From Periplaneta americana (lineage: Eukaryota; Arthropoda; Insecta; Blattodea; Blattidae), in NCBI RefSeq assembly GCF_040183065.1, contig NC_091119.1, positions 100,745,774 through 100,809,773 on the forward strand: a stretch of 64,000 nucleotides of DNA, read 5' to 3'. How positions within the stretch are numbered: position 1 is the stretch's first letter; every line of letters begins with the position of its first letter. Below, piece by piece: positions 1 through 64,000 of this stretch. A program made the position numbers and the translations under genes. The notes under the pieces were generated by a model. It was given only the letters and a program-made list of their open reading frames with translations, was not told the origin of the DNA and ran no database searches.

Positions 1-3000
1 AAGCCCCCCAATACTAATTTATTTTTCTATCGCTTCTTACATAGGCCTAATTAGCTTCAGGCTTACAATTCTAAAAATAGTTTCCCAATAAAACAAATAG
101 AGAGGTTGGGGCGAAGCCCCCCAATTAATACTTTCATTTTGTATCGCTTTTTACATAGGCCTAATTAGCTACAGGCTTACAATTCTAAAAATAGTTTCCT
201 AAAAAATCAAATAGAGAGGTTGGGGCGAAGACCCCAATTAATTACTTTATTTTCTATCGCTTTTTACATAGGCCTAATTAGCTAGTCTGTTACAATTCTA
301 AAAATAGTTTCCTAATAAAACAAATAGAGAGGTTGGGGCGAAGCCCCCCCCCCTTAATACTTTTATTTTTCTATCGCTTTTTACATAGGCCTAATTAGCT
401 AGAGACTTACAATTCTAAAAATAGTTTCCTAATAAAAGAAATAGAGAGGTTGGGGCGAAGCCCTCAATTAATACTTTTATTATTATATCGCTTTTTTCAT
501 AGGCCTAATTACCTAGAGGCTTACAATTCTAAAAATAGCTTCCAAATAAAACAAATACGGAGGTTGGAGCGAAGCCCCAAAATTGATACTTGTATTTTTA
601 TATCGCTTTTTACATAGGCTTAATTAGATAGAGGCTTACAATTGTAAAACTAATTTCCTAATAAAAAAATATATAGAGGTTGGGGCGACGCCCCCCAATT
701 GATACCTTTATTTTTATATCGCTTTATACATAGGCCCAATTAGCTAAAGGCTTACAATATTAAAAGTTTTTTCTTAATAAAACAAACAGAGAGGTTGGGG
801 CGAAGCCCCCCTATTAATACTTTTATTTTTAAATCTCTTTTATATAGGCCTAATTAGCTAGAGGCTTACAATTCTAAAAATAGTTTTCTAATAAATCAAA
901 TAGAGAGGTAGGGGCGAAGCCCCCTAATTAATACTTTTATTTTTCTATCGCTTTCTACATAGGCCTAATTAGCTACAGGCTTAATATTCTAAAAATAGTT
1001 TCCTAATAAAACAAATAGAGAGGTTGGGGCGAAGCCCCCCAATTAATACTTTTATTCTCTATCGTTTTTTATTTAGGCCTAATTAGCTAGAGGCTTACAA
1101 TTTAAAAAATAGTTTCCTAATAAAACAAATAGAGAGGTTGGGGCGAAGCCCCCCAATAATTAATAATTTTTCTATCGCTTCTTACATAGGCCTAATTACC
1201 TTGATGCTTAAAAATCTAAAAATAGTTTCCTAATAAAACAAATAGAGAGGTAGGGCGAAGCCCCCCAATTAATACTTTTATTTATCTATAGCTTTTTACA
1301 TTTCCTAATTAGCTACAGGCTTACAATTCTGAAAATAGTTTCCTAATAAAACAAATGGAGAGGTTGGGGCGAAGCCCCCCAAGTAAATTTTTATTCTCTA
1401 TCGCTTTTTACATAGGCCTAATTAGCTTGAGTCTTACAATTAAAAAAATAATTTGTAATAAAACAAATAGAGAAGTTGGGGCGAAGCCCCCAATAATACT
1501 TTTACTTTTCTATCGCTTTTTACATAGGCCTAATTAGCTAGAGGCTTACAATTCTAAAAATAATTTCCTAATAAAACAAACAGAGATGTTGGTGCGAAGC
1601 CCCCCAATAATAATTTATTTTTTCTATCGCTCCTTAGATAGGCATAATTAGCTAGAGGCATAAAATTCTAAAAATAGTTTCCTAATAAAACAAATAGAGA
1701 GGTTGGGGCGAAGCCCACCAATTAATACTTGTATTTTATCTATCGCTTTTTACATAGGCCTAATTAGCTAGACGCTTACAATTCAAAAATAGTTTCCTAA
1801 TATATCAAATAGAGAGGTTGGGGCAAAGCCCCACAATTAATACTTTTATTTTTCTAAAGCTGTTTAAATAGGTCTAATTAGCTAGAGTCTTACGATTCTA
1901 AAAATAGTTTCCTAATAAAACAAATAGAGAGGTTGGGGCGAAGCCCTCCAATTAATTACTTTATTTTCTATCGCTTTTTACATAGGCCTAATTAGCTAGT
2001 CTCTTACAATTCTAAAAATAGTTTCCTAATAAAACAAATAGAGAGGTTGGGGCGAAGCCCCCCCCTTAATACTTTTATTATTCTATCGCTTTTTACATAG
2101 GCCTAATTAGCTAGAGGCTTACAATTCTAAAAATAGTTTCCTAATAAAAGAAATAGAGAGGTTGGGGCGAAGTCCTCAATTAATACTTTTATTTTTATAT
2201 CGCTTTTTTCATAGGCCTAATTACCTAGAGGCTTACAATTCTAAAAATAGCTTCCAAATGAAACAAATACGGAGGTTTGGTTCGAAGCCACACAATTGAT
2301 ACTTGTATTTTTATATCGCTTTTTCATAGGCTTAATTAGATAGAGGCTTACAATTGTAAAACTAGTTTCCTAATAAAAAAATATATAGAGGTTGAGGCGA
2401 CGCCCCCCAATTGATACCTTTATTTTTATATCGCTTTTTACATAGGCCCAATTAGCTAAAGGCTTACAATTTTAAAAGTTTTTTCTTAATAAAACAAACA
2501 GAGAGGTTGGGGCGAAGCCCCCCTATTAATACTTTTATTATTAAATCTCTTTTACATAGGCCTAATTAGCTAGAGTCTTACGATTCTAAAAATATTTTCC
2601 TAATAAAACAAATAGAGAGGTTGGGACGAAGCCCCCCAATTAATACAATTATTTTCTATCGCTTTTTACATTGGCCTAATTAGCTACAGGCTTACAATTC
2701 TAAAAATAGTTTCCCAATAAAACAAATAGAGAGGTTGGGGCGAAGCCCCCCAATTAATACTTTTATTTTCTATCGCTTTTTACAAATCCTAATTAGCTAG
2801 AGGCTAACAATTCTAAAAATAGTTTCCTAATAAAACAAATAGAGAGGTTGGGGCGAAGACCCCAATTAATAATTTTATATTCTATCGCTTTTTACATAGG
2901 CCTAATTAGCTAGAATCTTCCAATTCTAAAAATAGTTTCCTATTAAAACAAATAGAGAGGTTGGGGCGAAGCCCCCCATTTAATACTTTTATTTTTCTAT

Positions 3001-4555
3001 CGCTGTTTACATAGGCCTAATTAGCTAGAGTCTTACCATTCTAAAAATAGTTTCCTAATAAAACAAATAGAGAGGTTGGGGCGTAGCCCTCCAATTAATA
3101 CATTTATTTTTCTATCGCTTTTTACATTGTCCTAATTAGCTACAGGCTTACAATTCTAAAAATAGTTTCCTAATAAAAGACATAGAGAGGTTGGGGCGAA
3201 GCCCTCAATTAATACTTTTATTTTTATATCGCTTTTTTCATAGGCCTAATTAGCTAGAGGCTTATAATTCTAAAAATAGTTTCCTAATAAAAGAAATTCG
3301 GAGGTTGGGGCGAAGCCCCACAATTGATACTTTTATTTTTATATCGCTTTTTACATAGGGTTAATTAGATAGAGGTTTACAATTCTAAAACTAGTTTCCT
3401 AATAAAAAAATACAGAAGTTAGGGCGAAGCCCCCCAATTGATGCCTTTATTTTTATATCGCTGTTTACATAGGCCCAATTAGCTAAAGGCTTACAATTTT
3501 AAAAATAGTTTCCTAATAAAACAAACAGAGAAGTTGGGGCGAAGCCCCCCAAATTAATACTTTTATTTTTATATCGCTTTTACATAGGCCTAATTAGCAA
3601 GAGGCTTACAATTCTAAATATAGTATTCTAATAAATCAAATAGAGAGGTTGGGGCGAAGCCCCCTAATTAATACTTTTATTTTTCTATCGCTTATTACAT
3701 AGGCCTAATTAGGTACAGGCTTAATATTCTAAAAATAGTTTCCTAATATAACAAATAGAGAGGTTGGGGCGAAGCCCCCCCAATTAATACTTTTATTTTT
3801 TTATCGCTATTTACATAGGCCTAATTAGCTAGAGGCTTACAATTCTAAAAATAGTTTCCCAATAAAACAAATAGAGAGGTTGGGGCGAAGCCCCCCAATT
3901 AATACTTTTATTCTCTATCGCTTTTTACATAGGCCTAATTAGCTAGAGACTTACAATTCTAAAAATAGTTTCCTGATAAAACAAATAGAGAGGTTGGGGC
4001 GAAGCCTCCCAATTAATACTTTTATTTTTCTATCGCTTTTTACATTGGCGTAATTAACTAGAGGCTTACAATTCTAAAAATAGTTTCCTAATAAAACAAA
4101 TAGAGAGGTTGGGGGGAAGCCCCCCAATAATTAATTATTTTTCTATCGCTTCTTACATAGGCCTAATTAGCTTGATGCTTAAAAATCTAAAAATAGTTTG
4201 CTAATAAAACAAATAGAGAGTTTGGTGCGAAGCCCCCCAATTAATACTTTTATTCTCTATCGCTTTTTATATAGGCCTAATTAGCTAGAGTCTTACAATT
4301 AAAAAAATAATTTCTAATAAAACAAACAGAGAGGTTGGGGTGAGGCCCCCAATTAATACTTTTATTTTTCTATCTCTTTTTACATAGGCCTAATTAGCTA
4401 GAGGCTTACAATTCTAAAAATAATTTCCTAATAAAACAAATAGAGAGTTTGGGGCGAACCCCCAATTAATACTTTTACTTTTTTTCTCTTTTTTACATAG
4501 GCCCAATAAGCTAGATGTTTACAAATTTAAAAATAGTTTCCTAATGAAACAAATA
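1..4555. repeat. AT-rich satellite array, about 115-bp monomer, roughly 39 copies
   Basis: The same unit recurs every 112-118 bp. It contains GAGGTTGGGGCGAAGCCCCC, an AT-rich stretch, ATCGCTTTTTACATAGGCC, TAATTAGCTAGAGGCTTAC, and an A-rich end finishing AATAAAACAAATA. Most copies keep a perfect hairpin, GGGGC-GAA-GCCCC. Variant monomers recur in order: the AGGCCCAATTAGCTAAAGG variant lies at 732, 2444 and 3471, offsets of 1712 and 1027 bp, so blocks of about 15 and 9 monomers were duplicated. Short ORFs here, such as 1355-1537, are by-products of the repeat. The array runs off the left edge. Confidence 0.95.
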
Positions 4556-4962
4556 TCGAGGAGACGGCCTCCAGATATGGATGGTAGCTGTGAATATATT
4601 GAATAAGCAATCGTGGACGGCCGATGAGGGGTGGTCCTCCAGCTTGGGCGTTGGGCGAAGGTCTAACAACCCATCATCGTAAAAAACAGATTGTTACGAA
4701 ACCTTCAAATATACCTCGGAATGGGACTGATTCTCTGGCACGACCACAGCAAAGAGTGTTAGTTGGGAGGCCGGAGGGAAAAAGACCTCTGGGGAGGCCG
4801 AGACGTAGATGGGAAGATAATTTTAAAATGGATTTGAGGGAGGTAGGCTATAATGATAGAGACTGGATTAATCTTGCTCAGGATAGGGACCAATGTCGGG
4901 CTTATGTGAGGACGGCAATGAACTTCCGGGTTCCTTAAATGCCAGTAAGTAAGTAAGTAAGT
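4556..4962 (+). mobile_element. Chimeric retrotransposed insertion: unknown 5' half joined to an RTE 3' end
   Basis: This unit interrupts the satellite. From about 4750 it is the standard RTE 3' end (RVLVGRPEGKRPLGRPRRRW...NFRVP), with the stop codon followed almost at once by GCCAGTAAGTAAGTAAGTAA. The first 190 bp do not match the other RTE copies in the window. The satellite flanks share a near-perfect 13-bp repeat, AATGAAACAAATA (4543-4555) and AATAAAACAAATA (4963-4975), so the chimera probably went in as one piece. A 104-aa ORF (4624-4938) crosses the junction. Caution: both flanks are satellite, so the repeat could be chance periodicity. Confidence 0.75.
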
Positions 4963-5450
4963 AATAAAACAAATAGAGTGGTTGGGGTAAAGTCCCCAAT
5001 TAAAACTTTTGTTTTTCTGTCGCTTTTTTACATAGGCCTAATTAGTTAGAAGCTTACAATTCTAAAAATAGTTTCCTAATTAAAGAAATAGAGGGGTTCG
5101 GGGCGAAGCCCCCAATTAATACTTTTGTTTTTCTGTCGCTTTTTTGCATAGACCTAATTAGTTAGAAGCTTACAACTCTAAAAATAGTTTCCTAATTAAA
5201 TAAATTGAGGGGTTGGGGGCGAGGCCCCGAATTAATACTTTTGTTTTTCTGTCGCTTTTTTACATAGGCCTAATTAGTTAGAAGCTTATAATTCTAAAAT
5301 TAGTTTCCTAATGAAACAAATAGAGGGGTTGGGGGCGAAGCTCCAAATTAATACTTTTGGTTTTCTATCGTTCTTTTTACATAGAGGCTTACAATTCCAA
5401 AAATACCCTCCTAACCGTACAAAGAGTGGGTTGGGGGCGAAGCCCCCCAA
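4963..5450. repeat. Diverged continuation of the satellite, about four copies
   Basis: Copies right of the insertion share private changes (TTTTTCTGTCGCTTTTTTAC, TTAGTTAGAAGCTTAC, GAGGGGTTGGGGGCGAAG). They form a distinct edge subfamily that decays into unique sequence near 5450. Confidence 0.85.
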
Positions 5451-6076
5451 TCGTCTTACTAATCATTTTTGGATGTTGGAAGGTAGATAAAATTTACTAT
5501 CAGCTTTCGATGTACATGTTTGAACAAGAATTCAGCGATGTTTTTCTTCCTTCCCTATTTATACTACCACGTCTTTACTACCTTGCTGCTTTTTTTTTTT
5601 TTTGAGGGGGGGATGCTTTTTCTATTCCGTGGTGTAGACATACCTCTCGGCAGAGCGAGCCCTAATCCACTATTATAAATCACATGAAAACGAATACAAC
5701 ATATCTTTGTTTGAACACACGAAAATTAAAAATATTCGAGTAATAACTCCATAATTACAATTGTTTGCCATGCAGTTTAACGCTGTATGAATTTTTTTTT
5801 TTTTTTTTTTTGTCGATTTCACTTTAATATTTCCAAATTATGTTTGTAGCGTTTGAAATGCCCGCCATTGTGACATGCGAACAAACTTTGTTTCTCAATA
5901 TTATTCAAGCAATAGGTACCGATAATTCAATGTCGATAGTTTCATTTATCGAACTGCTACTTCCGTTGACATTTTTATAGGAGATATATAGCTGGGGGTG
6001 CCTATAATGCATCTGTTCCTTAATTTCTTGTTAATTCTATCTATAACAATAAACACCTAAAATGTTAGAATCTCAA
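5451..6076. other. No gene seen; poly-T tracts
   Basis: AT-rich DNA with T runs at about 5590-5603 and 5792-5811. The short ORFs have no recognisable domain. Confidence 0.6.
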
Positions 6077-6135
6077 TGTCCGGAAATAGGAGCCATGGTC
6101 AAGGATATATGTCCAGTGGTTCCTATTTCCGGACA
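6077..6135. repeat. Strong hairpin (inverted repeat)
   Basis: TGTCCGGAAATAGGAGCCA (6077-6095) pairs with TGGTTCCTATTTCCGGACA (6117-6135) at 18 of 19 positions around a 21-nt loop. It is isolated and could be the relic of a foldback element. Related TCCGGAAATA occurs near 7692. Confidence 0.7.
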
Positions 6136-6930
6136 AGTATACTGGAGTTTCCAAATATTTATCTATGATTTCATTTATAAAATGCAGTCATTTTAGCGTA
6201 TGAGTGTTGATATTTTAAACTCTAAGGTACACAATCACGATTTTAGTCGCTACCAAAAGCTTACCTAGTATGACAGGCCTGCAGAACCCGTAAGTAGGGG
6301 AAATATGACGTCAGCCTCACTCCACTTCTATTGGGGATTATCGACTTCCGCGTAGAGTTGTTTACATTCTCTGCCTGTGGCGGCACTGTAATTTTCGAAA
6401 AGAATTGTACCGGTAATAAATTAATTGTATTTATAATGCGTTATCTCGTTTTAAGGTTTACAATTATGCTAGATTTCCTGTCGGTAGCTTCGTTGAGATT
6501 TCTTTGCACCTAACCTGCTTTAGATTTTCGAAAACTTGCCTCCTATCATCATCACCTACGGAAACATAAATTTATAGCATTTAAGTAATGAACCTTGAAA
6601 GCCACTATTAATTTCCATTCAAAATGAACACAACGAATGACGCCCTTAATTTAACAGGATATAAATAAATAATCACTATACAGTTCGTAATAATGAACTT
6701 ACCCGAAAGTTTGTGCATTCCATAATTCTTAATATGGGCTTTGTTGAAATGTGGTTTAATATTGAAATGACGAGTAGAAATAAATTGGATGGGGCACAGT
6801 AAACAGGCAGTTCTTTCGCTTCTTTAACAATAAAATAATCATATTCCCATTTCCTTTGGAAGTAGTATTTTTTTTTCACGGGTTTAGACTTTGCTATGTT
6901 CCAGTTCTTTTTAAACTGCAGTACGCGTAT
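6136..6930. other. No gene seen
   Basis: AT-rich DNA with short ORFs on both strands and no recognisable domain or repeat. Confidence 0.5.
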
Positions 6931-7077
<147 letters not shown>

Positions 7078-7159
7078 CTGGAGTGTGTTACAATGTTTAA
7101 TGACAGCATTGACATCCGGTCATATAGCTATCACTCACTTATCAACTTACAATTTATTT

Positions 7160-7413
7160 ATCGTCCTATTACTAGTAAACCCAGTTAAGACCAGTAATGC
7201 AAGTTTTGTAAAAACAGGAATTAAAACTTTATTAATGCACGAAAAATCATAATAAATTCTTCAAATAAAGTAATTGGTTTGTTGCATGCATGCAATATTT
7301 CGGACTTGTTTCATTTTAGTAGAATACAGAGCACGGAAAGACAAGTCGGGGACTGTTCTTAACTTATTTTACACAAAAAGTGGACTTAATCGGCTTTACT
7401 AGTAAAAGGACGA
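7160..7413. mobile_element. MITE-like element with terminal inverted repeats
   Basis: ATCGTCCTATTACTAGTAAA at 7160 matches the reverse complement of the sequence ending near 7413 with one mismatch in the first 20 positions. Weaker pairing continues for about 15 more bases. It is about 254 bp and non-coding. The target duplication is not clear. Confidence 0.55.
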
Positions 7414-7864
7414 TATATACATAGGTAGACACGTCTTTTAACTTATTTATTTTCTCTTATTTTCTAAAGGTATGTTTCTAAGAATTTTATTATCTGTTCA
7501 TTTGTAATTCTTGATAGCGTATTGTATACCTGCCGCCGCGAGAATGAATGTTGATGCAGCCGAGCGTAACTAGAACGTATGACCGCACTGATAGAAAAGG
7601 TGGGTGGGGTAAGGAGGGGTAGTAAAGCAGTCGCTCTGAGGAGCTACAATTCTGCAGGTCTGTAGTATGAGAAATGTGAAGAAATATCTGAAAAGTCCGG
7701 AAATATGTCCTCCTACCCTAATGTTTGGTTAGTCATTGTGTTTTGTTTAGTTTTATGGCCTACTCAACATGATTTTACCCATACTCATTTGTGTCAAATC
7801 TGAAGTCCACGAAACAAGTTTCATAAGTAATTAGGAGACAAGAAACGGGAGAATGTAAAAAGTT
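7414..7864. other. No gene seen
   Basis: Unique-looking sequence between a MITE and an RTE copy. No coding signal or repeat recognised. Confidence 0.5.
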
Positions 7865-7878
7865 TCTACGCATTCATA

Positions 7879-9029
7879 CTTACTGGCTTTTAAGGAACCC
7901 GGAGGTTTATTGCCGCCTTCACATAAGCCCGCCATTGGTCCCTATCCTGTGCAAGATTAATCCAGTCTCTATCATCATATCCCACCTCCCTCAAATCCAT
8001 TTTAATATTATCTTCCCATCTACGTCTCGGCCTCCCCAAAGGGCTTTTTCCTTCCGGCCTCCCAACTAACACTCTATATGCATTTCTGGATTCGCCCATA
8101 CGTGCTACATAACCTGTCCATCTCAAACGTCTGGATTTAATGTTCCTAATTATGTCAGGCGAAGAATACAATGCGTGGAGTTCTGTGCTGTGTAACTTTC
8201 TCCATTCTCCTGTAACTTCATCCCTCTTAGCCTCAAATATTTTCCTAATCACCTTATTCTCAAACACTCTTAACCTATGTTCCTCTCTAAGTGAGAGTCC
8301 AAGTTTCACAACCACAAAGAACAACCGGTAATATAACTGTTTTATAAATTCTAACTTTAAGATTTTTTGACAGCAGACTGGATGATAAAAGCTTCTCAAC
8401 CGAATAATAACACGCATTTCCCATATTTATTCTACGTTTAATTTCCTCCCGAGTGTCATTTATATTTGTTACTGTTGCTCCCAGATATTTGAATTTTTCC
8501 ACCTCTTCAAAGGATAAATTTCCAATTTTTATATTTCCATTTCGTACAATATTCTGGTCACGAGACATAATTATTATACTTTGTCTTTTCTTGATTTACT
8601 TCCAAACCTATCTCTTTACTTGCTTCAAGTAAAATTCCCGTGTTTTCCCTAATCGTTTGTGGGTTTTTCCTAACATATTCACGTCATCCGCATAAACAAG
8701 CAGCTGATGTAACCCGTTCAATTACAAACCCTCTCTATTATCCTGGACTTTCCTAATGGCATACTCTAGAGCAAAGTTAAAAAGTAAAGGTGATAGTGCA
8801 TCTCCTTGCTTTAGCCCACAGTGAATTGGAAACGCATCTGACAGAAATTGACATATACGGACTCTGCTGTACAGTACGTTTCACTGAGACACATTTTAAT
8901 TAATAGAACTAGTTTCTTGGGAATACCAAATTCAATAAAAATGTCATATAAAACTTCTCTCTTAACCGAGTCATATGCCTTTTTGAAATCTATGAATAAC
9001 TGATGCACTGTACCCTTATACTCCCATTT
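7879..9029 (-). mobile_element. 5'-truncated RTE-type non-LTR retrotransposon
   Basis: Read on the minus strand this gives the RT palm ([15 protein letters not shown], near 9000-8960), the YADD region, [28 protein letters not shown] and the C-terminal [20 protein letters not shown]...NLRVP. At least two frameshifts split it into ORFs 8811-9008, 8287-8568 and 7890-8417. TCTACGCATTCATA (7865-7878) and TCTACGAATTCATA (9030-9043) are a 13/14 target duplication that fixes both ends. The 3' end follows the stop codon almost immediately. It is a dead copy. Confidence 0.92.
7890..8568 (-). pseudogene. RTE reverse transcriptase, C-terminal region, frameshifted
   Basis: This is the part downstream of the RT catalytic box. 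ORF 8287-8568 carries [20 protein letters not shown] and [19 protein letters not shown] and ends at CGCETWTLT. The frame then shifts into ORF 7890-8417, which continues [38 protein letters not shown] and the basic [12 protein letters not shown] tail. The N-terminal 40 or so residues of the second ORF are out-of-frame sequence. The family ORF would carry an endonuclease and the full RT upstream; neither is present here. Confidence 0.85.
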
Positions 9030-9181
9030 TCTACGAATTCATACGTAACATTTTATGGAGATTCGGAATATGTAAATTTTAATACAGTGGGATTATATAT
9101 ATTTTTCAACAGTGGGATTAGTTAGAGACGCTCAGGTTTTCAAAAAGAATGATATTTAATCATATGACTTATTTTAATGTT

Positions 9182-9375
9182 CACTACCGGTCAAATGTTT
9201 TCGATCAGCTATGAAAACTACTATATACTTTATTTCAATATGCGATCACTTCGAAAAACTAAACAGACCAACAAAATAAATATTAGCATTATATGTTGGA
9301 CTATTCAAAACGAAATCCTTGTTAACCACAAATCCATAGTTGTGATAGGTGATCGAAAACTTTTGACCGGTAGTG
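9182..9375. mobile_element. Tc1/mariner-type MITE
   Basis: CACTACCGGTCAAATGTTTT at 9182 and the reverse complement ending at 9375 match over about 28 bp with only a few mismatches. The CACTACCGGTCAAAAGTTTT end is typical of Tc1-like elements. TA follows the right end and TT precedes the left, so a mutated TA duplication is plausible. It is 194 bp and non-coding. Confidence 0.8.
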
Positions 9376-10443
9376 TAAATTATACAATTATAAATTTACA
9401 TTTTATTGTAAAATTGTTAACGTTTTCGGCATTCAGTATAGCATCTTCAGACATTGATAATTAGATAGAAATATATTTTGAAAAAATACATTGCATTAAA
9501 ATTGTAGTGAAGATTTTTACATAATATCGAAGTATAGATTGTTGATGTCAATATTAAAAAAACATTTAAAAACGGTAAAACACTCGTGTACCCATTAAAA
9601 TAAAAATTTGAAATATGCAATTTAATTGAAATTAAGTTAAGTATCGATATCATACTACGTTAAAATAAATATACATGAATATTGTTAATCAAATGCGTAT
9701 ATCACTTGTATTACCTTTTAAACTATAATGTACATTTATAATTATATAATTTATATAATTTACTATTCTCCAAATTTAAAATACTATTTAAATACAATTT
9801 AAGATTCACAGAATGCAAAACTTTCAGAAACGCTGCATTATACGATTTTGCATTTATTGATAAGATAGTCATAAAACAATGTACTAATGTATTAAAAACA
9901 AAAACCTCATTGTCACCATTTTTAAATTGCATCGCGCGCGTTCGGTAGTATTTTTAAATATATCTGTCCAGTCGAGGCTTACTTATCAGCCCTTAATAAA
10001 TACATTTATTCCCAGAATCGCGATTGACACTACAAAACGTAAATGTTTTCATTCCCTACTTACTGTTGCAGTTTTCAAACAGGAATCTTAATTTAACTTA
10101 GAAAGCTTACCTCAGTGGGAAGAGGTCCATCCTGGTTGTCCCCTGAGAATCGAACCAAGCTCTGGAATACACATACTCTCCATAAACCGCTATCTTTGCT
10201 TGCTTTAAATGAAACCAAATATCATAATGGCGGTCCAATACGTAATTTTCATTGCTGAAGACTGCGTTGTTTGGGCGTTGTTACGTTGACAGATGAACGC
10301 GAATTCCATAGAGATTGAAAAAATGGAACTAGCATCAGTGAGTAGAAGTTGTAGGCAGCGTATGTAGGTAAGGTAGTAAGAAAAAAATTGATAGTGCTTG
10401 GGTTGAGAACTTTCGACCTGATGTTAAACGCAGTCAACCGCCC
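9376..10443. other. No gene seen
   Basis: Very AT-rich sequence with short ORFs on both strands. A B-box-like GGTTCGATTCTC (minus strand, near 10150) stands without a tRNA fold. Nothing else recognised. Confidence 0.5.
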
Positions 10444-10814
10444 CACAGTGTGTAATTTAGCGAGTCTAGCCAGCCAAAAATCATTTCTCGAAAACTAATC
10501 GCTCAATTTTCATAAAATGTAGTATATACCTTCAATTATTGAAGTGAATAAGTTTTTAATAATGAAAATGAAAATAGCAACTATTTTTACTGAAAATAAA
10601 AATAGTAATATTGTAAAAAAAAATTCGATTCGTGTGAAAAAAAAAAATTAATGTTCATAATGTGGAATTAATGTTCATAATGTGGAATACCTTAAAATTG
10701 AAAGCGTAAGGCGAAGGAATATTGCTACATATCTTACTCGTTCGGACGTCAGATGCATCCCCATCAGAATCTGTAGCCTATCCTCGCTGCTAGTCTCTCC
10801 TTCGACAGCACCGA

Positions 10815-11770
10815 CTAATGGAGGCTTGGAGACAACTGCAGCACTACTATTGAAATCGACCGCAATTTCCTCTTCTTAATTTCTTTAAGTTGGTGATGTA
10901 AGGGTCCAAAGAAATAAGTAGCCTGAGTAAAAGATCGGCATTTGTGTTTTTCTTGATGTTTTTCTTGCGAAGACTTCTCTGAAAAGTCTAATATAGCATT
11001 TGTTCCTCGTTTCCTGGGCTTCCTCAGATAGTTTGCCAGTAAGTATAATAGTGTCCTGTGACCTTCTGTCCATGAGCCAAGAGTTTGTGAAGGATTGTAG
11101 GCATATAATACTATTTGTGCAAGCATAAATATAATTCCCTTGTCTCCCTTGCATACATGTCAAGTGCCCGTTCATCAGTATTGCGAAACCGCATGAAAAA
11201 GGTTTCTGATATATTATGTGTAAACGACTTATTAGACTTCCAACTATTCCCGTAATATATGCGAAAGTGGAAATCTCCCTGAAAAATATTCTTGCGATAT
11301 TTGCATCCTTTTTATTGCGACTGCTTTGTTTTATCATGTCAACAAGGTAGTCCCCTTTCCTGCCTGAACCTATCCTATCTTCAATGTTTCGCAATAAGTA
11401 AAACTGTGGATCTAAATTAACTGTTACAAGATTTTGTATTTCCCTTAAATTTTTACATTGATTTGAGGTCAACTGTAGATCAGTAATCAAAGCGAGATCT
11501 TTTTTTTTTTTTTTTATCGCACGTTGAAGTAATGCAAGTGGAAGCTCTCCTATAATATTGGCCGCATCTCTTTTCCTAGAAGTTCTGAAATTCATATGGG
11601 CAACAGAAAGCTTTTCTTCTGGCGTTCTTTCTTTAAAATGTGGACTAGTTTTTTTTTTCCGTTTTGATCTTTCGCTAAGTCTCCGAAAAGTTTACGTGGA
11701 CGTCCTCGAATGCTTGTACTGGCAGAATCAAATTGGAATTGTTTTGTAGTAGATGGAAAAGTATTATATA
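10815..11770 (-). pseudogene. Uncharacterised arthropod transposon-linked protein, broken
   Basis: On the minus strand the order is IRGRPRKLFGDL (about 11720-11685), a basic stretch RSKRKKKTS reached by a frameshift in an A run near 11660, then ORF 10885-11595 with RTSRKRDAANIIGELPLAL. ANIARIFFREIS with ITGIVGSLISRLHIIYQ follows, then GKLSEEAQETRNKCYIRLFR and VFARKTSR. From memory, many arthropod genomes have expanded uncharacterised genes with this order (GRP box and RSKRR at the N terminus, LPIGQLSEEAxExRNK and SR near the C terminus). The copy is shorter than I remember the family to be, so a middle part seems deleted. Confidence 0.6.
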
Positions 11771-11818
11771 TTTTATTTTCAGACTTTGCATCTTGACTGA
11801 AACATAGCGCATTATATT

Positions 11819-12022
11819 TTAAGACATTTTTCTCATTTCTGCTGTATTTTTCCCACCGTAATCGAATTTTCGGGCATAGAAATTTAATTCATTTTTTATT
11901 GACTGTAAAATGTCTTCAGAGTAATCTTTGAGACCAAAATGTTCAATTATATTTGATAATTTCACTTTTATCTCGCTCTTATTCCACATCTGGAAAACAG
12001 CTCTCCTGATTACGGAGCGCAT
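11819..12022 (-). pseudogene. Possible upstream exon of the 10444-12570 element gene
   Basis: A 67-aa ORF (MRSVIRRAVFQMWNKSEIKV at its start) lies upstream of the main pseudogene, on the same strand and inside the same TIRs. No domain is recognised. It may be the first coding exon or chance. Confidence 0.35.
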
Positions 12023-12570
12023 AGTGTCTGAAAATAATTAATAGCTACTCTGTCTGCACCTGTTTGCAGAAAAAAATCACGACGTCTTATTCAGAAAAGT
12101 ATAATGAATATCTCTACAAACTTTTATCGAGGTGATAGACGGCTACACCTTTTAAAAGTCAACTCGAAATATATAATAAGGTAAAACTCAAACTCTTTGC
12201 ACATGTTTATCCAGACACTTATTCTAGACAATAAGATAATAATTTTTGTCACGAAAATCAGCTTGTATGTAAGTATATACCTTCTTATAACATATCCACA
12301 CTCTGTATTAGAAAAAATACTGTATTAACGTTACTACTTTCCACCATCCAAACACATACTTCGTGTCCGCCTATGCAGCGTAAATGATCTTATCGAAGAC
12401 ATGCAGCTTTCGCTCTGTTGTGAGGGTCCCCTAACAGATGTAAGCATCTGTCTACACTTGGATAGTATACTTTGGAGTGTTATGAACACGTCTATATAAG
12501 AATTTAGCATTAAAGATAGGGTGTGAAAATTGATTTTTGCCCGGCTAGCTGCTTGAAATTACACACTGTG

Positions 12571-12789
12571 CGGCCGCAAGGGGATTTAAATATTGTCGTT
12601 TTCATATTATTTTATATTTAAAGCGTATTTTTAAGTTTTCTGAAGAAATTCATATAACGTCCATTTTACGCTGCAGTTATTTATTCCTTTCATGTTACTT
12701 GATTTTTTTTCGATGAAGTAGACATTTCACAGAAAATTTCTAAATACACCAAAACAATGGGAATAATTAACACCATTATGAAACCTTCC
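12571..12789. other. No gene seen
   Basis: AT-rich spacer between the TIR transposon and a non-LTR fragment. Confidence 0.5.
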
Positions 12790-12796
12790 CTAGTAC

Positions 12797-13195
12797 AAAG
12801 GCATACTCGAATTCGCCTTTACAAGACGTACTTTGTTACGGCAGTGAGGCATGGACATTGAGGAAGAAAGACGAAAGCAGAATAACGGCTAATGAAATGA
12901 AATTTATGAGATATACAGCGGGATATACGAAGTGGGATCACAAACGCAATGAAGATGTAATGGAAGAATTACAACTAGAACCTGTAATTAATCACGTAAA
13001 ACATTATCAGAACAACTGGATAAATCATCTGCATTGCATGCATAGAGATAGAATCCCAAAAGTCATGCTCCACTATCGTCCAAACGGGAAGAGATCTCTC
13101 GGTCGTCTAAAGAAGCGCTGGATTGAAAATCAACTGTGAGATCGTAACAGGCCATTTGGCCTAATACTTGAAGGGAACAAGAAGAAGATAAAAAC
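12797..13195 (+). pseudogene. Second non-LTR family, RT C-terminal fragment
   Basis: The frame reads RIRLYKT, then after a shift RKKDESRITANEMKFMRYTA, NHVKHYQNNWINHLHCMHRD, RIPKVMLHYRPNGKRSLGR and LKKRWIENQL, with the stop at 13137-13139. The layout (LYGSEAWTLRKKDE...NEMKFMR...W..HL..M...RIPK...Y.P.GKR..GR...RW) is the carboxy-terminal part of RTE-like ORFs, but it is clearly a different family from the abundant RTE here. A short 3' tail ends in a GAAGAAGATAA-like run near 13190. The upstream RT is absent. Confidence 0.8.
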
Positions 13196-13501
13196 CACAA
13201 ATCTTTTCTTTTTCTGAGAATAATAATTTCAAAATTCTTTGGCTTAGAGATCTTCTTCCTCTTCTTTTATTAGTTTTGTAGCTGAAACTTCATTCTATAC
13301 TCTGTTGGCTGCGTTTTCATAATAGGAGATGTTGCGACTGTGCAGTTAAGGAAACAGTTCTTCCCACGGGTCCTGGTCAATTTCCGAACCTTATGTGAAT
13401 TAAGTCCCTGATCTAGATAAATTGAGTCCAGGGTTTTCCAGGTATCACTCTGAAGTTTTGCTACCTGTATCAGACTATATTTGACTAAGAAGTTTTTTAG
13501 A
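13196..13501. other. No gene seen
   Basis: Spacer between the non-LTR fragment and the Penelope-like insert. The minus-strand ORF at 13270-13674 starts in the Penelope 3' region and reads out into this flank. Confidence 0.5.
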
Positions 13502-13539
13502 AATATAAATGCGGAATATGTATGGTAAGACTTTGCTAT

Positions 13540-13620
13540 GTTAAATTTCAACGTACTTCGTTTACATGTTTCGACATATTTATGGGTCATCTTCAGAACT
13601 GGTCGTTGTTGGTCTTGGCG
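13540..13620 (-). ncRNA. Hammerhead-ribozyme-like core in Penelope 3' region (left copy)
   Basis: This is the same arrangement on the minus strand: CTGAAGA (13590-13596), stem II TGAC...GTC, and GAAA (13569-13572). Stem II has one base change compared with the right copy, which shortens it by one pair. Confidence 0.45.
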
Positions 13621-13673
13621 CCACTTGTTCTGTTTCCTGTGAGGGTGTGTTTCTGTGGTATAGTGTAGAGTCA

Positions 13674-13945
13674 AAGACTGTGTGTGTTTTGAAGTTGTGT
13701 GTTGAGGATTTCGTTGTGGTGTGTTTTTGTGTGTCTGTATATTTCATATTGTTCTATTGTGTTTAGTTTCTGGCTTTTTGGTTGGATGTGTAGTATTTCC
13801 ATGTCTGTGTTGATGTCTCTGTGGGTGTGGTTAGCATTTGTGATGTGTTCTACATATGTGGAGGTGTTTTGTAATTTTGTTATGGCTGTGACGTGTTCTT
13901 TGTAACGTGTTTGAAACGATCTGCCTGTCTGTCCTGTGACAATCA
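13674..13945 (-). pseudogene. Penelope-like GIY-YIG endonuclease, left copy
   Basis: The minus frame gives VTGQTGRSFQTRYKEHVTAI, then STYVEHITNANHTHRDINTD, ILHIQPKSQKLNTIEQYEIY and RHTKTHHNEILNTQLQNTHS. This is the second half of a GIY-YIG nuclease domain with its C-terminal tail. The GIY-YIG motif itself is cut off at the junction with the other copy, so it cannot be active. Confidence 0.85.
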
Positions 13946-14530
13946 AATACATAGCACAAGAAAACGGATACAACCCTAACATAATAGACAATATAATACG
14001 TAAGACAAAACATAATCACAAAAAACATAAGAATACAACACAAACACAAGAACAGAAAAAATACATCACACTAACATACGAAAACAAAAAAACACACACA
14101 ATTGCAACCTCATTCAAGAAATTAAATTATAACATCGCATACAGAACAAATAACACTCTACAAAAACATCTCAACGCACAAACAACACAAACAAACAAAT
14201 ACAACCACACAGGCGTATACAAACTCAAATGTAACACCTGCAACAACTTCTACATAGGACAGACAGGCAGATCGTTTCAAAAGCGTTACAAAGAACACAT
14301 CACAGCCATAACAAAATTACAAAGCACCTCCACATATGTAGAACACATCACAAATGCTAACCACACCCACAGAGACATCAACACAGACATGGAAATACTA
14401 CACATCCAACCAAAGAGCCAGTAACTAAACACATTAGAACAATATGAAATATACAGATACACGAAAACACACCCCAACGAAATTCTCAACACACAACTCA
14501 ACTTCAAAACACACACACACACTCTTTGAC
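13936..14530 (+). pseudogene. Penelope-like linker plus GIY-YIG endonuclease, right copy
   Basis: ORF 13936-14424 starts with a few out-of-frame residues. It then reads the linker after the RT (KKYITLTYENKKTHTIATSF, KLNYNIAYRTNNTLQKHL) and the nuclease GVYKLKCNTCNNFYIGQTGR with a CxxC zinc-like pair. An in-frame TAA at about 14422-14424 breaks the C-terminal tail, which continues LNTLEQYEIYRYTKTHPNEI to about 14530. The RT domain is missing. In the family this nuclease makes the target nick for retrotransposition. Confidence 0.88.
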
Positions 14531-14579
14531 TCTACACTATACCACAGGAACACACCCTCACAGGAAACAGAACAAGTGC

Positions 14580-14660
14580 GCCAAGACCAACAACGACCAG
14601 TTCTGAAGATGACCCATAAATAGGTCGAAACCTGTAAACGAGGTACGTTGAAATTTAACA
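14580..14660 (+). ncRNA. Hammerhead-ribozyme-like core in Penelope 3' region (right copy)
   Basis: CTGAAGA (14603-14609) fits the CUGANGA box. TGACC...GGTC can form stem II, and GAAA (14627-14630) follows directly. A downstream GTACG could supply the UH cleavage site with a very short stem III, but stem I pairing next to CTGA is weak by eye. Hammerhead motifs are known in Penelope-like elements; activity here is inference. Confidence 0.5.
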
Positions 14661-14738
14661 CAGGAAAGTCTTACCATACACATTCCGAAGTGATACAGTG
14701 TTAAAAGTTGTGTAATCAAGATATATAATATAAATGCG

Positions 14739-15458
14739 TTAATATTTAAAGAAAAAATTATTAAATATTTGAATATTTTAATGAAGTGAACAAATTAAGC
14801 AATTATGCAAGAACGAGTAATCAAATACTGTATAAAACAAAATATTGAGGTCTCACTAACATCAAGGCGCTTCAGGTTTTTCTGTGTTCATGCGCTCCGT
14901 CTAGGGCTGGGGAAGGAGTTGTTCGGTTCGGAGCAGGTACTGTGACGTCAGTACTCGGGTGATCCTAGTACAGTACAGAGTACAAATTTGTGGCGGCAGA
15001 TTTAAAATTTGGATAGATTAAGTCTATTTTAGAACCTAATTTGAAAGTAAAACGAAGCGTGTTTTAAAAGCTTTGTAGTAAAGCGTTTCGCTTTGTCAAC
15101 TGACGAGAAAAAAAATGCTTCTCTTCAATACAAAATGGCGGTTGCAAATTTTATTTGCGTGATTACAGGTATTTGCGGAGTTATTTTATATGAAAGGCTT
15201 ATTTAACCTTTAGTGTTGTTATATATCACAGACGAAAGGAAAAAGAAGATAGAAAGAAACGGGCTCCATGTAGCGCTGCCTAAAGCCCTTAAGAATAACA
15301 CACATCATTATTAATTATTACGGAAAGTGGATAAAATAATCAATAAAACGTGGAACCTTGAACTGAAGAACATAATGCTTATTTATTTTGTAACGTGACT
15401 AGCCTTCCATACAACCATGCTCTCTTTGGTGAAGAGTAATATTATTGATAAATTAAAG
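14739..15458. other. No gene seen
   Basis: AT-rich, with no ORF of note and no recognised repeat. Confidence 0.5.
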
Positions 15459-15553
15459 TACAGTAGAATCCCGATTATCTGCCACTCTATTAACCGATTG
15501 ATGGATTAGCCGACTATCTTTCTCTTGGGTAGGTGTAAACTGCACACTTTGAT

Positions 15554-15827
15554 CCGGAAACTACACACCGCTTTTCGAGGGACCCACTAATCCTACCCGG
15601 ATACTGCACACTGATTCACAAGGATTATACTAATCCTAGCCGGAAACTGCACACCGCTTTTCGAGGGACCCACTAATCCTACCCGGATACTGCACACTGA
15701 TTCACAAGGATTACACTAATCCTACCCGGAAACTGCACACCGCTTTTCGAGGGACCCACTAATCCTACCCGGATACTGCACACTGATTCACAAGGATTAT
15801 ACTAATCCTACCCGGAAACTGCACAAT
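15554..15827. repeat. 86-bp tandem repeat, about 3.2 copies, built from two 43-bp halves
   Basis: CCGGAAAC recurs at 15554, 15640, 15726 and 15812, exactly 86 bp apart. Each unit splits into two related 43-bp halves, one starting CCGGAAACTGCACACCGC and the other CCGGATACTGCACACTGA. Both halves end in ACTAATCCTA. The reverse complement of the GAAACTGCACACC core occurs again at about 21470, 21512 and 23000. Confidence 0.92.
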
Positions 15828-15926
15828 TTACAAAATATGTTTCTTTTGCATTTGGCTGACTTACATTGAATCTTCGCTTACTTCCTTCTTTCATTGCTTT
15901 GCAGTTTAATATAAGTATCAGTTTGT

Positions 15927-16328
15927 GATTAAGGGTGTTTGAGAATAAGGTGCTTAGGAAAATATTTGGGCTAAGAGGGATGAAGTTACAGGAGAATGGA
16001 GAAAGTTACACAACACAGAACTGCACGCATTGTATTCTCCACCTGACATAAAATTAGGAACATTAAATCCAGACGTTTGAGATAGGCAGAGCATGTAGCA
16101 CGTATGGGCGAATCCAGAAATTCATATAGAGTTTTAGTTGGGAAGCCGGAGGGAAAAAGACCTTTAGGGAGGCCGAGACGTAGATGGGAAGATAATATTA
16201 AAATGGATTTGAGGGAGGTGGGGTATGATGATAGAGAATGGATTAATTTTGCTCAGGATAGCGACCAATGGCGGGCTTATGTGACGGCGGCAATGAACCT
16301 CCGGGTTCCTTAAAAGCCAGTAAGTAGT
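15927..16328 (+). mobile_element. 5'-truncated RTE copy
   Basis: Starts in [12 protein letters not shown] and runs through frameshifts to ORF 16104-16313 (MGESRNSYRVLVGKPEGKRP...NLRVP), ending in GCCAGTAAGTAGT. The perfect 13-bp duplication AGTATCAGTTTGT lies at 15914-15926 and 16329-16341. Confidence 0.92.
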
Positions 16329-16776
16329 AGTATCAGTTTGTATGTCCACGAATTTATACAATGAGGACGACTGCTGTAAAAACTGACATTAAAATGCTTG
16401 TGAAATGATTCACAGCCATTTGTTGTGCGAGAGGTCGATGCAGCCATGGCTGCCCATACAGTGGAAGGGAAAACTGCATCTTCGGAGATGTACGTTTCTA
16501 GTAAATAATCTGCAAATTTCTCAAGTCTTGTATCTATCGGCTCGTGACCAGAATATTGTACGAAATGGAAATATAAAAATTGGAAATTTATCTTTTGAAG
16601 AGGTGGAGAAGTTCAAATATCTGGGAGCAACAGTAACAAATATAAATGATACTCGGGAGGAAATTAAACAGAGAATAAATATGGGAAATGCCTGTTATTA
16701 TTCGGTTGAGAAACTTTTATCATCCAGTCTGCTGTCGAAAAATCTGAAAGTTAGAATTTATAAAACAGTTATATTA

Positions 16777-19077
16777 CACTGTACAGCATGAAAAATGCCC
16801 TTTACATGAAAACATGTGTGTCTTGTATATTTATGGCTGGAAATAACGAATCTGTACTCGGTTTTTGCCTAAGACGAACCATTTTCCAAAAAATCCAAAA
16901 TTTAGTATTTTATGTATTTCCTCGATAATATCGCTATGTTTCCTTAATTTAAATTATTTTTCGAATATCCTGCTTCTTCTGTCAAACATTTTCAGTGCAG
17001 GGATAGATTTAGACACATTTAGAAATATGTATCTACATCAATAATTCACTGCCAGGTTGATCATACCTTAATTCCAGCATTTTAAATGTAATTTTTTGTT
17101 TCCATTCACCACGTGATACTGCTCATTGAAAGTGCTGTTTATGGAGTACTGTTACGTGTGAAGTACTAATGTTGTAAGGCCTAAGGACACAGTGAACTAC
17201 ATTCAATGCATTATGTCTCGTCAATGTAAAAATAAGCCTGACTTATTTTGTTATGTGTGTGGCGAAGTTACATTCAAGACTCAACAATGTAGCTTGTCGC
17301 CATTGGTTAGAAATGCATATGACTTGTACTTTGGATGCAGAGTTGGAGATCAGGATAAGTCTTGGGCTCCACATATATGCTGCAATTCATGCTCCAGGAA
17401 TCTGAGAAAGTGGTTACAAGGAAAACGTAGCGCAATGAAATTTGGTGTACCTATGGTTTGGCGCGAACCAAAAGACCACATAACGGATTGTTACTTTTGT
17501 TTGACAGATGTTAGGGGTTCACGCCCAAATCCAAGCACTCTATGCGGTATCCAAACATACCCTCCGCTATGCGACCAGTTTCTCATTATGAAGACCTTCC
17601 TGTACCTACAGCTCCAGATAAATATACTCTTGATTCAGAGGAAGACACTTCAGATGCCCGATGCGGTCAAGATCCAGATTTTCAACCCTCTCCATCTATG
17701 ACATGTGTACATCATGAAATAAAACAGGGAGAGCTTAACGATCTTGTGCGGGACTTAAAACTCTCTCAAACATATGCAGAATTACTGGGTTCTATGCTAC
17801 AAGGTTGGAATCTGTTAGATAAAGATGTAAAAATTACTTCATTTAGAAGACGACAAAGCAATTTTGGGCACTATTTTGCGGAGAAAGAAGGCATTATTTA
17901 TTGCTGTGATGTGAATGGGTTATTTCAGGCATTGGGACATGAACACATTGTAGGAGACTGGCGCCTGTTTATTGACTCTTCCAAACGTAGTCTAAAGGCA
18001 GTACTCCTCCATATAGGCAATGTTTTCCCCTCTGTTCCTATAGCATATAATGCTGTAAATACCAAGGAAACATATGAGGTAATGAGTGCTATATTAAAAT
18101 TAATTGACTACTCTACATTCAAATGGCACATTTGCGGAGACTTAAAAGTTATTGGGATATTAACAGGCATGCAACAATGATACACTAAATTCTGCTGCTT
18201 CCTATGTGAATGGAATATTCGTGACAAAAAAAGTCACTACATCCGTAAACAGTGGCCTCCACGACAAAACTACATTCCTGGCACCAAAAACATATCTCAT
18301 GAACCACTTGTGAATCCGCAATATGTCTTTCTTCCACCATTGCACATTAAACTTGGTTTAATGAAAATTTTTGTAAAAGCGCTGGACAGAGAAGGGTTAG
18401 CCTTCTTGTATCTCAGAAACAAATTCAAAAGTTTAAGTGAGGTAAAGGTAAAAGAAGGGGTTTTTATTGGCCCACAAATTAAATCAGTCATGCACGACGA
18501 GACTTTGAAAATAAACTATCAGAAGGAAAAAAAGCAGCCTGGCAGGCATTTAAATCAGTATGTTCAAGTTTCCTTGGAAACGAGAAAGCTGAAAACTATG
18601 AAGATCTTGTTCGTGACATGGTGAAATGCTTTCGTGTTATAGGCTGCAATATGTCTTTAAAACTACACTTTTTGGACTCACATCTAGATTTTTTCCCTCA
18701 AAACCTGGGTACAGTTAGTGTTGAGCAAGGCGAAAGCTTCCACCAGGACATTGCTATGTTTGAAAAGCGCTTCAGTGGACGATGGAATGGAAGTATGCTA
18801 GCTGAATATTGTTCATCTATTATCAGGGACACTCCACCAGATGCCTACAAGCGGAAACGGCCAAAAAAATCATTTTAGTGTATGTGTTTTCCGTAATGAG
18901 TGTCACTGTTAATTTTCTCTCTGACCAATTTGTATAAATATGAAAAGCGGGTCTCCTAAGAAAACGGTACGTGATGGACCATTTTGGTTTTCAGATATGA
19001 ATCAAGCACCTTTTGTTTATACAGAATCACATACTTTCATCTAAAGGGCAGACACAAAGTTCAAATTTGTTGTACGG
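16777..19077 (+). mobile_element. 2.3-kb TIR DNA transposon carrying an uncharacterised transposase-like gene
   Basis: The left end is CACTGTACAGCATG and the right end (reverse complement) is CCGTACAACA. After an indel of about 9 bp the two ends match again over 23 bp at about 20 positions (16795-16817 against the complement of about 19027-19050, starting TGCCCTTTA). Outside lies TATTA on both sides (16772-16776, 19078-19082), a 5-bp duplication. Uninterrupted RTE copies elsewhere in the window read straight through this point. Its only gene is the pseudogene at 17192-18878, which fills most of it. Confidence 0.82.
17192..18878 (+). pseudogene. Transposase-like gene of an uncharacterised arthropod family
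   Basis: The N terminus is zinc-binding-like: MSRQCKNKPDLFCYVCGEV, GDQDKSWAPHICCNSCSRNL, a WREP motif and HITDCYFCLTDV. It shifts frame near 17540 into ORF 17542-18180, with DVNGLFQALGHEHIVGDWRL, FIDSSKRSLKAVLLHIGNVF and WHICGDLKVIGILTGMQ. A TGA (18178-18180) interrupts before KFCCFLCEWNIRDK and PLHIKLGLMKIFVKALDRE. A second shift near 18510 leads to the C terminus with SVEQGESFHQDIAMFEKRFS and the stop at 18878. The Asp of FIDSS, the Asp of CGDLK and the Glu of EQGESFHQD could be a DDE triad with a CxxC insertion; that is inference. From memory, near relatives are annotated only as uncharacterised proteins in many arthropods. Confidence 0.72.
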
Positions 19078-19552
19078 TATTATCGGTTGTTCTTTATGGT
19101 TGTGAAACTTGGACTCTCACTTTGAGAGAGGAACAGAGACTACGGGTGTTTGAGAATAAGATTCTTAGGAAAATATCTGGGGCTAAGAGGGATGAAGTTA
19201 CAGGAGAATGGAGAAAGTTACAGAACACAGAACTGCACGCATTGTATTCTTCACCTGACATAATTAGGAACATTAAATCCAGACGTTTGAGATGGGCAGG
19301 GCATGTAGCACGTATGGGCGAATCCAGAAATGCATATAGAGTGTTAGTTGGGAGGCCGGAGGGAAAAAGATCTTTAGGGAGGCCGAGACGTAGATGGGAA
19401 AATAATATTAAAATGGATTTGAGGGAGGTGGGATGTGATGATAGAGAATGGATTAATTTTGCTCAGGATAGGGACCAATGGCGGGCTTATGTGAGAGCGG
19501 CAATGAACCTCCGGGTTCCTTAAAAGCCAGTAAGTAAGTAAGTATCTATCGG

Positions 19553-19933
19553 TTTTAACTCAGCCAGTTCCATAGCGAAGGAATCCCCGACTACCTCTGG
19601 ATTCAAATACATTATTCCAAAAACCATCCTGAGCTAATGTCCTATCTCGCTGTCTTCTTTGTACTCCTTCGTCAGTCACACTGTATTTTACGCCACCATG
19701 CTTGCGCAAGATGGAAGCTGCAATCTACGAGTATTTTATAATAGTAACGCATTCCCAAGTTTTCACCACTGCAACATGTATAGCTAGTTCAAACCCTATA
19801 TTAGCCTACATTAGATGGAGTGAAGCTCATGTTGCACGCTGCACATTTATTTATAATTACCTGCAATAGCTTTTCATACGTTTGAACACTTTCATTAGGT
19901 AAACTACAAAAAAAATCAAAGGGACATACTGAT
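19553..19933. other. No gene seen
   Basis: Spacer between the RTE copy and the MULE-like element. No coding or repeat signal. Confidence 0.5.
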
Positions 19934-20100
19934 CATTCTTTGGGCAGGGCACAGTTGCGCCCTACGGTCAGATAAAATGCACCAGATAAAAAGGGTCCCT
20001 ATTTTGTGGGCATAGTTGCGCCCCGATGACACTACGGAAACTCGAGCCTCGTAATCAACCAACCTTATTGATTTCTTATGCGATTTAATATTCATTATCG

Positions 20101-20305
20101 ATACCGTTAAAATGAACGGCAATATTTTATTAACTGTTTTCCTACTGTTTATGCAGTGATTATCGACAGCCTACCGTTAAAATGAACACCATGAAGTTGG
20201 CAGTACTTTATTAACTGTTTTTCTACTGTTTATGCAGTGATTATCAATAGTCTACTGTGAAAATGGACACCATGAGGTTGGCAGTACTTTATTAACTGAC
20301 GTATT
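20101..20305. repeat. Tandem repeat, about 81-bp unit, 2.5 copies
   Basis: ACCGTTAAAATGAAC begins at 20103 and 20173, and ACTGTGAAAATGGAC at 20254. Each is followed by a GCAGTACTTTATTAACTG-type block. The first copy is shorter by about 11 bp. Confidence 0.8.
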
Positions 20306-20403
20306 GAAAATGAGTGAGCCGTTGGAATATGGGGTCTTAGCTGTCTTGACATTTTATTAGTGATTTTCACACAGTCTGTGGCGTATACTGAGGTTGATTT
20401 AAA

Positions 20404-20547
20404 ATGAATGTTAAGTTTAGTGAAAAGGGTAAAGAGTTAATAATTCACAATGGTTCTAAGTTTCAATTTTCGAAACCCTGTACCGTAGGGTTAAGATATC
20501 GATGTACAAACAAAAAATGCAGTTCATTTATTGTATGTGATCGATAA
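20404..20547 (+). pseudogene. FLYWCH-type zinc finger, MULE-associated fragment
   Basis: A 47-residue reading frame, too short for most ORF cut-offs: KFSEKGKELIIHNGSKFQF, then RYRCTNKKCSSFIVCDR and a stop. The S.KGKELIIHNG.KF lead and RCTNKKC match the first half of a FLYWCH finger. The final His residues are missing, so it is truncated. Confidence 0.6.
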
Positions 20548-20677
20548 AAAAGTGTTATTTTAAATAGTAAAATTGATCATATGCTAGGCCTACCTAATTC
20601 CAATGTCGCTATCACTGTAATATTTGTAAGTAATTTGTTTATATTATGACAATCACTTTCGTGTGTATTATGCCCAT

Positions 20678-20816
20678 CGGGGCGCAACTATGCTATGTCC
20701 ATTCTGCTACCTGATTTCTTCGGGGCGCAACTATGCCATGTCCCTTCTGCTACCTGGTTTCTTCGGGGCGCAATTATGCCATGCCAAGGCCTCCCAATTG
20801 ACCGCTGGGCGCAACT
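20678..20816. repeat. 43-bp tandem repeat at the right end of the MULE
   Basis: CGGGGCGCAACTATG starts at 20678 and 20721, with a variant (CAATTATG) at 20764, each 43 bp apart. A degenerate fourth copy lies near 20803. The inverse motif CATAGTTGCGCCCCG occurs once at the left end (20011). Confidence 0.85.
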
Positions 20817-20929
20817 ATGCCATACCGCATTCTTTACGCCGTGAATTGTAAACATTTGGTATGAAAACTGAAGTCAATAACGAAAAGTTCCACCATCTAT
20901 ATTGTATCAAGTCCACATAAATAGATAGG

Positions 20930-21330
20930 TCAGTTAAACACAATTATTCCACTGTCTTTGTCATTGAAAAGAACGAAATCTTCGCCTCGGTTAGTAATAA
21001 AGTTTAAATGAGTCCGTCTGTCATGAACTTCAGGTTGCGATTTAGGTAGAACAGGCTGAAGTTTTCTCCGCGATCTGTATAAGTTATCTTTTATTCGAGA
21101 TATATCACGCACTTTCAGGTTTTCTGTAGACAAGATTTGACAAATAGCATGAAATGTTTTATGGCTTACTATTAACATCATCGATGGCTTTTCTTTTCGT
21201 AGCTGCATTACTTATTTGGCGATTTTCATGTTGTTCAGCAAGATATAAGCTAAATTTTCGCATTGCATTTTCTAACACAACACCTCCACATTACTTAAAT
21301 TTTTTTTCAATTCCTTGGCTTTATAAAATT
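20930..21330 (-). pseudogene. MULE-like transposase, N-terminal flank fragment
   Basis: ORF 20930-21208 reads VSHKTFHAICQILSTENLKV, then RIKDNLYRSRRKLQPVLPKS, HDRRTHLNFITNRGEDFVLF and NDKDSGIIVFN. The run from NLYR.RRK..P.LPKS to NDKDSGIIVF is what I know from the segment between the FLYWCH finger and the catalytic core of MULE-type proteins. It stops before the catalytic Asp region. It lies just outside the 19942-20827 element and on the opposite strand to its FLYWCH fragment. Confidence 0.55.
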
Positions 21331-21447
21331 TATAGTCCTCATATACCAACACTAAATTTTCCCCGTTCACTTTCAGATGTAAACAAACGATTCATTTCGA
21401 ACAAAATTAAAACAGTTTAGTTATTAAAACTATGAATAGTATCGGCA

Positions 21448-21528
21448 AAGCAGGTAGAAAACATTTTGGTGTGCAGTTTCTATGTGACTATAATCTAGGT
21501 AGAAAATGTTGGTGTGCAGTTCCTATGA
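21448..21528. repeat. Two tandem copies of a GGTGTGCAGTT unit (third at 22988)
   Basis: AGGTAGAAAACATTTTGGTG (near 21451) and AGGTAGAAAATGTTGGTGTG (near 21496) recur, followed by CAGTT(T/C)CTATG. A third copy, AGGTAGCAAATTTTGGTGTG, starts near 22990. The GGTGTGCAGTTTC core is the complement of the 15554-15827 array. Confidence 0.7.
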
Positions 21529-21731
21529 GCGTATTCCGAATCTCACCGGTGAGCAATCCGATTGCATCACGGTGTTCCGAATTCCACCGATGACGTCATT
21601 GATGCTCCACCGGTGTCGCACCGGTGTCATCAACATGCAGAGGTGGCGGCAGTCTCCATCAGCCGCCATCAGTGAATCTGATTGGTTCTTGTATAGGGCG
21701 GGAATTAGCAGACGAATGACATCGTGCACTG

Positions 21732-22661
21732 TTGTGTCATGGCGGTGTGTTCTGCTTTAGTTCTGCTGTATTGTTCGCTTTAGAATATGCCATTAGGAAA
21801 GTTCAGGATAACAGGCAGGGTTTGGAATTGAACGGGTTACATCAGCTTCTTGTCTATGCGGATGACGTGAATATGTTAGGAGAAAATCCACAAGCGATTA
21901 GGGAAAACACGGGAATTTTACTGGAAGCAAGTAAAGCGATCGGTTTGGAAGTAAATCCCGAAAAGACAAAGTATATGATTATGTCTCGTGACCAGAATAT
22001 TGTACGAAACGGAAATATAAAAATTGGAGATTTATCCTTCGAAGGGGTGGAAAAATTCAAATATCTTGGAGCAACAGTAACAAATATAAATGACACTCGG
22101 GAGGAAATTAAACGCAGAATAAATATGGGAAATGCGTGTTATTATTCGGTTGAGAAGCTTTTATCATCTAGTCTGCTGTCAAAAAATCTGAAAGTTAGAA
22201 ATTATAAAACAGTTATATTACCGGTTGTTCTGTATGGTTGTGAAACTTGGACTCTCACTCTGAGAGAGGAACATAGGTTAAGGGTGTCTGAGAATAAGGT
22301 GCTTAGGAAAATATTTGGGGCTAAGCGGGATGAAGTTACAGGAGAATGGAGAAAGTTACACAACGCAGAACTGCACGCATTGTATTCTTCACCTGACATA
22401 ATTAGGAACATTAAATCCAGACGTTTGAGATGGGCAGGGCATGTAGCACGTATGGGCGAATCCAGAAATGCATATAGTGTGTTAGTTGGGAGACCGGAGG
22501 AAAAAAGACCTTTAGGGAAGCCGAGACGTAGATGGGAAGATAATATTAAAATGGATTTGAGGGAGGTGGGGTATGATGATAGAGACTGGATTAATCTTGC
22601 ACAGGATAGGGACCGATGGCGGGCTTATGTGAGGGCGGCAATGAACCTTCGGGTTCCTTAA
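21732..22661 (+). CDS. RTE reverse transcriptase C-terminal ORF, 309 aa
   Basis: The first 15 residues come from flanking DNA, so the ATG at 21732 is fortuitous. The retrotransposon part begins near residue 16 ([19 protein letters not shown]). [18 protein letters not shown] carries the catalytic YADD. Then follow [76 protein letters not shown] and a basic tail [20 protein letters not shown]. The endonuclease, fingers and motif A of the RT are absent, so the product could not retrotranspose by itself. Whether it is expressed cannot be told. Confidence 0.8.
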
Positions 22662-22686
22662 AAGCCATTTGTAAGTAAGTAAGTAA
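21778..22686 (+). mobile_element. 5'-truncated RTE copy with intact ORF
   Basis: This is the best preserved fragment in the window. It is open from [13 protein letters not shown] through [12 protein letters not shown] to NLRVP and the stop at 22661, followed by AAAAGCCATTT and (GTAA)n. GTATTGTTCG (21768-21777) and GTATTGTTTG (22687-22696) are a 9/10 duplication. The lack of frameshifts suggests a fairly young insertion. Confidence 0.92.
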
Positions 22687-23043
22687 GTATTGTTTGTAAT
22701 GAGCACAACGTAAAAACATATGTTAATGGCTTATGAGCGAACATGTAAACGGACCAGTTATTACTATCGGTTCAAGAAATAAGTTGTTTATGATCTTTTT
22801 TCTTTGAACGAGATGGCAGTACGGAAATTTCGCAAAATTTTGCTAGCGTAGCACAATAACAACTTACACAGTCGCCATGACAGCCATCGATCCTTCCAGC
22901 AGTTTTGTTCCTATTCCTCTGCAGCGTGACGTCGTTGTTGTCCACCGGTCCGGTGAGATTCGGAATATGCTATATGTTACCGAAATCCAGGTAGCAAATT
23001 TTGGTGTGCAGTTTCCGACGCCCGTTTCTCTTGCCTCCTCCTT

Positions 23044-23045
<2 letters not shown>

Positions 23046-23097
<52 letters not shown>
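23046..23097. repeat. (TC)n microsatellite
   Basis: About 26 dinucleotides. Arg-Glu or Leu-Ser repeat ORFs across it are artefacts. Confidence 0.97.
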
Positions 23098-23100
<3 letters not shown>

Positions 23101-23287
23101 GCTAGAGAAATATATGAAGTAGGTACTGCACATTATATTAGCACATTTTTTTCTAGAGAGTGTTACTAAAGACATTTACTCTTACACAGTGCAGTCTACT
23201 TTCGAGTTGTACTTCATAGACCCCATAACTTATAGCTTATATGAATTATTTTTCACGGATATGAAAAGAAATCACGTTATTTTATTT

Positions 23288-24300
23288 TAGTTTATTTTAA
23301 ATCCACCACCAACAGAAGCAGGCTTCCAATTACAGGCGGCTTACATAGATATATACACAAAATACATAATAAGACAAAAAACAACAAAAGAAACAAAAGA
23401 AAGAAAGTACATAATGGTAATAGATGTTAGAATATAATATTACAGTTAATATAGTGCCAAATGTTAATATAATTATGCAAAATTATTTAAAAACTAGAGT
23501 AAAAACATTATAATACACTTCTTCATAATTTAAATATCTAAGGAAATACAATTCTTTTTAATATTGTATGGAAATTTTCAATTGTTAAACTGAAATCTAA
23601 TTGAGAATCACAGTTTAAAGACAGAGAGTTGTAAGTATTACACATAACAAACAATAGAGAGTTCTTGAAGAAAACAGTTCTAGAAATATGAATAACAAAA
23701 GGTTGCCTATGACGTAATTATGCTCTTTTTACATTGAACTGAAGGAATTTAAGAAAATCACAGTTATTCAATATACCGTTAACAGTCTTATAGAGTAAAA
23801 TTTGGCTATTTATTAATCGTCGAGATTTTAAAGTTTTATAATTAAATTAAAAAAGAAACTGATTATATGAAATTTGCTTGTCATAAGACGACACGTGATG
23901 TTTTTTAAAATATAAATAACGTAAAGATCTTTTCTGTATCCTTTCTATTTGCATCTGATGGGACTGGAACTGAGGTGACTATATTACAGACGCATACTCT
24001 AGCTTACTTCTAACTAATAGAGTATCAATAGTATTTATATTTTTAATTCTTTTGTATTTCTGATTATACATCCTAATTTTCTATATGCATCAATTACCAC
24101 GCGATTTAAGTGCATTTTAAAACATAAGTTGTGTGTAAAATAAATACCCAAATCCTTAAATGATTCTACTCTAGGTAACTTCGCACCATTAATTTCATAC
24201 GAATTTTGAGCAACTAAGTATAGAAAAATGTGTACATCATTAATTGGTTTGGGGAAGGAGAAACTATGGTTCATCTTGCATCAGAATACGAGAGTTACAA
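23288..24300 (-). mobile_element. Jockey/CR1-like non-LTR retrotransposon, 3' fragment
   Basis: The minus strand reads INDVHIFLYLVAQNSYEING, then VESFKDLGIYFTHNLCFKMH and RKLGCIIRNTKEL (ORF 24035-24274). Across stops and shifts it continues TIDTLLVRSKLEYASVIYSP and FHTILKRIVFP. FKDLGIYF...F..H......A...LG.I.RN followed by LVRS.LEYAS is the typical post-palm region of Jockey/CR1-type RTs. The 3' end is an A-rich TAAAATAAACTAAAATAAAA tail at about 23305-23280. Confidence 0.78.
24035..24274 (-). pseudogene. Non-LTR reverse transcriptase C-terminal fragment
   Basis: A 79-aa ORF covering the thumb side of the RT (GAKLPRVESFKDLGIYFTHN as anchor). Upstream RT motifs are missing because the copy is 5' truncated near 24300. 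Downstream the frame is broken by several stops. Confidence 0.7.
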
Positions 24301-24767
24301 CTGTGTGCAATTTAATATAAGTTAAGGATAAGTGTATAAAATATGTAAGTCTTCAACACGAGACCTCCACTATTCCTATAGCCATTACAATGAATTTTCT
24401 TGCCCCTTAAAACTCGTTGTTGACAACCTGACTTAAATTAGTGAACTTGTGATCCTCTCCCCAGCGTCTTAAATACAAGATCATGGCGGAAAATACGAAA
24501 GTGAAAGTATTATTTACTAAATTTACGAAAATATTTTATGGTACGGATTATCCGATTTTTTCGATTAACCGTTCAGCTCACCCCCTTGATTACCATGGAT
24601 AATAGAGGTTCTACTGTAATTAGGTAACATAAATAATAGAAATAAATACAAATAAAATGATAATTCATAAGGTAACATAAATCCAATAAGGTCAACACGA
24701 ATAGAAATTATAACGCACTTCCTTCTTTAACATAGGCCTACTCGTATTTCACTATTAATCAAACACT

Positions 24768-24816
24768 CTAGTATAATAATATTAATATTAATATTAATAA
24801 TAATATTAATATTAAT

Positions 24817-24847
<31 letters not shown>

Positions 24848-24872
24848 CTATTATTATTTTTATTATTAATAC
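24768..24872. repeat. (TAA/ATT)n microsatellite
   Basis: Imperfect AATATT and AAT repeats directly next to the RTE tail at 24871; the tail probably seeded the array. Confidence 0.9.
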
Positions 24873-25086
24873 TTACTTATGGCTTTTAAGGAACCCGGAG
24901 GGTCATTGCCGCGCTCACATAAGTCCGCCATCGGTCTATATCATGAACAAAATTAATCCACTCTCTACAATAATATCCCACCTCCCTCAAATCCATTTTA
25001 ATATTACGTCTCGGCTTCCCCAAAGGTCTTATTTCCTCTGGCTTCCCAACTAACACTCTATATGCATTTCTGGATTCGCCCATACA
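24873..25086 (-). mobile_element. Short RTE 3' fragment with internal deletion
   Basis: ORF 24886-25083 reads [20 protein letters not shown], then joins GKPRR to [12 protein letters not shown], missing the RWED part of the usual [10 protein letters not shown] few more bases of RTE-like sequence (ATACGTGCTAC) appear after a 20-bp insertion near 25105. Confidence 0.85.
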
Positions 25087-25111
25087 TGCGGCGGTTCCTC
25101 AATACGTGCTA

Positions 25112-26356
25112 CCGTGCTATAGCACGCTTCTAAAATCTGGTAAATAATTCAATCATAAAATTACTTTCGTTTTCGAAAACTGTACTTCTGTTTAAATGAC
25201 CCTCATTCTTTTGTAAACGATATAGTGGGGTCAGCGAGGCCGGCCTGCAAGTTTGCATTTTATACACTGTGATGTTGTTCGGCTGCACATTAGCGCATTC
25301 TGCACACATAGCTAGTAACTAACTACGTGCTAACTAAAACTGAGCACGTGGAGAATGCTGTTTTAACATTGCGTTTCCCCTCACGTCTTTAACCCCCAGC
25401 CAACTGCTGCTACATGTGAGAACCGAACTCTGGCGTGCTCTTTGAAGAGTAGCGCGGTTAGTGGTGTTATAAGCGGTTTCAGAATAAGAACGCATATGGA
25501 CTAAGCCAATACAGTGCTCGCTGCTGTACAGCGTTGGCACATGTGAAAGACAGAGTCAGCAGATACGTGTGACAAGGACGGAAAATATCCGCTAGCGGAG
25601 GGAGAGTCTTGTTTCCATCATTGTGTCTTATGTTTAAATACTCTTACTAAAGTCATTTTTATTCCAATTTTCATTATTTAGTCTCTTTAAAAATCGGTGG
25701 ATCTTGGAATCACAAGCTTGCGAAATAAAGCGACAGATATGTAAAAACGTAGTGTACTTTGTTGCTCGTAATGAGAGAGAAAAAATGAAGATTGTATTGC
25801 ACTGCCTGGCATGTGGATATTCTCGCCTGAAAAACTGTAAGCGAGAAAGTGCATTCAAATGTCCAAACTTCCTTGCACAGCAGTCATGAATTTACTCTTC
25901 ATTTCTCCGAAAGGAAACAGAACGTTACAGTAAGCGTATTTTTGTAAGGGCGGACTATGTAAGCATACCTTTAAATACGTAATTTATTACTCATGTTGAA
26001 AATGAGGATTCTTTACCTCGTTTCTGTTAAAATTAAGCATAGGCCTACCTATCTAGTTTAATTTAATTTAATTTCTAGCTTACACCTACCTAGAGGTCCA
26101 TGGTTCTATAGTTTATCACTGTGGTCTATGGCAATATAAGTATAATGCAGTATGTAAACAAGTGAATTTAAAACCGCAACCCAATAATACCGTATTGGAA
26201 ATATTGACGGTAAACATTCTATAGCCTATTAAGTAAAAGTGTACACTGTATAGAATAAAATAAATGCATCGTAACTCAAAGTTTTTAATATGCCAATTGA
26301 ATTTTGGAATTATAAAATCTCCTCGGCCCTAGCATGGCAATATATATTTTATAAGT
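25112..26356. other. No gene seen
   Basis: About 1.2 kb without a recognisable repeat or coding domain. Short ORFs on both strands (25334-25540, 25634-25858, 25704-25889) have no domain I recognise. Confidence 0.5.
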
Positions 26357-26364
26357 GAAATGTG

Positions 26365-27560
26365 CAGTGGCGCAACAACGTAGTTTGTTTGGGGGGAGAT
26401 GTAAGAATTCTGTCATGTGCAATTTTCATGACAATTCTTTCCATCATTGTGATGGGAGGGGATTTATAATGCTATGTTTATAAAGTTTATAGTAAACAAT
26501 AAAGAAAAATAAATTTAAAACATGATTTTTACCTCATATTTTTACCTCCTTGGCACTTCTGATAAATAATAGTTTTAGTAATTGTGACTGTAATCGTGTA
26601 ATCAATTACAAAGTGTCCACTTCTGATAAGAACAAAGTGAAGATTACACAGAATATATACAGTAAACATATTACTGTATGTTTTTACCGTTCTCTTCCAT
26701 TTGTCGTTTTTGTTGTGATCTTGAAATAATTTAGCGACAGACCGCTTCATAGCAACAGCTGAATATTAATAATGCTTCGATCGATAAATAGAAAAAACCA
26801 AAACCTAGCACTTATAAAAACTCAGCTGCTGGTCTGATATTAAAAATCGGTTAGCTTTTTCTTATTATTATTTGTGCTATTTTTTAATAGTATGACTGTT
26901 ACAATAGTTCTTGTGTAAAATGTTTAATAAATAACCATATTTACTTTAATGGTCAATATTTCGAAAACAGGTGTCTGTCGCTTAGTCTCTTATTGCGTAA
27001 CTCCGTCCAATTCATTGTTGTGATGTATTGAACAGACAAAAAGAACATTAACTTCGTGCCATCGCCTCAATGCAATAGTTCGAATTTTGTTATTTTTGTT
27101 ACTATAGTAAAATGACTTTCAAGTTCTTCTATGTCCAGTAACGGCCAACGCGTCTGGCCGCGAAACCAGGTGGCCCGGGTTCGAATCCCGGTCGGGGCAA
27201 GTTATCTGGTTGAGGTTTTTTCCGGAGTTTTCCCTCAACCCAATACGAGCAAATGCTGGGTAACTTTCGGTGCTGGACCCCGGACTCATTTCACCGGCAT
27301 TATCACCTTCATTTCATTCAGATGCTAAATAACCTAGATGTTGATAGAGCGTCGTAAAATAACCCAATAAAATAAAAAAAAATTTCTATGTCATTAAAAT
27401 AAAATAAAAATTATAAACTTTAAATTTTGGCCAAAGAAAGGTAAAAACTACACTATAAAGCTTTCTAATATTTTAGGAATGTAAAAATTGTATTATTTAC
27501 ATCTCTAATTTTTTGGGGGGTAAATCGTACCCTCTCACCACCCCCATAGTTGTGCCACTG
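26365..27560. mobile_element. Non-autonomous hAT element, 1.2 kb
   Basis: The ends CAGTGGCGCAACAACG and CAGTGGCACAACTATG (complement of the right end) are typical hAT CAGNG termini. GAAATGTG (26357-26364) and GAAATGTA (27561-27568) are a 7/8 target duplication of the hAT length. Next to the ends are GGGGGG and CCCCCC runs. No transposase is recognised; ORF 26529-26750 (MKRSVAKLFQDHNKNDKWKR) may be a remnant N terminus. Confidence 0.88.
27136..27383 (+). mobile_element. tRNA-derived SINE
   Basis: The 5' part is tRNA-like, with GGTTCGAATCCCGGTCGGG as the pol III B box near 27178 and an A-box-like GTCTGGCCGCG upstream. A conserved body follows (TGCTGGGTAACTTTCGGTGC, CACCGGCATTATCACCTTCA, AGAGCGTCGTAAAATAACCC) and an AATAAAATAAAAAAAAA tail. 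TTCTATGTC flanks it at 27127-27135 and 27384-27392. A 5'-truncated copy lies at 55574-55699. It sits inside the hAT element, so it is the younger of the two. Confidence 0.93.
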
Positions 27561-27568
27561 GAAATGTA

Positions 27569-28398
27569 ATTAATTATTGTTTCATCTTAAAAGGTTCCAT
27601 TGTTCTTAAGGGAGCTTGTCAATACTCTTTCTTATAATTAATAATTGAAAAAGGGAGGAGGGTGTTGATCTTTACAATATCAACCAATTACCTCATACTT
27701 TTTGCGATATTTCTTCTTACGCTGTGTGTAATATTACGGTGGGAAGTATAAATTCTACCATAGCCTACCTTCGACTGTGAGTGTAGAATTTTCCTTTTGC
27801 GTGTAACATACGAAACACTAGATCCACTTGAATCCTTTCAAGAGACATTGCTACTATATGTAATTATTATTGTTCAATAAAGGCTCTTCAGTACGCACAG
27901 GAAATAGTCCATGTCTGAATTTGAAAAGAAACAAATCGATCTCTGTTTACAGGGAGAGACTTCACAGCATATTACCAGTTTAAGCGATAACATGCGAACC
28001 AGGTGACGTACGAATTCCGTTCTTGTACCGTCAGATTCAGATTTCGAAGCTCTATCGAATGATACAGCTTAAAATACAATCCTGGGTATAACTATTGTGT
28101 GCGCAAGAAAGAAAGAAATACGCGACACTTCAGCGAGGCTTCGCGACGATTTAACTCGGCAACACCGCCTCACTAGCATTGGCTAGTCGACATAGACCGG
28201 CGTCAACTAGCTCCGCCTTATATGCCTTCTTATTCTGAAAGCGCTCCTAGTACAGCAGGTGTTGGAAAACAGTGTGATTTCGTTATTGTAAATAGTGACT
28301 GTTACAGAACAATCTGGTAAATTAGTGAATGTGTAATGTGAAATATTAAATCTGTGTAAAAGCATTAGTGAGAGCTGCTCGACGTGCGAATATTTGAC
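27569..28398. other. No gene seen
   Basis: About 0.8 kb without recognisable coding or repeat content. The left end of the following hAT may lie here, but no CAGTGGCGG terminus is visible. Confidence 0.45.
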
Positions 28399-28399
28399 A

Positions 28400-28556
28400 T
28401 GAATAGATGGGAGGATAATATTAAAATGGATTTGAGGGAGGTGGGGTATGATGATAGAGACTGGATTAATCTTGCACAGGATAGGGACCGCTGGCGGGCT
28501 TATGTGAGGGCGGCAATGAACCTTCGGGTTCCTTAAAAGCCATTTGTAAGTAAGTT
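28400..28556 (+). mobile_element. Very short RTE 3' end
   Basis: Carries only [20 protein letters not shown] through NLRVP and the stop at 28535-28537, then AAAAGCCATTTGTAAGTAAG. It was inserted just 5' of, or within, the leader of the hAT gene. The target duplication is not clear. Confidence 0.85.
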
Positions 28557-28579
28557 TGTAAGTATTCCGTTGATTCTTC

Positions 28580-31257
28580 ATTAAAGAAACCGTTCTCTTC
28601 TAGAACGTTAGAGGAGAGGGTTGAAATTAAGAATTTAGGTAGACCCACGCCTTACTTAACCATTGTTCAGCAAGCGATAGTAAATCTCGTTCTTATAATA
28701 GACAATTTAAAAGAGAAATATACGAACGATATGAATGGTTGTGTGGATGTGAAATTCGAACCGCTTTATTTTGTTTCCCTTGCTTACTGTTTGGGAGTAC
28801 TAATTCCTGGTCGAGGGGTGGCGTGAAGGATCTTGGACACTTGTATGAATATGCTAAGAAACATTCACAGAGTAAGAAGCACATTAATAATGCCGTCGAT
28901 CTCAGTGCCCTAGGCAGAGTCAACATTGCAGTTAGGCTTAGTCGCGCATACCAGGAATCCATAGAGAAGCATAATCAACAAGTAAAGGGTGCGTCAGAAA
29001 GAACATATGGATTTCAAACTATCGATACGCAACGAGGAGAGAGATATAGTGAGGGGGACCACGACTGTTGGGTCAGCCATAGAATGCAGTTTCAGTTGAG
29101 AATATGGTGTTGGTCTGGTGTACAACGTGCTTTCATCGTAGATACATTTTTGAAAAATGAAGAGTCTGTGATCGCCACTCAGGACTCATTTCGACATCGG
29201 ATTTCACGCTAGGATTCCAACTCTGAATACAATTTTGCGGTGGGTGGCATCATTTCATATCACAGGTTCAACATTAAAGAAGAAATCACCCGGACGAAAT
29301 TCTATTGCACTGAGATTGTCCGAGGCTACGGTAAGATCTCGCGCCCTGCGACTTCTTTCTTTGGGACCATTTGAAGGCGTAAGTTTGTAAACATCGATCA
29401 CATACACTGGACGAACTGAAGACAGCGATTCGTGAAGAAATCGTGGCAATTGCACCAGCTATGACTGTGAAAGTGATGGCGAACATCAGAAAACGCCTCG
29501 ATGCCTGTATTGAAAGCCAAGGACATCATATGGATGATGTTGTTTTCCATAAATAAACTGCATGTATTGGTGAATATGTTGATAACAATAAATTTTTGAT
29601 TTGATGAATCTTTACAATTTTCTTGCCATGTGAAATCCATCCGTTCTTTCTGACGCACCCTGTAGAAAGAAATAGATATATTTTATCTAGAATTATAGAT
29701 TGCATAAAGTTCTGTGGTGTTTTTGAACTGGCATTGCGCGGCCACGATGAAACAGAAAGTTCCGAAAATCCGGGAATATTTCGTGGTCTTGTTGACTTAG
29801 TCGGTAGCATTGACAGTGCTGTGAAGGAACAGTACCGTATCCAAAGGCACCTCTAAAATTATTCAGAACGAGCTGTTGGAATGCATGTTAGAGTGTGTCA
29901 TGACAAAATCAAGAAAGAACTGCATCAATCTGACTTCATAGCCCTCATGGCAGATGACACTACAGACGTTTCTGAGCATTTACAAACAGTTTTAGTGTTC
30001 AGATAGGAACTCGAAGGAAAAGTATACTAGCGATTTTGGGTTTTTTCAATCCTGAAGGCCAAGGAGCCACAGAAATTTCTGAATGCATCCTTAAGGAATT
30101 AGAAGTTTTTGACACCGATGCCGCCCGTAATAAAATAATTGCTCAGACAGATGATGGAGCATCAGTTATGCGGGGTTTAGTTAATGGGGTACAGTCCAAA
30201 ATAAAAGAACATTTTCCTTTGGCACATTATGTCTACTGTTACGCTCACCAATCCAACTTGATAATGGAAAGAGCTGCGTCACAAAACCAGTCGGCAAGAA
30301 TATTTTTTTGCAATCTCTCTGCATTCCCAGCTTTTTTCTCATGGTCGCCACAACGTGTAGCTGCATTAGAAAATGTGACATCGCGACGCATGAGGTAGTT
30401 CGGCTACTATGTGGAATTTCAAGTCGAGAACCGTCAATTCTGTGTATGAGAATTTGGAACCATTGAAAGAGTGTTTTTCTGAGCTAGAAAAATCCTACTC
30501 CAAGAACACAGTTCATGAAGCCTAAGCTCTTCGCCGTAATTTAGAAGATAGTGAATTTATGTTCTGGTTGAAGTTCTTCCATAAAGTTATGTACCATGTC
30601 GATATTCTCTACAACCAAATTCAGTCTAGGCAAATCGACACCTTAAACGTAAAACATAATGTAAAAAATTTTATCACTGCAGTTGAACATGTTCGAAATG
30701 AAGTGAATGACATCATGACGGGAAAAACGGATAGTGAAAGCAAGCGTCGACGAATTGAATCATGCCGTGTACCGGATGCAAAGGAAGTCTGTGATCGCAT
30801 TACTACAGAAACACGCGATCGTTTTGAGAAAACAAGTCATCTTAATGCAGCAAAACTTCTGGATTCTGCGAACTTCGAAGAATTTTCTAGGAAATTTCCT
30901 CAAAATATCCTTAATCTGGCAGTAGAGAACTACCCTATGTTAAACAAGGAAATACTACACACCGAACTCTCTGTGCTGTATGAAAGACCAGACTTTAAGA
31001 ATATTGATGGCGCCGTCCCTCTTCTTCAGCTTATTTATAGTAGCAATCTTCAGAATACATTTAGCGAAATCACAAACCTCCTTAAAATAATAGTGAAAAT
31101 ACCCATGAAAACAGCCGAACCCGAAAGATGTTTTTCAACTTTAAACAGGATTAAAACTTTTGTCAGAAATTCTATGCACCAAGAACGGTTAACAGCTCTT
31201 TCTATGCTTTCAATAGAGAAAAAACCTATTAAATGGGAGATTTCAATACCAAAGTGA
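28580..31257 (+). pseudogene. hAT transposase (TTF/ZMYM1-like) with multiple disruptions
   Basis: The order matches hAT transposases of the ZMYM1-like group. LEERVEIKNLGRPTPYLTIV starts it, then a shift leads to the TTF-type zinc finger CGCEIRTALFCFPCLLFGST...SKKHINN (28740-28900) and the linker GRVNIAVRLSRAYQESIEKH. After the mariner it continues RNRYILSRIIDCIKFCGVFE, RGHDETESSENPGIFRGLV, the RNase H-like MADDTTDVSEHLQTVLVF, AQTDDGASVMRGLVNGVQSK and HYVYCYAHQSNLIMERA. Stops follow to about 30558, then ORF 30559-31257. The C terminus KIPMKTAEPERCFSTLNRIK...ERLTALSMLSIE is the hAT dimerisation domain. Confidence 0.9.
28985..29662 (+). mobile_element. Internally deleted mariner/Tc1-superfamily element inside the hAT gene
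   Basis: The TIRs AGGGTGCGTCAGAAAGAAC and its complement at the right end match over about 29 bp. TA flanks both sides (28983-28984, 29663-29664), and the hAT reading frame resumes right after. It keeps the transposase N-terminal HTH region (QRAFIVDTFLKNEESVIATQ, TGSTLKKKSPGR, in shifted frames) and the C terminus TLDELKTAIREEIVAIAPAM, KVMANIRKRLDACIES, HHMDDVVFHK with its stop. The DDD/DDE catalytic middle is deleted. Confidence 0.92.
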
Positions 31258-32620
31258 TAGAAAAGTTTGCCAGCAAAGAAAGCCGGAGAACGGAGTTTAA
31301 CTTTCGCCTTTGATGGGTAAGTCAATAATAATTATTTTTGTAGCACGCTAGTTTATTAAGTTCGCGAGCCGCCACTGCTTTTAGCATAACACATTAAGGG
31401 CCTGTACTACGATCGCCTGTTAAAGCTCCAGATTCGTATACTCCAGTTTAGCAATCTGGAAGTTAAATATTTTGTTCTGTACTACCAGCGGATTTTAACT
31501 GCAGGATTGTTATCCGGATGATATAGTAACATTTTTATTACGTTGGCAATGAAGTTACTGAAAATGTAGTGAAATTTATTGCGTTGGTATACCTTTCCCC
31601 GCGTATTTCATGTTAATGTTCCGTGTTTATATGGTACTATTTATTTTGAGGTTTTATTGTAAGCATTATTGTTATTATTTATTATAATGCTGAAGCTCCA
31701 GCCAAGAAAATAACAGAGTGAAGAACAGAAACTTACACATACTGTATGAAGAAACTTTACATGGAAGCAAAAGGTAAGATTTTAAAGGTTATGTTTCTTT
31801 TCGAATAGTAATAATTCCTACAATATGATAATATTTTGGTTTTAATTAGTAGGCCTAAAGAGGACGGGTGCGGGTTCCAGCAAAAGTGCGTTTTTCTCCA
31901 TAATCATTGTTTTATTCATGTGTAACTGCACAAGAAGTGTAGGTGGCAATTATTTTTGTATTGTAATTAATATTAAGTGTGCTTTCAGTTTGTTGTATAG
32001 CCTACATTATTAGTGAATAGGGCCTATTTCGGTAATTTTTTTTAGAAATAATGTACTCACGGCTTCAAATCATGGGTCGAAGGCATAGTAACTCGTTTAA
32101 AAAGAAACGTTCACTGATACTGATAATAATGAATGCTGTTTTTGGCCTGGGATTTCTAACCAACATTAGTACAGCAAGGTACACTGTTCCTAGCAAATTA
32201 CCAATATTTCAGTATGTTAGGCCTACGTATTTTACTGTTAGTAAATGGGCGGATATTTTGTATTAGGCCTATAATACCATTCGATCACAGATAGGGCCTA
32301 ACATTATTTTTTAAAAGAACAGCATGATGTGGAGAGACGTTTCCACTAAAATGCAATATCTGTTGCTGCTACCAGTTCGACTATAATCACTCACTGTAAT
32401 GCACATTCAACACCTCGTAAAATAACACAGAAACAGAAGATATTCAGTTTTTTCCAAAGTTTCTATGTACAGTATAGTCATGTTTGATATTGTACTGACA
32501 ATCGTCCATTAAAAGCTCTTGCTTATTTAAGTATAGAAACTTAGATAAGGGAAAAAGAGAATTACAGTATATCTTCTAATGTTGTAGGTTGCATATGGAA
32601 TTAACCTAGTTTTACTTCCT

Positions 32621-32817
32621 TTTTAGTAATATAGAATGAAGCATGGGAAGAATATAGTAACATCAGCACAAATACAAGGACCTGAAAACAGCTGAGAAGC
32701 AAATTTGAATTCTTGGAAAAGAACACAAAGAAAATTGCTGCTGCAGAGAGACAATGCAGGCTACAAACAATTGGAGCCCCTCCAACTGAAGCAAAACCAA
32801 ATCCAAACTTAGCCAAG
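32621..32817 (+). pseudogene. Myb/SANT-like accessory protein exon of Harbinger
   Basis: The frame reads EAWEEYSNISTNTRT, a stop, then KQLRSKFEFLEKNTKKIAAA and ERQCRLQTIGAPPTEAKPNP. It ends at GCCAAG followed by a GTAAGT donor (32818). W..I...FN.....R...QL...Y.N.K...KK..A..R......GG.P is what Harbinger Myb-like proteins show in this region; they bind DNA and help import the transposase. A following exon may lie at about 33016-33090 (GTAGTAACTAAACC...), after a TTACAG acceptor. The in-frame TGA marks it as dead. Confidence 0.65.
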
Positions 32818-33090
32818 GTAAGTGATTTAATTCTCCTATCAATTGAGTGATTTCTCAGTTATTTTTATTAATATTCAATGCATAAGTTCACTTATATGTT
32901 AATTTATACAATTATTACATAATAAGCAGAGGAAATTGTATAACACAAGTTTGAATTCTTTTTATTTATTTATTTATTCATTCATTCACTCATTTATTTA
33001 CTTACTTTTGTTACAGCCGAAGTAGTAACTAAACCAAGTTCCACTGATACCAGTGCAGCTAATAACACGAATGAGGTTAGTGTGTAAGGA

Positions 33091-35094
33091 ATTAAGAGTC
33101 AGAAGAAGAGATGATGAGCTTTAGAGATAAAAGAAAATATTAGATTCTTGAAAATTGTTATACAAATTTAATTTAATGTCGTTATTACTTTATAATACTA
33201 TTATTTCTATTATTACCATTCAGGTTCACAGTGCAATTCTTTAGTTTTTGAAGTGAAACTGGACATCCCAACAATATCTCCAGGTAATTTGATTTATACT
33301 ACAAAACATTCTTTCACATTCTACGTATGATCCTTTTCCAATCTGAAATAGCTGTAACATGTAAACACATTTTCAGCCAACATGTTGAAAATAAAACTAA
33401 CACACATACTATATGAAATCTGCAGCAAGCAGTAGATAAATTAGATGCAAAAGTTAAAAAAAAAAAAAATGTTAAAATATAAATTGTACGTAATGATGAA
33501 ATGGTCACAAGAAATGGATGTCATAAAAACTAAACATCATTGTATTATAATATTATGTGGGATTTGAGTGGGAATTTGAAATTTATAAATGTAGGCCTAA
33601 AAATAGAAAGTACACTAAACTGAAGAATTTATTTTGAGATTTCTCTGTAATGGGTTTGTAATTAGATTAGGCCACATTATGTTAAGTTATATTTCAATTT
33701 TACCGTGAGGATTCTCATTTTGAAACTTGTGAATGATTTTTTGTGTACAGAAAAACTGAACAATATCTTTTCATAAGGTAAAACAGAAACTGACTACACT
33801 CTATTTACAATAGAACTATTTGCTTGGTTTTCTCTCTCTCTTTTTTATTGCAGCTTCACTTTCTTATTGTTAAAAATGAGTTTGGATTAATAGCACGTTA
33901 GAAAATACAATACTGTTACAGCTGCTGACTTTGAAGTGTCCACACATTTATGATAAAACATCATCTTTCTCCAGAATTAAATATCTTATGAATTAATTCC
34001 ACTCTTAAAATATTACAGAGTCAGCTGGTGCAGCAGGTGAAGGTCTTCCACTGTACGGGTATTTACACAGTGTAATGAAAGTAAGTTTTAAGTGAAATTA
34101 CTGGTTTATTCAGTGTAGGTAGTGTAGGCTAAACTCAGAAAGATCTGAATATAAGCATATATCCCTCTCTTAAATATTTCAGCTGATAATGGGATAATAG
34201 CTGATCGAGTTACACCCCAAGGATGCTTAAAAAAAAAAAAAGAAAGAAAGAAAAAGCAAGCCCCTGAGGAATGCATTAGCCACATTGAAAAATCTTTCTC
34301 CATCTGTGAACTGTAAGTTTAATGTTGACTTACTTTTACTTGAGATGTTAGAAATTCATGAACTTCAGTACTATTACAGTGATTTCTTTAAAAAATACAT
34401 TAGTTGAAAGTTGGATGCTAACATTATAACAAAGAATGATTTGAAATAAAAGTAAGTCATGTCCTCATGTTTGGAAAGAGATGGGGTTTGGAATATCAAA
34501 AGTAACATTTGGAGTTTTTACATTACTTTTTCCTCCTCTTTAATGGGTGGTCCATCTACAAGGACATCTTCAATTAGTGGCAGAAAGTAAATGCTACAAA
34601 AATCACCCATTCTTTATGTTTTAACAAAATATATGTTTAATTTTGTTGACCAGATTTGTTTGACCTGGATGACTGGGAGATTACTTCTTCTCATCCTTCT
34701 AATGGAGTGATAATCTCTTGCAGCTGTTCTTGATCCCTGTGGTCTCTGGCCTCTGCTTTATCTGCTAGTCTTCAGGATTAGGTTCGAGTCAGGTGATAAT
34801 TATTAACTAATCTAAGGTTTCTGGTTGGGTTCGGGTCTGGTTCAGATCAGGCCGAGATGGGCCGGGCCTAAGAATTATGGCCCGTGCAGATCTCTAACAT
34901 ATGGGGCTTATAGCTGAAGTTGGCTCTGCCACAGTTTTCCAAGTTTTGTGTATTTGCATATGTATTTGTGTTGTGTTTAATTACAGTTACTATGTACTCT
35001 TATGTATTAGCCTGTATATTATTAATTTGTAAATATGACATGTACCATAGCATATATAATGAGACAGTGGATGTAATACATGATTATGCTTATT
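33091..35094. other. Harbinger interior, no further coding domain recognised
   Basis: AT-rich sequence with short A and T runs. Part of it (34588-34652) is repeated at about 53123-53186 (AATCACCCATNCTTTAT and ATATGTTTAATTTT). Confidence 0.5.
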
Positions 35095-35215
35095 GTGTCT
35101 CCTGAAAAATGTCGTGTTTTGTTCACACAAAATAAATAAATAAATTTTAAATTTAATTGCAGCTATAGTGCATCTCTCTTGTTTTAAGTACACATTCACA
35201 GAGTACCTGAATACA

Positions 35216-35472
35216 ATTGAAGCGTCAGCTGGAACAACATTGTAAGTTACAAAATTTTCATTCGGTGTGTTTCCGTGTAATAATGTTGTATGTCATGTTA
35301 CCTTGCTATACTCCTTGGCTTGCAACTGTCCATCAATGCAGTACGTGAAATTTGTCCACTCAAAAGTTTGCTACCCTCATAAGAACAAAGTTGTACGCAT
35401 ATACACATTTTTGCAGCTCCTGTAAATTTTACCAAATATAATTTATAATGTTGTTCCAGCCGACGCTTCAAT
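35216..35472. mobile_element. MITE with 30-bp TIRs inside a local duplication
   Basis: ATTGAAGCGTCAGCTGGAAC (35216) matches the complement of the right end (ATTGAAGCGTCGGCTGGAAC) and continues AACATTRTAA. The element is about 257 bp. The sequences on either side (35095-35200 and 35479-35565) resemble each other as direct repeats. Confidence 0.75.
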
Positions 35473-35986
35473 TAATGTGCCTCTTGAAAAATGTTGTTTT
35501 ACCATATTTTGCTTATGTAAAATAAATTTGAATTGCAGATACAGTGCATTTTTATTGTTTTAAATAGCCTACAGTGTACCTGGTCATAATTTTTAAAATG
35601 TATTTATCAAACCTTTGTGTTTGAATCATCTTAGCCTGTTAAGACATCACTGTGAGGGATCCAAGCAATAAAATATATATAAAAAGTAACGATATGAATA
35701 TGTTTGCATACATGAATCACTAGGCCTAGCGTGAATGAAACAGCTCCCTTGCAAAACATAAATGCCAATTCCAAAACTTTCAGGAAATGAAGAAAAACTG
35801 TCACGTCTAAAATTTAATAAACTGTTACAGTTTGTTAAATAATAATAATACTGTATATAGCAAGCATATCTTAAGTCTGATTAATGAAATATGTTAGGCC
35901 TACTCCTTCTGGTGAGCGATATATGCAAGGAAGGAGAAGGGAACTTGCCACCCTACCACATTATCTCCTGACAGTTGTCTCATGAG

Positions 35987-37959
35987 CAGACATCGGATTC
36001 TAGGGCAAATGCCTATTTTGTTTCTTTAGGAGAAAAGTAAAAATAATTATTAATATTTGTGTTTCATGGAAATTGAAAGGTATTCAAAGAGTTTTATAGT
36101 GCTCTAAAATGCCCTAAAACGGTTATTAGAGCCTAATTTGTTAATATTCGCCTAAAAATGCCTAACTCACTGTAAAGTTTCGCATTTTACTCTTACTTTT
36201 TATAATTTATACATGCATTCACTGCGAAATTTAAGGCATTTAAAAAGTGGAAAGTTTGCTTCACACCGGCCATGAAACCATTGATAAAGGAAACAAAATG
36301 TTTTGAATCTCACGACACTCGCAATAGATTTCACCGAATTTAACATGTTTGGAGGCATAAATGCCGACAAAGAACCAACCTTAGTTTTGAAGCAGGCAAC
36401 AATCACAACATGTGCTGCTACTGATTCAGAGATATTCTATACTATAAAAATGACTGTTTTCGGTCTGAAACCGATTAGCTGTACTGCCCTTCAGAGTGTC
36501 ATAAAATCACAATTTTTGGAGAAAGAGTGTTTTTGAAATATTTATGAAAAGTCGTAAAACTGCGAATTAATAGGGTAAACCATTACAAAATATTTAAAAG
36601 AAAGGCCCTCCTAGTGTTAACACTACCAGGAAATGCAACAATAAGTGGAACTTTGTATTTTTGTCCAATTGAATCTCAATAACAACGGTTCATTTGAATG
36701 CTCGTTAACAGTTGCTCTTTCCCTCACCTTATTTGTGTTGAGAAGTTTTGAGCGGTAGGGCGTTTTCCTGTGAAGTTTAACGCGATAATGCCGAAAAATA
36801 TAAGTGCAAAATCTACATTGATCCGGCAATGGCTAACAGAATATTCAGAATTCACTTATGATGGAAAAATAATATTCTGCAAGATTTGTAGCAAACAGGT
36901 ATGTAACAATAGTTGAAATATATAAATTCTATTAATTTTAATGAGTAGGCCTATAATATTTATACATTGACTGAGCTATCCTGAGGTATAATTCTTTTTA
37001 AGACCACTACACTTTAACCTTTTGAATTCTCCAGTCAAACGTATGTACTCATAATATTCAGTTCTTCCTTACAACTTTGATAGCAATTGCCGGGATGATA
37101 TTCTTATATTCTAATTGCTTAGCTGGCAGCTTTTCACGCTACTAATTTAGCTTCTTCTGCATGAAAGCGTGTGTGAAAGCAGTGAAAGATTATCTGAATG
37201 ACTCACGAGTGAAAAACGATATTGCCTACATAACATCAAACTTTTCTTTCATACCTGCAAGCATTGAACAATTAGAAAGTGAAAAACAATCTCTTTGTAG
37301 CCAAATAGCAATAGTAAAGGAAGCTCAAGTGAACATACATTCTGCTTTGGGCGAAACTGGGAAAAAAGTTAAAAATAAGTGGGACAACGTATTAAATAAG
37401 AATGTAGGATTTTCATTGTTGGAAAAAGTATCAAGAGTGATATCGGGGGAAAGTGTAAATGTTCCAGTAAGTATTGATGTTTCTATTGTACCTAATTTAA
37501 AATTTGCGCCTCTCACATCAGTTTCGGTTGAAATAAGTTTTTCTGCTTTCAAAATGATTCTCAGTGACAAAAGGCAAAGGTTAACTGTGGAGAATTTAGA
37601 AAAAATTCTGGTGGTGTACTGTGCAGATAATTATAATAAAGTCTGAGCATGGAACTGAATTTCAATAACTTAAAATGAGTAATCTTGATATCAATAATCA
37701 TTATTTCATTAGTTTCAATATATTAAATTTGTGCAGCTCTGTTTATAAATACAATATAGTATTCTTTTTTAATGTTTAAACATACTTTTTTGTGCGTATT
37801 TTAGTGTATAACTAAAAATTTCAGTGAAAGAAATAAGTATGATACCTTGATGTGCCTAAAATGCCTATTTTCATTAAAATAGAGCCTAATTTTACAAATT
37901 TTGAGCTTATTTTAGGCGCCTAAAACTGCAATTTTTAGTGCCTAAAAATCCGATGTCTA
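35987..37959 (+). mobile_element. hAT element nested in the Harbinger element
   Basis: The ends CAGACATCGGATTCTAGGGC and TAGACATCGGATTTTTAGGC (complement) are flanked by the perfect 8-bp duplication CTCATGAG (35979-35986 and 37960-37967). Both ends carry several GCCTAAAA/GCCTAA subterminal repeats. The transposase gene is internally deleted (36788-37646). Confidence 0.93.
36788..37646 (+). pseudogene. hAT transposase with BED-like finger, catalytic middle missing
   Basis: The first exon, 36788-36898, encodes MPKNISAKSTLIRQWLTEYS and FTYDGKIIFCKICSKQ, a BED-like start with a CxxC pair, ending in CAG before GTATGT. The second part (ORF 37161-37646) encodes VKAVKDYLNDSRVKNDIAYI, SNFSFIPASIEQLESEKQSL and, at the C terminus, LKFAPLTSVSVEISFSAFKM, VENLEKILVVYCADNYN. 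The APLTSV.VE.SFS..K..L...R......NL...LVVYC end is the dimerisation region of a hAT group often annotated as CGG-repeat-binding-like. The RNase H catalytic core is absent. Confidence 0.85.
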
Positions 37960-37984
37960 CTCATGAGTGATGCCTTATTGGTAT

Positions 37985-38240
37985 TCCAATCTATCTTCGG
38001 AGAGTTGACTAAACAACTAGCAGACACAAAATGAAACAGTTCTAGGAAAACTTTAATCAAGACCTATAATATATACATAAAACCTGTATTAAAATACTAT
38101 TCAGAAGTATTCGTAACAGCATCAAAAAGAGACAGAATCCCTTGGGGGGGGGGGAAATAAGCCTTGCACTTAATTACTGGAGCAAATAAAACTACTCCCA
38201 ATGAAGCATTAAAAGTCATCACTTCAATTAAACCAAGCAG
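37985..38240 (+). pseudogene. Jockey-like non-LTR RT C-terminal fragment
   Basis: Plus-strand frames give QSIFGELTKQLADTK, KTLIKTYNIYIKPVLKYYSE, VFVTASK and, after a G-run frameshift (38143-38152), ALHLITGANKTTPNEALKVI. The YI.PVL.YGSE....ASK.....+...AL.LITGA.KTTP pattern is the Jockey RT C terminus. It abuts the Harbinger transposase fragment on the other strand. Confidence 0.8.
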
Positions 38241-38406
38241 CAAATGCAGCACTAGCTCGATTGACAACAGTTCCTGCTGTAACTTCGTGGACCCCACAAA
38301 AATCTCCTACTGTTGTCAATGTTCTCCCAGTGGCATAGAATCTCAATACCAGTAGTAGTTGGTCCATTGGAGGTAAGGCATTATTTCTGGAAAAATGTAT
38401 AAACAA
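38224..38406 (-). pseudogene. Harbinger transposase, N-terminal fragment
   Basis: ORF 38224-38406 reads HFSRNNALPPMDQLLLVLRF, then YATGRTLTTVGDFCGVHEVT and TAGTVVNRASAAFAAWF. It matches the region ahead of the catalytic core in HARBI1-like transposases (ALSP..QLL..LRFYATG....VGD..GVS..TV.R.V..VS.A.A). The DDE core is lost where the non-LTR fragment begins. Confidence 0.85.
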
Positions 38407-39191
38407 TGAGATTTGGTTACAACTTTACCGGTAAATCTTTACAATAGCGTTACCAAAAGAAGGCAAGGACTCCCTACAGGATAGCCTGGAAGAGAGAGGT
38501 TTGGATGTAGTTTTGACATTTTTTTTTAGACAACTGTAAATATATGCAAATCATACTAACCTGTCACTAACTCGATCTTACGAAAACTTGTCTTTTCCCT
38601 TTAATTAGTAAGAAAACACAGTAATGAAATGAATGTGTTGCCCTTCCCTGCCGCCTACTCTTCTATCTCGATAGAACGATCCCGCCTACCCGTACCTCTC
38701 CACCGCACTCCACTTTCACAGCAACTTTCCACCTTTATTTGGGAAATTGGTGTCGGCACTCAATTTTTCTTTCGTTTATGGTACATATGACTTGACTAGA
38801 ACCCAAATATGTGAATACATTTGTATCGTAATGTGGTAACGCAATTGTGAAGAAATGGTAGTTTACCATATAAAGGATTTTGATATATTATATACTGTTA
38901 TTATTTTTTATATAAAAGTATTTTGAAACTGTTATTATTGTAAGTTACCCTATATTATTATATCAATCACCTTCATACCTTGTAAGGGCAACAGAACACC
39001 TGTATGAAGCAACATTCTAACCTCACTTCTACTGTATTACAGGTTACTGTACTTCAAAGTAATTATTATAGTGTTATTATATACAAAATATTGATGTAAT
39101 ACCTACCGAAATAGTGTAGCTTATTATTAACTGTGTACTTACGAGCTGTGTCTTGTTTCAGTTGATAATTGATTTCATGTAGTAGGTATCG

Positions 39192-39392
39192 TTATTCGAA
39201 ACTGTCTAAAAAATTTCTCGTCATCCCATTCTTCAAAATTATTTGGACGGGGCCTAATTCGTTTTGCTGTTCTGATATAACGAAGCATCTGCTCCAGAAC
39301 TTATCATCAGAATCAGTATCAAAATTAAATTGATCCTTCAAATCACCAGCTGTACAACGTGCAGCCATCTTGATTTCAACACCGAGTTCCAA
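39192..39392 (-). pseudogene. Possible first exon of the Harbinger transposase gene
   Basis: A 66-aa ORF (IKMAARCTAGDLKDQFNFDT, DDKFWSRCFVISEQQNELGP) lies near the right TIR on the same strand as, and upstream of, the transposase fragment. Placement fits a 5' exon; no domain is recognised. Confidence 0.4.
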
Positions 39393-39574
39393 CCTCCGGA
39401 TAACGCCAATCTGCTACTCTGCCTCCCGGATTGCTAATCTGGAAGTTTAGCCTCCAGATTGCACATAACCAAAAGTCGTAGTACGCAATTACAACCCAAC
39501 TTCCGGATAAATATGCCATCTGCCGGATAAGTTTAAACTAGAACTTTATCCGAGAGTCGTAGTACAGGCCCTAA

Positions 39575-39845
39575 ATCGCTAGAACAGAGTTAGTCAACAG
39601 TTCTACTCGCTCCGTCTCCAGCTCTAGCTCCGTCGGCGTTAGTTCCACTTTCAAGCGCTAGATGTTAGTGTAATCGAGCACAGCCAAAAGTTCCTCGATA
39701 ATTGAATGTAGGAGTTGAGACACAGGATCCAAACATCGCCTACCTTGTTGCATAATCCAATAAAGGCTTTGCTTTGAAGAAATTCAAGTTCACAGCTTTT
39801 CCTTATTTCTCAATGATAACCTAACTGTTATAACTTAATAATGTT
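39575..39845. other. No gene seen
   Basis: Flank of the Harbinger element; includes a C/T-rich CTCCGTCTCCAGCTCTAGCTCCGTC stretch. Confidence 0.4.
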
Positions 39846-40148
39846 TATGCTCGACCATGCCGAAATGTAGTAATTATACACCTGGTAGCGTCCTTTAATG
39901 CATGTCATTAAAGTACACCTATTCATTAAAGTTCAGGTTTTCGATTATTCTCGGATATGCAATCGAAAGACAACTATCGAAAGGTCACGGAGGCTGGAAA
40001 TCCAATACTGTCGCAGAAGGTTATGTTCTGTTACTATAATAATTAGCGTTAATTGTAAATAATATTCAAATAAATTCAATTTGTCATCTCGTTTTTCGAT
40101 GTCGAATTCAATTTTAAGGTTATATCAAGACTAATATTTATCTTACTA

Positions 40149-40724
40149 CAGAGTTGGGCAGATAAAACCGGCCCCATCTCATGCCATATGATTTGGAAAA
40201 TAAATTATGTAGGGTATTGATTTCTTTTCTTTCTTTTTTCTTGAAAATGTAATTATGTTGGCTATACTGTATCTTCCGCGTATTTTGTGTCGTTGTTGCG
40301 CCATTGTTGCTTATAACCTCTTCCGTTTGCTGTTTAAAAGTCAGACGTTCTAAACACATGTAAAGAGTTGTTCTTTAAATAAGCATGACTTATTCAATAC
40401 CAGAGCGAATATTCATTGTGGAGGCGTACGTACAGACCAGCTCTATTAAGGAAACACAACAATTATTCAGAGACAAATATCCGCTTCGCTCAGTACCAGC
40501 GAAAAGCAGCATTCAAGATTTGGTGCGAAAATGGAATAGACAAGTGTTTTCATGAACCTGTTAAAACGTGCACAGAAGTGTCTAGATGCAGATGGAGGGC
40601 ACTTCCAACATTTATTATGAAGGTAAATGCATTTTATTTCCATTTCATTCCATTTTAAGTTTGTTTCAAATCATTAGTACCTCTCAATGTCATAACACGG
40701 GCCGGCTTTATCTGCCCAACTCTG
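40149..40724 (+). mobile_element. Internally deleted Tc1/mariner-superfamily element
   Basis: The TIRs CAGAGTTGGGCAGATAAAAC and CAGAGTTGGGCAGATAAAGC (complement) are flanked by TA (40147-40148, 40725-40726). The other copy of the host repeat at 48.9 kb lacks the insert. Inside is the N-terminal 56-codon piece of a transposase at 40385-40555. Confidence 0.92.
40385..40555 (+). pseudogene. Mariner-like transposase N-terminal HTH fragment
   Basis: The frame MTYSIPERIFIVEAYVQTSS, KETQQLFRDKYPLRSVPAKS, IQDLVRKWNRQVFS ends in TGA. The R.FIVE....S...T...F...YP....P....I..LV.KW pattern is the first helix-turn-helix of mariner-type transposases. The rest is deleted. Confidence 0.75.
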
Positions 40725-41286
40725 TATTATCAAGGTCGTCGATATTCGTTTCCCGGAAAAAAAATCAATACTTTCGCGTCTGCGCACATCTTACAATTCA
40801 TGAGGTAGGCTATTACACTCACATAAAATAACATGAATACTTACGAATAATTTCAAGTTAGAAATATGGTCGAGCATAAAAAGTCGTATGAAACTTGCCT
40901 ATAATGATAATTAAGACGCTCGTATGAAAATTATGAAACTCGCTTGCGCGCGTTTCATAAACATCCTCGCGTCTTAATTAGTATCATTATAGGCTCGTTG
41001 CATAATGTACTATTATGTTTTACATACAACATTGCGTAACAAATTTTAACTTTTTTTTTTCGCACTGGGCATGTGATACATGTTTTCTATATAATTTGAC
41101 CCTTCTGAATACGAATATGCAATAAAAAGCAGTTATCGGTTACGATTTTTGAGAAATTTTGGAAATTATATCTATTCAAAATATTGCCTTATATAATGAC
41201 AATCAGAAGATTACAGATTTCTTTTTCTGCATTTTCTTTCATACGGGCATCAGGTAAATTACGAGATAAAGATTAACAATACTTTT

Positions 41287-42603
41287 CTAGCATATTGGTA
41301 CTCCACTGTCTTGATATCTTTTTCCCATAGTTGAAATTTCTTGATGAAAGCTCTCAACATGCTCATCACTGAAATCGTCACAATTATCGGGAAAAAAGTC
41401 AAGATGGGAGTGAAAGATGTGAATTTTCAGGCATATGTTACAACCCATAGTTTCATACGTCAACAGTAAATTTTGCACTAGTTCTTCATAGTTCTCACTA
41501 CTACGGTTACCCAGAAAATTTAATATAACCTCCTTGAATGCATTCCAGGCGGCTCTCTCTTTTCCTTCCAAAGATTCGAAGTGATTGTCCATTATTTCTC
41601 TAATTTGTGGTCCATTGAAAACTCCCTCTTTTATTTTCGACTCACTAATAGCAGGAAATTTTTCCTGGATACGTTTAAATGCTTCAGTTTTATGATTCAT
41701 CCCTTTAACAAAATTCTTTATTAACCCTAACTTAATGTGTGAAGGGAGTAAAAATTACTTTACTTTGAGGTACAAGGAGTTGATGTATAATATATTTCTT
41801 CCCTGGCTCTAATACCCATTTCAGTTTGGTTGATAGGCCTTCCCCTCTACTCACACTCTTTACCATCCGTGAAGGGGAATATGCTACTGTACATCTTACT
41901 GACGTTCGACTAATTGACTTCGAACATAGTGAAAATTCTTATTATTGAAAATGTTTACCGGTAATCTATATTTCGAAAGCCTATACTAAGCGTTTGTATT
42001 TCATTTTGTTGTTGTTTTTATCAACTGGCACATTAAAGAGCTACTAACAGAAGAAGATAAATGTTTTCTTCACAGCTAGTTCGTACTCTAGCATACACAA
42101 TGGGACAATCTGCACTGTGTCGCTGCCCCCGACTTCATAATACAAACTGACATTCCTTAATTTAATTAATTATTAGTTGAAAATATTGTAATAACAACAC
42201 TAAAATATAGGCCTACTCAAACATGTAATTGTCAAACATCTGTGTCACTGTATTTTATATTCACTTAAGTACCTTATTTAATATTTTATTTTCTTGTGTG
42301 TAAAGTTAAAATGTATAAGAGGTAACAGCTACCGTAGAGTTACTCACGGACTCAGGGCTAGTAGAAGGGGAAAGAAATGCCTTCGCATCCTCTCAACTTG
42401 TATGAAATGTCGTTTAGCGATTGTCGTTTTATTTTATAATGCTTATCTCGAGCGCGACTGTCCCATTCGCACAGAAAACAGCAAAATTTTGTGTAGGCTA
42501 GCCTAATTGCATTCCAAAAAGCAATGCTATAACTTTCAAATCGCACATATAAACTATTCGTAATTTGAATATTATCATTAAAGCACACTTTGAAGAAATA
42601 CAC
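41287..42603 (-). pseudogene. Second copy of the 17192-18878 gene family, decayed
   Basis: On the minus strand from the right: YMCDLKVIALLFGMQLG and YTKFCCFLCEWDSRARDKHY (42600-42490), then an insertion or decay, TPSHIKLGLIKNFVKGMNHK (near 41740-41690), and ORF 41287-41700 with ISESKIKEGVFNGPQIREIM, ERAAWNAFKEVILNFLGNRS, LKIHIFHSHLDFFPDN and DEHVESFHQEISTMGKRYQD. The part homologous to the element at 17.2-18.9 kb is clear. The right TIR region may survive near 41035 (CGTAACAAATTTTAACTTT resembles CGTACAACAAATTTGAACTTT). Confidence 0.8.
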
Positions 42604-43414
42604 GTCTTAACAAAGAATACTAACACCACGGAAATCCGGTAAACTGAAGCGGTTTCATATATTGAATCTGTGTCTCCCCCTCCCAATAAAAGAATTTCCG
42701 CTTTTAAAAGTCGTATTTCTCAAGGTGGCCTGTTGCAAAATATAAACTACAGTAATGTCATTAAAGCTCACAGTAACAGAAATGCACAGCTCAAGTAAAA
42801 TCAGGTAAACTCAAGCGAATTCATACTGCGAACCTGTTCCTCTCCCCTCCAAATAGACTCGTAAAAGGGCAATAAAATAATTTCCGTTTCTACAAGTGCT
42901 TCTAACATGGTGGCCTACTTATACTAATATTGTTTTCACATAATGGGTCGTCATATTTGTAAAACAAAATAGTTACATACGAAATACGGTGATTTTTTAA
43001 AATAGAATGCATATAAAATGAATTATATTGTGCATCTCAAAAAAACCCGAACTGATGGAACATTTTGATTGTTATTTTTGAATTCAGCAAGTCGAAATTA
43101 GGTAAGAATTTGTTAGTTTTATGTCTGGCGTAAAATACTGTTGACCAGAGTAAAATTATATTATAAAATACTGTAATATATTACAAAATTATGTATCAAA
43201 TTCGTTTAATATTTGCATGCAATATGTAGCTATATGGTTTTACTTCTCATAGGAGTTTTGTTTTTCCATTTTCAGCGCTATCAAATCATTACATATTTTA
43301 ATTGTTGTTGAGGTCAACGTCTCAACTCTCATTATAAATGAACTGTAGAGTCTAGACATTTCAGTTAATTACGGATTTATTATTTCATCAGTCCAATTTA
43401 TTTTCTTTGAGTAC
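42604..43414. other. No gene seen
   Basis: AT-rich. It may contain the decayed 5' part of the preceding element, but I could not recognise it. Confidence 0.45.
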
Positions 43415-43426
43415 ATAATGTACTTA

Positions 43427-44299
43427 CTTACTGGCTTTTAAGGAACCCGGAGGTTCATTGCCGCCCTCACATAAGCCCGCCATTGGTCCCTATCCTGAGC
43501 AAGATTAATCCAGTCTCTACCATCATATCCTACCTCCCTCAAATCCATTTTAATATTATCTTCCCATCTACGTCTCGGCCTCCCTAAAGGTCTTTTGCCC
43601 TCCGGCCTCCCAACTAACACTTTATATGCCTTTCTGGATTCACCCATACGTGCTACATGTCCTGCCCATCTCAAACGTCTGGATTTTATGGTCCTAATTA
43701 TGTCAGGTGAAGTATAACAATGCTTGCACCTCTGTGTTGTGTAACTTTCTCCATTCTCCTCTAACTTCATCCCTCTTAGCCCCAAATATTTTCCTAAGAA
43801 CCTTATTCTCAAACACCCTTAATCTCTGTTCCTCTCTCAAAGTGAGAGTCCAAGTTTCACAACCCTACAGAACAACCGGTAATATAACTGTTTTATAAAT
43901 TCTAACTTTCAGATTTTTTGACAGAAGACTAGATGACAAAAGCTTCTCAACCGAATAATAACAGGCATTTCCCATATTTATTCTGCGTTTAATTTCCTCC
44001 CGAGTGTCATTTATGTTTGTTACTGTTGCTCCAAGATATTTGAATTTTTCCACCTCTTCGAAGGATAAATCTCCAATTTTTATAGTTCCATTTCGTACTA
44101 TATTTCGGTCACGAGACATAATCATATACTTAGTCTTTTCGGGATTTACTTCCAACCCAATCGCTTTACTTGCTTCAACTACAATTTCCGTGTTTCCCCT
44201 AATCGTTTGTGGATTTTCTCCTAACATATTCACGTCATCCGCATAGACAAGAAGCTGATGTAACCCGTTCAATTCCAAACCCTCTGTGTTATCCTGAAA
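43427..44299 (-). mobile_element. 5'-truncated RTE copy
   Basis: ORF 43865-44278 reads [20 protein letters not shown] to [11 protein letters not shown]. One frameshift near 43865 and a second near 43740 lead to ORF 43438-43812, which ends in NLRVP. ATAATGTACTTA at 43415-43426 and 44300-44311 is a perfect 12-bp duplication. Confidence 0.93.
43865..44278 (-). pseudogene. RTE reverse transcriptase fragment with YADD box
   Basis: 137 residues starting just before the YADD motif, then [40 protein letters not shown] and [20 protein letters not shown]. The frame is lost at the base run around CCCTACAGAAC (43863-43873). The continuation in another frame carries the C-terminal domain to 43438. Confidence 0.8.
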
Positions 44300-44311
44300 A
44301 TAATGTACTTA

Positions 44312-45480
44312 AATGTATTAATTGTATATGCTCTATTTCCACTGTGTCGACTGCTAGCTGGTGTAATGTCAGCGCCAACTCTAAGGAAAAAGCAGAATCT
44401 CATGCTCAAGCTGGTTTGAAGGTCATTGAAATCAGTCATGCTACATCAAAGGTACCGACGCGAAGTGTCCAAACTTAAAGTTCCCTATACGGTAGTCTTG
44501 TACTAGTACTGGAACGAAGTATTTTAACCAACTCGTTGATGTGAACCAACGAATTAGAAAGTTTATAGAGAGTGAAAAATATCTATTTTACACTACACAA
44601 TTAAAATATAAAGAAACAGAGACAGAAAATAAAGCCAACGGTTAAATAATTGGGATTGTATTCTTTGGGTATTTAGTGTACAGAGCAGTGGAAAAGTCTG
44701 CAAAACTACTTAAATAGTTCAATTTATTATATTACTATTACTTTACAATACATTCAACAACACTATTTTTACAACGTCCATAAACATCACTTTTTAACAT
44801 ACACTGCTTATACACACACCTAGTATCACTTTATGTCCACTCATTAGCAAGTTTCTGGCTGCAAGATTTTTTACCCCTTGACCGCTGTACGCCTGCTTAT
44901 GTCATACATTTTTTTTATATGACTTGAGAAATTATCAAATAAATCATATTAATTACAGTATATTAACTCTTATTTTATATACAGAATACATATGTAATAT
45001 AAAATCGCAGTAAGCCATTTTTAAGATAAAGACTGATATTCTGAGAGACGTATACCGGTATTTTAGAAATTGAAAAATTCTTATTTCCACAAAGCATAAC
45101 ATACTACAATGACAACATGATTATACAGACAGAATTTCGCAGTAACACATTTTCGTACATGAACATCAATATAGGACACATATATAGATACACCCTGTAT
45201 TTTGAGAAACGTATATTTTAGAATTAATACAGTGTAATTTTCAGTCGGCTTTCGTACGTTTACATATTACGTTAGCAATATGACAAAAGTATCATTGAAT
45301 TGCTTTTTGATAGGCTATGTGTAAAATTTTCTTCTTTTATTTTTCCAGTCCTTTGTATAAAATATAGTTGAGAATGTGAAAAAAACGCAGTTTTTAAGTT
45401 AATGTCTGCAACTTTGAGCGACTGTCCTTGAGCTTTATTTTAATATGACCATTACAAATGCTAGTCGCACTGAAATTGAA
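44312..45480. other. No gene seen
   Basis: AT-rich, with no recognisable TE protein. The motif CTGTATTTTGAGAAACGTATA (near 45195) is echoed at 45030 (ATTCTGAGAGACGTATA), possibly old repeat material. Confidence 0.45.
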
Positions 45481-45485
45481 GTTGC

Positions 45486-46038
45486 TTAGCAACACTGAAT
45501 TTGTACTGAAGTATCGAATGTGGGCACTTTTTGAAAAGCTCTTAATGAGCACTATTCAAAAATAAAAATATATATTGGGTGTTCCATTTAAAATAGGAGA
45601 GTTGGAGTTACATCCGGTTAAACCGGAAGTAGAAAAATTCGGTAGTACCATTATTGAGTTCTTAGTATATGATTATCCTCACATACCAAGTTTCATATCA
45701 CTGAACCGTAAGCTTCAAAAGTTATTTAGGTAGTGCATTTATTATTTTAATATTCGATACTCTTTTATGTTTTCTTGACTTAGCAACACTGAATTTGTAC
45801 AGAAGTATCAAGTGTGGGTAATTTTTGAAAATCTCTTAATGAGTAATATTCAAAAATAAAATAATATATTGGGTGTTCCATTTGAAATAAGAGAGTTGGA
45901 GTTACTTCCGATTAAACCGGAACGGTAATACCATTATTGAGTTCTGAGTATATGGTTATCCTCGCATACCAAGTTTCATGTCACTGACCGTATGCTTCAG
46001 TAGTTATTTAGGTGGTGCGGGACTTTCATCTAACCCTG
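45486..46038. repeat. Right end of a mariner-like element with tandem units of about 294 bp
   Basis: TATTGGGTGTTCCATTT starts at 45573 and 45867. Each unit contains ACTTCCGGTTTAACCGGAAGT-type palindromes, a CACATACCAAGTTTCAT block and a CTTAGCAACACTGAATTTGT block. The right terminus GGTGGTGCGGGACTTTCATC...CCCTG ends at 46038 before TA and matches the element at 54329-55726. Its left terminus is not found. Confidence 0.75.
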
Positions 46039-46165
46039 TATATTAAGATACCTAAATTGTAGTTATTGTATAGGCCTATACAAAATATCATCCTGCCTCA
46101 AATGAGTCACCACTAATCAGGAATGCAATAATTACAAAGCTATAATTATGGCGAAAATGATAACG

Positions 46166-46167
<2 letters not shown>

Positions 46168-46215
<48 letters not shown>
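46168..46215. repeat. (AAT)n microsatellite
   Basis: About 16 trinucleotides. Confidence 0.95.
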
Positions 46216-46219
<4 letters not shown>

Positions 46220-46440
46220 TTTTCTCCATTCACTATATTTTGTAACCGCGTTGCTTCATTGTTGGCCTGCATGCAAATGATGTAGCAAGTACTGTCTTAG
46301 AAAAAACGTTCTGTCGTATAGTCCCAGAAAGGAGGCAATGCGCTATTGTATGTCGTCCCTTAGTAGTTAGAACAAGTGCCAGGGAAAAGAATTCAGCGTA
46401 AATAAGTAGTGCGGTAAAGACTGTTAAAAAATAAATAAAA

Positions 46441-46763
46441 TCCGTGGTGCTACAGCCCGTGAAGAGCCTAGACCGACCAGCCGGCTCCTGGCCTCACGCC
46501 CACATGCCGAAGCAGAGGTGGACGATCATCCAACCAGAATGGCGGTATCGTGTGGTTAGCACGATGATCCCCCCAGGCGTTATAGCTGGCATTCGCAACC
46601 GGATTTCGTTACCTATCATAGCTCCCCAAGTGCATCACGATGCTGGGTGGGCACCGGTCCCATACACTGGCCGACATTTCATGAGAAAATTTCTTCCCCC
46701 ATGAGGATTCGAACCAGCGCGCATTCCTAGGCAGATGCCTTATACCACAACGCCACGGCGCGG
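46441..46763 (-). mobile_element. tRNA-derived SINE with long conserved body
   Basis: Read on the minus strand it begins GCGCCGTGGCGTTGTGGTAT, an A-box-like start, with the B box GGTTCGAATCCTC near 46715. The body is GC-rich (GGACCGGTGCCCACCCAGCA, CGCCTGGGGGGATCATCGTG, GGATGATCGTCCACCTCTGC) and ends ACCACGGATTTTATTTATT. The plus-strand ORF 46444-46704 is antisense to this and is not a gene. No clear target duplication is seen. Confidence 0.82.
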
Positions 46764-46794
46764 GACTAACAAATAAATACTTACTTACTGGCTT

Positions 46795-47172
46795 TTAAGG
46801 AACCCGGAGGTTCATTGCCGCCCTCATATAAGCCTGCCATTGGTCCCTATCCAGAGCAAGATTAATCCATTCTCTATCATCATATCCCACCTCCCTCAAA
46901 TCCATTTTAATATTATCCTCCCAACTACGTCTCGGCCTCCCTAAAGGTCTTTTTCCCTCTGGCCTCCCAACTAACACTCTATATGCATTTCTGGATGCGC
47001 CCTTACATGCTACATGCCCTGCCCATCTCAAACGTCTGGATTTAATGTTCCTAATTATGTCAGGTGTGTTGTGTAACTTTCTCCATTCTCCTGTAACTTC
47101 ATCCCTCTTAGCCCCAAATATTTTCCTAAGCACCTTATTTTCAAATACCCTTATCCTATGTTCCTCTCTCAA
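46795..47172 (-). pseudogene. RTE C-terminal fragment
   Basis: Starts [21 protein letters not shown] deletion of about 12 codons removes the usual ELHALYSSP part ([20 protein letters not shown]). It ends [20 protein letters not shown]...NLRVP directly before the (GTAA) tail. Confidence 0.8.
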
Positions 47173-47586
47173 AGTGAGAGTCCAAGTTTCACGACCATAA
47201 AGAACAACCGGTAATATAACTGTTTTATAAATTCTAACTTACAGACTTTTTGACAGCAGACTGGATGATAAAAGCTTCTCAACTGAATAATAACAGGCAT
47301 TTCCCATATTTATTCTGTGTTTAATTTCCTCTCGAGTATCATTTATATTTGTTACTGTTGCTCCAAGATATTTGAACTACTCCACCTCTTCAAAAGATAA
47401 ATTTCCAATTTTTATATTTCCATTTCGTACAATATTCTCGTCACGAGACATAATCATATACTTTGTCTTTTCGGGATTTACTTCCAAACCTATCTCTTTA
47501 CTTGCTTCAAGTAAAATTCCCATGTTTTCCCTAATCGTTTGTGGATTTTCTCCTAACATATTGACGTCATCCGCATAAACAAGCAG

Positions 47587-47916
47587 CTAATGTAACCCGT
47601 TCAATTCCAAACCCTCTCTGTTATCCTGAACTTTCCTAATGGCATACTCTAGAGCAAAGTTAAAAAGTAAAGGTGATAGTGCATCTCCTTGCTTTACCCC
47701 ACAGTGAATTGGAAACGCATCTGATAGAAACTGACCTATACGGACTCTGCTATAAGTTTCACTGAGACACATTTTAATTAATCGAACTATTTTGTTGGGA
47801 ATACCAAATTCAATAAGAATGTCATATAAAACTTTTCTCTTAACCGAGTCATATGCCTTTTTGAAATCTATGAATAACTGATGCACTGTACCCTTATACT
47901 CCCATTTTTTCTCCAT
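47587..47916 (-). pseudogene. RTE RT palm fragment
   Basis: 109 residues: [20 protein letters not shown] with the catalytic Asp of motif [41 protein letters not shown] and [20 protein letters not shown]. An in-frame stop occurs just before the YADD box. This is the only copy here in which motif A and the [10 protein letters not shown] box are together in frame. Confidence 0.85.
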
Positions 47917-48021
47917 TATCTGTCGAATACAAAATATCTGGTCAATAGTTGATCTATTACGCCTAAAACCACACTGATGATCCCCAATAATTGACTAACA
48001 AATAAATAAGTATATAATTTT

Positions 48022-48375
48022 TTTTTCTCTCTATGAGGGCTGGAGGGGAACATCCCTGTGCACCGCGACCTATTATGCACCCTGGGATAAGTTGCAAGCC
48101 CACCGACTACACCTACGCCGAACCGACCTAACCGCTAACACTCTAACGACCAGTCCTGCCATCCTTCCAAATCCATGTACCATTCCACCCCAACAGCCCC
48201 CGTCTCCCCAACGGTCTGAGGTGTAGGCCCTCTCTTCCGTCGGCTAGCCACCAGCTACCACGCAAGTAAATTAATTTAACAAAAATAAAAAAGGAATGCA
48301 TGACAGCGAGGTCGAACACACGACCGACTGATTCCGAAACAGGCACTCTGTCCGCTAGAATAAAGCCATCCGTGA
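48022..48375 (-). mobile_element. Probable tRNA-related SINE, second family
   Basis: On the minus strand it starts GGATGGCTTTATTCTAGCGG with an A-box-like region, has GTGTGTTCGACCTCGCTG as a B-box-like motif near 48310, a GC-rich body (GGTGTAGTCGGTGGGCTTGC, GGTGCACAGGGATGTTCCCC), and ends in AGAGAGAAAAAAAAATTATA. The A tail at the 3' side supports retroposition. It is less certain than the SINE at 46441. Confidence 0.5.
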
Positions 48376-48602
48376 AAACATTCCATATAAACAAATGCAA
48401 TAGTCCGGGATATAACTAGGCCTATATCTCGAAATTGGACATTAACTTGATTTAGGCCTACTTGAAAACAATTAGACATGGTTCGCATTAGTTGTGGAAA
48501 TATGTTTTGCCCTGTCACTTATAAATAAATTAATTGGGTGTGAAAATCGTTATTCCTTAACTATGTGTAACTTAATCTTAATTACCATTTAATATTTTAT
48601 TT

Positions 48603-49255
48603 TATGCTCGACCATGCCGAAATGTAGTAATTATACACCTGGTAGTAGCCATTTAATGCACCTCATTAAAATACACCTATTCATTATAATTCAGTTGTTC
48701 AGCCAATGAGGAATCATCATTGTACCATTATAAAACCGCAAGTATCGATTATTCTCGGATATGCAATCGAAAGACAATTAGCGAAACGTCACGGAGGCTA
48801 GAAATCCCATACTGTCGCAGAAGGTCATGTTCTGTTACTATAATAATTAGCGTTAATTGTAAATAATATTCAAATAAATTCAATTTGTCATCTCGTTTTT
48901 CAATTCTAAATCAATTTCCAGGTTAGGCCTATATCAATATTAATGTCCATGTTATTCTCTAGATTATATCAAGGTCAAAGACATTCGTTCCTCGGAAAAA
49001 TCAATACTTTCGCGTCTGCGCACATCTCACAATTTAGAAGGTCAGTTCCGCTCTTCACTTAGATAACCATAACATGAATACTTATTAATAATTTCAAGTT
49101 AGAAATATAGTCGAGCATAAAAAGTCGTATGAAACTTGCCTATAATGGTAATTAAGACGCTCGTATGAAAATTATGAAACGAGCGCAAGCGATCGTTTCA
49201 TAAACAAACATACTCGCGTCTTAATTACTACCATTACAAGCTCATTGCATAATGT
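48603..49255. repeat. Dispersed palindromic repeat family, copy 2
   Basis: Same sequence as 39846-41020 without the mariner insert, but with an extra piece near 48690-48740 (AGCCAATGAGGAATCATCAT). ATGCTCGACCAT at the left and ATAGTCGAGCAT near 49112 are inverted. The right part is an inverted repeat of TAATTAAGACGC/GCGTCTTAATTA around ATGAAACGAGCGCAAGCGAT. Confidence 0.8.
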
Positions 49256-49384
49256 ACTAATGTTTAATAGTCACACCGGACGCTATACTATACAGCGCTA
49301 TGCTTTTGTGCGTTATTATAGCTAGCGATAAGATATGAACATGGGCACACTAGATGCTATAATAATGGTTCATCATAGACATTT

Positions 49385-49659
49385 TCTACAAAATGGTCAG
49401 GGGGATGGATCCAGAGGGATTGTTATTGTTTGCTCTGGCTTTAAAACAGAAGCTCGAAAATATGATTCATGAAATTTATAATCGTTTTCTTTCCCAAGGA
49501 AATTTAGTTTTTCAGCAGGATAACCACTCCGCGTACACCGCCATAAACATTCAAAGATGATTCACGGGAAGGCCTGAAAAAGAGATTGACAAATATCGAA
49601 ACAACCCACTCAAAATCAATCCAGATCAGTTGGGGATCAAGCTCTGGCTACTTGGGAAG
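49385..49659 (+). pseudogene. Tc1-like transposase, left part
   Basis: The frame reads KQKLENMIHEIYNRFLSQGN, LVFQQDNHSAYTAINIQR (second catalytic Asp region, FQQDN...HTA-like), a stop, then a shift to DQALATWE at the insertion point. It is interrupted at 49659 by the MULE element and resumes at 56306. Confidence 0.7.
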
Positions 49660-49799
49660 CATTTGCACCCATTTTTTCGAAATCAAATTTCCGACTGACC
49701 ATTTTTCCGAAACCCTCTTTTCCGAATGATCATTTTTTTCGAATGACCATTATTCCGAATGGACATTTCTCCAAATTATTTGTGTTCATTAATATCTTG

Positions 49800-50515
49800 A
49801 AATGAACAAGTCTTGAAATTACCAAGTCGCAATGGATGTACAAATTATTACTTCAGGTAAACAGGCTATGAAATTACACTGGTTAATAGTGATTTTTTTA
49901 AATGTAAAATTTCTGCTGTTTCTTATATAATTTCATCTGCTGATTGCAGAAATGAAGTCAGAATTTTTCTCCCACCCACCATTTTTCTGTAATTTTAGAA
50001 AAATTGTTTATATTTTTATTGCTATTACAGTCCTTAACATGCTAATGAAAAAGAAAATATTTGAAATACTTCATTTTATTGCTTTAACAATTCACTCATA
50101 ACTTTAGATCATTGTTGCCTGTGAAGTCAGAATTCATAAAAATAATTTTATTCCTCATAAGACTATGTGAGTTAGTATTAATTCTGAGTTGAGTTGGAAC
50201 TTACATTCATGAAACAAATTTCATAGCCTGTCTTTAGTTTGTCCCAATTTTGAGTGTGGATAAAAGTATCTTATAAAGTGAAATACCTCGAAATAGTGTA
50301 TAAATGACAAACAGTTTTTGTTAAGTTTGTGATTAGTTAACTTTGAATTTTACTACACTAGTTAAAAGAGCTTACGAGTATTTTTTGATTGCAAAATAGA
50401 TAACATGAACAGGTTCCCTGAAATCTGTTGCGCTCCATGTGATTCTATTAACTGGTTGGCTAAAAATATCCCGTCATATGCCTTTTCCAGTTCCAATGAT
50501 ATGCCGAGAACCTAG
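49800..50515. other. MULE interior, no coding domain recognised
   Basis: AT-rich sequence without a recognisable ORF. Confidence 0.45.
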
Positions 50516-50519
50516 GATC

Positions 50520-50841
50520 ATTCAACAGACTGTTACTTTCTAGAAACCAGAGATCAGAAGATTACAGAGAACTTGTCAGCGAGATGATTCAGAACTGTAA
50601 TGTGATAGGATGTCATATCTCTCAAAATATCTTTTTGAATGCTCATCTATTTTTTTCTTTTCTCAAAACCTTCGGCAGTGAGCGACGAACATGTGGAGCG
50701 TTTTCATTGGATTTTTCTGAAATGGACAAGCGCTCCCAGAAAAAATGGAGCCCAAATATTCTGTCAGACTACTGCTGGACACTCAAAAGAGATGTTTCTC
50801 AAGCGAAGTATAGTCTAACACATATTTCACACATATTTTAG
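50520..50841 (+). pseudogene. Third copy of the 17192-18878 gene family, C-terminal fragment
   Basis: The frame gives LLLSRNQRSEDYRELVSEMI, QNCNVIGCHISQNIFLNAHL, FSEMDKRSQKKWSPNILSDY and CWTLKRDVSQ. It aligns with YEDLVRDMVKCFRVIGCNMS...FEKRFSGRWNGSMLAEYCSSIIRD of the 18.6-18.9 kb gene. The EQGESFHQ segment is garbled. No TIRs recognised. Confidence 0.65.
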
Positions 50842-51180
50842 ATAAATAAATATGATTTTAGGTAAAATATTACAAGATTTCAATACTAGAAAGGTTTAAA
50901 TTATATTTGAAGAGTACACTGCAAGAATGATGGATGTCACTTTCTTGTCGAAAATGAACCAAGACTGTCAATGCATAGCTTAAGACATATAGAATGTACA
51001 TAGAGAGTTATATCACAGTCTAATACATACAGTCCCGCACTTCAACACATTTTTTTTTGCCAACATTCGCGACACTAGCGCCCAAGCGGCAGGCAAGGCA
51101 CTGCTCATAGGGTTGATACAGTCTCGTTCAGCCAGCACGTGATTTAAAGGGATGCGAGATGTTATAATAACGTTTTAATC

Positions 51181-51300
51181 ATGCGTCGGAATAAAGGCAA
51201 TGTGTGCAATGACGAAAATTGCAGTAACAAGTAGTTTAAATCTCCGAATTTATCCTTCTTCAGATTCCCTAAAGACCAAGAGAAAATTATAACTCAGTCA
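51181..51300 (+). pseudogene. THAP domain fragment
   Basis: The frame MRRNKGNVCNDENCSNK, an in-frame TAG, then FKSPNLSFFRFPKDQEKI. C..ENCSN followed by SFFRFPKD is the first half of a THAP (C2CH) finger, the DNA-binding domain of P-element transposases. The second zinc pair (C..H) is missing. Confidence 0.75.
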
Positions 51301-51846
51301 TAACTAATCATCCACGTTGTAGGTAGCCTACGTATTGTGTTCTATAAAACATTTATTAGTTATAAGTTACCTATTTGTATGTCAGGAAGGAGAGTTTAAA
51401 TAAAAACAAAGTAAATACCTGTTACAGTATATTATTTTTTTGCAGAGATTATATGTGTAAATGTGTAACCATTCCGATTTTGAATAATGTATCTACAGTT
51501 TTTAATGCAAGTAATTCCATAATTTTTGTATTCGTGTTTTTTTCTTTATATTTTTCAAAAGTTGAATGTTATATTGCATTCAAGTAGGGATCATGGTGTT
51601 AATTTTTCAAGAATTCATGGAATATTGTAATCCTTTTGAAAAATATTCACTTCTTGAATAAATCCAGACTGTGTCGATAAATTTCTGATGTGTTGGTGTA
51701 GATTCATGTGGCAGACGTATTAAGTTCTCAAGAAATAAAAGAGCCTTTTTAAATTTGTATAAAAAGCACTCTTTTCTGTAATAATTTGCATGACTGTTAT
51801 TGGTGTTGATTTTACATTCCCAGTGATTATTTCAGCCGTTCAAAGC

Positions 51847-52054
51847 AGAAGTGATGTAAGTCAAAATTAGGTAATGAGGTTTAAAGTAAAAATTCTGTAA
51901 AATACAGCGCAAAGTAGCAATTAATATATCCTTCGCGCTATTCACCTGACTAATAATAGTTTAAATAAATTCAATATTAACTGCTACTTTGCGCTGTATT
52001 TTACAGAATGTTTACTTTAACCCTCATTACCCATTTTTGACTTACACCACTTCT
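51847..52054. repeat. Palindromic MITE-like inverted repeat, arms about 80 bp
   Basis: AGAAGTGATGTAAGTCAAAA at 51847 pairs with the complement of the right arm (AGAAGTGGTGTAAGTCAAAA, ending at 52054). The arms also share TTCTGTAAAATACAGCGCAA and AAGTAGCA. The loop is about 50 bp. It lies inside the P-like element. Confidence 0.85.
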
Positions 52055-53263
52055 TCTCTGAAAATAAAATTAGGCCTACATTTTCTGAGTTAATTGAAGT
52101 TACAATTTTTTCAACAAAATTATGTGTTCATTTATTTGTTCTCACCTACGTCATATTAACAGTAAGTGCATGTAAATTACGTATTATATAGGTAGGATAA
52201 GTTAAAATTAAGCTTATGTGTGAAAACTGGAAATGTAATGTAAAATGCGGTAAACTTGCCATAAAATTTTAAACCATAATATCAGTACCGGAAATACCGG
52301 TTCTTAAGAAATGAAAAATAATTAACTTCATAAATCAATGTCATATTAAGGTTCAAATCCCCCCTTTTTTATTTTCAAGTTTACCTCAGCGGTCGAGTTT
52401 ACCTCAATTTGTGGTATGGAAAATAGTTAATTTCTCAGGAAATAGAGAGAGGAGTTCACCACGCGATGTACCCTAGGAGATATGCCCTACAATTTTGAAG
52501 CTACTAATTTTGACTCTTTTCACAGGAAATATAGAGTTCCAATGATTCATAAATATATTTAGGAATGAATTGAATTAACCGTCCACGTACGAACAATTAT
52601 ATTATTTCAAACCATGATACGTGATCAGGGCCATGATTCAGTTGTAAGGAGCAGAAAGAATTACGTTTATTCCCAGCTTCTGAAACTTGTAGATTAACTG
52701 CGTGTGAAATTCTTCTAGGATTATAAAGTAAAATTAATAAGAACCATATACGCTTACTGTATAGCATAAAAATATAAAATAAATTACGCAAAACCCGTTT
52801 TCGTATGTCGGGTGCACACTTTTAAATTGCCTGCCGCTTGAGGGCTACTGTCGCGTCAGCTGTCAAATGTTGGCATATTTTATACTTATGAGTTGCGTGA
52901 CTGTATGTATTAGACTGTGGTTATATGGCATTAACACTGATAGTCATTGTCCAGTAATGATCGGAAAATCACAGTTAAGCTTTGAGCGCTAATCATTTCA
53001 AACTTTCAATTGCTTCTCCTGAAAAATGTATTCCAAATGACATCCATCATTCTTGCAGTGGACTCTTCATTTCATATAATTATTCAAAAGCCCTGAAAAC
53101 AGATTTGAAATCAGCACTAAAAATGCTATAATAATCACCCATACTTTATCTTTTAACAAAACAAATATGTTTAATTTTAATGACCAGCGTTAGTAATGGT
53201 TATAAATTAATACTAATGGCTTGTAACAGGAACTGCTGTTTGCTAAAAATTGAACATCACAAT

Positions 53264-54195
53264 AAAATTCCTATACACAAAGTCCCACATTATTCATAAT
53301 ATTCATGTCCTTCATAAAACCAAACACAGCTGTGTTAATAACTCAAATGAAGATGAATTAGTACATTACGTGAAGTACTGCTCTCTGCACAACACTACGA
53401 AATGAACTGCAAGATGTCCTACGGTATACGTTTTTGCTGCGATGGATGTACATATTTTTTAAATTATTTCACATCGTAATATGTAATACTGTCTTCATGC
53501 AAAATTTCACTTCTTGAAACGTTGTTACAAACACCATTTTCTACATAGGCTATTCGTTTATGAGTTCTTAATGCAGTTAAATTTCTAAACGTCCTACCAC
53601 ATTTTCTTGGTCGACCAGCTACACTCATATTAATAAACTCATGAAGTAGAAATTAATTCACAACTTAACAACACTATTACTTTTTTAGTAACACTAGATA
53701 AAAACCATACGTACAATATTGAAGCACGAAAAAAATACTTGACAGTTGAAAGATGATCAAACAATTATTATCGATATCTCGAAAAGTATATTGTGACGTC
53801 AACATGTCAGAAGGCTTCGATAACTACATTTATGAACGTTTTAAGGAAACACGATGTTTTATTGTTTGAAATATCATTACCGGTATTTGAAACGTAGCCT
53901 TTCCTATATACAAAGCCCCACATTACTGACACCATTCATGAACTTCAAAAAACCTAAAAAAGCTGCATGGTTCACTGAACTTGTAAATAATTAATTTGGT
54001 TAAGTACTCTTTGTCCCTTGTGACACCTCACTAATAGTGAGAAGATTTCTAAATTAAAACTCAAATGAAGATAAAGTACTTTACATGAATCATGGCCCTC
54101 TGCACAACACTACAAAACGAACTGTTAGATGTCCTACTTAAGGTATACGATTTACTGCGACGGTCGTACATTTTTTTTTTTAATTTCAAAGCTTT
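53264..54195. repeat. Two diverged direct repeats, roughly 640-720 bp apart
   Basis: 53264-53530 and 53904-54195 share CTATA(C/T)ACAAAG(T/C)CCCACAT, AACTCAAATGAAGAT, CTCTGCACAACACTAC and AGATGTCCTAC...GGTATACG. In between, on the minus strand, a frame starting MSVAGRPRKCGRTFRNLTAL (53631) is open for about 55 codons; I do not recognise it. Confidence 0.65.
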
Positions 54196-54508
54196 TTATG
54201 AACTTCGCTACAAACCATTTAGATTTTCCCGCAATATTAATATTATTAGCTTTCGATTGAAACATCACACAATTTCATAGGATATATAGTTTTCATAAAA
54301 TGTTCCGCCACAGTTCAAATTAAATATACAGCGTTAGTTAAAAGTCCCGCACCACCTAAGTAACTTTTGAAGCATACGGTTCAGTGACATGAAACTTGGT
54401 ATGTGAGGATAACCATATACTAAGAACTCAATAATGATATTACCGAGTTTTTTCTACTACCGGTTTAACCGGAAGTAACTCCAACTCTCTTATTTTAAAT
54501 GGAACACT

Positions 54509-54561
<53 letters not shown>

Positions 54562-55493
54562 TTGAATAGTGCTCATTAAGAGCTTTTCAAAAAGTACCCC
54601 CACTCGATACTTCTACACAAATTCAGTGCTGCTAAGTCAAGAAAACAGAAAAGTGTATCGAATATTAAAATAATAAACGCACCACCTAAATAACTTTTGA
54701 AGCATAAGGTTCCGTGATATGAAACTTGGTATGTGAGGATAACCATATACTAAGAACTCAATAATGGTATTACCGAGTTTTTTCTACTTCCGGTTTAACC
54801 GGAAGTAACTCCAACTCTCTTATTTTAAATTGAACACCCAATATATATTTTTATTTTTGAATAGTGCTCATTAAGAGCTTTTCATTAAAGCTCACTCGAT
54901 ACTTCTACACAAATTCAGTGCTGCTAAGTCAAGAAAACAGAAAAGTTTATCGAATATTTAAATAATAAAATACTCCTTCCTTAACAAAAACAAAACAAAG
55001 CTAGCTCACCTTCTAAATTATGTGTTCAAATTGATACCCTCAGCTGCTTTACAATGTGTCACTCTATCATAGAAACCATTTAAGGAATGATTGAACCAGG
55101 CTTTAGGAATATCTTGCACCACTTCCATTTTTATTTAGCAACACTGAATTTGTACAAAAGTATCAAGTGGGGTACTTTTTGAAAAGCTCTTAATGAGCTT
55201 TATTAAAAAAAAACATATTGGGTGTTCCATTTAAAATAATAGAGTTGGAGTTACTTCCGATTAAACCGGAAGTAGAAAAAACTCGGTGATACCATTATTG
55301 AGTTCTTAGCATATGGTTATCCTCACATACCAAGTTTCATATAACTGAACCCTATGCTTCAAAAGTTATATAGGTGGTGCGTTTATTATTTTAATATTCG
55401 ATATACTTTTCTGTTTTCTTGACTTAGCAACACTGAATCTGTACAGCAGTATCGAGTGTGGGTACTTTTTGAAAATCTCTTATTGAGCGCTAT

Positions 55494-55496
<3 letters not shown>

Positions 55497-55562
<66 letters not shown>
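55497..55562. repeat. (TA)n microsatellite
   Basis: About 32 dinucleotides; a similar run is at 54511-54559 in the same element. Confidence 0.95.
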
Positions 55563-55563
<1 letters not shown>

Positions 55564-55573
55564 AGTGGTGCGG

Positions 55574-55699
55574 CTGCTAGGTAACTTTCGGTGTTGGACC
55601 CCGGACTCATTTCATCGGCATTATCACCTTCATCTCATTCAGACGCTAAATAACCTCAGATGTTGATAAAGCGTCGTAAAATAACCTACTGAAAAAAAG
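55574..55699 (+). mobile_element. 5'-truncated copy of the 27136-27383 SINE
   Basis: AGGTAACTTTCGGTGTTGGA to AAGCGTCGTAAAATAACCTA matches the 3' half of the SINE at 27 kb. GTGGTGCGG at 55565-55573 and 55700-55708 is a perfect 9-bp duplication. The tRNA-like part is missing. Confidence 0.9.
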
Positions 55700-55736
55700 G
55701 TGGTGCGGGACTTTTAACTAATCCTGTATAGATAAT

Positions 55737-56126
55737 AAAGGTAAAAATGGTCCTGGTGGAAATATATATTGGGAATGTGTAAGATTGGGACAGAAGGAGT
55801 GTTCAACAAGAGCCAGAACAGACAGAAATGATGAAGAAATAGTCATTCTTAAAAGTGTTGATGTGTCGGCTCACTGTCATGCTCCGAATAGAGAGAAATC
55901 ACAAGCAGAGTTGGTGAAAAGTAGAAATGAGATTGAGAAGGAAGGTAAAAGCACAGCCAAGAAAGCGTTGGATAGCAGTATAAAACAGAATCAGGGCAAT
56001 AACATTGGAATACGAAACATACAAGGAAGAAAACCGCCGTCTTCAGTACTTGAGAAGAATTGGGTACAATTTAAGGTTCTGAAAAGGCAAGAAATACTGG
56101 CCATTTTAATTGTAAAATCACAATAA
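55737..56126 (+). pseudogene. FLYWCH-type zinc finger protein fragment of the MULE
   Basis: The frame is open ahead of the first ATG (KNGPGGNIYWECVRLGQKEC) and continues STRARTDRNDEEIVILKSVD, VSAHCHAPNREKSQAELVKS and RNEIEKEGKSTAKKAL. YW.C......C.AR..T......I........H.H.P is a FLYWCH finger with its Cys and His ligands present. The N-terminal strand of the domain is cut off by the mariner-like element that ends at 55726. The 113-aa ORF at 55785 starts from an internal Met. Confidence 0.7.
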
Positions 56127-56305
56127 ATTTAATGTTATCTTAACTTTACCAATTATTTCATTTAATATTCTTGATTTCGGAGAAAAAGGTGCTATGAAAA
56201 ATGGTCATTCGAAAGGAGGAATTCGGAAAAATGTTCACTGGGAAAAAAGGACATTCGGAAAAACTGACATTCGAAAAGTTGATTTCGGAAAAATGATCTG
56301 TAACC

Positions 56306-56430
56306 ACTTGGAAGATATCGCTAAAGACCAAAACCATTTCCGAGATCTGGTGGACTCAATGCCCAAAGAAGCCAGGCAGTGATAGACGCCGGTGGCATCT
56401 GGACAAAGTATTAGATCCACATGTGTATTT
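56306..56430 (+). pseudogene. Tc1-like transposase, C-terminal part
   Basis: LEDIAKDQNHFRDLVDSMPK, EARQ, a stop, then VIDAGGIWTKY. This is the end of a Tc1-type transposase (W..V......LV.SMP.R...VI.A.GG.TKY) and continues the frame that stops at 49659. Confidence 0.8.
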
Positions 56431-58223
56431 TTTTATTTTTCTTTAATTTGTTTGTTTATCTTTGTTTTATTTCGGGAAGAAAATTTATCTTCCAAGGGAT
56501 TTTTACTCAGATATTTGCTGCAACAGGGGAAATAAATAATAATCTTTCGCCGCGTTAGACAATCCATGTCCCGCCCATGAAACCTTTATGTACTATACGG
56601 GTCTATTGAGGTATTTTTGAATATCTTGCAGTGATTTTGATGTGCAAATGTTTTATAAGAGACTCAAGCAATAAAGCATGGCAATGGTTTGTCTTACATC
56701 ACGATCTACTGTTCTCGTGAAATAGTGCCTCACAGCACTGGTTTAATTACTTTTCACTCTGTATAAACGGGTGATATCAAGCTCCGCAACAAAAGAACCC
56801 CCTGTCAACCTTGTATCAAAGTGCGCAACTATCTCCCCTCATCAGTTACCCCCACTCTTTCACATCAATACTCAGCAAATTCCCTTCACACTTCAGAGTA
56901 AACAAATTAGTAATGTCACTATTGTGTACTCTGTTCCAGGATTAGGACCAACAGCATATATACCTTTAGGTCGATCAATGCTGGCGGTTTAAAAATTGCT
57001 TACTGCTGATGTTGGAAACAATCACGACAAAATCCATCTTAGGCCTATGAAAATTTCCTTCCTTACTTTTTGCAATGGTATGAAGCACGCTGTAAGTACT
57101 GTAGTTTTGTTATGTGTTTATTATGGTAGAGCTGTTGTAATTCATGTAGTATTGTTTTCTCTTTCTATATTTAAGGTTAAAATTTTGTTTGGAAGTAGTA
57201 TCGGTTTTCATTTCAACACAAACATCTACCTGTACAGCTCGAAGAGCTTGAATAAATACAAATATATTCGGATGTGGACTAAAAATGCTTCTTAATAATT
57301 ATGTGCATGTCCACAATGAGGGAGGAAATGCTACATCATGCCAATATAATTCTCAACTATGTTATCTGAGGAAGATTCAGCCTCACGGGTTTGTACGGAC
57401 ATAAGATCATCAACAAAAGCATCTTACACTTCTGAAGATGTCTAATAGTGCTAACCCGAATACCCATGTCAACCATCTACCACACTGAGAATTCTTATTA
57501 CGGTAATTGCAGAAAATGTTTTGCACTGTAATTGAATGTGTCATCCACTAAAATTGTTGATTTTTGTACTAAATACCTAAGAATAGTTACTGCATCTCCA
57601 TTTCTGTTCTTCTTTGCTCTTGTAATAAGTTCTGTACTTTTATCCATCAACTACAGTTTAACCATATTGCTTGTAGTTGCTGCAGGCCGAGGTTCGTACA
57701 AAATAACAGTGCGCCAGCTGTGGAGGAGTGACTGTGCCATAGCTTCGCGCAGAATAATCAGTACTGCGCGCGCACACGGAAAATAGTACCTGAGCTTTCA
57801 CAGTAGGGGAGGGGAAAACAGTGGGGGTAGTTGTTGCTGTTGTGACCGCGAAGCATATTTGTGGAGTTTGAATGTATATTTGCGGAGTTTGAATATATCT
57901 TTGCGGAGCATGATAACACCGGTATAAACGTACTCGTGTAAATCGCGGTCAAACCTTCAACATTTCCACCACCAAGAGACACGACAAAACTTGTTTCCAA
58001 GATTGTAAACGATTTGCGATATAGTCGGCTGTAGTTTCATAAAAAAAAAAATGTTCTAATATAGTTATGAAAAATTCATTGATCGCACTTATTTATCTGT
58101 AATGAGCCATTACTTTATGTTCATTAAATGTTAAGAAAATTTGGTTGGTGAAGAGCTCGCATTTTAGTGAATCGTTAAATATTTTAATGTTGACTAGTTA
58201 ATGTTTCATTTGGATTGATTTAC
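56431..58223. other. No gene seen
   Basis: About 1.8 kb without recognised coding or repeat content. ORFs of 60-99 codons (56771-56992, 56996-57295, 57532-57786, 57758-58000 on the minus strand) have no domain I know. Near 57865-57910 the phrase TTTGCGGAG(TTTGAATATA) recurs three times at about 24-26 bp. Confidence 0.45.
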
Positions 58224-58227
58224 TGAA

Positions 58228-59111
58228 GGGGAGAGGATGGTATTTTTTTTTTTTTTTACTTTTTTCCTATTTGGTGTAAAATATTAATTTTTTATGCGTA
58301 TAGAGCTCATAGCTGTAGCAACTCAACCAAAAATAAATATTTTGAAAAAAAAAAAAGTTACTTGGGGGCCCAGATTTGAAAAAAATATACCCAATGCAGT
58401 ATTTTACTAAACCCGATATATCTAAACCATTTTTAAAGGTAGATTCATCCAGTTTTTTTAAATGTACTTGCAAAAGCATGTTCTACAAACTGTCTGTAAC
58501 AGAATTTTGATATTAGTCCCTACGTTTGTAAAATAAACAATTAAAATTTAATAACACTTTTCTTGATTCCTTTCTTGCAAACAAACGGACGTAGTTTTAA
58601 AATGAAATCAATTAACAAAATTCTGTTACAGAGCAAAGTTTCCTAATAGTCTAAAGAATGTGTGTTCTAAATCTCATGCATGTATCTTTAATAGTTCAGA
58701 AATTATATCCATTTTTGTCTGACAATGTAGCAAAAAATTGAAGTTAACGTAAACCGATAAAAGGGGGCAAGTGATTTAAAAATCCATAGTGTAGGAAGTT
58801 TAAAAATTGCGTCTCAACATCCCATAAGGGCACAAATACCCACGAAATATTATGCAATGCATTCCACATATATCAAAGAGTATTTTAAAGATTTTTTTTT
58901 GAAAATTCAATTTACCGGAAACAACAATAAAATGGGGCGAGTGATTTAAAAATCCATAACGCAGAAAGTTTAACAGTGGCGTCTCAACATCTGATAAGGG
59001 CACAAATACCCACAAAATATTATGCTATGCATTCCAAACATCACAGAGTATTTTAAAGATTTTTTTTTTTGTAATTTGCTCATTTTTCACCAAAAAAACC
59101 ATCCTCTCCCC
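58228..59111. mobile_element. TIR element with 4-bp duplication, family unknown
   Basis: GGGGAGAGGATGGT at 58228 equals the complement of the right end at 59111. TGAA flanks both sides (58224-58227, 59112-59115). The interior has two direct copies of a unit of about 170 bp (58763 and 58934; AGTGATTTAAAAATCCATA, AAGGGCACAAATACCCAC). No coding sequence is seen. Both ends run into T-rich stretches. Confidence 0.65.
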
Positions 59112-59661
59112 TGAAGCTTGGTGAAACCGGCCCTGAATAACAAACTCTTTTCGAACAATGGCATAATATTGTATGGTTTATCTCCAATAGTTTTTGTATA
59201 AGACTTTTTTTGTAAAATTAAAATTTAAGAAGTTATTAACAATATTCCATACTTATTGTTCACCGTGTATAAGGGCGTAAAGGAATTTAAGAAAGGATAT
59301 CAGCAAGGGTAAACGCGATCAAGAATGAGAATTGTGACTTGCTTAGAAACTCTCATTTCATCCTGAACAAATATAAAAAAACTATTTTAGGCAACTACTA
59401 AATTTACATATGACAAATAGCAATGATTGGGACGATATTCAAGTACAAACTGCTGAGTCATTTATACCCGAACCCACACTTTCTGAAGTCGAAATTGCGA
59501 TAGAAAAGCTGAAAAGTATAAGTCTCCAGGTATCGATCACATTCTAGTGCGCAAAATTAATACAAGAGAGTGTTAACACATTATCCGGTGAAATAAGCTT
59601 GTACTTGCTATTTGGGAAAAGGAAATTGTACCAAAACAAATAGGAGTCCATAACTGAACAG

Positions 59662-59844
59662 CAGCGGTCATCAGCACAGAGCGCCCTCGGGCTAGCGTCT
59701 CTTACCCGCGGATAAGAGACTGCACTATGGTACATCTGTAGCTGCTGGTGGGTATGCTCTCTCCTTCTCTGCCTGCTGCGCAACGGGGCATTTGAGGTTG
59801 CACCAATTCCCTTTACCCATTTCAGCGAGTACTGACGACCACTG
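59662..59844. mobile_element. hAT-type MITE in the older RTE
   Basis: The ends CAGCGGTCATCAG and CAGTGGTCGTCAG (complement) are flanked by CTGAACAG (59654-59661) and CTGTACAG (59845-59852). This is a 7/8 duplication of hAT length that fits the nTnnnnAn target preference. A perfect 8-bp hairpin, GTCTCTTA/TAAGAGAC, sits inside. The RTE reads through if it is removed. Confidence 0.85.
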
Positions 59845-59950
59845 CTGTACAGTATCTTTAAGAAGGAAGAAAAGACTAATTGTAGTAACTTTCGAGGAAT
59901 ATTACTTTTGTTGACGTCGTACAAAATTTTGTCCAATATTCTTTTGAGGA

Positions 59951-60859
59951 TTGCTCTAGAGTATGCCATTAGGAAAGTCCAGGATAACAGAGAGGGTTTA
60001 GAATTGAACGGGTTACATCAGCTGCTTGTCTATGCGGATGACGTGAATATGTTAGGAGAAAATCCACAAACGATTAGGAAAAACACGGGAATTTTACTGG
60101 AAGCAAGTAAAGAGATAGGTCTGGAAGTAAATCCCGAAAAGACAAAGTATATGATTATGTCTCGTGACGAGAATATTGTACGCAATGGAAATATAAAAAT
60201 TGGAAATTTATCTTTTGAAAAGGTGGTGAAGTTCAAATATCTTGGAGCAACAGTAACAAATATAAATGCTACTCGGGAGGAAATTAAACACAGGATAAAT
60301 ATGGGAAATGCCTGTTATTATTCGGTTGAGAAGCTTCTATCATCCAGTCTGCTGTCAAAAAATCTGAAAGTTAGAATTTAAAAAACAATTATATTACCGG
60401 TTGTTCTTTATGGTTGTGAAACTTGGACTCTCACTTTGAGAGAGGAACATAAGTTAAGGGTGTTTGAGAATAAGGTGCTTAGAAAAATATTTGGGGCTAA
60501 GAGGGATGAAGTTACAGGAGAATGGAGAAAGTTACACAACACAGAACTGCACGCTTTGTATTCTTCACCTGACATAATTAGGAACATTAAATCCACACTT
60601 TTGAGATGGCCTGGGCATGTAGCATGTATGGGCGAATCCAGAAATGCATAAAGAGTGTTAGTTGGGAGGCCGGAGGGAAAAAGATCTTTAGGGAGGCCGA
60701 GACGCAGATGGGAAGATAATATTAAAATGGATTTGAGGGAGGTGGGATATGATGATTAGAGAGAATGGATTAATCTTGCTCAGGATAGGGACCGATGGGG
60801 GGCCTATGTGTGGGCGGCAATGAACCTCCGGGTTCCTTAAAAGCCAATAAGTAAGTAAG
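59951..60859 (+). mobile_element. Younger RTE copy inserted in the older RTE
   Basis: TATTCTTTTGAGGA at 59937-59950 and 60860-60873 is a perfect 14-bp duplication made of the older RTE sequence. It reads [40 protein letters not shown], to a stop at 60379 (AAAGTTAGAATT then TAA), then [33 protein letters not shown], and after a stop near 60650 [19 protein letters not shown] and NLRVP. The tail is CCAATAAGTAAGTAAG. Confidence 0.94.
60436..60651 (+). pseudogene. RTE C-terminal fragment of the nested copy
   Basis: [40 protein letters not shown] and GHVACMGESRNA, ending where TATAGA became TAAAGA. A second break (an extra base near 60758, GATTAGAGAG) lies downstream before NLRVP. Confidence 0.75.
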
Positions 60860-62142
60860 TATTCTTTTGAGGAAATTAACTCCATATACAGATAAAATTA
60901 TCGGAGACCATCAGTGTGGTTTTAGGCGAAATAGATCGACTATTGATCAGGTTTTTTATATTCCACAGATATTGGAGAAAAATGGGAGTATAAGGGTAGA
61001 GTACATAAGTTATTTATAGATTTCAAAAAGACATATGATTCGGTTAAGAGAGAAGATTTATGTAATATTCTTATTGAATTTGGTATTCCCAAGAAACTAG
61101 TTCGATTAATTAAAATGTGTCTCAGTAAAACATATGGCAGGGTCCCTATAAGCCAATTTCTGTCTGAGGCTTTTTCAATTCACTGCGGGCTAAAGCAAAG
61201 AGATGCACTACCACCTTTGATTTTTAACTTAGCTCTAGAATATGTCATTAGGAAAGTCCAGGAAAACACAGAGGGTTCGGAATTGAACGAGTTACATCAG
61301 CTGCTTGTTTATGCGAATGGCATGAATATGTTAGGATAAAATCCACAAACTATTAGGGAAAACACGGGAATTTTACTTGAAGCGAGTAATGAGATAGGTC
61401 TGGAAGTAAATCCCGAGAAAATAAAGTAAGTGAATATGTATCGTGATCAGAACGTAAATTAGCACGAAATGGAAATATAAAAATAGAATTGGAAATTTAT
61501 CCTTTGAAGAGCTGGAAAAATTCAAATATCTTGGAGCAACAGTAACAAATATAAATGATAATCGGGGAGGAAGTTAAACGCAGAATAAATCGGGAAATGT
61601 CTGCTATTATTCGGTTGAGAATCTCGTCATCAAGTCTACTTAAAAAAACTGAAAGGTAGAATTTATAAAACAGCTATATCACCGGTTTTTCAGTATGATG
61701 TGAAAATTGGACTCTCACTTCGAGAGAGGAACAGAGATTAAGGATGTTTGAGAATAAGGTGCTTAGGAAAATATTTGAGGCTAAGAGGGATGACGTTACA
61801 GGAAAATGGAGAAAGTTACATAACGCAAAGTGCACGCCTTGCATTCTTCGCCTAACATAACTGAAACAAATTCAGACATTTCAGATGCGTTGAGCATGTA
61901 ACACGTAGGCCTATGGGTGAATCCAGAAATTCATATAGAGTGTTAGTTTGAAGACCTGAGGGGAGAAAGACCTTTGGGGAGGTCGAGATGTAGATGGGAG
62001 GATAATAGTAAAATGGATTTCAGGGAGGTGAGATATGATGGTAGAGACTGGATTAATTTTGCTCAGAATAGGGACCGATGTCGGGTTTATGTGAGGGCAG
62101 CAATGAACCTCCGGGGTCTCTAAAAGTCATTTGTAATTTATT

Positions 62143-62146
62143 ATTA

Positions 62147-62195
<49 letters not shown>
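62143..62195. repeat. (ATT)n microsatellite at an RTE tail
   Basis: About 17 trinucleotides next to the 3' end of the older RTE. An Asn-run ORF (62053-62253, minus) is an artefact. Confidence 0.95.
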
Positions 62196-62267
62196 TCTGG
62201 AGGAAAAACGTACTTAAATCATTGAAAATAATTTGAAAATTGTAACATACCATTCTAGAGACACTAT

Positions 62268-63663
62268 GGGTAGATTTCTAAAACGAAGTCTAGACCATGG
62301 CCATGGCTTTCAACCCCATTTAGATTTTTGAAACGAGGTCTTTTTCATTTATCTGAGCCATGGCTCGAAACCATGGTCTGAAGCAGAGACCACGGCTGGG
62401 GTAGGTTTAAAATCACGGCTTCATGTAGGCTATACAAGATGGAGATAGTAGATCAGCTGGATAATTATCGAAGGAAAATTTGTCTCTACGATATTAATTT
62501 CCCGAATTAGAGTGATGAGAGACAGGCATAATCCTTTGTAACTAGCCTATATAACGACGATAATTTCAGGCGAATATTTCGATTTTCGAAGGAATCAACG
62601 CAAAATTTAGCAAGAACACAAAATAATAATCTGCAACGAAATGCAAAAGGCGGCGGGTTGATAATTTTTTTACGCCTTCTTGTTGTTTTCAAGGAAGTAA
62701 GATATATTTTATACTAATTGAGGGCTTTGCCGGAAGAAAGACGGATAGACCTATACGCCCTTCTTCGGGAAAACAGTTTAAAATGTAGTGAATAATTATA
62801 GTAGTGAAATTTTGTTTTGATTGTACTGTACATACCTGCAGGACAGGGCTGCGTGAGTGTATAACATTTTATTCAGGTGCGTTTTAAAATCTTAGATTGC
62901 ATGTAACTCAATTCACCATATTGACGTATACGCCCTTTTTCCGGGAAACCCCTCAATTATACCTTTATGCCTTTAAGATGATATAATTTAATTCTTAGTC
63001 TTTACAGTAGTTTTGGACATTTTATTTAATACTCGAAATTGATGTGGGCCTATAAGAATATGAAATAAACGTGATTTTGTCTTCTTATTTTAAGTTTTAT
63101 GCTACTGGGGCTTTCCACGTAGTACTAGTCTAGTATAAGCGAAAATAGAACCATACTACATATTAGTTTCAATTGAAATTTTAATCCAATTAATATTAGG
63201 TTATTAATTCCTTAGAACCGCGTTTTCAGGTAGCTAATGTTGGTAGTAGTTATGAACAAATGATAAAATACAACTCGATTTGTGCTATATCTTCTGGTAC
63301 CTAAAAATCCGTTCCCTATTAAATACTAAATAATCCTAGTATTTTAAACTCACATAGGCTATATTCTGTAAATTAGTAAAAATATAACAATACCTTAGCT
63401 GAGAACAAAAGAATGTATTGCAACTTACTGCAATTCAATAAAATTATTAATCCCGATGTTCATTTATTTCTAATATCGACTGTTTACAAGAATAAAAATC
63501 GATTCTAAGCTCCGTTGCCATATATAAAACCCACGAACCTCGGTTTCTTCTCAAACCGCATCTTGACTTCGTTTTAGAAATCGCATAAGGATTCAGACCT
63601 CGATCGCGGTTTAAAAACCGAGGTTTGGAACCATGATTTCGTCCGTTTTTTAGAAATCGACCC
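62268..63663. mobile_element. Second Harbinger-like element, 1.4 kb, deleted
   Basis: GGGTAGATTTCTAAAA (62268) and GGGTCGATTTCTAAAA (complement at 63663) differ at one base. TAT flanks both sides (62265-62267, 63664-63666), consistent with a 3-bp duplication. Subterminal CCATGG, AACCTCG and GAAATCG motifs recur at both ends. A short transposase-like start is readable inside. Confidence 0.75.
62440..62700 (+). pseudogene. Harbinger transposase N-terminal fragment
   Basis: The plus frame from 62440 gives MEIVDQLDNYRRKICLYDIN, two stops, then LYNDDNFRRIFRFSKESTQN and LARTQNNNLQRNAKGGGLI. FRRIFRFSKES...L followed by a basic R.......G resembles the lead into the HARBI1 core. The minus-strand ORF at 62507-62692 is antisense. 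The catalytic part is deleted. Confidence 0.5.
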
Positions 63664-63666
63664 TAT

Positions 63667-64000
63667 GTCTTCACCAACAAAGTTATATTAGTACCTAGGA
63701 AAAAGTTTCAATAATGCACAACCCTCCATATAGGATAATTAGCAAAGCAACATCTTTAGCACGACGCGTAGCGTCGCGACGTGTGCCTTGTGGGCTATCC
63801 CAAACTCACCCGACCCTACCTCCACCCCTCTCAATGCGAGTCCTTATACACTCGGTCATTTATGGCCTACTTCTGCAAATAAAACAATTATAACTAGATC
63901 GAGACGAGTGAAGCCGCGAGCGTAATGTGAACTATCGCGATGAGGTATTACGAACGCAAGAGCAGTAGCGCCACGGCTCCGGACTGCAGGACTCCACTGG
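63667..64000. other. No gene seen
   Basis: Moderately GC-rich stretch (AGCACGACGCGTAGCGTCGCGACG has partial dyad symmetry). No ORF or known repeat. The window ends here. Confidence 0.45.

Follow-up and report, generated by a model that had tools for sequence, protein, structure and literature searches.

A 2,303-bp transposon nested in an RTE-like retrotransposon copy is very probably a decayed member of the Chapaev3 group

What kind of mobile element occupies positions 16777-19079 of a 64,000-nt stretch of genomic DNA (hereafter the window), where terminal inverted repeats (TIRs) enclose a gene whose relatives carry no functional names? The first-pass annotation had placed it in an undescribed or poorly described superfamily of DDE-type transposases, with a 5-bp TATTA target-site duplication (TSD). 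We found that the element agrees with Chapaev3 as described in print (PMC4079192), and we regard the interval, with high confidence, as what remains of an autonomous cut-and-paste DNA transposon of Chapaev3 type (CMC group), now decayed. The assignment is a probable one made by published description, and a new transposon superfamily is very probably not what the locus holds.

The TIR element is real, spans 2,303 bp (window 16777-19079) and is inserted in a copy of an RTE-like retrotransposon (Table 1). Of the bounds first proposed, 16777..19077, the start stands and the 3' end moves to 19079. To call its TIRs imperfect was fair, as the outer 12-bp part matches at 9 of 12 positions in the window copy and the inner 28-nt part, which is shifted, at 82%. 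At the 5' end, the start pattern CACT(G/T)TAC recurs in 27 of the 30 genomic copies that we fetched.

Table 1. Features of the transposon and its target site in the window
Feature	Position	Strand	Remarks
5' target-site duplication TTA	16774..16776	+	A before it; single copy in empty RTE relatives
Outer 5' TIR	16777..16788	+	starts CACTGTACA
Inner 5' TIR segment	16796..16823	+	inverted partner 19023-19050, 28 nt, 82%
Transposase pseudogene	17213..18878	+	ATG at 17213, three frames, in-frame TGA 18178-18180
N-terminal cysteine-rich region (CxxC, CCxxC, HxxxCxxC)	17246..17500	+	candidate 'Chapa' zinc domain
FIDSSK, putative first catalytic Asp	17968..17985	+	D259 in 120/120
CGDLK, putative second catalytic Asp	18133..18147	+	D313 in 120/120
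FCCFLC, C(2)C motif	18190..18207	+	C332 and C335 in 120/120
PPLHIK, LH motif	18334..18351	+	L380 and H381 in 120/120
KLHFLDSHLD, H(4)H motif	18660..18689	+	H489 and H494 in 120/120
EQGESFHQD, putative catalytic Glu (second E)	18723..18749	+	E511 in 120/120
Inner 3' TIR segment	19023..19050	+	partner of 16796..16823
Outer 3' TIR	19068..19079	+	ends GTACGGTA in window copy; GTG in 10/13 same-site copies
3' target-site duplication TTA	19080..19082	+	T after it

A search of the assembly (3.23 Gb, 91 contigs), in which 40 of 809 candidates were scored, returned at least 45 rows at 94-100% identity, more than chance would give, and we fetched the best 30 copies with 1.5 kb of flank. These 30 copies represent eight insertion sites, namely the window's own site (group 1: L001-L012 and L030, 13 of the 30 copies), a second repeated site (group 2: L013, L015-L018, L020-L024 and L026, 11 copies) and the single-copy sites L014, L019, L025, L027, L028 and L029; 24 of the 30 derive from just two insertions, spread via duplication of host DNA. 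L014 shares about 97-98% identity with each of the independent copies L019, L025, L027 and L028. Within group 1, a 5' flank of at least 1.1 kb is common to all 13 loci and a 3' flank of at least 1.1 kb to 12 of 13, with L011 sharing about 0.46 kb. On this 3' side, 10 of 12 companions match nearly to the end of the 1.5-kb flank, beyond the RTE tail, while the match ends after about 1.16 kb in L005 and near the RTE tail in L011. Given these long common flanks, we attribute group 1 to duplications of larger segments rather than to separate transpositions; most likely, a single transposition was followed by duplication of the surrounding DNA, which multiplied the window copy and the 12 others at its site.

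Several further observations concern the surroundings of these copies. The RTE copy with its inner transposon recurs as 13 similar segments on many contigs, most of which share flank past the RTE tail, and an 86-bp tandem repeat lies upstream of L001. Both pieces of one copy (G000, C12:11666046-11668419) are listed at 100% identity to the window copy, with ~72 bp of the query matched twice, which suggests that the duplication is very recent and contains a short internal repeat. The host repeat that carries the group 2 insertion recurs both filled and empty (empty relatives L047-L054), in clusters on contigs C3, C4, C6, C11, C14 and C15 with a spacing, taken from scored matches only, of ~40-300 kb, as if the transposon were carried by a large unit in tandem or clustered arrangement. 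L013 has a long CTTATC-type array in one flank.

Aligning the flanks of genomic copies, the check that the first-pass annotation had proposed, fixed the TIR ends and contradicted the 5-bp duplication in favor of a 3-bp TWA. When the window copy is taken alone, a 5-bp TATTA and a 3-bp TTA predict an identical empty site; the two are told apart because 10 of the 13 copies at the window's site end in CGGTG followed directly by TTA, and by the other insertion sites, so that the duplication is read as TTA in an A-TTA-T target. Three copies (L001, L008 and L012) end in CGGTA followed by TTA. Termini of the form 5'-CAC...GTG-3' are present in the element family, and the window copy by itself reads GTA at its 3' end, its final base having mutated from GTG, a change that L008 and L012 also carry. 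TATTA appears to flank the window copy because that copy ends in GTA, and with its last base recognized as mutated the 5-bp duplication was dropped; a point mutation at a transposon end can thus mimic a longer target duplication. Among the eight insertion sites of the 30 copies, five show a perfect A-TWA...TWA-T arrangement (groups 1 and 2, L014, L019 and L027), two have one mismatch between the duplication copies (L025, TAT/TAA; L028, TTA/TAA), and L029, which has lost some of its terminal bases, is unscorable. The seven scorable sites agree on the A-TWA-T rule, as do the empty relatives of four sites.

The reported interruption of the RTE-like copy, with flanks that rejoin across the element, was borne out by uninterrupted relatives of the target, six of which lie in the window. 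Five of these six read TATATTA gap-free across the join, with a single TSD copy (43959-43803, 60317-60473, 22141-22297, 8408-8254 and 47291-47135), and the sixth (61606-61757) is more diverged; the base following TTA is C in the empty relatives and T in the filled site. At three further sites, for each of which 8 loci out of 40 listed rows were compared, empty relatives carry a single TSD copy at 8/8 loci for L025, at 8/8 for the L013 group (group 2) and at 2/8 for L028, whose other six relatives are more divergent and lack two or three bases across the join. The name RTE is the earlier reader's label. A related stretch of the window (21720-22658) matches the reverse transcriptase profile RVT_1 at 8.1e-08, and positions 18975-19520, which adjoin the element on its 3' side, had no profile match.

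The element was said to hold a single gene, and it does: no further ORF of at least 80 codons lies wholly within it, and the reading frame of this gene shifts twice and meets one in-frame TGA. The peptide motifs named in the first pass are all found in the window copy, which retains every motif of the set (D, D, C(2)C, LH, H(4)H and E). This copy is dead, as the enzyme cannot be made from its broken gene. L014 keeps 529 aa open in one stretch, more than any other of the 30 copies, and its protein as a query matched 2,141 proteins at E <= 0.001. In an alignment of the closest 120 of these 2,141 homologues (A1), which are 51-63% identical to the query, so that invariance is weaker evidence than it would be among distant relatives, D259, D313, C332, C335, L380, H381, H489, H494 and E511 are each invariant (120/120). 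E289 and E521 are likewise invariant, E508 is found in 119/120, and E511 was picked as the putative catalytic Glu because it follows H(4)H. The N-terminal residues C58, C61, H90, C94 and C97 are also conserved in 120/120 each. At motif level, the presence of D, D, C(2)C, H(4)H and E in all 120 homologues supports the earlier proposal of a putative DDE-type transposase with a zinc-type insertion.

Many among the best 120 of the 2,141 homologues sit on contigs of about 2-3 kb, which is the size of the element. For these 120, as for the best 120 of a second search, the Pfam column is blank and the few names read 'hypothetical' or 'uncharacterized', in keeping with the initial statement that relatives are not labeled as transposases; the family reaches beyond arthropods, given a homologue (P0083) named from Ranitomeya variabilis, a frog. 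No protein named Chapaev3 was found among the best 120 of 2,141 homologues or the best 120 of 2,267 in the second search, which likewise gave no named silkworm, monarch or bracovirus protein among its best 120, and a scan of viral contigs for the bracovirus copy of Garfield confirmed no relative. The genome itself, searched with homologue P0001 (78 of 25,104 candidates scored), gave at least 82 rows at 47-68% identity, from which we conclude that it holds several diverged families of this type; at least 7 rows, L014 among them, cover more than 500 residues without a stop. A single colinear exon is seen in the row C3:51585389-51587053, which spans P0001 residues 4-558 with a single TAG.

Profile searches were uninformative as to family. 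L014 gave nothing above the Pfam cut-off, the matches of Pfam and NCBIfam models to pieces of the window, to L014 and to homologues were all weak, and PDB sequence searches returned weak, unrelated entries. When 60 homologues were scanned singly, 27 Pfam families appeared at E <= 1 (best 25 of 27 listed), none of them convincing: the lowest E was that of zf-AD (0.0017, 2/60 homologues), followed by STI1-HOP_DP (0.0065) and EntA_Immun (0.0082) in one of 60 homologues each, with weak matches to RT_RNaseH (best E 0.031) and RT_RNaseH_2 (0.051) in 3/60 each and to RAG1_imp_bd (0.23) in 1/60. The N-terminal C/H pattern is conserved among homologues with only weak zf-AD and RAG1_imp_bd matches. A genome search with PF12940 (RAG1) matched nothing, but this profile was also silent in all 14 controls, which makes the result uninformative.

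Kapitonov and Jurka, in Repbase Reports of 2008, are said to be a source on the Chapaev3 group. Chapaev proper is the group with 4-bp duplications, unlike the 3 bp found here. PMC4079192 gives Chapaev as a whole TSDs of 3-4 bp and names as hallmarks of Chapaev3 the CAC/GTG termini, the motifs C(2)C, LH and H(4)H, and a TWA duplication between A and T, which is reported for every Chapaev3 element that the study examined. Our element family has CAC...GTG termini, a 3-bp TWA duplication with a 5' A and a 3' T, and a putative DDE triad with C(2)C, LH and H(4)H, present in 120/120 homologues and in the window copy; we filed it as Chapaev3 because these hallmarks can be read from its sequence. In its ends and duplication it resembles Garfield, Merrow and Conan (Chapaev3; Zhang et al. 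2014, PMC4079192), and in its transposase motifs the group at large as that source describes it. Its 2,303 bp and homologues of ~558 aa compare with 2,289-2,455 bp and about 554-562 aa for full-length Garfield and Merrow elements (Garfield_BM: 2,289 bp, 556 aa), while Conan elements differ in length at 1,865 and 3,363 bp (PMC4079192). Garfield and Merrow have two exons and the gene here apparently one, as do most Chapaev3 genes outside those two in the same account (PMC4079192). Chapaev proper has, according to the papers, CAC/GTG ends and CMC catalytic motifs, as the element does, and a Chapa-type N-terminal zinc domain, for which the cysteine-rich region here is a candidate; a complex N-terminal zinc finger is described for both Chapaev and Chapaev3 (PMC4411706). 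Among the literature matches listed there was no cockroach Chapaev report, the only 'Chapaev' match (PMC6327564) being without 'Periplaneta'. We consider the weight of these likenesses below, against other placements.

PIF/Harbinger elements are also known for 3-bp TWA duplications, as found here, and are recognized by a Harbinger-type transposase without CMC motifs. The CAC...GTG ends and the C(2)C, LH and H(4)H set are CMC features, no Harbinger-type Pfam match stands among the matches listed and the element has one gene only, so that a PIF/Harbinger-type element is barely conceivable and was rejected on motifs. For an element of the Transib/RAG1 type proper speak the 19 residues between D313 and C332 and the HxxxxH of H(4)H, both of which presumably equal those of RAG1. 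C(2)C and H(4)H between the second D and the E are shared with Transib, RAG1 and RAG-like proteins, in a pattern, C(2)C with H(3-4)H, that PMC12730594 gives as common to EnSpm, Mirage, Chapaev, Transib and RAG1. RAG-like elements, however, have 5-bp TSDs (PMC7204232) where this one has 3 bp, and here a single gene stands with no RAG2-like partner; we rejected Transib/RAG proper on its 5-bp duplication and assign it virtually no probability.

The undescribed superfamily with 5-bp duplications draws on the lack of a convincing match in Pfam, NCBIfam and PDB, on relatives that bear no functional names (best 120 of 2,141 and of 2,267) and on the TATTA that flanks both sides of the window copy, but the 3-bp TWA at other copies and sites and the sequence-readable Chapaev3 hallmarks of PMC4079192 make it extremely unlikely. 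Another reading, which we hold to be very improbable, is a sister lineage of Chapaev3 in the CMC/Transib clade, with the same motifs and duplication but outside the named group: for it counts that the homologue lists and the viral-contig scan gave no named Chapaev3 sequence, and against it that the A-TWA-T rule, the length and the motifs all coincide with Chapaev3, and that TWA was found in all Chapaev3 elements examined in PMC4079192. It is also very unlikely that we are dealing with a distinct sister lineage of Chapaev3, placed in the CMC/Transib/RAG1 clade and rich in copies and variety within one insect-like genome, that multiplied mainly as a passenger of other repeats (the RTE-containing duplicated segment and the clustered array-like repeat) and not by its own transposition. 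Chapaev3 itself has counts against it, namely the one-base difference between TSD copies at 2 of 8 sites, the C in place of T after TTA in empty relatives of the RTE site, the want of a convincing Pfam, NCBIfam or solved-structure match, homologue lists and a viral-contig scan that gave no protein of that name, and the two exons of Garfield and Merrow (PMC4079192) against apparently one here.

The family displays inverted ends, 3-bp duplications, many copies and conserved putative active-site residues. By analogy with known families, the Chapaev3-type transposase would be an RNase H-fold DDE enzyme in which the C(2)C and H(4)H residues may hold a zinc ion in an insertion before the catalytic Glu, and its N-terminal cysteine-rich part may help to bind the element ends. 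The encoded enzyme would excise the element at its CAC ends by DDE cut-and-paste and join it across a 3-bp stagger at ATWAT. One original insertion into the RTE copy, followed by copying together with the surrounding DNA, most likely gave the 13 loci.

Placing this locus in Chapaev3 takes away what had looked like a lead to a new transposon superfamily. It also suggests that most members of the unlabeled protein set (2,141 matches at E <= 0.001) are Chapaev3-type transposases for which Pfam has no model, and such a model would prevent their annotation as host genes. Apart from this family, L025:327-399 gave a tRNA-like match of 32 bits, close to the gathering score of 29, and positions 28643-31257 of the window likely hold the remains of a hAT transposon, with Dimer_Tnp_hAT matched at 3.5e-07 in 30526-31254.
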